Origin: Candidatus Brevibacterium intestinavium
Lineage (GTDB): Bacteria > Actinomycetota > Actinomycetes > Actinomycetales > Brevibacteriaceae
Direction of reading: 5' to 3'
Assembly: GCA_019117545.1 (NCBI GenBank)
Contig: DWZN01000230.1
Coordinates: 1 to 42,119, forward strand
DNA: 42,119 nt
Shown here: piece by piece, positions 1-42,119 of the stretch
How the letters are laid out: each line of letters starts with the position of its first letter
Position numbering within the stretch: the first letter of the stretch is position 1
Notes under the pieces: generated by a model
Seen by the model: only the letters and a program-made list of their open reading frames with translations
Told to the model about the DNA's origin: nothing
Databases searched by the model: none
Program-made: the position numbers and the translations under genes

Positions 1-302
1 CTCGCCGACGGCCTGATACGGCCGACGGCTCGCTCTGCGACACAGAGCTCTGTATGCAAACAGAGCTTCCAGTCGTAGGTCGAGCCGTCGCCGTTTCAGG
101 AGCGCGAAGTCACTCCGTTCGAGCGGTCCTCGCCCCCTGAGACAGCCGTTGCCCGAGCAGCCGCTGACCGAGCCGCGAACCGTCGCTGATCGAGCCGCCG
201 AACCATCGCTGACCGAGTCGTCGAACGCCCGAGTCGTCGAACGGCAGGGGTTCGGCCCCGGCCGCGGGCGACACCGCACTGGCCAGAGCCGACTTGCTGC
301 GG
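1..302. other. Non-coding stretch beyond the ccsB repeat array
   Basis: I see no credible gene here; the short open frames have no recognisable product and look like by-products of high GC. It contains a perfect 12-bp palindrome ACAGAGCTCTGT at 42-53, whose left half recurs at 60-67. It also holds a degenerate tandem array at about 163-246 built on a GCTGACCGAG-CCGCGAACC-like unit of about 22-23 bp. The whole stretch looks like repeat-derived spacer DNA between ccsB and whatever lies left of the window. Confidence 0.5.
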
Positions 303-447
303 TCCGCCCCCTCTCAAGCGAGTCCGGGGTACCTGCTCCCTCGCAGCCGAGTCCGGGGTACCTGCCCCCTCTCAACCGATTCCGGAGTGTCCGACACCTC
401 TCGGCCGACGCCGGAGTGTCCGACTCCCCTCAGTCGAGTCCGGAGTA
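303..447 (-). repeat. Five 29-bp degenerate tandem repeats spanning the ccsB stop
   Basis: Read on the minus strand, five back-to-back 29-nt units occur at 447-419, 418-390, 389-361, 360-332 and 331-303. Each begins (T/C)AC(T/C)CCGG and continues with a TCG-containing segment and a GAG(A/G)GG-type segment. The first unit includes the last codons and TGA stop of ccsB (tyrosine, serine, glycine, leucine, aspartate, stop). The other four are therefore imperfect copies of the gene's 3' end placed beyond the stop. Units are contiguous, so this is not a CRISPR array. Because 29 is not a multiple of 3, gaining or losing a unit after the stop would not extend the protein. Confidence 0.85.
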
Positions 448-1452
448 GGAGTGCAGGCCGTTGAAGTAGACGTTGACGACGGTGAAGTTGAAGACCACCG
501 AGGCGATGCCGATGAGGTTGAGCACCGCGACCTTCGTCGGACCCCAGCCGCGCGTGGCGCGAGCATGCAGGTAGGCGGCGTAGATGACCCACACGACGAA
601 GGTCCAGATCTCCTTCGAGTCCCAGCCCCAGTAGCGGCTCCAGGCCACCTCTGCCCAGATGGCACCGGCGATGAGGGTGAAGGTCCAGGTGATGAAGCCG
701 ACGGCCGCGATCGTGTAGGAGATCCGCTCGAGATCGGTGCTCGAGGGCAGCCGCTTCATGAAGCGCAGCCACTTCGGGTCCCTGTCCTCGTGGACGGTCT
801 TGAGGATCTGGAACAGAGCCAGCGCCGCGGAGATGAACAGCAGCGAGGTCGAGAGGATCGCGATCGGCACGTGGATGGCGATCCAGTACGAATCGAGCGC
901 CGGGATCAGCTTCGCCGCCGGGGTGTAGAAGACGGTGATCGCCAGCCCGAGGCTGAGCAGCACTCCCCCGGAGACGAAGGTGCCGAGGTAGCGCACGTCC
1001 TTCTTCAGGTTGACGACGAGGTAGACGATGACGGTGATCACCGTGGCCGTGAGGACGTATTCCATCATGTTGCCCCACGGCACGCGTGAGACGGACAGCG
1101 CGCGAGTGAGCACCGCCGCCGCGTGGAGCAGGACGGCCAGGACGAGCAGCGAGGTGCCGATGCGGGCCCCGCGGCGTCGGTTCCTCCGAGCGGAGGGAGC
1201 CGGGTCGGTGCCGGTCGCAGCGGCGGACTCATCGTCTCCGGGCCGGTCGAGGACCGCAGTCGTCGCGGTCTTCCGGTTGGTCCGACGCACGGAGCTGGCC
1301 TTGGCCGCGGTGCCGACGGAGGTCTGAGAGGTCTTGAGCTCCCGAGAGCCGAACAGGTCAAAGGCGTAGAAGATCATGGCGAAGGCGTAGACGATCATCG
1401 CCGAGATGATCAACTGGTTCGACCACATTGCGAGGTCAGTGTTGACGTCCAT
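430..1452 (-). CDS. ccsB: Cytochrome c biogenesis protein CcsB/CcsA (ResC-type)
   Basis: This 340-residue integral membrane protein is the heme-handling partner of ResB in system II cytochrome c maturation, where heme is exported and ligated to apocytochrome c on the outer face of the membrane. Several hydrophobic helices are visible. A tryptophan-rich WGWDSKEIWTF segment near residue 275 is the family's heme-binding WWD-type motif, and a nearby YAAYLHARATRGW segment carries a conserved His. An IHVPIAILS segment carries another His. Residues of about 55-105 form a charged cytoplasmic insert rich in Ala, Arg and Asp. The ATG at 1452 is preceded by a GGAGG-like site. It is the last gene of the heme/cytochrome block, but a 120-nt gap with a palindrome separates it from resB, so it may have its own promoter. 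Its 3' end runs into the 29-bp repeat array. Confidence 0.93.
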   Translation of the reverse strand: MDVNTDLAMWSNQLIISAMIVYAFAMIFYAFDLFGSRELKTSQTSVGTAAKASSVRRTNRKTATTAVLDRPGDDESAAATGTDPAPSARRNRRRGARIGTSLLVLAVLLHAAAVLTRALSVSRVPWGNMMEYVLTATVITVIVYLVVNLKKDVRYLGTFVSGGVLLSLGLAITVFYTPAAKLIPALDSYWIAIHVPIAILSTSLLFISAALALFQILKTVHEDRDPKWLRFMKRLPSSTDLERISYTIAAVGFITWTFTLIAGAIWAEVAWSRYWGWDSKEIWTFVVWVIYAAYLHARATRGWGPTKVAVLNLIGIASVVFNFTVVNVYFNGLHSYSGLD

Positions 1453-1547
1453 TCATCCTCCGCACCTCAGGTGCTCTCAAATCGCTAGCTGTCAGTATCG
1501 CTGTGCACAGGCCCGTTCGAGGCTTCGGGACTCGCACACCGCGGCCA

Positions 1548-1564
1548 TTCTACTCTGCGTAGTA
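1548..1564. promoter_or_regulatory. CTAC-N5-GTAG inverted repeat upstream of ccsB
   Basis: The 17-bp element TTCTACTCTGCGTAGTA (plus strand) has 6-nt arms with one mismatch around TCTGC. It sits in the resB-ccsB gap, 96-112 nt upstream of the ccsB start. On the minus strand its right half reads GTAGAATG, which contains a TAGAAT -10-like hexamer. A near-identical element lies before the universal stress protein gene at 33768-33784. The architecture resembles operators of BlaI/CopY-type winged-helix repressors, but that family assignment is an inference. Confidence 0.45.
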
Positions 1565-1572
1565 GCTTTGGC

Positions 1573-3276
1573 TCATCTTTCCTTCTCGCCATCGTCCCGA
1601 TCCTCGTCGGGTTCGGGGTCTCGCAGCTGTTTGACCAGGTCGGCGACCGCTCGCTCGACCATCGGGTCCTCACCGCGGGCGAGCGCGGCCACCTCGGCGT
1701 CACCGCCCCTGATCCGCACCCACACGCGACGTCGCGGGACGAACAGGGACAGGCCGAGGCCCGCCAGGACCAGGACCGCGCTGATGAGCATCAGCCCCTG
1801 TGTCGGGTCCTGCGAGATGTCGACGGCGATGTACTTCTTCACCCCGTCGAAGGTCACCGAACCGCCGCCCGGCAGCTCCTGGGTCTCCCCCTCGGCGAGT
1901 TGGATGATCAGCGGATTGCCCGCGTCATCGGTCATCTCGGTCATCTCATCGGCATCGAGGGAGTACACCGACTGCGGGACTCCGGAGTCGAGGCCGAGAT
2001 CACCGGTGTACCCGCTCATCACGAGGTAGGGGTTGCGCAGCTCGGCGAAGCTCGAGACGAGGTCGCCGTCTTCGTTCTGTGCGGCCGTGGGCAGGAAGAC
2101 CCCGACGAAGCCCATCTGGGTTCCGGCCGAGTCCGGGACCTTGATGACTCCCTCCGAGGTGTAGCCGGGGTCGCCGTCGTCGGGGACGAACACCTGCGGT
2201 CCGGACTGGACGATGTTGCCCTGCGCATCACGGATGGTCACCTCGGGCGCGTAGCCGTTGCCGGTGAGGTAGACGCCGACGCCGGCGACACGGACGGGTT
2301 CGTTGACCTTGAGCGTGTGCGTCTCGTCCTCGCCGTTGGCCGTGGTGGTGACCTGCGCGTCGAAGCTGCGCGGCTGACCGAACTGGTTGCCCGCGGCCTG
2401 ATCGTCGAAGGTCGAGGTGAAGCGGTCGAGCTTGAGCCGGAAATCCGGCAGATTGTCGGCATCGTAGTAGGAGCCGGGTTCGAACGAATCATACGAGACC
2501 AGCGAGTTCGTGAACGTGTCCCCTTCGACGAGGATGCGCTGCCCCTCGTAGCCGAAGAGGGACCCGATGGCCATCGTCAGCGTCGCCATGAGCAGTGCGA
2601 TGTGGAAGACGAGGTTGCCCGTCTCGCGCAGGTAGCCGCGTTCGGCGGCGATGTGGTCGGCCTGCCGGTTGATCCGGTAGCCGGACTTCTTCAGCCGTGC
2701 CTCGGCGGCATCGAGGAAAGCTTCATCTGCGGCCTCTCGCGACCGGTTCTCCCCCTGCGCCGAGGTGAAGCTCGCGTAGCCGGGCATCCGACTCAGTCGC
2801 CGCGGCGCCTTCGGCGGCACCGAGCGCATCGCCTTCCAGTGCTGCTTCGTGCGGGGAATGATGCAGCCGACGAGGGAGATCATCAGCAGCAGGTAGATCG
2901 CGGAGAACCAGACCGAGGAGTAGACGTCGAACATCTGTATGGCGTCGAGGAATCGTCCCCAAGCGCCGTTGTTCTCCAGGAAGGTATTCACCCGGCCCGG
3001 GTCCTGGATGCGTTGGGGCAGCAGCGATCCGGGGATCGCGGCGAGCGCGAGCACGAGCAGCAGGATGAGCGCCACGCGCATCGTCGTCAGCTGTGTCCAG
3101 GCCCAGCGGCACATGCCCCAGAAGCCCAGTTGGGGCTGGGACACGGTCGACTTCGCCGACTTCCCGGACTTCGCGCCGGACTTCGCCCCGGGCTTCGTCG
3201 ATTTGCCGGACTTCGCCGCAGACTTCGAGCCCGATTCCGTCGGTGCCGTCTCGACGTCTTCGGTCTTGCGCTCCAC
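1573..3276 (-). CDS. resB: Cytochrome c biogenesis protein ResB
   Basis: ResB (567 residues) forms the system II heme-export and cytochrome c synthase complex with CcsB. The chosen start is the GTG at 3276-3274, whose first base is the last base of the ccdA TAG stop (1-nt overlap); the longer frame reaching 3420 would run through ccdA. Residues of about 10-45 are a Lys/Ser/Gly/Ala-rich basic tail with repeated KSG units. Two or three transmembrane helices follow (MRVALILLLVLALAAIPGS; VWFSAIYLLLMISLVGCI; LVFHIALLMATLTMAIGS), then a large extracytoplasmic domain and a last helix (LMLISAVLVLAGLGLSLFV) before a cytoplasmic tail. This is the usual ResB topology. It is translationally coupled to ccdA. 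Confidence 0.93.
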   Translation of the reverse strand: MERKTEDVETAPTESGSKSAAKSGKSTKPGAKSGAKSGKSAKSTVSQPQLGFWGMCRWAWTQLTTMRVALILLLVLALAAIPGSLLPQRIQDPGRVNTFLENNGAWGRFLDAIQMFDVYSSVWFSAIYLLLMISLVGCIIPRTKQHWKAMRSVPPKAPRRLSRMPGYASFTSAQGENRSREAADEAFLDAAEARLKKSGYRINRQADHIAAERGYLRETGNLVFHIALLMATLTMAIGSLFGYEGQRILVEGDTFTNSLVSYDSFEPGSYYDADNLPDFRLKLDRFTSTFDDQAAGNQFGQPRSFDAQVTTTANGEDETHTLKVNEPVRVAGVGVYLTGNGYAPEVTIRDAQGNIVQSGPQVFVPDDGDPGYTSEGVIKVPDSAGTQMGFVGVFLPTAAQNEDGDLVSSFAELRNPYLVMSGYTGDLGLDSGVPQSVYSLDADEMTEMTDDAGNPLIIQLAEGETQELPGGGSVTFDGVKKYIAVDISQDPTQGLMLISAVLVLAGLGLSLFVPRRRVWVRIRGGDAEVAALARGEDPMVERAVADLVKQLRDPEPDEDRDDGEKER

Positions 3277-4040
3277 TAGATCACCACTTCGAATCCGTTG
3301 ATCACACCTTGCAGGGAGGTCATCCACATATTCCAGACGCCGCTGGCCATGAGCACGCCGAGGACGATGAGCATGATGCCGCCGGCGCGCACGATCGCGC
3401 TCTGGTGCCTGCGCACCCACCCGAGCCGCCCGGCGCCCTTGTGGATGGCCACCGCCAGCAGGATGAACGGGATGCCCAAGCCCAGACAGTAGACGAAGGC
3501 CAGCAGGGCTCCGCGCCAGATCATCCCGTCACCGCCGAAGCTCACGGACATGGTCAGCACCGCCGACAGGGTCGGTCCCACGCAGGGAGCCCAGCCGAGG
3601 GCGAAGGTCGCCCCGAGCACCGGGGCGCCCCAGAGTCCCGCCTTCGGGCGGGCCCGGATCCGGTGTTCGCGCTGCAGCAGCCCGAATCCGCCCATGAACA
3701 CGAAGCCGGCGATGATGACGACGATGCCGAGGATGCGGATGATCAGCGACTGCCATTGGGAGAACAGAGCCCCCAGCGCGGAGAAGCTGGTTCCCAGCAG
3801 GACGAAGACGACGGTGAATCCGAGCACGAACAGGCTGATGCCCAGCACGACCCGCCAGGTCTGTTTGTCCCTGAGCGAGGATCCGGACAGTCCGGTGACG
3901 TACCCGACGTAGCCGGGCACCAGCGGCAGCACGCACGGAGAGGCGAAGGACACCAGGCCCGCCAGCGCCGCTGCCCCGGCCGCCAGCAGCAGCGGACCGG
4001 ACAGCACGGTCTGGGCGAATTCCGCCCCGATCCCACTCAC
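3276..4040 (-). CDS. ccdA: Cytochrome c biogenesis protein CcdA (thiol-disulfide electron carrier)
   Basis: This 254-residue membrane protein moves reducing equivalents from cytoplasmic thioredoxin across the membrane to the extracytoplasmic thioredoxin-like protein that reduces apocytochrome c cysteines. The conserved segment GLVSFASPCVLPLVPGYVGYV near the N-terminus carries the first redox Cys. The LGWAPCVGPTLSAVL segment in the second half carries the second. Several further hydrophobic helices are visible and the length is normal for the family. The start is GTG at 4040, and GTGA overlaps the TGA stop of the upstream TlpA-like gene by 4 nt. The resB start overlaps its own stop by 1 nt. 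Confidence 0.94.
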   Translation of the reverse strand: MSGIGAEFAQTVLSGPLLLAAGAAALAGLVSFASPCVLPLVPGYVGYVTGLSGSSLRDKQTWRVVLGISLFVLGFTVVFVLLGTSFSALGALFSQWQSLIIRILGIVVIIAGFVFMGGFGLLQREHRIRARPKAGLWGAPVLGATFALGWAPCVGPTLSAVLTMSVSFGGDGMIWRGALLAFVYCLGLGIPFILLAVAIHKGAGRLGWVRRHQSAIVRAGGIMLIVLGVLMASGVWNMWMTSLQGVINGFEVVI

Positions 4041-4636
4041 TCGGCCCGCACGTCCTCGATGAGTCCCTTGAGCGTCGACGCGTCGACCTCACCGACGACC
4101 CGGGCGGCGGCACGGCCTTCGGTGTCGAGCACCACCGTCGAGGGGGTCGCCTGCGGGGGCAGGACGCCCGAGAGCAGGGAGACCATATCGCCGTTGGTGT
4201 CGAGCATGTTCGGATACGGAATCTGGTAGTTGTTGATGAAGGCATTGGCCGCGGCCGCCTGGTCGCGCACATTGACGCCGATGAACTGGGCCTTGTCACC
4301 GAAGCTCTCCGACACCGACTTCAGGTCCGGAGCCTCCTTCCGGCACGGCGGGCAGGCCGCGTACCAGAGGTTGATGACCACGGGCGTCGGGCGCAGATCG
4401 GCCAGGGACATCGACTCACCGTCGATGGTCTCGAAGTCCAGCTCCAGGGGCTCGCCGCGGTCTTCCACGGCCACCTGGGAGACCACGCCCGATCCGGACA
4501 CGTAGCCCTGATCGGACCCGGCCTGATCGGCCAGTTCGTCGTTCTCGCTGCAGGCGCCGAGGGCCAGGGTCGTACCGGCGGCGAAGACCGCGGTGAAGAG
4601 GGTGCGGCGGTTCAGCGGGCGGCGACCGGCCCTCAT
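4037..4636 (-). CDS. TlpA/ResA-family thiol-disulfide lipoprotein
   Basis: This is a 199-residue extracytoplasmic thioredoxin-like protein. The N-terminus has a basic stretch (RRPLNRRTLF), a hydrophobic core and an LGAC lipobox at residues 26-29, so Cys29 is the predicted lipidated residue. The double Arg also leaves twin-arginine export possible. The redox centre WYAACPPCRKEAP places CPPC at residues 95-98, and a PPQATPSTVVLD segment provides the cis-Pro. Next to ccdA and resB, it is best read as the ResA-type reductant for the CXXCH cysteines of apocytochrome c. Its ATG overlaps the upstream histidine phosphatase stop as ATGA, and its own stop overlaps the ccdA GTG. Confidence 0.9.
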   Translation of the reverse strand: MRAGRRPLNRRTLFTAVFAAGTTLALGACSENDELADQAGSDQGYVSGSGVVSQVAVEDRGEPLELDFETIDGESMSLADLRPTPVVINLWYAACPPCRKEAPDLKSVSESFGDKAQFIGVNVRDQAAAANAFINNYQIPYPNMLDTNGDMVSLLSGVLPPQATPSTVVLDTEGRAAARVVGEVDASTLKGLIEDVRAE

Positions 4637-5274
4637 GCTCCTGCCACCGTGGTCCCGGGTTGCAGATCAGCGCAGATGCTCTCGTAACTCACGGATACCA
4701 GTGTGGACGAGCCGAATGTGAAACTGGTGATAGAAGCCAGATCACATTCCCGGCGCCGGGGGTCGTGGACGAGCGAGCGCCCCTCCCCCGACAGCCGGGT
4801 CATCCAGATCGGCAGCTGGTGCGAGACGATGACGCCCTCGGCCTCGGGCCCGTACCGGGCCAGTTTGGTCCGCAGGCTGGCCATCGCGGCTCGCATGCGC
4901 AGCACGATCTGTCGGTACGGTTCGCCCCAGGACGGGGTCAGCGGGTTGTACAGGCGCAGGAGGTTCCTCGGTTCGGCCAGCCGACGCACACCCAGCTTCT
5001 GCCCCTCGAACGAGTTCGCGGCCTCGATCACCCGGTCATCGGTGAACACCGGAAGCTCGAGCGCCTCGGCCAGCGGTTCGACCGTCTGCTGGGTCCGCAG
5101 CAGCGGTGAGGCGACGAGTTCGACCGGGGCCGTGTCCGCCGTCGAGAAGTGCTTCGCGACCCGGGCGGCCATCTCATGGCCGCGCTCGGTCAGACCGAAA
5201 TGCGGCAGACGTCCGTACAGCACCCCCTCGGGGTTGTCGACCTCGCCGTGCCTGACCAGGTGGATCGTGGTCAT
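4633..5274 (-). CDS. Histidine phosphatase (phosphoglycerate mutase-like) family protein
   Basis: The product has 213 residues. The N-terminal [21 protein letters not shown] matches the RHG signature whose His is phosphorylated. The [17 protein letters not shown] segment supplies the conserved Arg, and [14 protein letters not shown] supplies the second catalytic His. The substrate is unknown; family members range from phosphoglycerate mutases to broad phosphatases. It sits between hemL and the TlpA-like gene with 4-nt ATGA overlaps on both sides, the same position as the Rv0525-type gene in mycobacteria. A link to heme or cytochrome c formation is guilt by association only. Confidence 0.85.
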
Positions 5275-6632
5275 GCCTGCGCCTTTCCCGCCTCCGGCAC
5301 CGCGGCCGCGGCCTTCGCCGCCGCGGGCAGAGCGGTCACGATCCGGTCGAGGATCTCATCGGTGTGGGCGTAGGACAGGAACCAGGCCTCGAAGGCGCTC
5401 GGCGGCATGTGGATGCCCTGATCGAGCATGGCGTTGAAGAACGCCGAGTACCGGTCGACGTTCTGTCCGCGCGCCTGTTCGTAGTTCGTCACCTCCGTGT
5501 CGGTGAAGAAGACCGAGAACATCGAATTCGCGGACTGGATGACGTGGGCGACGCCTTCGGCCTCCAGACTCGCTGCGACGGCCGATCGCAGGATGTCCGC
5601 CGCCCGTCCTATGTGCGAGTACACGTCGAGTTCGGTGGTGAGCTTGAGCGTGGTCAGTCCGGCGGCGGTGGCCACGGGATTGCCCGACAGCGTTCCCGCC
5701 TGGTAGACGGGGCCGGCCGGGGCCAACTGGGCCATGACATCGGCACGTCCGCCGAAGGCCGCGGCGGGGAATCCGCCGCCCATGACCTTGCCGAAGGTGA
5801 ACAGGTCCGGTGCTCCCTCCGGGTAGCCGAGCCGATCGGCCTCATAGCCGTACCAGCCGGCTGCGGAGACGCGGAACCCGGTCATCACCTCGTCGCTGAT
5901 CATCAGCGCACCGTGGGCCTTGGTCAGACGGCGGATGGTGTTCGTGAAGCCCTCGCGCGGGGGCACGACGCCCATGTTCCCGGGGCTGGCCTCGGTGATG
6001 ACGCAGGCGATGTCATCACCGTGCTCGGCGAAGACGGCTTCGAGACCGGCGGCGTCGTTGTAGCCGACGACGATGGTGTCCTGCGCCTGCGCCCCGGTCA
6101 CGCCCGGGGTGTCGGGCAGAGAGAAGGTCGCCAGTCCGGACCCGGCCTGGGCCAGCAGCGAATCCACGTGGCCGTGGTAGCACCCGGCGAACTTCACGAC
6201 CTTCGACCGGCCCGTGTATCCGCGGGCCAGACGGATCGCGGACATGGTCGCCTCGGTGCCCGAGGACACGAGACGGACCTGGTCGACGGGGTCGACCCGG
6301 GACACGATCTCCTCGGCGAGTTCGACCTCACCGGTCGAGGGGGTGCCGAAGGAGAAGCCCTTGACGGCGGCTTCCTGCACGGCGGCGAGCACCTCGGGGC
6401 GCGAGTGGCCCAGGATCATCGGGCCCCAGGAGCCGATGAGGTCGATGTAGTCGTTGCCGTCGGCGTCACGCAGCCAGGCGCCGGTCGCCTCGGTGATGAA
6501 TCGGGGGGTGCCGCCGACGGCCTTGAACGCGCGGACCGGGGAGTTGACTCCGCCGGGGGTGACGGCCTCGGCGCGGGCGAAGAGTGCGGCGGACTGATCG
6601 GTGGGGTGTCCGTGCGTCGGTGCTGTCGTCAT
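5271..6632 (-). CDS. hemL: Glutamate-1-semialdehyde 2,1-aminomutase HemL
   Basis: HemL is a PLP enzyme that converts glutamate-1-semialdehyde to 5-aminolevulinate, completing the C5 route started by glutamyl-tRNA reductase. The 453-residue protein shows the class III aminotransferase features: [30 protein letters not shown]; the CYHGHVD segment; DEVMTGFR with the PLP Asp; and [12 protein letters not shown] with the Schiff-base Lys. The start at 6632 is preceded by AGAGGAGA. The frame extends upstream to 6803 but that would overlap the MarR gene and lacks family similarity. A 55-nt gap separates it from the MarR gene. The downstream phosphatase overlaps its stop by 4 nt. Confidence 0.96.
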
Positions 6633-6687
6633 GGGGTCTCCTCTGATTCTTCGCGGGATCGTGGTCGTGGAACGTGGCAGGGGCGGC

Positions 6688-7155
6688 TCAGGAGCCGTCG
6701 AGTTCGCGCAGATGGTCGTGGACCCTGGCGAAGATGCGACCCAGAGTCGCCATCTCCTCGGGTTCGAGCAGGTCGACGAGGTGGTCGCGGACACCGGCGA
6801 CATGGTCGGGGGCGACGGTGCGCAGCAGCTGCCAACCGGCCTCGGTCATCACACAGTTGACTCCGCGTCCGTCCTCGGCGATGGCCGAGCGTTCGAGCAG
6901 TCCTCTCTTCTCCATCCTCGCCACACTGTGGGTCAGACGCGACCGCGACATGGTCGTGTCGGTGGCCAGCAGCGCCATCCGCATGGTTCGGTCCTCGTGT
7001 TCGGACAGCCGAACGAGGATCTCGTACTCGGGCAGGCCGATGCCGTGCTTCTCGCGCAGCTCCTTGTCCAGCTGCGCGCTCAGCAGCTGGGAACCGCTGA
7101 GGTAGCTGCGCCACGCTCTCTGGTCCACGGCCGACAGCCAGCGGGGCTCAGTCAT
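6688..7155 (-). CDS. MarR-family transcriptional regulator inside the heme operon
   Basis: This 155-residue winged-helix protein starts at the ATG at 7155, which shares one base with the hemB TGA; a GTG one codon upstream is the alternative, and GGGAG sits about 6 nt upstream. The central segment ([49 protein letters not shown]) is the MarR helix-turn-helix, followed by the wing containing [14 protein letters not shown]. The ligand is unknown. Its place between hemB and hemL with translational coupling suggests co-expression with heme enzymes. Whether it regulates them or responds to heme, phenolics or oxidants cannot be seen from sequence. Confidence 0.88.
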
Positions 7156-8177
7156 CACCGGCTCCCGGTCGCTGCGGTGCCCGCCCCCGCGGCCTCGGCC
7201 TGGAGCCTCTGGGCGACCTCGGTGGCCCAGTAGGTGAGGATCGCATCGGTGCCGGCGCGTTTGAAGGCGATGAGGGACTCCTCGATGGCCCGTTCGCGCT
7301 CGATCGCCCCGGCCGCGGCGGCGAATTCGATCATCGCGTACTCGCCGGAGACCTGGTAGGTCCAGACGGGCACAATGGATTCGCGGGCCACCTCGGCGAG
7401 GACGTCGAGGTAGGGCAGCCCGGGTTTGACCATGACGATGTCGGCGCCTTCGGCCAGGTCGAGCCCGAGCTCGCGCAGGGCCTCGCGACCGTTCGCGGGA
7501 TCCTGCTGGTAGGTCTTGCGATCGCCCTTGAGCTCGGAGTCCACGGCCTCCCGGAACGGGCCGTAGAAGGCCGAAGCGTACTTCGCGGTGTAGCCCATCA
7601 CGACGGTGTCGGTCAGCCCGGCGGCGTCGAGGGCCTCACGGCAGTAACCGACCTGACCGTCCATCATCCCCGACAGTCCGAGCACCTGGGCTCCGGCACG
7701 GGCCTGGGCCACAGCCATCGAGGCGTAGCGGTCGAGGGTGGCGTCGTTGTCGACTCCCCCGGCCGAGTCGAGGACTCCGCAGTGGCCGTGGGAGGTGAAT
7801 TCGTCGAGGCACAGATCGGCCATGACGACCGTGTCCTCGCCGAGGCGGTCGCTGAGCAGCGACAGCGCGCGGTTGAGGATGCCGTCGGGGTCATCGGCCT
7901 GGGAGCCCGTCTCGTCCTTGTGCTCGGGGATGCCGAAGAGCATGAGTCCGCCGACTCCGGCCGCCACGGCCTCCTCGGCCGCGGCCAGCAGGGACTCCAG
8001 CGTGTGCTGGACGACTCCCGGCATTCCCTCCAACGGGACCGGTTCGCTCAGGCCCTCCTTGACGAACATCGGCAGGATCAGCTCGGACGGGTGCAGCTGC
8101 ACTTCGGACACGAGCCTCCGCAGGGCCGGCGTCGAGCGCAGGCGGCGGGGGCGTGCGGATCCGGGAACCAGTGGCAT
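7155..8177 (-). CDS. hemB: Delta-aminolevulinic acid dehydratase (porphobilinogen synthase)
   Basis: HemB condenses two 5-aminolevulinates into porphobilinogen. The 340-residue protein shows [10 protein letters not shown] at the N-terminus, the metal-site segment [15 protein letters not shown], the Schiff-base segment [17 protein letters not shown] and [13 protein letters not shown]. The metal segment keeps the first and third Cys of zinc-type enzymes but has Asp at the second position, a mixed composition I recall from other actinobacteria. The start at 8177 comes after the hemD-fusion stop with a 1-nt spacer; an upstream in-frame extension to 8318 lies within that gene and was not used. The stop overlaps the MarR start. 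Confidence 0.96.
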
Positions 8178-8178
8178 G

Positions 8179-9783
8179 TCAGGCCTTCTTTCTGCGGCGC
8201 TTCTGGCTCGGACGCTTCGGGGTGATCCCGGCGTCCACGTCTTCTGCCCGCTTGGTGAGTGCGAATTCGACGAGTCCGTCGATGAGCGAGGTGAGGTTGG
8301 CTTCCTCGGCGAGCACATCGACCCGCAGTCCGTGCTCGGCCGCTGTGTTCGCCGTGGCCGGACCGATGCAGCAGATCACCGAGGTGGCCGCGGGTTTGCC
8401 GGCGATGCCGACGAGGTTGCGCACCGTCGACGAGGAGGTGAAGAGGAAGGCGTCGAAGTCGCCGGCCTTGATCGACTCGCGGATCGGCGCCGGCGGCGGG
8501 GAGGCCCGCACGGTGCGGTAGGCGGTGACGTCGTCGGGGTCCCAGCCCTTCTCGAGCAGACCGGCCACCAGCACCTCGGTGGCGATGTCGGCCCGGGGCA
8601 GGAGCACGGTGTTCATCGGGTCGATGTCGTCGACGAATTCCGGCCAGGCCGCGGCCAGGCCGCGGGCCGAATGCTCACCGTCGGGAACCAGGTCGGGGGT
8701 GATTCCCCAGTCGATGAGGGCCGCCGCCGTGCGACCGCCGACGGCCGCGACCTTGACTCCGGCCATCGACCGGGAGTCGAGCCCGAAGTCCTCGAACCAC
8801 ATGCGCACCGCGCGCACGGCGTTGACCGAGGTGAAGCCCACCCATTCGTAGGATCCGTCGACGAGTCCGCGGATGGCCTTCTCCATCTGGGTCGGGGTCC
8901 GCGGGGGCTGCACGGCGATGGTGGGCACGACGGTGCCGACGGCACCGAGCTCGGCCAGAGCCTCGGCGGTGGAGGTTCCCTGCTCCTTCGTCCGCGGGAT
9001 GAGCACCTGCCAGCCGAAGAGCGGTTTGGATTCGAACCAGCTCAGCTCTCCTCTGGATTCCACGCCCTGTCCCATGATCACCACCATACGATCCGATCCT
9101 GTCTGCGTCATCGAAAGAGCCTGCTTCAGGGTGGTCTCCACGCTCGTCTGCTCGATCGTGGAGATCCCCCAGCCCAGCAGCACCTTCGTGTCCTCGTCCC
9201 AGCCGTCGGCCAGCAGGGCACCGATGGCCTGTTCGTGGGCGGCGGCGGTGCCGGTGAGCACATGGGTGGTGTTGCGGTGTCGGGAGACGTCGACGTGGGT
9301 CTGCGGTCCCGCCTCGATGAAGCGCACGGACCGGACCCGGTTCGTCGTCAGGGCTGTGCCGGTGTAGGCCGCCGTCGAGGCCGACAGGCCGACTCCCGGC
9401 ACGATCTCGACCTCGACGTCGGCCTTGCGGCACACGGCGGCCTCGGCCGTGGTGTTCGTGAAGATCAGCCCGTCATCGGAGCTCAGACGCACGACGGTGT
9501 TGTCGGGTCGGGCGAGTTCGGCCAGCCGCCGGCCCCGGGTGGATGCGGCGACACCGAGATCGGCGGCGTCGATGAGCGTCGCCGCCTGGGGAACGTAGGC
9601 GGTGACGATCTCCGAGTGGACATCGGCGTCGTAGACGACGGTGACCGCTGTGGCCAGGATCTCCGCTCCGCGCATCGTCATCAGGCTCGATTCGCCGGGA
9701 CCGCTGCCGATGAAGACGACGCGCGGCGCGGCCGGCAGCAGTCGGCGCGGTTGGACCTGACCGGTGGCCGGTGTGCTGTTCAT
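8179..9783 (-). CDS. hemD: SUMT-like domain fused to uroporphyrinogen-III synthase HemD
   Basis: The 534-residue protein has two parts. Residues of about 20-245 resemble uroporphyrinogen-III C-methyltransferase: [23 protein letters not shown] at the start and [16 protein letters not shown] in the middle. The SAM-binding GGDP motif of active enzymes is replaced by [11 protein letters not shown], so methyltransferase activity is doubtful. Residues of about 258-510 are uroporphyrinogen-III synthase ([48 protein letters not shown]), which closes hydroxymethylbilane to uroporphyrinogen III. The C-terminal 25 residues are a basic tail. The ATG at 9783 overlaps the hemA-hemC stop as ATGA. Related two-part proteins occur in other actinobacteria. 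Confidence 0.9.
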
Positions 9784-12257
9784 CCCTGCTCCTGAGCCTT
9801 GACGGGGGTGAGGTGATCGGCGCTGGCCGACGGGTCGATGCCGAGTGCGTCCAGCAGGTCCTCGGCCGCCGCGGTGCCGAGTTCGTCGGCGATGCGGGCC
9901 AGTTCCTTGCCGGTCACGGTCAGCTGCTGTTCGCTCCCGTTCGTCCAGTCGACATCCGGCACGGCCGGCAGCTGGGTGCTCCGGCGGGTCCGGGCCAGTC
10001 TGCCGTCGTCATCGGCCATCACGGCGTCGACGACGAACTGGCCGCCCTCGATCTTGGCCAGGGCGCCGATCGGGGCCGAGCACCCGGCCTCGGCACGGGA
10101 CAGGATCGCGCGTTCGCAGGTCACGGCCAGATCCGTGGTCTGGTCGTGGATGCGGCGCAGGGCCGCGCGCACCTCGGCGTCGGCGTTGAGGATGTCCTCG
10201 GAGCGGGCATAGGAGCTGTCCGCACTGCGGGTCTCCACCGCCAGCGCACCCTGGCCGGGAGCCGGGAGCATGACGTCGAAGCTCAGCGAGTCCGTGGCCT
10301 CGGCCAGCCGACCGATCCGGCGGACTCCGGCCGCGGCGAGGACGACGGCGTCGAGGCGACCGTCACGGACGTGGGCGATGCGGGTGTCGACGTTTCCGCG
10401 CACTCCCCTGACCTCGATATCGGGGCGGGCGGCCTGCAGCTGCACGGCGCGCCTGGGCGAACCGGTGCCGATGGCCGATCCGGCCGGCAGCTCGGACAGG
10501 CTCAGGCCGTCGCGGCCGATGAGCACGTCGGAGGGGTCGACGCGCGGTGGGATCGCCGCCATCTGGATGCCCACCTCGGGGGTGGTCGGCAGGTCCTTGA
10601 GCGAATGGACGGCGAGGTCGATCTTGCCCTGGTGCAGCGCCTGTCGCACCGCGGAGACGAAGACGCCGGTGCCGCCGAATCCGGCCAGCGGGGACATGTT
10701 GACGTCCCCCTCGGTGACGACCTCGACGATCTCGACCCGCCAACCGGTCAGAGCCGCGATCTGGTGGGCGATCGCCGTGGACTGGGACCGGGCGAGCTTG
10801 GACCGGCGGGTGCCCAGGCGCACGGTGCGTCCGCTGAACTGCTCGGGTTCGACGATGTCGAGGGTGTGGTCGGCGACCGGTCGGATCCCATCGGCTTCGA
10901 CGTGGTCGGCGCTGGCGGCCTTCGCGACCTTCGTCTCGGGCTGAGTGATCGCATGGGCGACCTTGTTGACGGGAAGGTCGAACAGCTGCATGAGCGCTTG
11001 GGCGTAGTCGACCTCGGATTCCGTCACAGCCAGTTCCTTGACCTTCACCGTCGGGGTGTGGATGAGCTTCTCGGCCACCCGGTGCAGCGATTTGCGGACC
11101 TCGCCGAAGGACTTCTCATCGACGACCGCACCGATCTTCTTCTCCAGGCGCGCGGTCTCGGAGGCGAGGACGTCCTTGGCGTGGGAGCGCAGCGCGGTCA
11201 CCGTCGGGGCGACGGAGCGCTCCCTGTTGCCGGTGGCGATCTTGTCGAGTTCCTCAGCGATGATCCCCCGCACCTCCTCGACGGTGCTCACGACCTTCGC
11301 GTCGCGCTCCTTGTCGGAGTTCTTCAGCAGTTCGCGGATCTCGCCGAGTCCGAAGAGCGCAACGTGTTCGAACTCGCGCACGCTGGGGTCGATGTCATGC
11401 GGCAGGGCGAGGTCGACGAACGCCTTGTTCGCCGCGCCCTTGGGGTTCTGCGACAGTCCGGCGACGATGTCGTCACGGGTCACGACGACACCGCGGGCAC
11501 CGGTGCAGGAGATGATGAGGTCGGCGTCGGCGATCTCCTCGGCCATCACCCGCGGGGTCAGCTCACGGGCCCGTCCGCCCACCTCGGCGACGAGGCGCTC
11601 GGCCTTCTCCACGGTCCGGTTGAGCACGGTGATGCGGCTGACCCCTTCCCTGTGCAGGCCGGACACGACGAGTCCCGACATGGCTCCGGCACCGATGACC
11701 AGGGCGTTGGCGGCTCGCAGCGAACCGATGTGCGCGGCCGAGGCTTCGAGCGCGGCTCCGAAGAGGGAGCGGGCGACCTCGCCGAGGTCGGTCTCCGAAT
11801 GGGCGCGCTTGCCCACTCGCAGCGCCTGCTGGAGGGCCTGGGACAGTTCGGAGGTCAGGGCCCGGTCCTCCTGCGAACCGGTGAACGACGAGCGCAGCTG
11901 GCCGAGGATCTGAGCCTCACCGATGGCCATCGAGTCGAGTCCGCAGGCGACCTTGAGCAGATGCTCCATGGCCTGAGTGTCGTAGTGGGCGTAGAAGTGC
12001 GCGGCGATGTCCGACCATTCCTTGTCGATCGAGGACACCAGCGCATTGCCGAGGTCGGCCAGTCCTCCGTGGAAGGCCGAGACGTCGGCGATCAGCTCGA
12101 GGCGGTTGCACGTCGAGAGCACGGCGAGCCCTTCGACGTTGTCTCCGGCAAGTGCGTCCTTGCGCAGAGACCCGACCTCGCCGGCACCGAAGGCCAGCCT
12201 GTCGAGCATGTCGATCGGGGCCGACTGATGTGAAATGCCGAGAACCAAGAGAGTCAA
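9780..12257 (-). CDS. hemA-hemC: Fused glutamyl-tRNA reductase / hydroxymethylbilane synthase (HemA-HemC)
   Basis: A single 825-codon frame encodes two normally separate heme enzymes. Residues 1 to about 430 are glutamyl-tRNA reductase: LGISHQSAP, the VLSTCNRLE motif with catalytic Cys50 at its canonical position, GEAQILGQ, the NADPH-site ALVIGAGAMSGL and the C-terminal dimerisation helices. After a linker of about 40 residues, residues of about 475-805 are hydroxymethylbilane synthase: VRLGTRRSKLARSQ, HSLKDLPTTP with catalytic Asp555, GTGSPRRAVQL, VRGNVDTR, LPAPGQGALAVE and the cofactor-binding Cys726 in AEAGCSAPIGA. All key residues of both enzymes are present. There is no Met near the junction (the next one is residue 521). 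The hemD start overlaps the stop by 4 nt, and the gene's own start overlaps rex by 4 nt. Confidence 0.93.
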   Translation of the reverse strand: MTLLVLGISHQSAPIDMLDRLAFGAGEVGSLRKDALAGDNVEGLAVLSTCNRLELIADVSAFHGGLADLGNALVSSIDKEWSDIAAHFYAHYDTQAMEHLLKVACGLDSMAIGEAQILGQLRSSFTGSQEDRALTSELSQALQQALRVGKRAHSETDLGEVARSLFGAALEASAAHIGSLRAANALVIGAGAMSGLVVSGLHREGVSRITVLNRTVEKAERLVAEVGGRARELTPRVMAEEIADADLIISCTGARGVVVTRDDIVAGLSQNPKGAANKAFVDLALPHDIDPSVREFEHVALFGLGEIRELLKNSDKERDAKVVSTVEEVRGIIAEELDKIATGNRERSVAPTVTALRSHAKDVLASETARLEKKIGAVVDEKSFGEVRKSLHRVAEKLIHTPTVKVKELAVTESEVDYAQALMQLFDLPVNKVAHAITQPETKVAKAASADHVEADGIRPVADHTLDIVEPEQFSGRTVRLGTRRSKLARSQSTAIAHQIAALTGWRVEIVEVVTEGDVNMSPLAGFGGTGVFVSAVRQALHQGKIDLAVHSLKDLPTTPEVGIQMAAIPPRVDPSDVLIGRDGLSLSELPAGSAIGTGSPRRAVQLQAARPDIEVRGVRGNVDTRIAHVRDGRLDAVVLAAAGVRRIGRLAEATDSLSFDVMLPAPGQGALAVETRSADSSYARSEDILNADAEVRAALRRIHDQTTDLAVTCERAILSRAEAGCSAPIGALAKIEGGQFVVDAVMADDDGRLARTRRSTQLPAVPDVDWTNGSEQQLTVTGKELARIADELGTAAAEDLLDALGIDPSASADHLTPVKAQEQG

Positions 12258-12949
12258 TTCCTGTGCTCCTCAAAACCAGGGTTGAGCGGTGCCGTGTCCA
12301 GCGCCGAATAGTATGCGAGTACTTGCAGCTCACTGGCCAGATCGACTTGGTGGACACGGACGGTGTCCGGGGTGTCGAGCACGGTAGGTGAGAAATTGAG
12401 AATGCCGCGCACACCCGCCTCGACGGCCGTGTGGGCCGCCGCGGGTGCCGCGGCTGCGGGAACGGCCATGACCACCAGGTCGATGTGCTCGTTCCAGGCG
12501 GGCAGGTCGTCGAGAGCGGAGACGGTCAGCGTGCCGATCGTCGTCCCGATCTTCTGCTCGTCGATGTCGAAGATGGCGGTCAGACGCAGGCCCCGACGAC
12601 GGAAGCCGGCGTAGTCGGCCAGGGCCGAACCGAGGCGACCGGCGCCGATGATGGCCACGCTCCGGTCGCGGTCGAGGCCGAGGAAGCCCCGCAGGGTGGT
12701 GACGAGTTCGGGGCACGAGTATCCGACGCCGCGTTTGCCGGAGCGTCCCAGCTGGGACAGGTCCTTGCGCAGAATCGACGGGGACACTCCGCTGGCGGCG
12801 GCGAGGTCCTCCGACGACACGGTCTCCCTGCCGGTTGCGACGATGGTCTCGACGGCCTGCAGATAGATCGGGAGTCGGGAGATCACGCGTTCGGGTACGT
12901 TTCTGCGAACGACACCCTCAATCCTGTTGGCGGACAGAATCTCGCCCAC
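12254..12949 (-). CDS. rex: Redox-sensing transcriptional repressor Rex
   Basis: Rex senses the NADH/NAD+ ratio and represses respiratory and fermentation genes when NADH is low. This 231-residue protein has an N-terminal winged helix (ISRLPIYLQAVETIVATGRETVSSEDLAAASGVSPSILRKDLSQLG). It is followed by a Rossmann NAD(H) domain beginning SVAIIGAGRLGSALADYAGFRRRG. The length is typical. It overlaps the fused hemA-hemC gene by 4 nt, as rex does with hemA in streptomycetes, so Rex and tetrapyrrole synthesis are co-expressed. I found no clear TGTGAA-N6-TTCACA operator upstream. Confidence 0.95.
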   Translation of the reverse strand: MGEILSANRIEGVVRRNVPERVISRLPIYLQAVETIVATGRETVSSEDLAAASGVSPSILRKDLSQLGRSGKRGVGYSCPELVTTLRGFLGLDRDRSVAIIGAGRLGSALADYAGFRRRGLRLTAIFDIDEQKIGTTIGTLTVSALDDLPAWNEHIDLVVMAVPAAAAPAAAHTAVEAGVRGILNFSPTVLDTPDTVRVHQVDLASELQVLAYYSALDTAPLNPGFEEHRN

Positions 12950-12976
12950 GAACCCGTCTCACTCCTTCAATCGATC

Positions 12977-13222
12977 TCATGCGCCCAGGCTCGCCAGAGC
13001 CTGGGACAGCCGATCCCTGTCGACTCGATGAAAACTGTGCTGCCGCCCGTTGAGGAGCACCACCGGCACGTCCCAGCCGTACTGTGCGGCCAGGTCGTCG
13101 TCGGTGTCGATATCGACCTCGGTCACTCTCACGTCCCTGCCGGCGGCCACCTCTGCGACGGTCTCGCGCGCGAGCGCGCACAGATGGCAGTCGACGCGCG
13201 TGAGGAAGGTCAGCTCAACCAT
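12977..13222 (-). CDS. Glutaredoxin-like (DUF836) protein
   Basis: This 81-residue thioredoxin-fold protein contains LTFLTRVDCHLCALARE, a CHLC redox motif near the N-terminus. WDVPVVLLNGRQ supplies the cis-Pro strand and the ending RLSQALASLG forms the last helix. The ATG at 13222 is preceded by AGGAG. It lies 27 nt before rex. Proteins of this family next to hemA are common in actinobacteria (Rv0508-type). Its redox partner is unknown; a role in keeping heme-enzyme or regulator thiols reduced is a guess from position. Confidence 0.88.
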   Translation of the reverse strand: MVELTFLTRVDCHLCALARETVAEVAAGRDVRVTEVDIDTDDDLAAQYGWDVPVVLLNGRQHSFHRVDRDRLSQALASLGA

Positions 13223-13249
13223 GGCTCACTCCTCATCGGGTGCAACAAA

Positions 13250-13276
13250 CCCCGCCGAGAAATCACTCGAGCGGGG
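13250..13276 (-). terminator. Hairpin with T-rich tail after the bS22 gene
   Basis: Arms CCCCGC-CGAG and CTCG-GCGGGG pair as ten base pairs with one bulged base around a 6-nt loop. On the minus strand the hairpin is followed by TTTGTT. It lies between bS22 and the glutaredoxin-like gene, so it can end the short bS22 transcript or attenuate read-through into rex and the hem genes. Confidence 0.55.
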
Positions 13277-13301
13277 GCGCAGGACCGTCGTCTCGGCCTT
13301 A

Positions 13302-13397
13302 CTACTTGTTGCGACGCTGGTGACGTGTCTTGCGAAGCTGCTTGCGGTGCTTCTTCTTCGACATACGCTTGCGGCGCTTCTTGATGACTGAGCCCAC
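13302..13397 (-). CDS. Small basic ribosomal-type protein (bS22 / AURKAIP1-COX24 domain)
   Basis: This is a 31-residue protein beginning MGSVIKKRRKRMSKKKHRKQ and ending in an Arg/Lys-rich tail. It matches, from memory, the tiny mycobacterial protein found as an extra small-subunit ribosomal protein (bS22), whose N-terminal GSVIKKRRKRMSKKKHRK is almost invariant. The start is GTG at 13397 with AAGGGG upstream; the stop is TAG directly followed by TAA. A TTGGGA-N18-TAGAAT promoter precedes it and a hairpin terminator follows. It is easily missed because of its size. In mycobacteria the equivalent gene lies near proC and upstream of the hem genes, matching this location. Confidence 0.9.
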   Translation of the reverse strand: MGSVIKKRRKRMSKKKHRKQLRKTRHQRRNK

Positions 13398-13465
13398 GCG
13401 GGTACCCCTTGTGCTTGTCGGTGGAGGGTGGACAGCGGATGCCCACCCATTGAACTAACCGTGCA

Positions 13466-13495
13466 ATTCTATCGCTTGGCCGCCTGCTTTCCCAA
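13466..13495 (-). promoter_or_regulatory. Sigma-70-type promoter for the bS22 gene
   Basis: On the minus strand, TTGGGA (13495-13490) and TAGAAT (13471-13466) are separated by 18 nt. The -10 box ends about 70 nt before the GTG of the small ribosomal-type gene. This is a good match to a housekeeping promoter in otherwise GC-rich DNA. It may also drive read-through into the glutaredoxin-rex-hem block. Confidence 0.5.
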
Positions 13496-13548
13496 AACTG
13501 TGTCGAGTTCCACAGCCGGTGGCCCGATCTTCCGCGCCGCTTCGGGGG

Positions 13549-14745
13549 TCAGTCGAAGTACGGGTCGAGTCCGAAGAAGGGGAAGACGTTCTTCCGGGTG
13601 CCCATCACGGCCCGATCGAGTTCGGCCTCGGGGTCGAATCCCTTCGACCAGGGTTCGAACGCACCGTCGAATCCGTCCGTCATCGACAGCGGCGCCTCGC
13701 GCCCCGTCGTCGTCTGCGCATAGTCCGCCCAGCGGCCGGGGATCCGCGCGCCGGGATCGATGTCGCGGTCGGCGGCCACGGCCAGCAGATTCGTCCAGGC
13801 CCGGGGCACGACGTCGATGATCGCGTAGCCGCCTCCCCCGACGGACAGCCATTTCCCGTCCGCGTGATCGGCGGCGAGCCGACGGATCCGCTCGGCCGCG
13901 ATCCGCATCGCGTCGACGCTCAGCCGCATGTGCGTCAGCGGGTCCGAGCGGTGACCGTCGCATCCGTGCTGGGAGACGATGACCTGGGGTTCGAAGGCAG
14001 CGACGATCGGCGGGACGGTGGCGTCGAAGGCCCGCAGCCAGTCCGCGTCGCCGGTGCGCGGGGGCAGGGCGACATTCACCGCCGAGGCGGCCGCCTTCAG
14101 TCCCCCGATATCGGCGGGGAACCCGGTGCCGGGGAAGAGGAACTTCCCCGATTCGTGGATCGAGACCGTCAGCACCCGCGGTTCGTCCCAGAAGAACTTC
14201 TCCACCCCGTCCCCGTGGTGGGCGTCGATGTCGAGGTAGACGATGCGTTCGTATCCGGCGTCGAGGAACTCGGTGATCGCCCCGGCCGCATCGTTGTAGA
14301 TGCAGAAGCCGCTGGCTCTGTCCGGCATCGCGTGGTGCATCCCTCCGGTGAAGTTCACCGCGCGGTCGTACCCGCCGGAGATGATCGCATCGGCGGCGTC
14401 GACGGTGCCTTGGAACAGCAGCGCCGAGGCGGCGTGCATGTCCTCGAACCCGGGCACGTCCTCGGTGCCGATCCCGTAGCCGTTCGCCGTCTCCTCGTCG
14501 AGGCCCTCGGCGGTTCCGGCCTGCTTCACGGCGGCGATGAAGTCGTTGTCGTGGAGGCGGGCGAGTCTGCCCTCGTCGATCGGGCCGACCGGATTCACGT
14601 GGACGTTGTCGGCGTCGCAGAGGCCGAAGTCCATCGCAAGCTTCGCCGTCAGGTCGAGCCGCAGCGGGTGCATGGGGTGGCTGGGACCGAAGTTGTAACC
14701 GGTCACCGCGTCGTCCCAAACGACGTACACATCATTTTCGGCCAT
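13549..14745 (-). CDS. acuC: Acetoin utilization AcuC-type / histone deacetylase-family protein
   Basis: This protein of about 398 residues belongs to the zinc-dependent class I/II deacetylase superfamily. Visible motifs are FGPSHPMHPLR near the N-terminus, the catalytic pair in GGMHHAMPDRASGFCIYNDAA, the zinc ligands in YLDIDAHHGDGVE and the third ligand in SQHGCDGHRSDPLTH. AcuC removes acetyl groups from lysines, classically on acetyl-CoA synthetase, thereby restoring its activity. Having an acetate uptake locus 3-5 kb away makes that substrate plausible but unproven. MAEND at 14745 is the preferred start; an ATG three codons upstream (14754) is possible. It is divergent from ktrB. Confidence 0.88.
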   Translation of the reverse strand: MAENDVYVVWDDAVTGYNFGPSHPMHPLRLDLTAKLAMDFGLCDADNVHVNPVGPIDEGRLARLHDNDFIAAVKQAGTAEGLDEETANGYGIGTEDVPGFEDMHAASALLFQGTVDAADAIISGGYDRAVNFTGGMHHAMPDRASGFCIYNDAAGAITEFLDAGYERIVYLDIDAHHGDGVEKFFWDEPRVLTVSIHESGKFLFPGTGFPADIGGLKAAASAVNVALPPRTGDADWLRAFDATVPPIVAAFEPQVIVSQHGCDGHRSDPLTHMRLSVDAMRIAAERIRRLAADHADGKWLSVGGGGYAIIDVVPRAWTNLLAVAADRDIDPGARIPGRWADYAQTTTGREAPLSMTDGFDGAFEPWSKGFDPEAELDRAVMGTRKNVFPFFGLDPYFD

Positions 14746-14761
14746 GCGCACCATGCTATAT

Positions 14762-14780
14762 GGCGCAGCTCACTTGCGCC
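14762..14780. promoter_or_regulatory. Inverted repeat in the acuC-ktrB divergent region
   Basis: GGCGCA-N7-TGCGCC lies between the two divergent starts, 17 nt from the acuC start and 25-50 nt before ktrB. It could be an operator or a short hairpin in a leader. No regulator gene is adjacent. Confidence 0.3.
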
Positions 14781-14804
14781 GATTCCGGGGACCCGGGATC
14801 TACC

Positions 14805-16223
14805 ATGGTGCTTATGTCCAAGAAATCCGCACCTCGCTACGACCGGCTGCTCACGCCCGGACGGTGGGTACGGGACTTCGTCGACGACCTCGCCGTCGCC
14901 TCGCCGGCGCGGCTGGCGATCGGATCCTTCGTCGCCGTCGTCGCGCTGTTCGCAATCCTTCTCATGCTGCCGGCGAGCATGCGCCATCCGGGATCGGTCG
15001 ATGAGGTCACGCATATCGCGAATTCCGTCTTCGTGGCCGTCTCGGCCGTCTGCGTGACCGGGCTCAGCCCGGTGGTCACAGAGGAGTACTGGTCGGATTT
15101 CGGGATCTCGGTCATCACCGCCGGCATCCAGGTCGGCGGTCTCGGCATCCTCACGCTCGCCTCGGTGCTGGGCATGGCGGTCTCACGCCGGCTGGGCGTG
15201 CGTCAGCGGCTCATCGCCCAGCAGGCCACCTCGGCGCTCAATCTGGGTCAGGTCGGCTCCCTGCTCAAGACGGTCGTCATCACCATCGTCACCGCCGAGG
15301 CGATCCTCGCGGTGCTCCTGTTCCCGCGCTTCCTCATCCGCGGCGATTCCATCGGCGATGCCACGTGGTACTCCGTGTTCTATTCGATCTCGGCGTTCAA
15401 CAACGCCGGCTTCACCATCCACCCGGGAGGCGGCGCCCACTTCGCCTCGGACCCGTGGATCCTGTCCCTGCTCATGATCGGCGTGTTCGTCGGGTCCCTG
15501 GGCTTCCCGGTCGTGCTCATGGTCGCGATGTTCTGGAATCGGCCGAAGAAGTGGGATCTGCACACGAAGCTGACGCTGACCACCACCACGGCGGTGCTGG
15601 CCGTCGGTCTGCTGCTGCTGGCGCTCTTCGAATCGGCGAATCCGGCCACGCTCGGGGACAAGAACGCCGGTCACACCTTCGTCGAAGTCCTGTTCATGGC
15701 CGTCATGCCCCGGTCGGGCGGGTTCTCGACGATGGAGATCGCGGACATGAGCCAGGCCTCCCACCTGCTCATGGACCTCATGATGTTCATCGGCGGCGGA
15801 TCGTCCTCGACCGCCGGCGGCATCAAGGTCACGACCGTGGCCGTGCTCGTTCTGGCCGCCTTCGCCGAGGCCAGGGGCCTGCAGGATGTGCACGTGTTCG
15901 GGCGCCGGCTGACCTCCTCGACGATCAAGCTGTCCATCTCGATCCTGCTGACAGGCGCCTCCATCGTCTTCGTCGGCACGCTGGCGATGCTCCAGATCAG
16001 TGCCGAACCGCTCGACCGAGTGCTGTTCGAGGTGATCTCGGCCTTCGGCACCGTCGGCTTGAGCTCCGGGGTGTCCGCCTCCTCGCCGAATTCGGGGCTC
16101 TATGTGCTCTCGGTCATCATGCTCATCGGCCGACTCGGTACGATTACACTTGCGGCGGCCCTGTCCATGCAGGACTCCGCGCGACTGTACCGCTACCCCG
16201 AGGAAAGGCCGGTCGTTGGCTAA
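14805..16223 (+). CDS. ktrB: Potassium uptake channel subunit KtrB/TrkH family
   Basis: The protein has about 472 residues and is the membrane pore of a two-component K+ uptake system. Four P-loop repeats can be read: AVSAVCVTGLSPV; SISAFNNAGFTIHPGG; AVMPRSGGFSTMEI together with FIGGGSSSTAGGIKVTT; and VISAFGTVGLSSGVS. Each carries the selectivity Gly, and many hydrophobic helices surround them. The start is uncertain: ATG at 14805 follows a GGGA element, and an ATG three codons later (14814, MSKKSAPRY) is equally plausible. The stop overlaps the ktrA TTG start by 8 nt, so the two subunits are translationally coupled. Confidence 0.92.
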   Translation: MVLMSKKSAPRYDRLLTPGRWVRDFVDDLAVASPARLAIGSFVAVVALFAILLMLPASMRHPGSVDEVTHIANSVFVAVSAVCVTGLSPVVTEEYWSDFGISVITAGIQVGGLGILTLASVLGMAVSRRLGVRQRLIAQQATSALNLGQVGSLLKTVVITIVTAEAILAVLLFPRFLIRGDSIGDATWYSVFYSISAFNNAGFTIHPGGGAHFASDPWILSLLMIGVFVGSLGFPVVLMVAMFWNRPKKWDLHTKLTLTTTTAVLAVGLLLLALFESANPATLGDKNAGHTFVEVLFMAVMPRSGGFSTMEIADMSQASHLLMDLMMFIGGGSSSTAGGIKVTTVAVLVLAAFAEARGLQDVHVFGRRLTSSTIKLSISILLTGASIVFVGTLAMLQISAEPLDRVLFEVISAFGTVGLSSGVSASSPNSGLYVLSVIMLIGRLGTITLAAALSMQDSARLYRYPEERPVVG

Positions 16224-16878
16224 CGAACACACCTCCATCCTGGTCATCGGGCTGGGACGCTTCGGGTCCTCGACGGCCGCCACCCTGACCCGGCTGGGGC
16301 GGGAGGTCATGGCCATCGAGCACAATCCCGAGCTCGTCAAGGACTGGAGCGGCAAACTCACCCACGTCGTCGAAGCCGATTCCACGAACATCGACGCGCT
16401 GCGACAGGTCGGTGCCGGTGATTTCTCGACCGCCGTCGTCGGCATCGGCACGTCGATCGAGGACAGCGTGCTCACCACGGCCAATCTCGTCGACCTCGGT
16501 GTGGGCCAGGTGTGGGCGAAGGCGATCTCGCCCTCGCACGGCAAGATCCTCCACCGCATCGGCGCCCACCACGTCCTCTACCCCGAATCGGATGCGGGTC
16601 GGCGCGTGGCCCACCTGGTCAGTTCCAGGATGATGGAGTACATCGAGTTCGATGAGGGTCACTTCGCCGTGGTGAAGATGCGTCCGCCGCGGGAGATCCA
16701 GGGCTTCACGCTCAGCGAATCGGGTGTGCGCGACAAGTACGGCGTGACCATCGTGGGCATCAAGAGCCCGGGGCGCGACTTCACCTATGCCGATCCTTCG
16801 ACTCGGGTGGGCAAACAGGACCTGCTCATCGTCGCCGGGCACGTGGAGCTGCTGGGTCGCTTCGCCGGCCGCCCCTAG
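16216..16878 (+). CDS. ktrA: Potassium uptake regulatory subunit KtrA/TrkA family
   Basis: This 220-residue cytoplasmic RCK protein gates the KtrB channel. The N-terminal Rossmann nucleotide site reads ILVIGLGRFGSSTAATL, followed by an acidic EHNPELV turn and the DSTNIDALRQVGAGDF segment typical of RCK_N. The C-terminal part from about residue 140 matches RCK_C (IQGFTLSESGVRDKYGVTIVGIK). The start is TTG at 16216, with AGGAAAGG 8-15 nt upstream inside the end of ktrB. Family members bind ATP/ADP or c-di-AMP; which applies here cannot be read. Confidence 0.92.
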   Translation: MANEHTSILVIGLGRFGSSTAATLTRLGREVMAIEHNPELVKDWSGKLTHVVEADSTNIDALRQVGAGDFSTAVVGIGTSIEDSVLTTANLVDLGVGQVWAKAISPSHGKILHRIGAHHVLYPESDAGRRVAHLVSSRMMEYIEFDEGHFAVVKMRPPREIQGFTLSESGVRDKYGVTIVGIKSPGRDFTYADPSTRVGKQDLLIVAGHVELLGRFAGRP

Positions 16879-16881
16879 GCA

Positions 16882-16910
16882 CGGCTGCGCGGTTCGCCGC
16901 TGCGCAGCCG
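16882..16910 (+). terminator. Hairpin after ktrA
   Basis: CGGCTGCGC and GCGCAGCCG form a perfect 9-bp stem with an 11-nt loop beginning 3 nt after the ktrA stop. There is no T-tract, as is common for actinobacterial terminators. Confidence 0.5.
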
Positions 16911-16920
16911 GGGCGAACCA

Positions 16921-16993
16921 CCGTTTGTGGTCACCGCACCGAGGAGAATCCGTGCGATCGGCCATTTCGCCTCGGTTCATCGACCACAAACGG
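16921..16993. repeat. Nested long-range inverted repeat between ktrA and tRNA-Gly
   Basis: CCGTTTGTGGTC (16921-16932) is a perfect inverted copy of GACCACAAACGG (16982-16993). Inside it ACCGAGG (16938-16944) pairs with CCTCGGT (16970-16976). The two stems are separated by exactly 5 nt on each side, giving a 12-bp stem, a 5x5 internal loop, a 7-bp stem and a 25-nt loop. No gene is present. It may be a structured RNA, a small degenerate inverted-repeat element, or part of a compound terminator. Confidence 0.5.
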
Positions 16994-17101
16994 AACCAGC
17001 CCCGCGCAGAACCCACCGACTCACGGGGAGGAAGCCGGCAGGGTCAGTCGAGTCAGACCCAGCCCTGTCCGGGCACGAAAAGAACGGTGTCGAACATGAA
17101 G

Positions 17102-17172
17102 AGAGCGGGCGACGGGAATCGAACCCGCGTCGTCGGCTTGGGAAGCCGAAGCTTTACCATTAAGCTACGCCC
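17102..17172 (-). tRNA. tRNA-Gly (anticodon CCC)
   Basis: On the minus strand a full cloverleaf can be read. The acceptor stem is GCGGGCG paired with CGCCCGC. The D arm contains TAGCTTAATGGTAAAGC. The anticodon stem TCGGC/GCCGA holds loop TTCCCAA, and the T arm is GCGGG-TTCGATT-CCCGT. The loop places CCC at positions 34-36, which reads GGG glycine codons. The discriminator is T, and CCA is not encoded. Length is 71 nt. Confidence 0.93.
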
Positions 17173-17398
17173 GCACGTCACCGCTGTTGAGCAGCTGTCC
17201 GTCCAGGTGGAACCCTGTGCAGACATGCTGCTCTCGGCTGCTCGAACCAGTCTACAGCTTCATGACGAAAACGCATCCCCGCACCGAACCTCCTGCACGC
17301 CTCAGACCCTGCATGACACGGGACACGCAATCCTGCATGAGACCTCCGCACACGCGCTCGTGCAGCACGCAATCCTGGAGGGACTTCCGAACACGCGC
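17173..17398. other. Intergenic stretch with a short direct repeat
   Basis: No gene is recognised between the tRNA and the actP terminator. CACGCAATCCTG occurs twice (17324-17335 and 17366-17377, 42 bp apart), surrounded by related TGCACG/TGCATG words. Function unknown. Confidence 0.35.
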
Positions 17399-17424
17399 TG
17401 AGGGGCGGCCGCAGCCGCCCCTCA
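17399..17424 (-). terminator. GC-rich hairpin after actP
   Basis: TGAGGGGCGGC and GCCGCCCCTCA form a perfect 11-bp stem with a 4-nt loop, 38 nt past the acetate symporter stop. It lacks a T-tract but is well placed to end the actP transcript. Confidence 0.6.
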
Positions 17425-17461
17425 ATGCGCCTTCTGCCCAGCGCTGGGTAGTCGGCCGAAC

Positions 17462-19114
17462 TCAGTGCTCGACGGCCTCCTCGGCGCCGAATCCGGTGTG
17501 AGCTCGGACCTCCATTTCGGCCGCGAGCGCCGGATTCTCAACGGTCCTGTCGGTGACCGAGGCGATCCACCCGAGGAGGAAGCCCAGCGGAATTGAGATG
17601 ATTCCCGGGTTCGCCAGGGGGAAGATCGCGAAGTCGGCTCCCGGGATCATCGCGGTCTCGGATCCGGAGACGACCGGGGAGAAGCTGATGAGCAGCATCG
17701 CCGAGATCAGGCCGCCGTAGATCGACCAGACAGCGCCCCGGGTGGTGAAGCGCTTCCAGAACAGCGAGTAGACGATCGTCGGCAGGTTCGCGCTGGCCGC
17801 GACAGCGAAGGCCAGGGCCACCAGGAACGCGATGTTCTGCCCCTGCACGCCGATCCCGCCGATGATCGCGACCGCGCCGATGACGATGACCGTGCGGCGA
17901 GCGATCTTGACCTCGGCCTCGGAATCCTCGACCCTGCCCTTCTTGATCACATTGGCGTAGATGTCGTGAGCGAACGAGGCCGCGGCGGTGATCGCCAGGC
18001 CCGCCACCACGGCGAGGATCGTGGCGAAGGCGACCGCGGAGATGAAGCCCATGAGGAGGGGCCCGCCGAGGTGGAGCGCGAGCAGCGGCGCCGCCGAGTT
18101 CACCCCGCCGGGAGCGTTCTTGATCTCCTCGGCGCCGACGAGTGCTGCCGCACCGTAGCCGAGCACGAGGGTGAACAGGTAGAAGGCACCGATGAGCCAG
18201 ATCGCCCACACCACCGAGCGACGGGCCTCCTTCGCCGTGGGCACGGTGTAGAAGCGCATGAGCACGTGCGGAAGACCGGCGGTGCCCAGAACCAGCGCCA
18301 GGGCCAGGGAGATGAAGTCGAGCGGATTCTCACCGTACTGCAGTCCGGGATTGAGGACTCCCTCGCCGACACCATCGGCCGCGTTCTCGACCGCCGAGGC
18401 CAACAGCGAGGAGAGGTTGAAGCCATTGAGTGCGAGCACCCAGACGGTCATCGCGAAGGCACCGGCGATGAGCAGGATGGCCTTGACGATCTGCACCCAT
18501 GTGGTGCCCTTCATCCCTCCGACGAGGACGTAGATGATCATCAGCGCGCCGACGACGGCGATGACCAGTGATTGGCCGACCTGGCTGTCGATGCCCATGA
18601 GCAGCGACACGAGTCCGCCGGCTCCGGCCATCTGGGCGAGCAGATAGAAGAAGCATACGGCCAGGGTCGACAGGGCCGCCGCCATGCGCACGGGGCGCTG
18701 TCTGAGACGGAAGGACAGCACATCGGCCATGGTGAACTTGCCCGTATTGCGCATGAGCTCGGCGACGATGAGCAGAGCCACGAGCCACGCGACGAGGAAG
18801 CCGATCGAGTAGAGGAAACCGTCGTAGCCGTTGACCGCGATCGCACCGCAGATGCCGAGGAACGATGCCGCCGAGAGGTAATCGCCGGAGATGGCGAAGC
18901 CGTTCTGCGGTCCCGTGAAGGAGCGTCCGCCGGCGTAGTAGTCGGATGCGGAGCGGTTGTTGCGGCTGGCCCGCAGCACGATGAACATCGTCACCGCGAC
19001 GAAGGCGGCGAAGATCGTGATGTTGAGGACGGGATTGTTCTCGACCTCGGCCGTGGCCGCGCTGAGGAGGTCCACCCCGGAGGCGAGGATGTCGTCGAAT
19101 GCCGGTGCGCTCAT
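17462..19114 (-). CDS. actP: Cation/acetate symporter (ActP-type sodium:solute symporter)
   Basis: This 550-residue sodium:solute symporter family protein has about 13 hydrophobic helices. The segment NRSASDYYAGGRSFTGPQNGFAISGDYLSAASFLG near residues 50-90 is the characteristic ActP/MctC signature. GTAGLPHVLMRFYTVPTAKEARRSV is a second conserved region. It should take up acetate and possibly propionate or pyruvate. The ATG overlaps the stop of the DUF485 gene as ATGA, the standard yjcH-actP pairing. A RamA-like regulator is divergently encoded 5' of the pair, and the 2-methylcitrate operon elsewhere in the window could use imported propionate. Confidence 0.93.
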   Translation of the reverse strand: MSAPAFDDILASGVDLLSAATAEVENNPVLNITIFAAFVAVTMFIVLRASRNNRSASDYYAGGRSFTGPQNGFAISGDYLSAASFLGICGAIAVNGYDGFLYSIGFLVAWLVALLIVAELMRNTGKFTMADVLSFRLRQRPVRMAAALSTLAVCFFYLLAQMAGAGGLVSLLMGIDSQVGQSLVIAVVGALMIIYVLVGGMKGTTWVQIVKAILLIAGAFAMTVWVLALNGFNLSSLLASAVENAADGVGEGVLNPGLQYGENPLDFISLALALVLGTAGLPHVLMRFYTVPTAKEARRSVVWAIWLIGAFYLFTLVLGYGAAALVGAEEIKNAPGGVNSAAPLLALHLGGPLLMGFISAVAFATILAVVAGLAITAAASFAHDIYANVIKKGRVEDSEAEVKIARRTVIVIGAVAIIGGIGVQGQNIAFLVALAFAVAASANLPTIVYSLFWKRFTTRGAVWSIYGGLISAMLLISFSPVVSGSETAMIPGADFAIFPLANPGIISIPLGFLLGWIASVTDRTVENPALAAEMEVRAHTGFGAEEAVEH

Positions 19115-19452
19115 GAGACACGTCCTTCCGACTCGGCTTCGAGGCGCTCACGGATCCTCTGCGCCGGAGGGTCGAGCTTCCTATTGGCGAATGAGACGTA
19201 GAACATCGTGATCGCGAAGGTCGTCACGAACTGCAGCAGCCCGAAGACCAGACCGATGTTGATCTCGCCCACGACCTTCGTCGACATGAAGTCATGGGCA
19301 TAGGTGCTGAGGATGACGTAGAGGAAATACCAGACGAGGAACGCGATCGACAGCGGTATCACCACCGAGAACCTCTTGCGCTTCAGCGCTTTGAATTCGG
19401 GGTCTTCCGCCTCGGCGAGGAAGTCAACCCCGGTGTTGACCGATTCAGTCAT
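19111..19452 (-). CDS. DUF485 membrane protein (YjcH-type partner of ActP)
   Basis: This 113-residue protein has two hydrophobic segments (VVIPLSIAFLVWYFLYVILSTY and IGLVFGLLQFVTTFAITMFYVSFA), the DUF485 pattern. The start at 19452 (MTESVNTGVDF) is preceded by AAAGGAGA. DUF485 genes are found almost always just upstream of acetate symporter genes, and the 4-nt overlap with actP fits that. The molecular role is not established; a small accessory subunit is usually assumed. Confidence 0.9.
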   Translation of the reverse strand: MTESVNTGVDFLAEAEDPEFKALKRKRFSVVIPLSIAFLVWYFLYVILSTYAHDFMSTKVVGEINIGLVFGLLQFVTTFAITMFYVSFANRKLDPPAQRIRERLEAESEGRVS

Positions 19453-19531
19453 TCTTTCTCCTTTGAATGGACAGAACATCAGTGTCCTGAATCACATGAC
19501 CCAAAGGTAACGTTCAGCATGCACTAGGGAA

Positions 19532-19549
19532 TACCACCGAAAGTTGGTA
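19532..19549. promoter_or_regulatory. Inverted repeat TACCA-N8-TGGTA in the DUF485/LuxR divergent region
   Basis: The region between the two divergent starts (19453-19559) contains TACCACCGAAAGTTGGTA. It has 5-bp perfect arms with an 8-nt spacer and sits 10-30 nt before the LuxR-type gene. A CTAGGG word lies just upstream of it. It is the best visible operator candidate for autoregulation or acetate control. Confidence 0.35.
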
Positions 19550-19559
19550 GCTTGTTCAC

Positions 19560-20441
19560 ATGAACGCGCACGACAAGGAGACACGGGCTCTCCAAGCCCA
19601 GACCCGCCGCCTGTTCGTCGAAGCCGTCGACTCACTCCACCGCAGCGGCACGGGTGACGTCGTCTTCGGAGGCATGGTCGAGGAGGGCTCTGTCGCGGTC
19701 GAGGCCGTCGCCGGCGCCGGTCGTGATCTGCTCTCGTCCCTCATCGTCAGCACCGGTCGGGGGCTCGGCGGTCGTGCCATGACCGAAGGCACTCCACAGC
19801 TGACACGAGACTACGAAGTCGATCCCTACATCACCCACCACTACGACGAAGAGGTCCTCGGTGAGGGGATCCGAGTCCTCGTCGCCGTCCCCACCCTCCA
19901 TGGCGGCGAGGTCACGGGAATGGTCTACTGCGGTCACCGGTCCGACTACGATGCCGCCGCACCGCAGACGGGAGACCTCGTCCGACGAGTGCGACAGCTC
20001 TCGGTCGATCTCGCCCGGCTCGGCTACCGCCAGGAACCTCAGCGCAACGCCGCCAGCGAGCAGCTCTACCCCGATCTTGATCCCTCCGGCCGGGAGGCGC
20101 TGCGGCACACCTACGCGGAGCTGCGCGCCATCCGCTCGGGCATCGTCGACGACGAGACACGGGAGAGGCTGACGGCGGTCGAGGCCCGACTGGCCGATAT
20201 CCTCTCCGGGCACAATCCGGACAATTTCCAAACCCCGGTCCCCGCAGTGCGCCTCTCGCCCAGGGAGACGGACATCCTCTCCCATGTGGCCCTGGGCTGG
20301 TCGAATGCGCGCATCGCCGAGACGCTGGGCCTGCGCGAATCGACGGTGAAGTCCTATCTCAACACCGCAATGGTCAAACTCTCGGCCCGCACCCGGCACG
20401 AGGCCGTCTCGATCGCCAGGTCGTCGAACGTCCTCCCCTGA
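19560..20441 (+). CDS. RamA-like LuxR-family transcriptional regulator
   Basis: The protein has 293 residues. The N-terminal half (to about residue 150) is a GAF-like sensory domain (VFGGMVEEGSVAVEAVAGAGRDLLSSLIV..GRGLGGRAM..RVLVAVPTLHGGEVTGMVYCG). The C-terminal LuxR helix-turn-helix reads LSPRETDILSHVALGWSNARIAETLGLRESTVKSYLNTAMVKLSARTRHEAV. The length, GAF plus HTH layout and the ending match, from memory, Corynebacterium glutamicum RamA, the master regulator of acetate metabolism. It lies divergent from the acetate symporter pair, which supports a role in acetate uptake control. No phosphoreceiver domain is present, so it is not a two-component response regulator. Confidence 0.88.
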   Translation: MNAHDKETRALQAQTRRLFVEAVDSLHRSGTGDVVFGGMVEEGSVAVEAVAGAGRDLLSSLIVSTGRGLGGRAMTEGTPQLTRDYEVDPYITHHYDEEVLGEGIRVLVAVPTLHGGEVTGMVYCGHRSDYDAAAPQTGDLVRRVRQLSVDLARLGYRQEPQRNAASEQLYPDLDPSGREALRHTYAELRAIRSGIVDDETRERLTAVEARLADILSGHNPDNFQTPVPAVRLSPRETDILSHVALGWSNARIAETLGLRESTVKSYLNTAMVKLSARTRHEAVSIARSSNVLP

Positions 20442-20522
20442 AGCCGAAGGAGGCCGAGCATGCCCGGCAGCAGTCGAGCCTGAGAGCGCAGCCGAGCCTG
20501 ACGTCAGCCGTGGAGGACGTCG

Positions 20523-21359
20523 TCAGCCGTTGATGACGTCGGAGTTCTCCCGCTCCATCTCCACGGATCGGTCCGCCGCCGCCTGCACGGCCGCCTCGGC
20601 GATGTCGAAGATGCCGGCGTCGATGAACTCCGACAGTCCGGCCAGGGTCGTCCCGCCCTTGCTGCTCACGGCCTGACGCTGCGCGGCCGGATCGGGTTTC
20701 CGACTCAGCAGGCGACCGGCACCGTCGGCGGTGGCCACGACCATCTGCCGAGCGACGTCCTCGCTCAGCCCCTGCTTGACCCCGGCGGCGATCATGGCCT
20801 CGGCCAGGAGGAAGAAGTAGGCGACTCCCGATCCGGAGATCCCGGTCATGGCCGGGACCTGGGACTCGTCGAGATCGACGACGAGACCGGCGCCCGACAG
20901 CAGCTGCTTGAGGGTCTCGACGCGGTCGGCGGGCACCTCGGCGTCGGGGGCGAGTGCGATGACACCGTGGCCGATCGCGCTGGGCGTGTTCGGCATGATC
21001 CGCACGATCGGGTTCTCCGGTGCCAGCGTGGCCAGGTCGGCGGTCGCGACCCCGGCGGCCATGGACACGAACACCGTGTCTGCCTCAAGTCCCGGTGCCA
21101 GTCCGCGCAGAGTGTCGGCCATCATCCACGGCTTCACGCCGAGGAAGACGAAATCGGCTCCGGCCGCGGCCTTCCGGTTGGCTTCGTCATCGTCCTCCAC
21201 CGAGGTGACCGTCGCGCGGGGCAGGTCACCGCGCAGACGCTTCGCCGAGGCGGCCGAGTTCGTCGTCGCCCGGACGGTGATGGTCTCATCGGCGCTGAGG
21301 ATTCCCTGGATCAGTGCCGTGCCCATGTTGCCGGTGCCGATGGAGGCGATAGTGGTCAA
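20523..21359 (-). CDS. proC: Pyrroline-5-carboxylate reductase
   Basis: ProC makes proline by NAD(P)H reduction of pyrroline-5-carboxylate. The 278-residue protein has the N-terminal Rossmann motif IASIGTGNMGTALIQGIL, the VFLGVKPWMMADTL segment, RIMPNTPSAIGHG, and the C-terminal signature AITGISGSGVAYFFLLAEAM-like region with GGTTLAGL, all in family order. The start is TTG at 21359 with AAAGG upstream. It follows the TIM-barrel gene by 63 nt and is likely co-transcribed with it, an arrangement shared with mycobacteria. Confidence 0.94.
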   Translation of the reverse strand: MTTIASIGTGNMGTALIQGILSADETITVRATTNSAASAKRLRGDLPRATVTSVEDDDEANRKAAAGADFVFLGVKPWMMADTLRGLAPGLEADTVFVSMAAGVATADLATLAPENPIVRIMPNTPSAIGHGVIALAPDAEVPADRVETLKQLLSGAGLVVDLDESQVPAMTGISGSGVAYFFLLAEAMIAAGVKQGLSEDVARQMVVATADGAGRLLSRKPDPAAQRQAVSSKGGTTLAGLSEFIDAGIFDIAEAAVQAAADRSVEMERENSDVING

Positions 21360-21422
21360 ATCGTGCCAGCCTTTCGTCGCGATTGAAGTGTGTGGGATTC
21401 GGTGGGTCAGCGATCGCTCGGA

Positions 21423-22421
21423 TCAGTCCGCGGGGCCGTTGCCGTGGCTCAGGGGCGAACGCTCCGAGGTGCGGGTGTGGCTGTGCGCATTGCGTCGGGG
21501 CGCGTCCTCGTCGAGGCCGAGGTGCTCGCGGGCGAAGGCGATCGAGTCGGCGAGCATCCTCTCCCGGGTCGACTGCTTGCGCACGAAGCGGGTGTTGACC
21601 TCGACGACGACATCGCCGGCCCAGTTGTGCTTGGCCAGATACTGCAGGGTCTCGGCCACGGGCATGGTCCCGGCTCCGGGGACGAGGTGTTCGTCCTTGA
21701 GCGACCCGGCCCCGTCGGTGAGGTGGACGTGCCGGAGCCGGTCGAAGATCTCGGCCACGGTCTCGAGCGCATTCATCCCTGCAGTGGACGCGTGGGAGAA
21801 GTCGAAGGTGAGGTTGTCGTAGTCCTCGTCCAAGGGGTTCCAGTCCGGATAGTACACGAGGATCTCACGCAGGCCCGCGCGCCACGGGTACATGTTCTCC
21901 ACGGCCAGTCTCACCCCGGTCTCCTGCGAGACCTGGCGGACGCCGTCGACGAAGCCGAGCGCGTAGTCGCCCTGCCATCGGAACGGCGGGTGCAGGACCA
22001 CGGTCTCGGCGCCGACCGCCTTGGCGAGATTCGCGGTGATCCGCAGCTTCTCCCAATGGTCCTTGTGCAGCACCCGAGGCAGGAACAGCAGCGTGGGGGC
22101 GTGAATGGAGATGACCTCGAGGCCGGTGTCCTCGGCGAGGGAGTTGATGAGGTCGACATCGCGGGTCTCGACGTTGTGGGTGACCATGATCTCGACGCCG
22201 TCGTAGCCGTGCTTGGCGGCCTGGGCGAAGGTCTCCTCCACGGTCATCGGCGAGACCGAGGAACTGGAGAGTCCGAGGCGGATGCGGTTGTCGGAGACGT
22301 GATGGGCGTCGTGTTCGTAGACCTCGTGACTGTCGAAGTAATGCCGGTGGCGCCGCGAATTCGAGCGCGCGGAATTCTTGGCGGTCAGCACCTTCCGTTT
22401 GGACTTCGACTTCTTACTCAT
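21423..22421 (-). CDS. Sugar phosphate isomerase/epimerase-family TIM barrel protein
   Basis: The 332-residue protein begins with an unusual basic, His-rich tail (MSKKSKSKRKVLTAKNSARS, then a HYFDSHEVYEHDAHH region to about residue 50). A xylose isomerase-like barrel follows, starting RIRLGLSSSSVSPMTVEETFAQAAKHGYDGVEIM. Later motifs are VVLHPPFRWQG, LAVENMYPWR, DFSHAS, HVHLTDG and VVVEVNTRF, which hold the acidic and His metal ligands of this superfamily. The substrate is unknown. GGAAG precedes the ATG at 22421. Genes of this type sit upstream of proC and near ppx in mycobacteria (Rv0498-like). A later start after the basic tail is possible but no better ribosome site is seen. Confidence 0.85.
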   Translation of the reverse strand: MSKKSKSKRKVLTAKNSARSNSRRHRHYFDSHEVYEHDAHHVSDNRIRLGLSSSSVSPMTVEETFAQAAKHGYDGVEIMVTHNVETRDVDLINSLAEDTGLEVISIHAPTLLFLPRVLHKDHWEKLRITANLAKAVGAETVVLHPPFRWQGDYALGFVDGVRQVSQETGVRLAVENMYPWRAGLREILVYYPDWNPLDEDYDNLTFDFSHASTAGMNALETVAEIFDRLRHVHLTDGAGSLKDEHLVPGAGTMPVAETLQYLAKHNWAGDVVVEVNTRFVRKQSTRERMLADSIAFAREHLGLDEDAPRRNAHSHTRTSERSPLSHGNGPAD

Positions 22422-22526
22422 CGCTTCCAGTTTAGCGCTCTCGAAATCCACATTCGCTCAAAGCCCTGTGACATCGTCGCCTACGCACTCACACTCATCC
22501 GCCTCACGCACGGGTAGGCTGAGGCC

Positions 22527-23084
22527 ATGTCCGAGTTCCGAGTTCGCCCGGCCCACGTCTCCGACGCCGGGCGGATCGCGCAGATCCACATCGCCGCCTG
22601 GCGCTGCGCATACCGCGGGATCATGGATGACGCGGTCCTCGATCGACTGGACCATGACCGTCAGACCGCCACCTGGGCGACGAACCTCGCCGACGAGCAG
22701 ACGACGATCGAGACCTTCGTCGTCGACAGGACCGCTGACGGTGAGTGCCTGGGCTTCGGCGGGGTGTGCCCGCCGCGTGAGACCGCCGAGGTGCTCGACC
22801 GGCTGCCGGATTCGTCCGGTCTCGGTCAGCTCGCCTTCATCAACGTCCATCCCGATCATTTCGGGACCGGCGCCGCCTCCGTGCTCTTCGACGGCCTCGA
22901 GGACGAGCTGCGCGCTCAGGGCTGGATCCGGGCCTACCTCATGGTCGCCGAGGGCAACGACCGGGCCATGCGCTTCTATGCGAAGAAGGGCTGGCAGCGC
23001 ACCGGCATCACTCATGTCTACGAAGGCGTCGTCCCGCCCGTGCCCGAGCGGATGTACGTCGCCGACCTGCACCGGGCCCGGTGA
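22527..23084 (+). CDS. GNAT-family N-acetyltransferase
   Basis: This 185-residue GNAT fold protein starts FRVRPAHVSDAGRIAQIHIAAWRCAYRGIMDDAVLDRL, the common start of this subgroup. It continues with LGQLAFINVHPDHFGTGAASVLFDGL, the acetyl-CoA binding motif A, and MVAEGNDRAMRFYAKKGWQRTG, motif B. The substrate is unknown. It stands alone on the plus strand, divergent from the TIM-barrel gene, and ends at a shared bidirectional terminator with glpK. Confidence 0.9.
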   Translation: MSEFRVRPAHVSDAGRIAQIHIAAWRCAYRGIMDDAVLDRLDHDRQTATWATNLADEQTTIETFVVDRTADGECLGFGGVCPPRETAEVLDRLPDSSGLGQLAFINVHPDHFGTGAASVLFDGLEDELRAQGWIRAYLMVAEGNDRAMRFYAKKGWQRTGITHVYEGVVPPVPERMYVADLHRAR

Positions 23085-23164
23085 GAGGGCCGGACCCAGC
23101 CGCCGGCCCCGGTGGGCCCCCGGACTCGGCCCGCTGCGGCAGCCCTCTCTGTCCGGAAACAGCT

Positions 23165-23209
23165 GGCGGGAGTCGGGTGACCCGATGCCAGGGTCGCCCG
23201 ACTCCCGCC
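23165..23209. terminator. Strong bidirectional hairpin between GNAT gene and glpK
   Basis: An 18-bp stem (left arm 23165-23182, right arm 23192-23209, one G-U pair, core CGGGAGTCGGG) with a 9-nt loop lies between two convergent genes. It can stop transcription from both sides. Confidence 0.75.
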
Positions 23210-23225
23210 GAGCAGGTCGAGTGGT

Positions 23226-24758
23226 TCAGCCGTAGAGGGCTGCGGTGTCTTCGTCGACCCAGTTCTTCGACTTCTCGACCGCCTTGTTCCACAGACGGTA
23301 GAGGCGGTCGATCTTCCCGTCTTCCATCGACGGGGTCCAGCGCTTGCCCTCGCGCCAGTTGCTGCTCACATCCTCTTCGCCCTTCCAGAACTTCACGGCG
23401 ATGCCCGCGGCATAGGCCGCACCCAGAGCCGTGGTCTCGACGACCTCGGGGCGGATGACGGGCACACCGAGGAGGTCGGCCTGGAACTGCATGAGGGTCT
23501 CGTTGGCGACCATGCCGCCGTCGACCTTGAGCTCGGTGAGCTCGACGCCGGAGTCGAGGTTCATCGCGTCGAGGACCTCACGCGACTGGAACGCCACGGA
23601 TTCGAGAGTCGCACGTGCGATGTGGTTCTTGTTGACGTACCGGGTCAGGCCCACGATCGCACCGCGGGCATCGGATTCCCAGTGGGGTGCGAAGAGTCCG
23701 GAGAACGCCGGCACGATGTAGCATCCGCCGTTGTCGTCGACCTCCTTGGCCAGCGTCTCGATCTCCGGGGCGTCCTTGATCAGGCCGAGGTTGTCCCGGA
23801 TCCACTGCACGAGCGAACCGGTCACGGCCACCGAGCCCTCGAGTGCGTAGACGGCCTCGGCCTCGCCGATCTTGTAGGCCACGGTCGTGAGCAGTCCGTT
23901 CTTGCTGGCCACCGGTTCGGTGCCGGTGTTGATCAGCATGAAGTTGCCGGTGCCGTAGGTGTTCTTCGCCTGGCCCTTCTCGAAGCAGGCCTGACCGAAG
24001 GTCGCCGCCTGCTGGTCGCCGAGGATGCCGCAGATCGGGGTGTCGATGATCAGCCCGTTCTTCGCGCCGTAGCCGTAGATCTCGGAGCAGGATTTGATCT
24101 CCGGCAGCATCTGAACGGGGATGCCCATGTCCGCGGCGATATCGGCGTTCCAGTCGAGGGTGTCGATGTTCATCAGCATCGTCCGCGAGGCATTCGTGAC
24201 ATCGGTGACGTGGACTCCCCCATTGGGGCCGCCGGTGAGGTTCCAGATCACCCAGGTGTCCATGGTGCCGAAGAGCAGGTCTCCGGCCTCGGCGGATTCC
24301 CTGACCCCGTCGACGTTGTCGAAGATCCATTTGGCCTTCGGTCCGGCGAAGTAGGTGGCCAGAGGCAGACCCACCCGATCCTTGTACTTGTCGGCGCCGT
24401 CGTCGCCGGCGAGCTCATCGCAGATCTTCTGCGTGCGGGTGTCCTGCCAGACGATCGCGTTGTAGACGGGCTCGCCGGTGTGCTTGTTCCAGATCACGGT
24501 GGTCTCACGCTGATTCGTGATGCCCACGCCCTCGAGCTGGTGGCGGTTGATGTTCGCCCGCGTCAGGGCCTGACCGATCGCCTCGTTCGTGTTCTTGATG
24601 ACCTCCTTAGGGTCGTGTTCGACCCAACCGGCGCGGGGAAAGATCTGCTCGTGCTCGAGCTGCCCCGAGGACACGATCTGCCCGTCATGGTCGAATACGA
24701 TCGCCCGTGACGAGGTGGTGCCCTGGTCGATGGCGAGGATGAATTTTTCCTGACTCAT
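23226..24758 (-). CDS. glpK: Glycerol kinase
   Basis: GlpK phosphorylates glycerol to glycerol-3-phosphate. The 510-residue protein begins [21 protein letters not shown], the FGGY-kinase phosphate-binding loop. It shows [50 protein letters not shown] and the C-terminal [22 protein letters not shown] signature. The ATG at 24758 was chosen; upstream in-frame codons to 24866 fall in the glpF 3' end. It lies 38 nt after glpF in a glpD-glpF-glpK order and is last in the transcript. Confidence 0.96.
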
Positions 24759-24796
24759 ACTGACTCCTGTGTCGAAGTGGTTCGCTGTGATCGTAC

Positions 24797-25519
24797 TCAG
24801 ATGAACGCCTGGGAGGCCAGGCCGGCGATGATGGCGCCGACCAACGGCCCGAAGACCGGGACCCACGAATAGGCCCAGTCGGAGCCGCCCTTGTTCGGAA
24901 TCGGCAGCAGCGTGTGGACGATGCGGGGTCCGAGGTCTCGAGCGGGGTTGATGGCGTATCCGGTGGGTCCGCCCAGCGAGGCGCCGATGGCGACGACGAT
25001 GAGGGCCACGGCCAGCGGGCCGAGCCTGTCCGGTGTGCCCCCGAAGACGAGGATGACGAAGACGAGCACGAAGGTCGCGACGATCTCGGTGATGAAGTTC
25101 CAGCCGTAGGAGCGGATCTCCGGGCCGGTGGAGAAGGTGCCCAGAATGCTGCCGGGGTCCTCCTCCTCGTCGTAGTGCTTCTTGTATGCGGCCCAGGCCA
25201 GGAACGCGCCGATCATCGCGCCGATCATCTCGGCGGCGAGATAGGCCACTGTGTTGGCGAAGTCGACCGGGATCCCCTCAGCGTATTCGGACTTCCCGCT
25301 GAAGAGGATGCCGAAGGTCACCGCCGGGTTGAGGTGGGCTCCGGTCTTGAACGCGACGAAGACACCGGCGAAGACCGCCAGGCCCCAGCCGAATGAGATC
25401 AGCAGCCAACCGCCGCCGTTTCCCTTGGTCTTGGTGAGTACGACGTTGGCCACGACGCCGACGCCGAGCAGCATGAGCATCGCAGTGCCTGCGATCTCAT
25501 AGAGAAAGATAGTGCCCAT
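24797..25519 (-). CDS. glpF: Glycerol facilitator (aquaglyceroporin)
   Basis: This 240-residue MIP channel has six hydrophobic helices and two NPA boxes (HLNPAVTFG and [12 protein letters not shown]). The Asp after the second NPA (NPARD) is the aquaglyceroporin hallmark, indicating glycerol rather than water-only passage. A charged cytoplasmic loop ([12 protein letters not shown]) lies between them. GAGGAG precedes the ATG. It is placed between glpD and glpK and supplies glycerol to the kinase. Confidence 0.95.
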
Positions 25520-25556
25520 ATCTCACAAACTCCTCATTGTTCGTTTGTTCTCGTAT

Positions 25557-25590
25557 GCCGTCACACTCGGCACTCACAGACTGTGACGGC
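25557..25590 (-). terminator. Intercistronic hairpin between glpD and glpF
   Basis: GCCGTCACA and TGTGACGGC form a perfect 9-bp stem with a 16-nt loop in the 115-nt glpD-glpF gap. It may attenuate the transcript or stabilise processed mRNA, giving different glpD and glpFK levels. The loop and arms contain TGTGA words but not in CRP-site orientation. Confidence 0.45.
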
Positions 25591-25634
25591 GGTGATGGTG
25601 CTCCTTGCGGCCGGTCCGGCAGGTCCCGAACGGC

Positions 25635-27353
25635 TCAGTGCAGGGTCTTCGCGACCAGTGCGGCGGCGGAGGCGTCGTCCTCGGTGCCCTCCGCTGCGAT
25701 CTGCGCATCGACATGGGCGTGGAAATCAGCGATTTCGGAAGCTTCCCGATCGGCGTCCCATCCGAGGATCGGAGCGACGATGGCAGCGACCGCCTCGGCG
25801 GCGTTCTTGCCCCGGTCCGCGGTCTCGTAGTTCAGACGCAGACGACGCTCCAGGATGTCGCCGAGGTGGACGGCCCCCTCGGCGGCGGCCGCATAGTGGG
25901 CTTCGACGCGCAGGTAGCGTTCGGCGCCCGGCAGCGGTTCCCCGAGTTCGGGATCCTCGTCGACGAGGTCGAGCAGATCCTCGATGAGGGTGCCGTAGCG
26001 GCGGATGAGACGTTTGACGCGGTCTTCGTCCCAGCCGTACTTCTCCGCGATCCCGGACTGTCCGCGGCGCAGCGCCCCGACCCCCTGCGCACCGAGCAGC
26101 GGCACGGATTCCGTCAGCGACCGACGGTCCTTCGCATCATCGCCGAGGGCGAAGTCGACGGCGTCCTCGGCCATCACCCGGTAGGTGGTGAACTTGCCGC
26201 CGGCGATGGCGGACAGGGCGGGCTCGACCTCCATCACGGTGTGTTCGCGGGAGACCTTCGTCGAGGCCTGCCCCTCCTTGACGACCGGCTGCAGCAGCGG
26301 CCGCAGTCCGGAGTAGACGCCGATGACATCGTCACGGGTGAGCTTGTTCGCCAGGATCGCATTCGCATGCTCGAGCAGGTACTCGATGTCCTTCGACGTC
26401 GCCACGGGGGCATCGACGTCCTGGTTCCACGGGGTGTCGGTGGTGCCGATGACCCAGTAGCCGTCCCAGGGGATGACGAAGAGCACGGACTTCTCGGTCT
26501 TCGAGATGATGCCGGTGTTCGGATCGGCCGCGATCTTGTCCTGGGCGACGGTGATGTGCACGCCCTTGGAGGCCAGCACCTTGAGACCGGCGTCGGCCTT
26601 CGCCAGATCCTGCTGCTCCTCGGTCCAGACTCCGCCGGCGAGGATGGTCCGGCGGGCGTGGATGTCGAATTCGTCTCCGGTGAGTTCGTCGCGGGCCCGC
26701 ACGCCGGCGACCTCGTCGCCGTCGTGGAGGTAGCCGATGACGGAGACGTGGTTGGCCGCGGCCGCACCGTATCCGACGGCCGAGCGCACCAGCGTCATCA
26801 CGAAGCGGGCGTCGTCGACCTTCGCGTCGTAGTACTCGAGTGCGCCGACCGCGGCGTCATCGGCCAGGCCGGGGAAGTGCGAGGTCAGCGCCTTCTTGCT
26901 CAGATGGCGGTGCATCGGCACTGCGCGCTTGCGGCCGGGGCGGGTGGCCATCGTGTCGTAGAGGAGGACGCCGGAGCCGATGAAGGCCCGGTCGATCAGG
27001 CGGTGCTCGAAGGGGAACACGAAGGCGACGGGTTCGACGAGGTGGGGTGCGGTGTGCGTCAGCAGCAGATCGCGTTCCTTGAGCGCTTCGGCCACGAGCT
27101 TGAAGTCGAGCATCTCGAGGTACCGCAGGCCTCCGTGCATGAGCTTCGATGACCGGGACGACGTCCCCGAGGCCCAGTCCTTGGCGTCGACGACGCCGAC
27201 CTTGAGACCGCGGGTCGCTGCGTCGAAGGCCGATCCCGCTCCGGTGACTCCCCCGCCGACGATGAAGACGTCGAGGGGGTCGTCCGCACTGGTCTTCTTC
27301 AGCGTCTCGAGTGCCTGCTCGCGGAAGTTGGGGGACAGCTCACCATTTCGCAT
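25635..27353 (-). CDS. glpD: Glycerol-3-phosphate dehydrogenase (FAD, respiratory)
   Basis: GlpD oxidises glycerol-3-phosphate to dihydroxyacetone phosphate at the membrane and feeds electrons to menaquinone. The 572-residue protein has the FAD motif DVFIVGGGVTGAGSAFDAATRG, then SGTSSRSSKLMHGGLRYLEMLDFKLVAEALKERDLL. Later come IPWDGYWVIGTTDTPW and the C-terminal GlpA/GlpD cap region with GGKFTTYRVMAEDAVDFAL. The start at 27353 (MRNGELSPNFREQAL) is favoured; upstream codons to 27458 lie in the promoter region. It is the first gene of the glp operon. Confidence 0.95.
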   Translation of the reverse strand: MRNGELSPNFREQALETLKKTSADDPLDVFIVGGGVTGAGSAFDAATRGLKVGVVDAKDWASGTSSRSSKLMHGGLRYLEMLDFKLVAEALKERDLLLTHTAPHLVEPVAFVFPFEHRLIDRAFIGSGVLLYDTMATRPGRKRAVPMHRHLSKKALTSHFPGLADDAAVGALEYYDAKVDDARFVMTLVRSAVGYGAAAANHVSVIGYLHDGDEVAGVRARDELTGDEFDIHARRTILAGGVWTEEQQDLAKADAGLKVLASKGVHITVAQDKIAADPNTGIISKTEKSVLFVIPWDGYWVIGTTDTPWNQDVDAPVATSKDIEYLLEHANAILANKLTRDDVIGVYSGLRPLLQPVVKEGQASTKVSREHTVMEVEPALSAIAGGKFTTYRVMAEDAVDFALGDDAKDRRSLTESVPLLGAQGVGALRRGQSGIAEKYGWDEDRVKRLIRRYGTLIEDLLDLVDEDPELGEPLPGAERYLRVEAHYAAAAEGAVHLGDILERRLRLNYETADRGKNAAEAVAAIVAPILGWDADREASEIADFHAHVDAQIAAEGTEDDASAAALVAKTLH

Positions 27354-27487
27354 CGTCAAATCTGCGCTTTCTCTCGGACGTTCTCTTACGGACCTGCCCA
27401 GGTCCACCGTCGCCGGACCGGCCAGGTGCTCCCCAGTGCCGATGAGGCCGACAGTCAAAAACTAGCAGGCCATTATGAAATTGTGTA

Positions 27488-27503
27488 CTGAACGGTAATT
27501 CAG
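27488..27503. promoter_or_regulatory. Inverted repeat CTGAA-N6-TTCAG upstream of glpD
   Basis: CTGAACGGTAATTCAG lies 135-150 nt before the glpD start and just past the ppx stop, in an AT-richer patch that also has a CATAAT word on the minus strand. It is a possible operator for a glycerol regulator, but no glpR gene is in the window. Confidence 0.3.
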
Positions 27504-27510
27504 ATTGGCT

Positions 27511-28488
27511 TCAGTCGAGCGCGGCGATCGGTTCCACGCGCATCGCCGAGGACTGCTCGGCCGAATCGAGCAGGTCGAGTTTGCGCATGATGATGCCCTC
27601 GCGCAGCGCCCAGGGCGAGATGCTCATCACACCGACGTCGAAGATCGTGAAGGCCGCCTCGGCGACGATCGCGCCGGCGAGCACCTGACCGGCGCGGGCC
27701 TCGGAGACCCCCGGCAGGGTCGCCCGCTCCTGAGGGGTGCGCGAGGCCAGGGTGTCGATGATGCCTTCGAGGTCGCGGCGGAAGAGTTTGCGCGGGGCAT
27801 AGATTCCGTCTCCGCTCGGAGCCGCCCCGGCGATGCGGGCCAGGGAGCGGAAGGTCTTCGAGGAGCCGACGACCTGGTCGGGGGCACCGACCCGGTTGAT
27901 CTTGCCGGCGATGCGACCGATCTGCGCTCGAGCGTGCTTGCGCAGGCTGTGGATGTCCTCGGCCGAGGGGACCGGGTCGGGCAGGAAGTCCGAATAGGTC
28001 CGTCCGGCGCCGAGAGGCACCGAGACCGCCGCCTGCGGGTATTCGTCCTGGCCGGCCGCGATCTCGAGCGAACCGCCGCCGATGTCGAGCAGCAGGATCT
28101 TGCCGGCGGACCAGCCGAACCAGCGCCTGGCGGCGAGGAAGGTCACGCGCGCCTCGTCCTTGCCGGTCATGACGTTGAGAGTCACCCCGAGCTGGGCGTT
28201 GATGGAGTCGATGAGGGCGACACCGTTGGGGGCATCTCGAACCGCCGAAGTGGCGAAGGCCAGGATCTGCTCGGCTCCCTGGTCCTCGGCGATCTCGACC
28301 GCCTCGGCGATGAAGTCGCGCAGGTGCTCCTGGCCTTGTGCATCGATCGTTCCGTCGTCCGTGAGGTACTCGGCGAGACGGAGCACCTCCTTGTGGGAGG
28401 TCGCCGGCAGCGGCGGTGCTCCGACATGAGCATCGACGACCAGGAGGTGGACGCTGTTGGACCCGATATCAAGTACAGCTAAGCGCAT
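27511..28488 (-). CDS. Ppx/GppA-family exopolyphosphatase
   Basis: This 325-residue protein belongs to the ASKHA-fold Ppx/GppA family, which removes terminal phosphates from polyphosphate or acts on pppGpp. Visible are the first phosphate loop LAVLDIGSNSVHLLVVDAH, the segment ILAFATSAVRDAPNG, and the second loop ILLLDIGGGSLEIAAG. It has only the two catalytic domains (short type), like the mycobacterial Rv0496-type protein found near proC. The ATG at 28488 has no strong ribosome site. It lies upstream of glpD; the 157-nt gap suggests separate transcription. Confidence 0.9.
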   Translation of the reverse strand: MRLAVLDIGSNSVHLLVVDAHVGAPPLPATSHKEVLRLAEYLTDDGTIDAQGQEHLRDFIAEAVEIAEDQGAEQILAFATSAVRDAPNGVALIDSINAQLGVTLNVMTGKDEARVTFLAARRWFGWSAGKILLLDIGGGSLEIAAGQDEYPQAAVSVPLGAGRTYSDFLPDPVPSAEDIHSLRKHARAQIGRIAGKINRVGAPDQVVGSSKTFRSLARIAGAAPSGDGIYAPRKLFRRDLEGIIDTLASRTPQERATLPGVSEARAGQVLAGAIVAEAAFTIFDVGVMSISPWALREGIIMRKLDLLDSAEQSSAMRVEPIAALD

Positions 28489-28608
28489 TCGGTCAGTTTA
28501 TCCCGTTCGCGGGCTCGGTCGACGCTTTCTCCGGGGATTGTTCTTCCCACTGACCGTCGAACGCATCGGCCGCTGCTTCGCCGGACGGCGCGGCGACGGT
28601 CTCGGTGC

Positions 28609-29442
28609 TCAGGATCGGTCGCCGTCGTTCCAGTCGGACTTGGAGAAGGTGAACTCCGGAGAGCGCTTGGCGAAGAACGCCTCCTGACCACGGGCGATCT
28701 CCTCCTGATAGGCGGCATCGAGCCATTCCGGCGGCACGCCGTCGTCCGCTCCGGCATCCGCCAGGCCCGTCCCCTGCCCGGTCAGACGCCCGTCGAGGAT
28801 CTCCTTGGCTCCGATCTGACTGAGCCGGGACAGTCCGACGATCCGCTCCCCCAGCTCCTGAGCGGCGGCCCGAGGCGAGTCCGAGACCTCGTGGAAGAAA
28901 CCGAGCTCGTCCATCTGCTCGAACTTCACGATCGAGGCGGTGACGAGGAGGTATCTGGCCCACGAATCGCCGAGGACCTGGGCCAGACGACGAGTGGGCC
29001 CGGGCGGGTAGACGAGGCCGAGTTTGGCCGCCGTGACGCCGAAGATCGAGCCGGGGGCGGCGATGCGGATATCGCAGGCGGCGGCGATCTCCGTGCCTCC
29101 GCCCACGCAGTTGCCTTCGATGGCTGCGATCGTCGGGGTCGACGAATTCGCCACGGCCGCCTCCGCGGTGGAGTTGAGCTGCCAGAAGTCGGGCAGCGCG
29201 ACACCGAGGTCGCCGATGTCCGAGCCGGCGGAGAAGTGCCCTCCGGCACCGGTGATCACGAGCGCCCCGATCGAGTCATCGGCATCGACGGAGGCGATGA
29301 TCTCGGGGATGGCACGCCACATCGGGCGGGAGAGCGCATTGCGTTTCTCGGTCCGATCGATGACGAGGGTTCCGACCCCACCGGAGACGGTGAAGTCGAA
29401 ACCCTCGTGATCGACCGGACGGTGGGAACCGTCAGCGGTCAT
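28609..29442 (-). CDS. Enoyl-CoA hydratase/isomerase-family protein
   Basis: This 277-residue crotonase-fold protein has GTLVIDRTEKRNALSRPMW, the first oxyanion-hole segment AGGHFSAGSDIGDLG, and GNCVGGGTEIAAACDIRIAAPGSIFGVTAAKLGL. The Glu in GGGTEIA aligns with the first catalytic Glu of hydratases. The position of the second Glu (usually in a PEI segment) is Ala here (VTAAKLGLVYPPGPT). The reaction may therefore not be a standard hydration; isomerase or hydrolase chemistry is possible. It lies 23 nt after prpC on the same strand, so it may be a fourth gene of the prp transcript. Confidence 0.85.
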   Translation of the reverse strand: MTADGSHRPVDHEGFDFTVSGGVGTLVIDRTEKRNALSRPMWRAIPEIIASVDADDSIGALVITGAGGHFSAGSDIGDLGVALPDFWQLNSTAEAAVANSSTPTIAAIEGNCVGGGTEIAAACDIRIAAPGSIFGVTAAKLGLVYPPGPTRRLAQVLGDSWARYLLVTASIVKFEQMDELGFFHEVSDSPRAAAQELGERIVGLSRLSQIGAKEILDGRLTGQGTGLADAGADDGVPPEWLDAAYQEEIARGQEAFFAKRSPEFTFSKSDWNDGDRS

Positions 29443-29465
29443 ATGCTGTGCCTTCCGTGCCGCAC

Positions 29466-30587
29466 TCAGCCCCGGCTGTCGGGGACTTCGCGCTGGTCAT
29501 GACCGTCATAGGCGCTCAACGGTCGGATCAGGGCGTTGTTCGCCTGCTGCTCGAGGATGTGCGCGGTCCACCCGGTGATGCGCGACATCACGAAGATCGG
29601 GGTGAACTGCTCGGTGTCGAAGCCCATCAGGTGGTAGGCCGGGCCCGAAGGGTAGTCGAGGTTGGGGTAGATGCCCTTGCGCTCGACGAAATCGGACTCG
29701 AAGGTGTTGTAGAGATCGAGCAGATCCTTGGCGCCCTTGGCCTCGACCATGTCCTCGAAGGCCTTGCGCATGGTGGGAACGCGCGAGTCGCCGTTCTTGT
29801 ACACACGGTGACCGAAGCCCATGATCTTGGCCTTGTTCGCCAGGGCCTCATCGATCCATGCCGAGACCCTGTCGGCCGTCCCGACCTCTTCGAGCATCGC
29901 CATCACGGCCTCGTTGGCTCCGCCGTGCAGCGGGCCCTTGAGCGCGCCGATGCCGCCGGCGACGGCCGAGTACAGGTCCGAGGTCGTCGAGGTGATCACG
30001 CGCGTGGTGAACGTCGAGGCGTTGAAGGAGTGCTCGGCGTAGAGGATCATCGACACATCGAAGCAGCGCACGACCTCCTCGGCGGGAACCTCGTCGAAGA
30101 CCATCTTGAAGAAGTTCGCGGCATAGCCGAGGTCCTTCGTCGGGGCGATGGGGTCGAGGCCGTGACGGCGACGGTGGTCGATGGCCACGATCGTCGGCAG
30201 CTGGGCGTAGAGGCGCTCGGCCTTCGCGAGGTTCGCCTCCTCGCCTTCGACATCGGCCTCGGGGTCGACGGCGCCGAGGTAGGCCACAGCCGTCTGCACC
30301 ACGTGCATCGGGTGGCAGTCCTTCGGCAGGTCGAGGATGAGCTGGACCAGCTTGTCATCGACCTGCCGCTGGCTGCGTTCGCGCTCCTGGAACTGCTCGA
30401 GCTGGGCTTCGGTGGGCAGCTCGCCGTTCCAGATCAGGTAGGCGACGTCCTCGAAGCTGCGCTTGGCGGCGAGCTGCTGGACGGGATATCCGCGATAGGT
30501 CAGGGAGTTGGTCTCCTGGACCACCTTGGAGACGGCCGTGGTGTCGACGACGACGCCGGCGAGGCCCTTCTTGATTTCTTCGGTCAC
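29466..30587 (-). CDS. prpC: 2-methylcitrate synthase
   Basis: PrpC condenses propionyl-CoA with oxaloacetate. The 373-residue citrate synthase-fold protein has LTYRGYPVQQLA, ILYAEHSFNASTFTTRVI with one catalytic His, GPLHGGANEAVMAML with the second, and MGFGHRVYKNGDSR. The length and the context with prpB and prpD support methylcitrate rather than citrate synthase, though such enzymes often accept both substrates. The start is GTG at 30587, overlapping the prpB stop as GTGA. Confidence 0.93.
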   Translation of the reverse strand: MTEEIKKGLAGVVVDTTAVSKVVQETNSLTYRGYPVQQLAAKRSFEDVAYLIWNGELPTEAQLEQFQERERSQRQVDDKLVQLILDLPKDCHPMHVVQTAVAYLGAVDPEADVEGEEANLAKAERLYAQLPTIVAIDHRRRHGLDPIAPTKDLGYAANFFKMVFDEVPAEEVVRCFDVSMILYAEHSFNASTFTTRVITSTTSDLYSAVAGGIGALKGPLHGGANEAVMAMLEEVGTADRVSAWIDEALANKAKIMGFGHRVYKNGDSRVPTMRKAFEDMVEAKGAKDLLDLYNTFESDFVERKGIYPNLDYPSGPAYHLMGFDTEQFTPIFVMSRITGWTAHILEQQANNALIRPLSAYDGHDQREVPDSRG

Positions 30588-31489
30588 TGGTGACCCTCCT
30601 GTGAGAAGTTGAATACGGCAGCGTCAAAGTCGTTGTACGCAGCGTAGTCGATCGTGTCATACAGGTCCGCACGGGTCTGCATCCCCTCGAGCAGGTCCAC
30701 CTGGGTGCCCTCGTCGCGAATGGTCTGCAGGCCCGATTTGATCGCACCCATGGCGAGACGCAGGGTCGTGACCGGGTAGATCACGAGTCTGACTCCCACG
30801 TTCGCCAACTGCTCTGTCGTGAACAGTTCGCTCTTTCCGAACTCCGTCATGTTCGCCAGGATCGGCACATCGACACTGGCGGCGAACTTCTCGAATTCGC
30901 CCAGGTCGCGCATGGCCTCGGGGAAGATCAGGTCCGCTCCGGCGTCGGCATAGGCCTTCGCCCGGTCGATCGCCGCGTCGAGGCCCTCGCCGGCACGGGA
31001 ATCGGTGCGGGCGCTGATGACGAAGTTCTCGTCGCGGCGGCCCTTGACGGCGGCCTTGATGCGCTTGGTCATCTCGGCGGCGGTGACGACCTCTTTGCCG
31101 TCGAGGTGACCGCAGCGCTTCGGGTTGACCTGGTCCTCGAGGTGGAGTCCCGAGATGCCGGCGTCCTCGAACTCCTGGACCGTGCGGGCCACGTTCATCG
31201 CCTCGCCCCAGCCGGTGTCGGCGTCGATGAAGGTCGGCAGGTTCGTCACCCGGGCGATATTGCGTCCGTGGTCGGCCACCTCGGTCATCGTGGTCAGTCC
31301 GATGTCGGGCAGCCCCATGGCCGCGGAGAACGCTCCGCCGGAGATGTAGACGCCCTCGAAACCGATCTGCTCGATGATCTGAGCGTTGATCGGATTGATG
31401 GCGCCGGGGAACTGGACGATCCGATCGCCGGCGAGCAGTTCGCGGAACTTCGCGCGGCGCTCGGCCGCGGTTGTCTGTGCGCCCAACAT
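30584..31489 (-). CDS. prpB: 2-methylisocitrate lyase
   Basis: PrpB cleaves 2-methylisocitrate to pyruvate and succinate. The 301-residue isocitrate lyase-superfamily protein has the N-terminal FPGAINPINAQIIEQIGFEGVYISGGAFSA, the metal-site DADTGWGEAMNVARTV, and the catalytic loop VNPKRCGHLDGKEVV, whose KRCGH is the signature Lys-Arg-Cys-Gly-His. The ATG at 31489 overlaps the prpD TGA by one base; the frame is open further upstream but only inside prpD. It is coupled to prpC by a 4-nt overlap. Confidence 0.95.
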   Translation of the reverse strand: MLGAQTTAAERRAKFRELLAGDRIVQFPGAINPINAQIIEQIGFEGVYISGGAFSAAMGLPDIGLTTMTEVADHGRNIARVTNLPTFIDADTGWGEAMNVARTVQEFEDAGISGLHLEDQVNPKRCGHLDGKEVVTAAEMTKRIKAAVKGRRDENFVISARTDSRAGEGLDAAIDRAKAYADAGADLIFPEAMRDLGEFEKFAASVDVPILANMTEFGKSELFTTEQLANVGVRLVIYPVTTLRLAMGAIKSGLQTIRDEGTQVDLLEGMQTRADLYDTIDYAAYNDFDAAVFNFSQEGHQ

Positions 31490-32985
31490 CAGAAGATGCC
31501 CTTCGATCCGCTGTGGGCGAGTCCGTCGACGGTGAAGGACAGCTCGGCCACGCCCTTGGCGTCGAGGCTCTCGAGGTTCTCGGCCAGGTCGAGGAACCGG
31601 GCCTGCTCGGAATCGCTGACGATGCCCTCGGCCAGTGTCTTGAACTTCTCGACGTAGTTCGCCCGGGCGAAGGGACGGGCGCCGAGGGGGTGGGCATCGG
31701 CGACGGCGATCTCGTCGACCAGCGTCGAACCGTCCTCGAACTCGATCTCCACGCGGCCGCCGAAGGCCTTCTCGTTCGGGTCGATCGAGTGGTAGCGGCG
31801 GGTCCACTCCGGGTCCTCGGTCGTCTCGATCTTGTGCCAGAGTTCGACGGTGTCGGGTCGGCCGGCGCGCTCGGGGGCGTAGGAGTGCTCGTGGTGCCAG
31901 CCCTGGTCCTGCATGGCCACCGCGAAGATGTACATGATCGAGTGGTCGAGGGTCTCGCGGCTGGCACCAGGGTCCATCTTCTGCGGGTCGTTGGCACCGG
32001 TGCCGATGACGTAGTGGGTGTGGTGCGAGGTGTGGATGACGATGCGCTTGATCTTGCTCAGGTCCTCGATCTGCCCGCCGAGCTTGCGCGCGAGGTCGAT
32101 GAGCGCCTGCGCCTGGTACTCGGCCGAGTGCTCCTTGGTGTAGGTGTCGAGGATCGCCCGCTTGGCCTCGCCCTTGCCGGGCAGCGGAATGGTGTAGCGG
32201 GCCTCGGGGCCCGACAGGATCCAGGCGATGAAGCCGTCCTCGCCTTCGTAGATCGGGTTCGGTGCGCCCTCACCGCGCATCGCCCGGTCGACGGCCTCGA
32301 CGGCCATCTTGCCGGCGAAGGCCGGAGCGTGGGCCTTCCAGGACGAGATCTCGCCCTTGCGCGACTGCCGGGTCGCCGTGGTCACGTGCAGCGCCTGCTG
32401 GACGGCCTGGAAGGTCACCTCGGTGGGCAGGCCGAGCATGGCGCCGATTCCGGCTGCGGCCGACGGGCCGAGGTGGGCGACGTGGTCGATCTTGTGCTCG
32501 TGCAGGCACATGCCCTTGACGAGGTCGACCTGGATCTCGTAGCCGGTGGCCACGCCGTTGATGAGGTCCTTGCCGTCGATGCCCTTGTGCTGGGCGACGG
32601 CGAGGATCGGCGGGATGTTGTCACCGGGGTGGGAGTACTCGGCGGCGAGGAAGGTGTCGTGGAAGTCGAGTTCGCGCACGGCCACACCATTGGCCCATGC
32701 CGCCCACTCCGGGGAGAAGCGGTCGGTCAGCGGCAGACCGAAGATGCTGGCGCCGGGGCTGAAGGGATGGGTCTGCGCCTGTTCGCGAGCGTGCATCGGA
32801 GCCGAACGGCGCACCGAGGCGGCCGCCACGGAGGCGTTGTCGATGACGCGGTTGATGACCATCTCGGTGACGTCCGAATCGACCGGGGTCGGGTCGGATG
32901 CGACCTCCGCGATCTTCCAGGCGAGCTGATCCTCACGAGCCAGGTTCTCTGAGCTCTTATGAGTGCGGACTTCATGATCGATCAT
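31489..32985 (-). CDS. prpD: 2-methylcitrate dehydratase
   Basis: PrpD dehydrates 2-methylcitrate to 2-methyl-cis-aconitate. The 498-residue MmgE/PrpD-family protein shows the N-terminal [26 protein letters not shown] and [16 protein letters not shown]. The middle segment is [42 protein letters not shown], with [23 protein letters not shown] further on. AAGGGG lies 6 nt before the ATG at 32985. It is the first gene of prpD-prpB-prpC. No PrpR activator gene is adjacent; an 18-bp near-palindrome lies about 100 nt upstream. Confidence 0.95.
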
Positions 32986-33081
32986 GGATACCCCTTCATA
33001 GTCCTCGACCGGTTCCGGTCAGAAAGTGCTGACACAACTGTAGGCCACGTCACTTGGGCAGGTCTCTGCCGGTCGGATATT

Positions 33082-33099
33082 TATCTCGACGTCAAGATA
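33082..33099. promoter_or_regulatory. 18-bp near-palindrome between prpD and the DUF4916 gene
   Basis: TATCTCGACGTCAAGATA is symmetric at 16 of 18 positions around GACGTC. It lies 97 nt before prpD and 83 nt before the divergent DUF4916 gene. The TATCTTGA-type half site is the style of MarR-family operators. On the minus strand it contains TTGACG, a possible -35 box, so a bound repressor could block prp transcription. Confidence 0.5.
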
Positions 33100-33181
33100 C
33101 TTTACCCGATGTGTGGGCTGCTTCACCACCACAGCCGACGAAGCACTTCTGCCTCGGCCCACGTTGTGGGACGATTGCCTC

Positions 33182-33721
33182 ATGACTCGAACTGCCCTGG
33201 ACTTCGACGAGAATTGGTTCGACGACGCGGAGTACGCCCAGCTGCGCAGACGCATGCCGATCCCCTATGTGAACGCGATCCCGGTCCGGGTGGGCGAGTC
33301 GGGCAATGTCGAGCGCATCGGACTGCTGCTGCGCAGCCTCGACGACGGGACCCTGGGCAGGGAGGTCGTCGGCGGTCGGATCCGCTTCCACGAGACCATC
33401 CGCTCAGCACTCATGCGCCACGCGGAGAACGACCTGGGCCCGATGGCGCTGCCGGTCATCCCACCGGCGATCTCACCGTTCCACATCGCCGAGTACTTCC
33501 CCACCGAGGGCTCTTCGCTGCTGCACGATCCGCGCCAGCATGCGATCTCCATGTGCTTCATCCTCGAGGTCCGCGGAGAGTGCACCCCGCGCGCCGATGC
33601 GCTCAGCCTCGACTGGCTGACTCCCGAGGAGACTCAGCGCCCAGACATCACGAGCGAGCTCTGCTACGGCCAGGAGCACATCCTCAAGGCCGCACTCAGC
33701 CATCTGGGATTCCCGATCTGA
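33182..33721 (+). CDS. DUF4916 / NUDIX-like family protein
   Basis: This 179-residue protein contains WFDDAEYAQLRRRMPIPYVNAIPVRVGESGNVERIGLLLR, matching, from memory, the actinobacterial DUF4916 family annotated as NUDIX hydrolase-like. It continues with HAISMCFILEVRGECTPRADALSLDWLTPEE. The canonical NUDIX box with its REUXEE pattern is not evident, so hydrolase activity is uncertain. The start at 33182 is favoured over an upstream ATG at 33113 because family similarity begins at FDENWFDDAEY. It is divergent from the prp operon. Confidence 0.78.
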   Translation: MTRTALDFDENWFDDAEYAQLRRRMPIPYVNAIPVRVGESGNVERIGLLLRSLDDGTLGREVVGGRIRFHETIRSALMRHAENDLGPMALPVIPPAISPFHIAEYFPTEGSSLLHDPRQHAISMCFILEVRGECTPRADALSLDWLTPEETQRPDITSELCYGQEHILKAALSHLGFPI

Positions 33722-33767
33722 GCCTTCTGCTCCCGATCTGAGACCCCGACTCTCATCCGAGATACTT

Positions 33768-33784
33768 TTCTACGCTGTGTAGAA
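33768..33784. promoter_or_regulatory. Perfect TTCTAC-N5-GTAGAA inverted repeat upstream of the stress protein gene
   Basis: TTCTACGCTGTGTAGAA has perfect 6-bp arms, 95 nt before the universal stress protein start. Its right arm embeds TAGAAT, a -10-like hexamer. It matches the element before ccsB at 1548-1564 in arms, spacer length and the trailing TAGAATG, suggesting one shared regulator or sigma factor. Confidence 0.5.
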
Positions 33785-33878
33785 TGCCCTTGCTAGACTG
33801 GTGCCGACGCTGACGAAACCGCCAGTCGGGGCCGTCGTCGGCGTCCGGGTTGGCCAGGCCCCGATCGAGAGGTTCGAG

Positions 33879-34811
33879 ATGTCTGACCAGTCCCGCCCGC
33901 CCGAAGCACGTCCGTCCGAAGCCGGACTCAACCGACGCCTCGGCGTCCTCGTCGGCTTCGACGGTTCCGACCTCGCAGCCCTGGCCGTGCGCTCCGGCGC
34001 AGTCGAAGCCGAGCGGCGCAACACGACACTGACCGTCGTCACCGCCTATGCGCTGCCGACGATGATCTACCCGAACATGGCTTCCATGCCCAGTGAGCCC
34101 GAAGGCGAGAAGGCGAAGCGGGAGGCGGAGAGCACCCTCGCCGAGGCGACCGAACTCCTGCGCGACCACCCCGGTGAGACGAGCTTCCGCACGGAGTCCG
34201 GCGATCCCGCCGGAGTGCTCGTCACGCTCAGCTCCGCCGCCGAGCTGGTCATCGTCGGCGCACGCGGACGCGGGGGATTCCTCGGCCGCCTCCTCGGCTC
34301 CGTCTCCACCGCCCTGCCCGCCCACGCCCACTGTCCGACCCTCGTCGTCGGCAGGCGCGCCTCATCCGAGACCGCTGCCGATGGTCCCGTGGTCGTCGCC
34401 GTCGACGGCTCGGACTCCGGCCGAGTGGCCATGTTCACCGCAGCCGCCGAGGCCGGCGTGCGCGAGGCCCCGATCGAGGTCGTGGCGGTGCTGCCGGCCG
34501 GAGACGAATGGCTCTACTGGTACCCCGAGCTCGAGCTCAGCTCGGAGGTCTCCGCGCGTCGGCAGAAGCAGCTCGCCGTCGGATTGGACAAGGAGGCGGC
34601 GAAGCTTCGTGAGCAGTTCCCGAACCTGTCCGTGTCCACCTCGGTGCCGGTCGGCGACCCCACTCAGACGCTGGTCGAGATCAGTGCCCGGGCGCAGCTG
34701 CTGGTGATGGGCACGCGGGGTCGCGGGAGGGTCAAGAGTGCTCTGCTCGGCTCCGTCTCCCGCGGGGTGCTCAACCACGCCCAGGGTCCGGTGATGGTGG
34801 TTCCGAGCTGA
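33879..34811 (+). CDS. Tandem universal stress protein
   Basis: This 310-residue protein has two Usp domains. The first (about 15-160) ends with GARGRGGFLGRLLGSVSTALPAHAHCPTLVV. The second (about 170-310) ends with MGTRGRGRVKSALLGSVSRGVLNHAQGPVMVVPS. Both contain the G-2X-G-9X-G-S ATP-binding pattern, so both halves may bind ATP. Such double-domain proteins accumulate under hypoxia or starvation in actinobacteria. The start at 33879 is preceded by GAGAGG. It is monocistronic, with a palindrome upstream and a hairpin terminator downstream. Confidence 0.92.
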   Translation: MSDQSRPPEARPSEAGLNRRLGVLVGFDGSDLAALAVRSGAVEAERRNTTLTVVTAYALPTMIYPNMASMPSEPEGEKAKREAESTLAEATELLRDHPGETSFRTESGDPAGVLVTLSSAAELVIVGARGRGGFLGRLLGSVSTALPAHAHCPTLVVGRRASSETAADGPVVVAVDGSDSGRVAMFTAAAEAGVREAPIEVVAVLPAGDEWLYWYPELELSSEVSARRQKQLAVGLDKEAAKLREQFPNLSVSTSVPVGDPTQTLVEISARAQLLVMGTRGRGRVKSALLGSVSRGVLNHAQGPVMVVPS

Positions 34812-34814
34812 TCA

Positions 34815-34844
34815 GCAAGGCGCCCGGCTGAGCAGGTGCCTTGC
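34815..34844 (+). terminator. Hairpin after the universal stress protein gene
   Basis: GCAAGGCGCC and GGTGCCTTGC form a 10-bp stem with one G-U pair and a 10-nt loop, 4 nt after the stop. Confidence 0.55.
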
Positions 34845-34866
34845 CCGACCCGGCAATGAGGTCGAG

Positions 34867-34908
34867 GCGGTCACCGCCCTCGCAGTCGTCCGTGACGACG
34901 GTGACCGC
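34867..34908 (-). terminator. Nested hairpin after the LPXTG phosphoesterase gene
   Basis: GCGGTCACCG and CGGTGACCGC form an outer 10-bp stem. Inside, GTCGTC and GACGAC form a second 6-bp stem with a CGT loop; its last C is shared with the outer right arm, so the two stems cannot both form fully. It lies about 50 nt past the minus-strand gene end in a convergent gap. Confidence 0.5.
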
Positions 34909-34954
34909 TCCGGCAGCGAGACCGTGACTGCGCTTTCGCCTGCCGTGGAGGATC

Positions 34955-36709
34955 TCAGTGCAGTGCGCTCCGACGCCGCCGGCTCGCAGCCAGCAGCAGA
35001 GCACCGAGGAGGATCGTTCCCGCGCCGAGACCGATCGGAAGTGCGAGCTCAGTTCCCGTGCGCGGCAGGTCGTCGCCGTCCTTCGAGGCGGAAGCTGCAT
35101 CTGACTCCGAGCCTGCCCCCGGCTCGCCGCCCTCGGCCTCGGCGTCCACAGCCGCTGGCGTGGATCCGTCGGCGTCCGCGGCGGTGTCAGCCTCATCGGC
35201 GCTTGTCTCGGTTCCGTCCCGGTTCGGTCCGGCTCCGCCCGAATCGGATTCGCCGCCGGCGGCATCGGCCCCAGCACCAGCACCGTCGCCATCAGCCCCG
35301 GCACCAGCCCCAGCACCGTCAGCATCAGCCCCAGCACCGTCGGCATCGGCGTCGTCGTCCGGTTCCGGAGCTTCGTCCGAGGCGCGGGTGATCTCGACGT
35401 CGTCGATCTCCTCGGACGCGGCTTGCGCCGTGACCTGACCGTCGGTCCCGGTCGGCACTTCGTAGGTCGTCGCCCGCAGAGATCCGTCGGTGACGCGCAC
35501 TCGCGTGAAGGCCGGAACGTCGTTGTGGACGCTCTTTGCCTCCCATTCGAGACCCGGAACATGATCGTAGAACTTCGAACCCGAGGATGAGGTCAGTGTG
35601 AGATACATCGTCTGCCCCGGCTCCTTCTCCTGAGCGATTCCGGCGTCGGACCCGTCGACCGGCTCGCCCTCGGCGTCCATGAGGAACGTTCGATTGTAGA
35701 TGTGATCGTGGCCGGAGACGACGAGATCGATGTCGTTTCGGGCGGCCACCGGAGGAATGGCCTTCCGCAGTCTCCTCACGTCGGCGTCATCGTTGTGGGT
35801 TGCGGTCGAATAGATCGAGTGATGGAATCCGAGGACCTTCCACCGTGCCTCGTCACCGTGCTCGGCGACGACCTCATCGATGAACTCAGCATGCTCGTCG
35901 GTATCGAGTTCGTTCGAGTTGATGTTGATGAACAGGACGCCTGAGTCGATGAACCAGTAGTCTCCTCCTGAGGTGATCGCACCTCCTCCGCCGTGGTCCC
36001 GGCTGACGTTCGGGCGGTTGAAGTGCTGCTCATAGGACTTCGAAGCCACATCGTGGTTGCCGATGGTCGTCGCTTGGGGGACGGTCCTGGTCGCATCGGG
36101 AGCGAGGTACTGCTCGTACTGGCTCTGGCTGTTCGCGATGTTGACCTGATCGCCCATGGAATAGAAGAAGCGCGGATCCTGTGCTGTGGCCAATGCCGAG
36201 TTCAGGGTTCGCTCCCAACCGGCGGCGTCGTCCGGACGCCCTCCGCCGGAGCCGATCTGAGGATCGCCGAAGACGAGGAATTCGCTGTCGCCGCCGCTGG
36301 GGCCGGTGACGAAGTTCTCAACCGGCGTATAGCCGTCCTCTTCGCTGCCGACTTGATAGGCGTACTCGGTGTCGGGTTCCAACCCGGTCATGGCCGCATG
36401 GTTGTAGTGGCGCCTGAGATCGGTGGCGAGCCCGGAGTCGGTGGTCTCTGCACTCTGCGCATCGGCGGGCAGCTGCCCATCGTCGACCTCTGAGGCCTTC
36501 GCCCACCGAATCTCTCCCCCGCCGGAGCTCTCACTCATCCACGACAGGTTGCGAGAGGTCTCATCGCCGCCGACCTGAAGGACGGGATCGCTGATCACGG
36601 ACTCCTCCGTCACGTCGGCCTGGGCGGGGATGGGCGCGGCGACCAGCCCGGTGACCAGCGCCAGAACCGATGCGAAGCTGAATGATCTGTTGAGATGTTG
36701 AGTTTTCAC
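34955..36709 (-). CDS. LPXTG-anchored purple acid phosphatase-like metallophosphoesterase
   Basis: The 584-residue protein is secreted and wall-anchored. A signal peptide (hydrophobic FASVLALVTGLVAAPIPAQA) ends near residue 31. An N-terminal fibronectin-like domain of the purple acid phosphatase type spans about 38-136. The catalytic domain has VFGDPQIG (147-153), YSMGDQVN (183-190), TIGNHD (215-220), LGFHHSIY and VVSGHDHIYNR (330-340), the full metallophosphoesterase ligand set. Residues of about 448-545 are an Asp/Ala/Gly/Glu-rich stalk with repeats. LPRTG at 548-552, a hydrophobic helix and RRRRSALH form the sortase signal. The start is GTG at 36709 with AGGA upstream. The substrate is probably extracellular phosphomonoesters or nucleotides; no sortase gene is nearby. 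Confidence 0.92.
   Translation of the reverse strand: MKTQHLNRSFSFASVLALVTGLVAAPIPAQADVTEESVISDPVLQVGGDETSRNLSWMSESSGGGEIRWAKASEVDDGQLPADAQSAETTDSGLATDLRRHYNHAAMTGLEPDTEYAYQVGSEEDGYTPVENFVTGPSGGDSEFLVFGDPQIGSGGGRPDDAAGWERTLNSALATAQDPRFFYSMGDQVNIANSQSQYEQYLAPDATRTVPQATTIGNHDVASKSYEQHFNRPNVSRDHGGGGAITSGGDYWFIDSGVLFININSNELDTDEHAEFIDEVVAEHGDEARWKVLGFHHSIYSTATHNDDADVRRLRKAIPPVAARNDIDLVVSGHDHIYNRTFLMDAEGEPVDGSDAGIAQEKEPGQTMYLTLTSSSGSKFYDHVPGLEWEAKSVHNDVPAFTRVRVTDGSLRATTYEVPTGTDGQVTAQAASEEIDDVEITRASDEAPEPDDDADADGAGADADGAGAGAGADGDGAGAGADAAGGESDSGGAGPNRDGTETSADEADTAADADGSTPAAVDAEAEGGEPGAGSESDAASASKDGDDLPRTGTELALPIGLGAGTILLGALLLAASRRRRSALH
35265..35350 (-). repeat. Short tandem repeats encoding the acidic stalk
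   Basis: Within the stalk region of the phosphoesterase, a 21-bp unit repeats exactly end to end with two changes (35307-35327 and 35328-35348; core CCCAGCACCGTC on the plus strand), with further partial copies to the left. The unit length is a multiple of three, so copy changes would lengthen or shorten the Gly/Ala/Asp stalk without breaking the frame. Confidence 0.7.
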
Positions 36710-36838
36710 CCGACCATTCCTACTGCTCGGTAATTAAAGCTCGCCTGTCGAGAGACGACCCACAGCGAAACGACAGGTGAATTTCTGACAACGGAATCGA
36801 CCGATCGTGCCGCCGCCCTGCCATCACCTGCCGCCGCC

Positions 36839-36866
36839 TGGCAATCCCCGTCGCCTGGGGTACAGT
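36839..36866 (+). promoter_or_regulatory. Promoter for the TPP riboswitch transcript
   Basis: TGGCAA (36839-36844) and TACAGT (36861-36866) are spaced by 16 nt, and the -10 box ends about 8 nt before the start of the riboswitch fold. Confidence 0.45.
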
Positions 36867-36873
36867 GGTGGCT

Positions 36874-36965
36874 ACGACAGGGGAGCGCCGTCAGGGGCGC
36901 TGAGAGTGCAGGTGAAGCTGCAGACCCTCGAACCTGATGCGGTCAGTACCGCCGAAGGAAGTCGA
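36874..36965 (+). ncRNA. TPP (thiamine pyrophosphate) riboswitch
   Basis: The conserved THI-element segments appear in order: GGGGAGC near 36880, GCTGAGAGT (36899-36907), ACCCTCGAACCTGATG (36923-36938) and GGTCAGTACCGCCGAAGGAA (36941-36960). A closing CGAC/GTCG pairing brings 36875-36878 and 36961-36964 together. It lies directly before the ykoEDC thiamine-precursor transporter operon, so TPP should turn the operon off. Confidence 0.95.
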
Positions 36966-36977
36966 GACTCTTCTACC

Positions 36978-36996
36978 CCTCCTTGATCCGAGGAGG
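36978..36996 (+). promoter_or_regulatory. Shine-Dalgarno-sequestering hairpin of the riboswitch
   Basis: CCTCCT (36978-36983) is perfectly complementary to AGGAGG (36991-36996), the ribosome site of ykoE, with a 7-nt loop. This is the expected off state of a translation-controlling TPP riboswitch, 13 nt after the aptamer. Confidence 0.75.
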
Positions 36997-37000
36997 CACA

Positions 37001-37630
37001 ATGCCGAAAACCACCACGCCGAATTCCACGCCGTCGACCGCGCCGGTCCACACCCTGGCGCCGAAGACGAAGAAGTGGCGCGTCGTCGACTACGTCACCA
37101 CCGCCGTGCTCGGCATCGCCGTCGGGCTCGTGTTCTGGGTGCTGGCGCTGAGCTGGAAGGTCCTCGAACTCGCGGTCCAGGCCTTCCCTCCCTCGATCGG
37201 CCTCATCGCGGGCCTGTGGGTCCTCGCCGGGCCCCTGGCCGGTGCGATCATCCGCAAACCCGGTGCCGCGCTCCTGTGCGAACTCATCGCTGCTGTCGTC
37301 GAGGCGGTCCTCGGTTCCCACTTCGGCGCCACCGTGCTGCTGTCCGGGCTGCTCCAGGGCCTCGGTGCCGAACTCGTCTTCGCGGCCTTCGGGTACAAGC
37401 GGTTCACGCTCTGGATCACTGCGGCCTCGGGCATGCTGGCCGCAGCCTTCATGGCCGTGAGCGAGAACATCATGTACAACGCCGAATGGCAGTTCGGCTA
37501 CCAGGCGATCTACGCGGTGTGTGCGATCGTGTCCGGTCTCGTCCTCTCCGGCATCGGGGCCTGGTACGCCTACCGTGCGATCGCGAGGACCGGGGCGCTG
37601 AGTTCGTTCGCCTCCGGTCGTCTGCGCTGA
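37001..37630 (+). CDS. ykoE: ECF transporter substrate-binding membrane subunit YkoE
   Basis: This 209-residue membrane protein is the S component of a thiamine or hydroxymethylpyrimidine uptake system. It has about five hydrophobic segments (VVDYVTTAVLGIAVGLVFWVLALSW, LIAGLWVLAGPLAGAIIRKPGAALLCELIAAVVEAVLGS and others). The RKPGAALLCELIAA-EAVLGSHFG pattern is typical of YkoE. The ATG at 37001 is 4 nt after AGGAGG. Control by the TPP riboswitch identifies the cargo class. The stop overlaps the ykoD start as TGATG. Confidence 0.92.
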   Translation: MPKTTTPNSTPSTAPVHTLAPKTKKWRVVDYVTTAVLGIAVGLVFWVLALSWKVLELAVQAFPPSIGLIAGLWVLAGPLAGAIIRKPGAALLCELIAAVVEAVLGSHFGATVLLSGLLQGLGAELVFAAFGYKRFTLWITAASGMLAAAFMAVSENIMYNAEWQFGYQAIYAVCAIVSGLVLSGIGAWYAYRAIARTGALSSFASGRLR

Positions 37631-39159
37631 TGGGTCTGCCGATCACGGCGCGCGGGTATTCGTGGACCCACGCCGACCGCGATGAGCCGGCCGTCGGTCC
37701 GCTCGATCTCGACATCCCCGCCGGGCAGAAGGTCCTCCTGCTCGGCCCGTCCGGAGCGGGCAAATCCACGCTGCTGCACGCGCTGGCCGGTGTCCTGCCC
37801 GAGGAGTCCGGCACCCCAAACGGTGAGCTGCTCGTCGGCGACACCGGCCCGGACCCGCACCGAGGTGAGACCGGATTGGTCCTGCAGGACCCCGAATCGC
37901 AGGTGATCTTCTCCCGGGTCGGCGACGACGTCGCCTTCGGAATGGAGAACCTCGGCCTGCCCGCCGAGACCATCGACTCCCAGATCCGCGAATCGCTGGC
38001 CGCGCTCGGTCTCGATCTGCGGCTCGACCATCCGACGGCGGCCCTGTCCGGAGGACAGAAGCAGCGCCTGGCCCTGGCCGGGATCCATGCGATGTCTCCG
38101 CAGGTGATCATCCTCGACGAACCCACGGCGAATATCGACGCGGACTCGGCCGGTGGGATCAGGGACGCCGTTCTCTCCGTCCAGGCGGCTAACTCGGCGA
38201 CCATGGTCGTCGTCGAGCACCGGGTCGGCCTGTGGCTCGACCACGTCGACCGCGTCATCGTGCTCGGACGTGAGGGCCTGGTCGCCGAGGGGTCGCCGCA
38301 GAGCGTCTTCTCAGACCCGGGACTGACGGCCGCGCTCATCGGCTGCGGCATCTGGGTGCCGACCGGTCCCAACGCGCCGGCCGAAGCGCGGGCCCAACCC
38401 ACCGTCGAGGCGGCTCCGGGTTCGGGAACCGACGACGAAGAGGGCGAGGTGCTGCTGCGGGCCGAGAGCCTGGCGGTGTCCCGTCCGCGTGCGAAGGCAC
38501 CGGCGGCCGCCGGCATCGACCTCACCGTCCGGGCCGGACAGGCCGTGGGGATCGTCGGCCCCAATGGAGCCGGCAAGTCCACGACCGCTCTGACGCTGGC
38601 CGGCCTGCTGCCCGAGTTCGCGGGTCAGGTGACTGCCGAACCGGCGCTGCGGGGGAAGACCGGGCAGGTCCGGCCCTTCGCCTGGCCCTCGGCGCTGCTG
38701 GCACCGCGCATCGGCATGGTCTTCCAGGAACCGGCCCATCAGTTCCTCACCGCCGAGGTGGCCGCCGAGCTGAGACTGGGCCCGCACCTGGCCGGGTGGT
38801 CCAGGGCCGAGGTCGACGACCGCGTCGGGCAGCTGCTCGATGTGCTCGGTTTGAATGACCTGGCCGGGGCGCACCCGCAGAGCCTGTCCGGAGGAGAGAA
38901 GCGTCGCCTGTCGGTGGCGGCCATGCTCGCTCCCCGACCGCAGGTCCTCATCGTCGATGAGCCGACCTTCGGTCAGGACGCCCTGACCTGGGCCGGGCTG
39001 GTCGAGCTGTTCCTCGACGCACTGGGCCGCGGCTCGGCGGTCGTCGCCGTCAGTCACGACCGTGCCTTCCTCGATGCGATCGGGGCCAGACGGGTCGATC
39101 TCGGCGCGTTCTCGACCCCCGCATCGGCGCAGGCACCGGCAGGTGGTCGCGGTGAGTGA
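37630..39159 (+). CDS. ykoD: ECF transporter ATPase YkoD (two ABC domains)
   Basis: This 509-residue double ATPase powers thiamine-precursor import. Domain 1 has the Walker A GPSGAGKST (39-47), LSGGQKQRLALAG signature and VIILDEPTANID Walker B. Domain 2 has GPNGAGKST, LSGGEKRRLSVAAML and VLIVDEPTFGQD, each followed by its switch His (VVEHRVG and AVSHDRAF). A linker of about 40 residues rich in Ala/Glu joins them. The ATG at 37630 overlaps the ykoE stop by one base; codons upstream in the same frame belong to the ykoE region read out of frame. It overlaps ykoC by 8 nt. Confidence 0.95.
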   Translation: MGLPITARGYSWTHADRDEPAVGPLDLDIPAGQKVLLLGPSGAGKSTLLHALAGVLPEESGTPNGELLVGDTGPDPHRGETGLVLQDPESQVIFSRVGDDVAFGMENLGLPAETIDSQIRESLAALGLDLRLDHPTAALSGGQKQRLALAGIHAMSPQVIILDEPTANIDADSAGGIRDAVLSVQAANSATMVVVEHRVGLWLDHVDRVIVLGREGLVAEGSPQSVFSDPGLTAALIGCGIWVPTGPNAPAEARAQPTVEAAPGSGTDDEEGEVLLRAESLAVSRPRAKAPAAAGIDLTVRAGQAVGIVGPNGAGKSTTALTLAGLLPEFAGQVTAEPALRGKTGQVRPFAWPSALLAPRIGMVFQEPAHQFLTAEVAAELRLGPHLAGWSRAEVDDRVGQLLDVLGLNDLAGAHPQSLSGGEKRRLSVAAMLAPRPQVLIVDEPTFGQDALTWAGLVELFLDALGRGSAVVAVSHDRAFLDAIGARRVDLGAFSTPASAQAPAGGRGE

Positions 39160-39997
39160 GCAGCTCGCACGCAGGCGCTCCTCCGCCGAAGTCGGCGTCG
39201 AGGATCCCGGTCAGCTCATTCCCGTGGTGCGCACCACGGCGGTGGTCAGGTGCAATCCGCTGACGAAGATCGCCATGGCCCTCATCCTCATGGTCGGGGC
39301 GCTGCTGAGCATCGACGTCGTCTCCGCCGGTGTGGTGCTCCTGTTCTGCCTTCTCGGACTGCCTGCCACAGGCCTCGACCTCACCGCAGCCCTCAAACGA
39401 CTGTGGTTCCTGCCGGCCGGGGCCCTGATGGCGGCATGGGGCACGGCGATACTTGCGGAGAAGACCGGGACGGTCGTCATCGACGTCGGTCCCGTCCTCA
39501 TGACCACGGGATCGCTGAGCGCGGCCGCGGCGATCTTCGTGCGCGCTCTCGCCTTGGCGATACCGCTCATCGTGCTCGCCTCGACGATCGATCCGCGCGA
39601 TCTCTCCGATGCCCTCATCCAGCATCTGCGGCTGCCGGAGGTCGTGGTCGTCTCCGTGCTCGCCGCCGGTCGGCTGCTGGGCCTGCTGGTCAGCGAGTGG
39701 CAGGTGCTGGCGATGGCCAGGCGGGCCAGAGGGATGGCCGGCGGTTCGCTCGCTCGGCGCACGAGGAGTCTGTTCAGCGCTGTCTTCGTTCTGCTCGTGG
39801 TCTCGATCAGGCGGGCGACGACACTGGCGATGGCGATGGAGGGCCGTGCCTTCGGTCGTCCCGGACGCACGTGGCGCAGGCGTTCGACGTTCGCAGTCCG
39901 GGACGTCGCCGCAGTGGTCTCGGCCCTGGTCGTGTGTGTGCTCGCCATCGTCGCCGCCCACGTGCTGGGCACCTGGAATCCGATCATCGCCGGTTGA
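39152..39997 (+). CDS. ykoC: ECF transporter transmembrane T component YkoC
   Basis: This 281-residue T component (CbiQ-type) couples ATP hydrolysis to the S component. It has hydrophobic segments IAMALILMVGALLSIDVVSAGVVLLFCLLGL and AAAIFVRALALAIPLIVLASTI, and the coupling-helix motifs MARRARGMAG and MAMEGRAFGRPGRTW (Ala-Arg-Gly and Gly-Arg-Ala types) that contact the ATPase. The start is GTG at 39152, 8 nt inside ykoD. Only 9 nt separate its stop from the end of the convergent DUF4287-like gene, with no room for a separate terminator. Confidence 0.92.
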   Translation: MSEQLARRRSSAEVGVEDPGQLIPVVRTTAVVRCNPLTKIAMALILMVGALLSIDVVSAGVVLLFCLLGLPATGLDLTAALKRLWFLPAGALMAAWGTAILAEKTGTVVIDVGPVLMTTGSLSAAAAIFVRALALAIPLIVLASTIDPRDLSDALIQHLRLPEVVVVSVLAAGRLLGLLVSEWQVLAMARRARGMAGGSLARRTRSLFSAVFVLLVVSIRRATTLAMAMEGRAFGRPGRTWRRRSTFAVRDVAAVVSALVVCVLAIVAAHVLGTWNPIIAG

Positions 39998-40006
39998 GCG
40001 GTCGGC

Positions 40007-40597
40007 TCAGGCAGGGCGATCGGAATCGATCGGGCTCACCTGACCGATGAGGTCCTTGAGGTGCGCTCTCCATTCCTCGACCGCTGCGGCGTCGGGCAGC
40101 CTGGAGACGGTGAGGACGAGCAGGGTGCGGTCGGCGGGCTTCGCCTCGGCGGCGGCTTCGAATCTCGTCCCGTCTTCGAGGCCCGCGCGCCAGAAGGAGC
40201 GCTTCTGGGTCCGCGACCGACGCGGCCGGTCCGTCAGTTCCACGCCCGCGTCCGGGCTGAGACCCTGCGGTGGACGGTCGTCGATGAGTTCGGCGAAACC
40301 GGCGATCACCTCGTCCCGGTCACCGGTGAGGGTGCGTGAGACGGCGACGTCGAAGGTGCCGTCGGCGCGCTGACCGGGCACCCTCCTGCCGATCTCCTGT
40401 TCGTAGGCGACGACCGCGCCCTGGACCCACCATTCGTGTCTGTCGACGATGCCGTCGAACTGCGGGCCGAGGGCCTCGGCGAGTTCCTTGTGGCTCGCCG
40501 AGGCCCCGCCCGCGGCCTCGAGGCGAGCGCGGATGGTCGACCAGGGTTCGCCGAGGGCCGTCTCGATCGCCTGCACATTCGCTGCTCTGGTCGCCAT
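40007..40597 (-). CDS. DUF4287-like hypothetical protein
   Basis: This 196-residue soluble protein's first 75 residues (IETALGEPWSTIRARLEAAGGASASHKELAEALG then DRHEWWVQGAVVAYEQEIGRR) resemble the DUF4287 pattern of a Trp-centred helix, an SHKE motif and a WW segment. The C-terminal part has SRTLTGDRDEVIAGFAEL and KRSFWRAGLEDGTRFEAAAEAKPADRTLLVLTVSRL, reminiscent of an SRPBCC-type lipid/ligand-binding fold. Function unknown. There is no ribosome site, and a promoter ends 7 nt before the ATG, so the mRNA is probably leaderless. Confidence 0.72.
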   Translation of the reverse strand: MATRAANVQAIETALGEPWSTIRARLEAAGGASASHKELAEALGPQFDGIVDRHEWWVQGAVVAYEQEIGRRVPGQRADGTFDVAVSRTLTGDRDEVIAGFAELIDDRPPQGLSPDAGVELTDRPRRSRTQKRSFWRAGLEDGTRFEAAAEAKPADRTLLVLTVSRLPDAAAVEEWRAHLKDLIGQVSPIDSDRPA

Positions 40598-40604
40598 GGG
40601 GAGG

Positions 40605-40633
40605 AGTCTATTCCGACCCGGACCGGCTGTCGA
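40605..40633 (-). promoter_or_regulatory. Leaderless-type promoter of the DUF4287-like gene
   Basis: On the minus strand TCGACA (40633-40628) and TAGACT (40610-40605) are exactly 17 nt apart. The -10 box ends 7 nt before the ATG at 40597, placing the start of transcription at or next to the start codon. Confidence 0.6.
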
Positions 40634-40640
40634 TGTCGAA

Positions 40641-40669
40641 AGGGCCCCTGGAGGAGCTCCAGGGGCCCT
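40641..40669 (-). terminator. Strong hairpin after the monooxygenase gene
   Basis: AGGGCCCCTGGAG and CTCCAGGGGCCCT form a perfect 13-bp stem with a GAG loop, followed on the minus strand by TTTCG. It lies 22 nt past the stop of the small monooxygenase gene. Confidence 0.75.
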
Positions 40670-40691
40670 GGTGAGGGTGCGGCTGTGCGGG

Positions 40692-41012
40692 TCAGTCGAT
40701 CTTCAGTTCGCCCATCTCGTCCCAGCCCTCGCCGTCGATCTTGCGCGAGATGATCTTCGGCGTCGAGGCCAGGTGCGGACGCATGGCTTCGAGTCCGGCG
40801 GCGAAGTGATCGCTCTTGACGTGCGGTTCCGCGCCTTCGTCGGTGAATGCCTCGACGAGAACGTACTCGTTCGGGTTCTCCAGGCTCTTCGACCATTCGA
40901 AGAAGAGGTTCCCGGGTTCTGCGCGGGTCGCCTCGGTGAAGGCGCGCACCGCCTCGGGGAACTCGTCGACGCTGTCGGGCTTCACGTCGTACTTCACAAC
41001 GATGAAAATCAT
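40692..41012 (-). CDS. Antibiotic biosynthesis monooxygenase (ABM)-family protein
   Basis: This 106-residue ferredoxin-like fold protein reads FIVVKYDVKPDSVDEFPEAVRAFTEATRAEPGNLFFEWSKSLENPNEYVLVEAFTDEGAEPHVKSDHF. This is the ABM pattern with the conserved EPG, the E-W/F-S-x-x strand and the His near HVKSDHF. Small single-domain members are often quinol or heme-active enzymes or of unknown substrate. AGGAG precedes the ATG. It appears monocistronic, ending at a strong hairpin. Confidence 0.88.
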   Translation of the reverse strand: MIFIVVKYDVKPDSVDEFPEAVRAFTEATRAEPGNLFFEWSKSLENPNEYVLVEAFTDEGAEPHVKSDHFAAGLEAMRPHLASTPKIISRKIDGEGWDEMGELKID

Positions 41013-41134
41013 GATGGATTCTCCTCAGTCGGATCTCGGGTGGATCGTCGGTTATCGGATGGGCTCGGTGTCAGCTTAGTTCGCGACGGACCAGGTTTCG
41101 ACCGGCCCCGAAGCCGCCTGGCCCATCGTGGTCC

Positions 41135-41737
41135 TCAGAGCCTCTCGGCGATGAGGACGAGGAAGTCGCTGTCGGCCTCGAAGGGGTGGAGTTCCCAGGT
41201 GGAGAACTTGAGGTCGATGAACATTCCGGTGGCCTTGATGTCCTCGGCGAAGTCGTCGAAGTCGTAGCCGCGACCGGCACCGAAACCGGACACGAGGCGA
41301 CCACCGTGTTTGAGGGCCGATTTGATGTTGCCCAGCGTCTGTCGGCGTGAGGCCGGGTCCAAGAAGGCGAGCACATTGCCGGCGCAGAAGGCCACATCGA
41401 TCTCGGTGATCCCCGCGGCGGCGAAATCGAAGTCGGCGAGGTCACCGGTGTGCCATTGACCTGCCGGGAAGTCCTCCTCGGCGACGGAGATGAGGAATTC
41501 GTCGAGGTCGACGCCGAAGACGGTGTGTCCCTCGCTCAGGAGCAGGCCCCCGGCTCGGCCGGTCCCGCAGCCGGCATCGAGGATGCGGGCCTCGCGCGGG
41601 GCCATCGCATTGACGAAGCGGGCCTCTCCCCCGATGTCGTGGCCCGCGGCGGCGCGTTTGCGCCACATCTGCGCGTAGTTGGCCGAATGCTCGGGATTGG
41701 CCCTGCGTACCTGGTTCCACCGGTGATCGAAGCTCAT
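41135..41737 (-). CDS. Class I SAM-dependent methyltransferase
   Basis: This protein of about 200 residues begins MSFDHRWNQVRRANPEHSANYAQMWRKRAAAGHDIGGEARFVNAM. The Rossmann SAM-binding motif ARILDAGCGTGRAGGLLLSEGHTVFGVDLDEFLI follows near residue 55, then TEIDVAFCAGNVLAFLDPASRRQTLGNIKSALKHGGRLVSGFG. The substrate is unknown. An ATG three codons earlier (41746) is an alternative start. A 122-nt gap separates it from the monooxygenase gene. Confidence 0.87.
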   Translation of the reverse strand: MSFDHRWNQVRRANPEHSANYAQMWRKRAAAGHDIGGEARFVNAMAPREARILDAGCGTGRAGGLLLSEGHTVFGVDLDEFLISVAEEDFPAGQWHTGDLADFDFAAAGITEIDVAFCAGNVLAFLDPASRRQTLGNIKSALKHGGRLVSGFGAGRGYDFDDFAEDIKATGMFIDLKFSTWELHPFEADSDFLVLIAERL

Positions 41738-41894
41738 AGCTCTCATCCTAGGAGATGCACCAGTGGTGCTGTCCGCGGCCGTCGTCGGGCCGGTTCTGGC
41801 TCGACGGGTGCCGGTGGCAGACCCCGGCTGCCGAAGACGTCGAGATGTTCGTCGAGCGCCTTGTTCGACACGAGGTGATCGCGCTCGATCCCGC

Positions 41895-42119
41895 TCAGGA
41901 TCCGACCTCGTAGACGAGCTTCGTCACCCCGTTCGAGCAGCTGTCTGACTCTCGCAGCCGCCGCATATCGTTGTCGCCCCGGCTGGACAGGCTCTTGCCT
42001 GCGCCCAGGAGCACCGGGAAGACCAGCAGGTTGTACCGGTCGATGAGGCGGGCATCGGAGAGCCTTCGGGCGAGTTCGGCACTGCCGTGGAGGAAGATGC
42101 CGCCGCCTTCGCCGCGCTT
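41895..42119 (-). CDS. RibD C-terminal / dihydrofolate reductase-family protein (3' end only)
   Basis: The last 74 codons of a gene entering from beyond the right edge are present. The translated end reads GGGIFLHGSAELARRLSDAR, then LIDRYNLLVFPVLLGAGKSL, and finishes SNGVTKLVYEVGS before TGA. This is the typical C-terminus of single-domain RibD/DHFR-like reductases (a Gly-Ser nucleotide turn, LIDEY, PVLLGxGKxLF, and SNGV). The 5' part is outside the window, so substrate and full length cannot be judged. Confidence 0.85.
   Translation of the reverse strand, partial: KRGEGGGIFLHGSAELARRLSDARLIDRYNLLVFPVLLGAGKSLSSRGDNDMRRLRESDSCSNGVTKLVYEVGS

What the first reader, a model, noticed from the sequence alone, without database searches (positions are those of the whole stretch)
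9780..12257. HemA and HemC fused in one 825-residue protein
Seen: one uninterrupted frame carries a complete glutamyl-tRNA reductase (Cys50 in STCNR) and a complete hydroxymethylbilane synthase (Asp555, cofactor Cys726). A linker of about 40 residues joins them, with no Met at the junction. Known: these are separate adjacent genes in most bacteria. Inference: the fusion would tie the tightly regulated first committed enzyme 1:1 to a later step, two reactions apart, and could tether the proteins in a tetrapyrrole complex with the HemD fusion. I do not recall this fusion being well described.
Basis: partly seen in the sequence, partly recalled or inferred. Interest (0 to 1): 0.7.

Follow-up and report, generated by a model that had tools for sequence, protein, structure and literature searches.

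The report
Fused heme enzymes HemA and HemC
In the bacterial genus Brevibacterium the first enzyme of heme building is joined in one protein to a later enzyme of the same pathway, apparently because two touching genes merged in the genus's ancestor; similar joins are found in other bacteria, and whether the join changes how heme is made is untested.

Summary
Confirmed. Minus strand 12257..9780 encodes one 825-residue protein with a complete glutamyl-tRNA reductase (HemA) and hydroxymethylbilane synthase (HemC); no other copy of either, and no ALA synthase, was found in this genome. It is not a sequencing artefact: of 57 Brevibacterium genomes 54 have one uninterrupted frame, two more are open across the junction but interrupted inside HemC, one has contig ends at the junction. 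Three sister genera keep two genes; there, and in 19 of 19 sampled members of the order, hemC appears to start inside the end of hemA, so the pair was probably already translationally coupled. The junction is a variable tether (26-145 residues) plus a conserved 24-residue stretch, mostly the old HemC N-terminus. No internal start codon is conserved; 7 of 54 genomes have none in the junction. On a quick tree the genus fusions form one clade with an unfused sister; other HemA-HemC fusions lie elsewhere, so the join probably arose repeatedly. Databases already label it; my paper searches turned up no description. Most likely it makes permanent an already coupled 1:1 output; the two enzymes share no intermediate, and any regulatory gain is untested.

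The parts
9780..12257 (-). hemAC: HemA-HemC fusion, 825 aa, TTG start, TGA stop
10974..12257 (-). HemA (glutamyl-tRNA reductase) part, residues 1-428; Cys50, His99
   Evidence: Pfam/NCBIfam; PDB relatives 4n7r, 1gpj; residue conservation
10896..10973 (-). variable A/S/T/P-rich tether, residues 429-454 (26 aa here, 26-145 aa in the genus)
10824..10895 (-). conserved stretch residues 455-478 (ADGxxPVADHTLDVVEPExxxGRT); from V461 on it matches the N-terminus of separate HemC in the nearest unfused relative
9783..10823 (-). HemC (hydroxymethylbilane synthase) part, residues 479-825; Asp555, Cys726
12254..12949 (-). rex, redox-sensing repressor; its stop overlaps the hemAC start (TTGA)
8179..9783 (-). 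cobA-like/hemD fusion (uroporphyrinogen-III methyltransferase-like + synthase); start overlaps hemAC stop (ATGA)
7155..8177 (-). hemB, porphobilinogen synthase (start at 8177 preferred to the mechanical 8318)
5271..6803 (-). hemL, glutamate-1-semialdehyde aminomutase

Best explanation
hemAC is a real bifunctional gene made once in the ancestor of Brevibacterium by merging hemA and hemC, which in relatives overlap by a few bases. Shown by sequence: one open frame across the genus, both active sites intact, no conserved internal start, a length-variable tether where the HemA tail was, and the residue V461 standing where HemC starts in the nearest unfused relative. Inferred: a net frame change near the old overlap put the two frames together; one ~88 kDa chain is made, dimerises through the GluTR part and carries two HemC units on flexible tethers, each enzyme working independently. 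It fixes at 1:1, after translation, an output ratio that overlapping translation already set. No substrate channelling is expected because HemL and HemB act in between.
For: 54 of 57 genus genomes intact, 56 of 57 open across the junction, the 57th with contig ends there. Sister genera G057, G058, G059 separate with ATGA/GTGA overlaps; of 22 unfused order members read (these 3 and 19 others) 20 have a 4-base and 2 an 8-base overlap, with the start codon chosen at the overlap (4 of the 22 also had a later candidate). The nearest relative's HemC starts V/M-SDHT(F/L)DIVEP, matching V461-ADHTLDVVEP. pN/pS in the 37-genome clade: tether 0.33, HemA 0.21, conserved stretch 0.15, HemC core 0.10. Start-type codons in the junction are not conserved: position 461 in 14 of 54, 479 in 24 of 54, and 7 of 54 genomes have none between 429 and 479. 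Active-site residues invariant in 54 of 54. HemA tree: genus fusions one clade, sister unfused P0106 (SH-aLRT 98).
Against: No protein evidence: a single chain was not observed. 47 of 54 genomes do have a start-type codon somewhere in the junction, and 5 of these 124 candidates match AGGAGG at 5 of 6 bases, as well as most real hemA starts do. One database record (P0209, named Brevibacterium luteolum, 6 member sequences) is a stand-alone 365-aa HemC 97% identical to the end of the fused L040/L043 proteins, so some strain or assembly is annotated as split. A proteolytic cut in the tether cannot be excluded. The tree is a quick LG+G4 tree with long-branch warnings. The order survey read only 19 of the 183 non-genus genomes.
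Confidence: 0.78

Rival explanations
1. The fusion has a regulatory gain: GluTR is the feedback-controlled, proteolysed entry enzyme (recalled from enteric bacteria), so in the fusion HemC shares its fate; entry flux and porphobilinogen use rise and fall together, limiting free porphobilinogen.
For: Present throughout the genus while the tether sequence is free to change; the HemA tree needs at least 12 changes between fused and unfused, 7 on starred branches alone, which repeated benefit would explain.
Against: No shared intermediate; overlapping genes already couple the two; adjacency alone makes repeated merging easy, as 17 of 20 loci read in the MAG's phylum keep hemA and hemC in one frame a single stop apart (these loci were picked by same-frame matches). 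No regulation data.
Confidence: 0.2
2. The polypeptide is cut in the tether, or HemC is also made from an internal start, and two ordinary enzymes result.
For: The tether is A/S/T/P-rich and low in W/F/Y/I/L/M/C/V (15% against 32% in HemA), so likely exposed; GTG at 479 in this window with a 4 of 6 Shine-Dalgarno match; the stand-alone HemC record P0209.
Against: No start-type codon is conserved in the junction and 7 of 54 genomes have none; tether length and sequence vary too much for a conserved cut site in residues 429-454.
Confidence: 0.15
3. Neutral ratchet: gene merging by a frame change in an overlapping pair, kept because two overlapping frames are hard to recreate, with no functional effect.
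For: Overlap in 22 of 22 unfused order members read; both active sites unchanged; tether evolves fast.
Against: No loss of the fusion in the 56 genus genomes where the junction can be read, though P0209 may be one.
Confidence: 0.4
4. Assembly or sequencing error that removed a stop.
For: Several distant hits in the protein search do look like read-through of a frameshifted hemA (P0103-P0105, P0110, P0112).
Against: 54 genus genomes with an open junction, 12 of them single-contig; fewer amino-acid than silent changes in the tether.
Confidence: 0.01

Closest known systems
Brevibacterium records 'glutamyl-tRNA reductase /hydroxymethylbilane synthase' (P0014) and 'Multifunctional fusion protein' (P0022, P0025, P0030, P0042, P0043)
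   Same: The same fused protein in other species
   Different: Annotation only; no experiment or paper found
Pathway-neighbour heme fusions: CobA-HemD, precorrin-2 oxidase/ferrochelatase/methyltransferase (CysG type, name recalled), HemC-HemD (PMC4921024, passages seen)
   Same: Tetrapyrrole enzymes merged into one chain
   Different: Those join consecutive enzymes around an unstable intermediate; HemA and HemC have two enzymes between them and were not in the passages seen
Archaeal HemA-HemB (one Sulfolobus assembly) and HemC-CobA-HemD fusions (PMC11237513, section 12 read)
   Same: Early-pathway HemABLCD fusions, HemA with a later enzyme
   Different: Different partners; HemA-HemC not mentioned in that section
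HemA-HemC fusions in a Rhodothermaceae MAG (L112) and in records named Candidatus Bipolaricaulia (P0134), Bacteroidia (P0142), Vicingaceae (P0145) and Mycobacteriales (P0101)
   Same: Same domain order
   Different: Separate from the Brevibacterium clade on the HemA tree; some of the distant records, such as P0091, P0098, P0100 and P0101, have a Met in the junction and may be two genes merged by an error

Membership tests
Glutamyl-tRNA reductase (HemA) | three domains and score over curated cut-off | tested here: met
   TIGR01035 336.7 bits, cut-off 209.55; three Pfam domains; another equivalog model, NF000744, missed its own cut-off (413.5 of 429)
Glutamyl-tRNA reductase (HemA) | catalytic Cys in STCNR and conserved His (roles recalled) | tested here: met
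   Cys50, His99 in 54 of 54
Glutamyl-tRNA reductase (HemA) | reductase activity | not testable with these tools
   no assay
Hydroxymethylbilane synthase (HemC) | score over curated cut-off, both Pfam domains | tested here: met
   TIGR00212 283.1 bits, cut-off 164; PF01379, and PF03900 over positions 3-46 of 74
Hydroxymethylbilane synthase (HemC) | catalytic Asp, cofactor Cys and binding Args (roles recalled) | tested here: met
   Asp555, Cys726, R484, R602, R603, R620, R626 in 54 of 54; aligns to 1ah5
Hydroxymethylbilane synthase (HemC) | synthase activity with dipyrromethane cofactor | not testable with these tools
   no assay
Bifunctional gene fusion | one uninterrupted frame, conserved across independent genomes | tested here: met
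   54 of 57 intact, junction open in 56 of 57
Bifunctional gene fusion | single polypeptide in the cell | not testable with these tools
   needs proteomics
Channelling fusion of consecutive enzymes | product of one domain is substrate of the other | tested here: not met
   by established pathway knowledge HemL (GSA to ALA) and HemB (ALA to porphobilinogen) act in between; separate hemL and hemB lie in the same cluster

The most novel reading that the evidence does not exclude
HemA-HemC is a recurrent, selected fusion of two enzymes that share no metabolite: it makes the stability and feedback control of the pathway's entry enzyme govern porphobilinogen use directly, a control link between the first and fourth steps, with the conserved 24-residue stretch before HemC acting as a docking or positioning element.
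Probability: 0.2. Interest if true: 0.65.

Novelty: new variant of a known kind. Interest (0 to 1): 0.42.

Why it matters
The heme-pathway fusions listed in PMC4921024 (passages seen) join consecutive enzymes around an unstable intermediate. HemA-HemC joins steps with two enzymes between them, so it must be explained otherwise: by gene adjacency alone, by fixed dosage, or by shared control. Brevibacterium offers a clean test, because a nearest unfused relative, the likely ancestral overlapping arrangement and separate fusions elsewhere can all be compared.

Tried and rejected
Artefact, internal start and channelling were considered and set aside as above.

The column 'open_frame_aa' of the genome search misled me at first: G266 looked fused but has a TAG between the genes. 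I therefore counted fusions only from reading frames extracted. In one search, 29 of 29 non-own loci of the window's phylum, 17 of 20 loci of the Rhodothermaceae MAG's order and 20 of 20 loci of that MAG's phylum were separate. These are the loci returned as best matches, not random samples, out of 296, 99 and 395 genomes searched; the match tables were truncated, so fusions may have been missed.

Dropped rows: from the HemA tree I left out P0103, P0104, P0105, P0110, P0112, P0120, P0163, P0165, P0173, P0188 (signs of frameshift read-through or of a truncated part) and P0107 (my cut pattern failed). I kept P0091, P0098 and P0101 although they have a Met in the junction. P0094, P0100, P0122, P0127, P0150, P0158, P0176, P0187 and P0194 were fetched but not used; other fused hits were not fetched. 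From the 57 genus genomes, G048 (one-base frameshift inside HemC), G036 (assembly gap and a frame break inside HemC) and G037 (contig ends at the junction) were left out of the 54-sequence counts. For the order survey I chose 19 of the 183 non-genus genomes by hand from the strongest matches. The first genome-contig scan with P0117 found nothing.

Paper searches gave no title or abstract describing HemA-HemC; nearly all listed papers were seen as listings only. Seen inside: section 12 of PMC11237513, passages of PMC4921024 and of PMC3004389. PMC5312243 is not held.
Full report
What is there. The minus strand of the window, 12257 down to 9780, encodes one 825-residue protein. The TTG start follows GAGGAG. 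Residues 1-428 are a complete glutamyl-tRNA reductase and 479-825 a complete hydroxymethylbilane synthase by Pfam, NCBIfam and alignment to solved structures. It is the only match to either half in the 98% complete genome, and no ALA synthase was found there, so it is probably the cell's only source of both steps. It sits in rex - hemAC - cobA-like/hemD - hemB - hemL, with rex/hemAC and hemAC/hemD each overlapping by four bases.

Is it real. All 57 genomes of the genus matched (named relatives are Brevibacterium). Reading frames that I extracted are intact in 54; G048 and G036 are open across the junction but interrupted inside HemC by a one-base frameshift and by an assembly gap; G037 has contig ends at the junction. 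Twelve of the 54 are single-contig genomes. Active-site residues are invariant in 54 of 54.

Anatomy of the junction. Residues 429-454 form a tether that varies from 26 to 145 residues, rich in A, S, T and P. Residues 455-478 are nearly as conserved as the HemC core (mean pairwise identity 0.83 against 0.87; HemA 0.70; tether 0.44). In the 37-genome clade pN/pS is 0.33 in the tether, 0.15 in the conserved stretch, 0.21 in HemA and 0.10 in the HemC core; in the other, more diverged 17 genomes the tether ratio is near 1 with silent changes close to saturation. The junction has no stop in its own frame in 54 genomes; the other frames have stops in 21 and 20. Start-type codons are not conserved: GTG at 461 in 14 of 54, GTG or ATG at 479 in 24 of 54. 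Seven of 54 genomes have none in the junction; among 124 candidates in the other 47, 5 match AGGAGG at 5 of 6 and 31 at 4 of 6, against 47 and 7 of the 54 hemA starts. Internal starts are therefore possible in single genomes but not a shared feature.

Where it came from. The three other genera held of the family keep hemA and hemC separate, overlapping by ATGA or GTGA with hemC in another frame. Of 19 further order members read (of 183 non-genus genomes searched), 17 have the same four-base overlap and 2 an eight-base overlap, taking the start codon at the overlap; 4 also had a later candidate. In the nearest unfused relative (G058; also P0212) HemC begins V/M-SDHT(F/L)DIVEP, the counterpart of V461-ADHTLDVVEP, so the conserved stretch from V461 on is the old HemC N-terminus. 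I did not see it in the other 21 HemC N-termini printed. A net frame change just upstream of the overlap would make the fusion (inference). On a quick tree of 90 HemA parts the genus fusions form one clade with unfused P0106 as sister.

How common. Other HemA-HemC fusions exist: a Rhodothermaceae MAG and 3 of 20 loci read in its order, that MAG included; database proteins named Bipolaricaulia, Bacteroidia, Vicingaceae and Mycobacteriales; and one HemA-HemC-HemD protein (P0166). The tree needs at least 12 changes between fused and unfused, 7 on starred branches alone; gains cannot be told from losses, sampling favoured fused proteins, and some distant fused records may be errors. None of 29 loci of the window's phylum outside this genome, and none of 20 loci of the MAG's phylum, was fused when read strictly. 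Some apparent fusions are frameshift read-throughs (P0103-P0105, P0110, P0112).

How it works. Most likely one chain with two independent enzymes: the GluTR part dimerises and each chain carries a HemC on a flexible tether (inference from the families; no model). Because HemL and HemB act between them, no metabolite can pass directly. The 1:1 ratio was probably set before fusion by overlapping translation; the fusion makes it permanent and makes both parts share one lifetime. A regulatory benefit is possible but untested.

Evidence against. P0209, a stand-alone HemC named B. luteolum, is 97% identical to the end of two fused proteins: one strain or annotation is split. No protein-level evidence exists here.

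Novelty. Database records already carry both names. The papers looked into describe CobA-HemD, a three-role siroheme fusion and HemC-HemD and archaeal HemA-HemB and HemC-CobA-HemD, not HemA-HemC in the parts seen; no title or abstract in the listings described it (open-licence papers only).

Noticed in passing
P0166: A 979-residue database protein carries HemA, HemC and HemD domains in one chain; single sequence, origin unknown.
   Followed up: no
window 8179-9783 minus: The methylase half of the cobA-like/hemD fusion scores below the cut-off of every methyltransferase model listed (best 95.1 of 198 and 91.7 of 185 bits), so it may be divergent or not a working SUMT.
   Followed up: no
L044, L045, L046, L048, L049: rex was not found at the hem locus in these five genus loci; it was found in 55 of 61 loci, the sixth without it being the contig piece L056.
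   Followed up: partly
window 36869-36977 plus: TPP riboswitch (61.8 bits) ahead of or overlapping the start of a 740-aa ORF that begins mechanically at 36937.
   Followed up: no
P0209; L040 and L043: A B. luteolum record has HemC alone starting at MRPVADHTL; the near-identical fused genes carry CTG at that first codon.
   Followed up: partly
L133-L152: In 17 of 20 loci read in the Rhodothermaceae MAG's phylum, hemA and hemC lie in one frame separated by a single stop, so one stop loss could fuse them; these loci were picked by same-frame matches.
   Followed up: partly
window 15183-16559 minus: 458-aa ORF with no Pfam or NCBIfam match.
   Followed up: no
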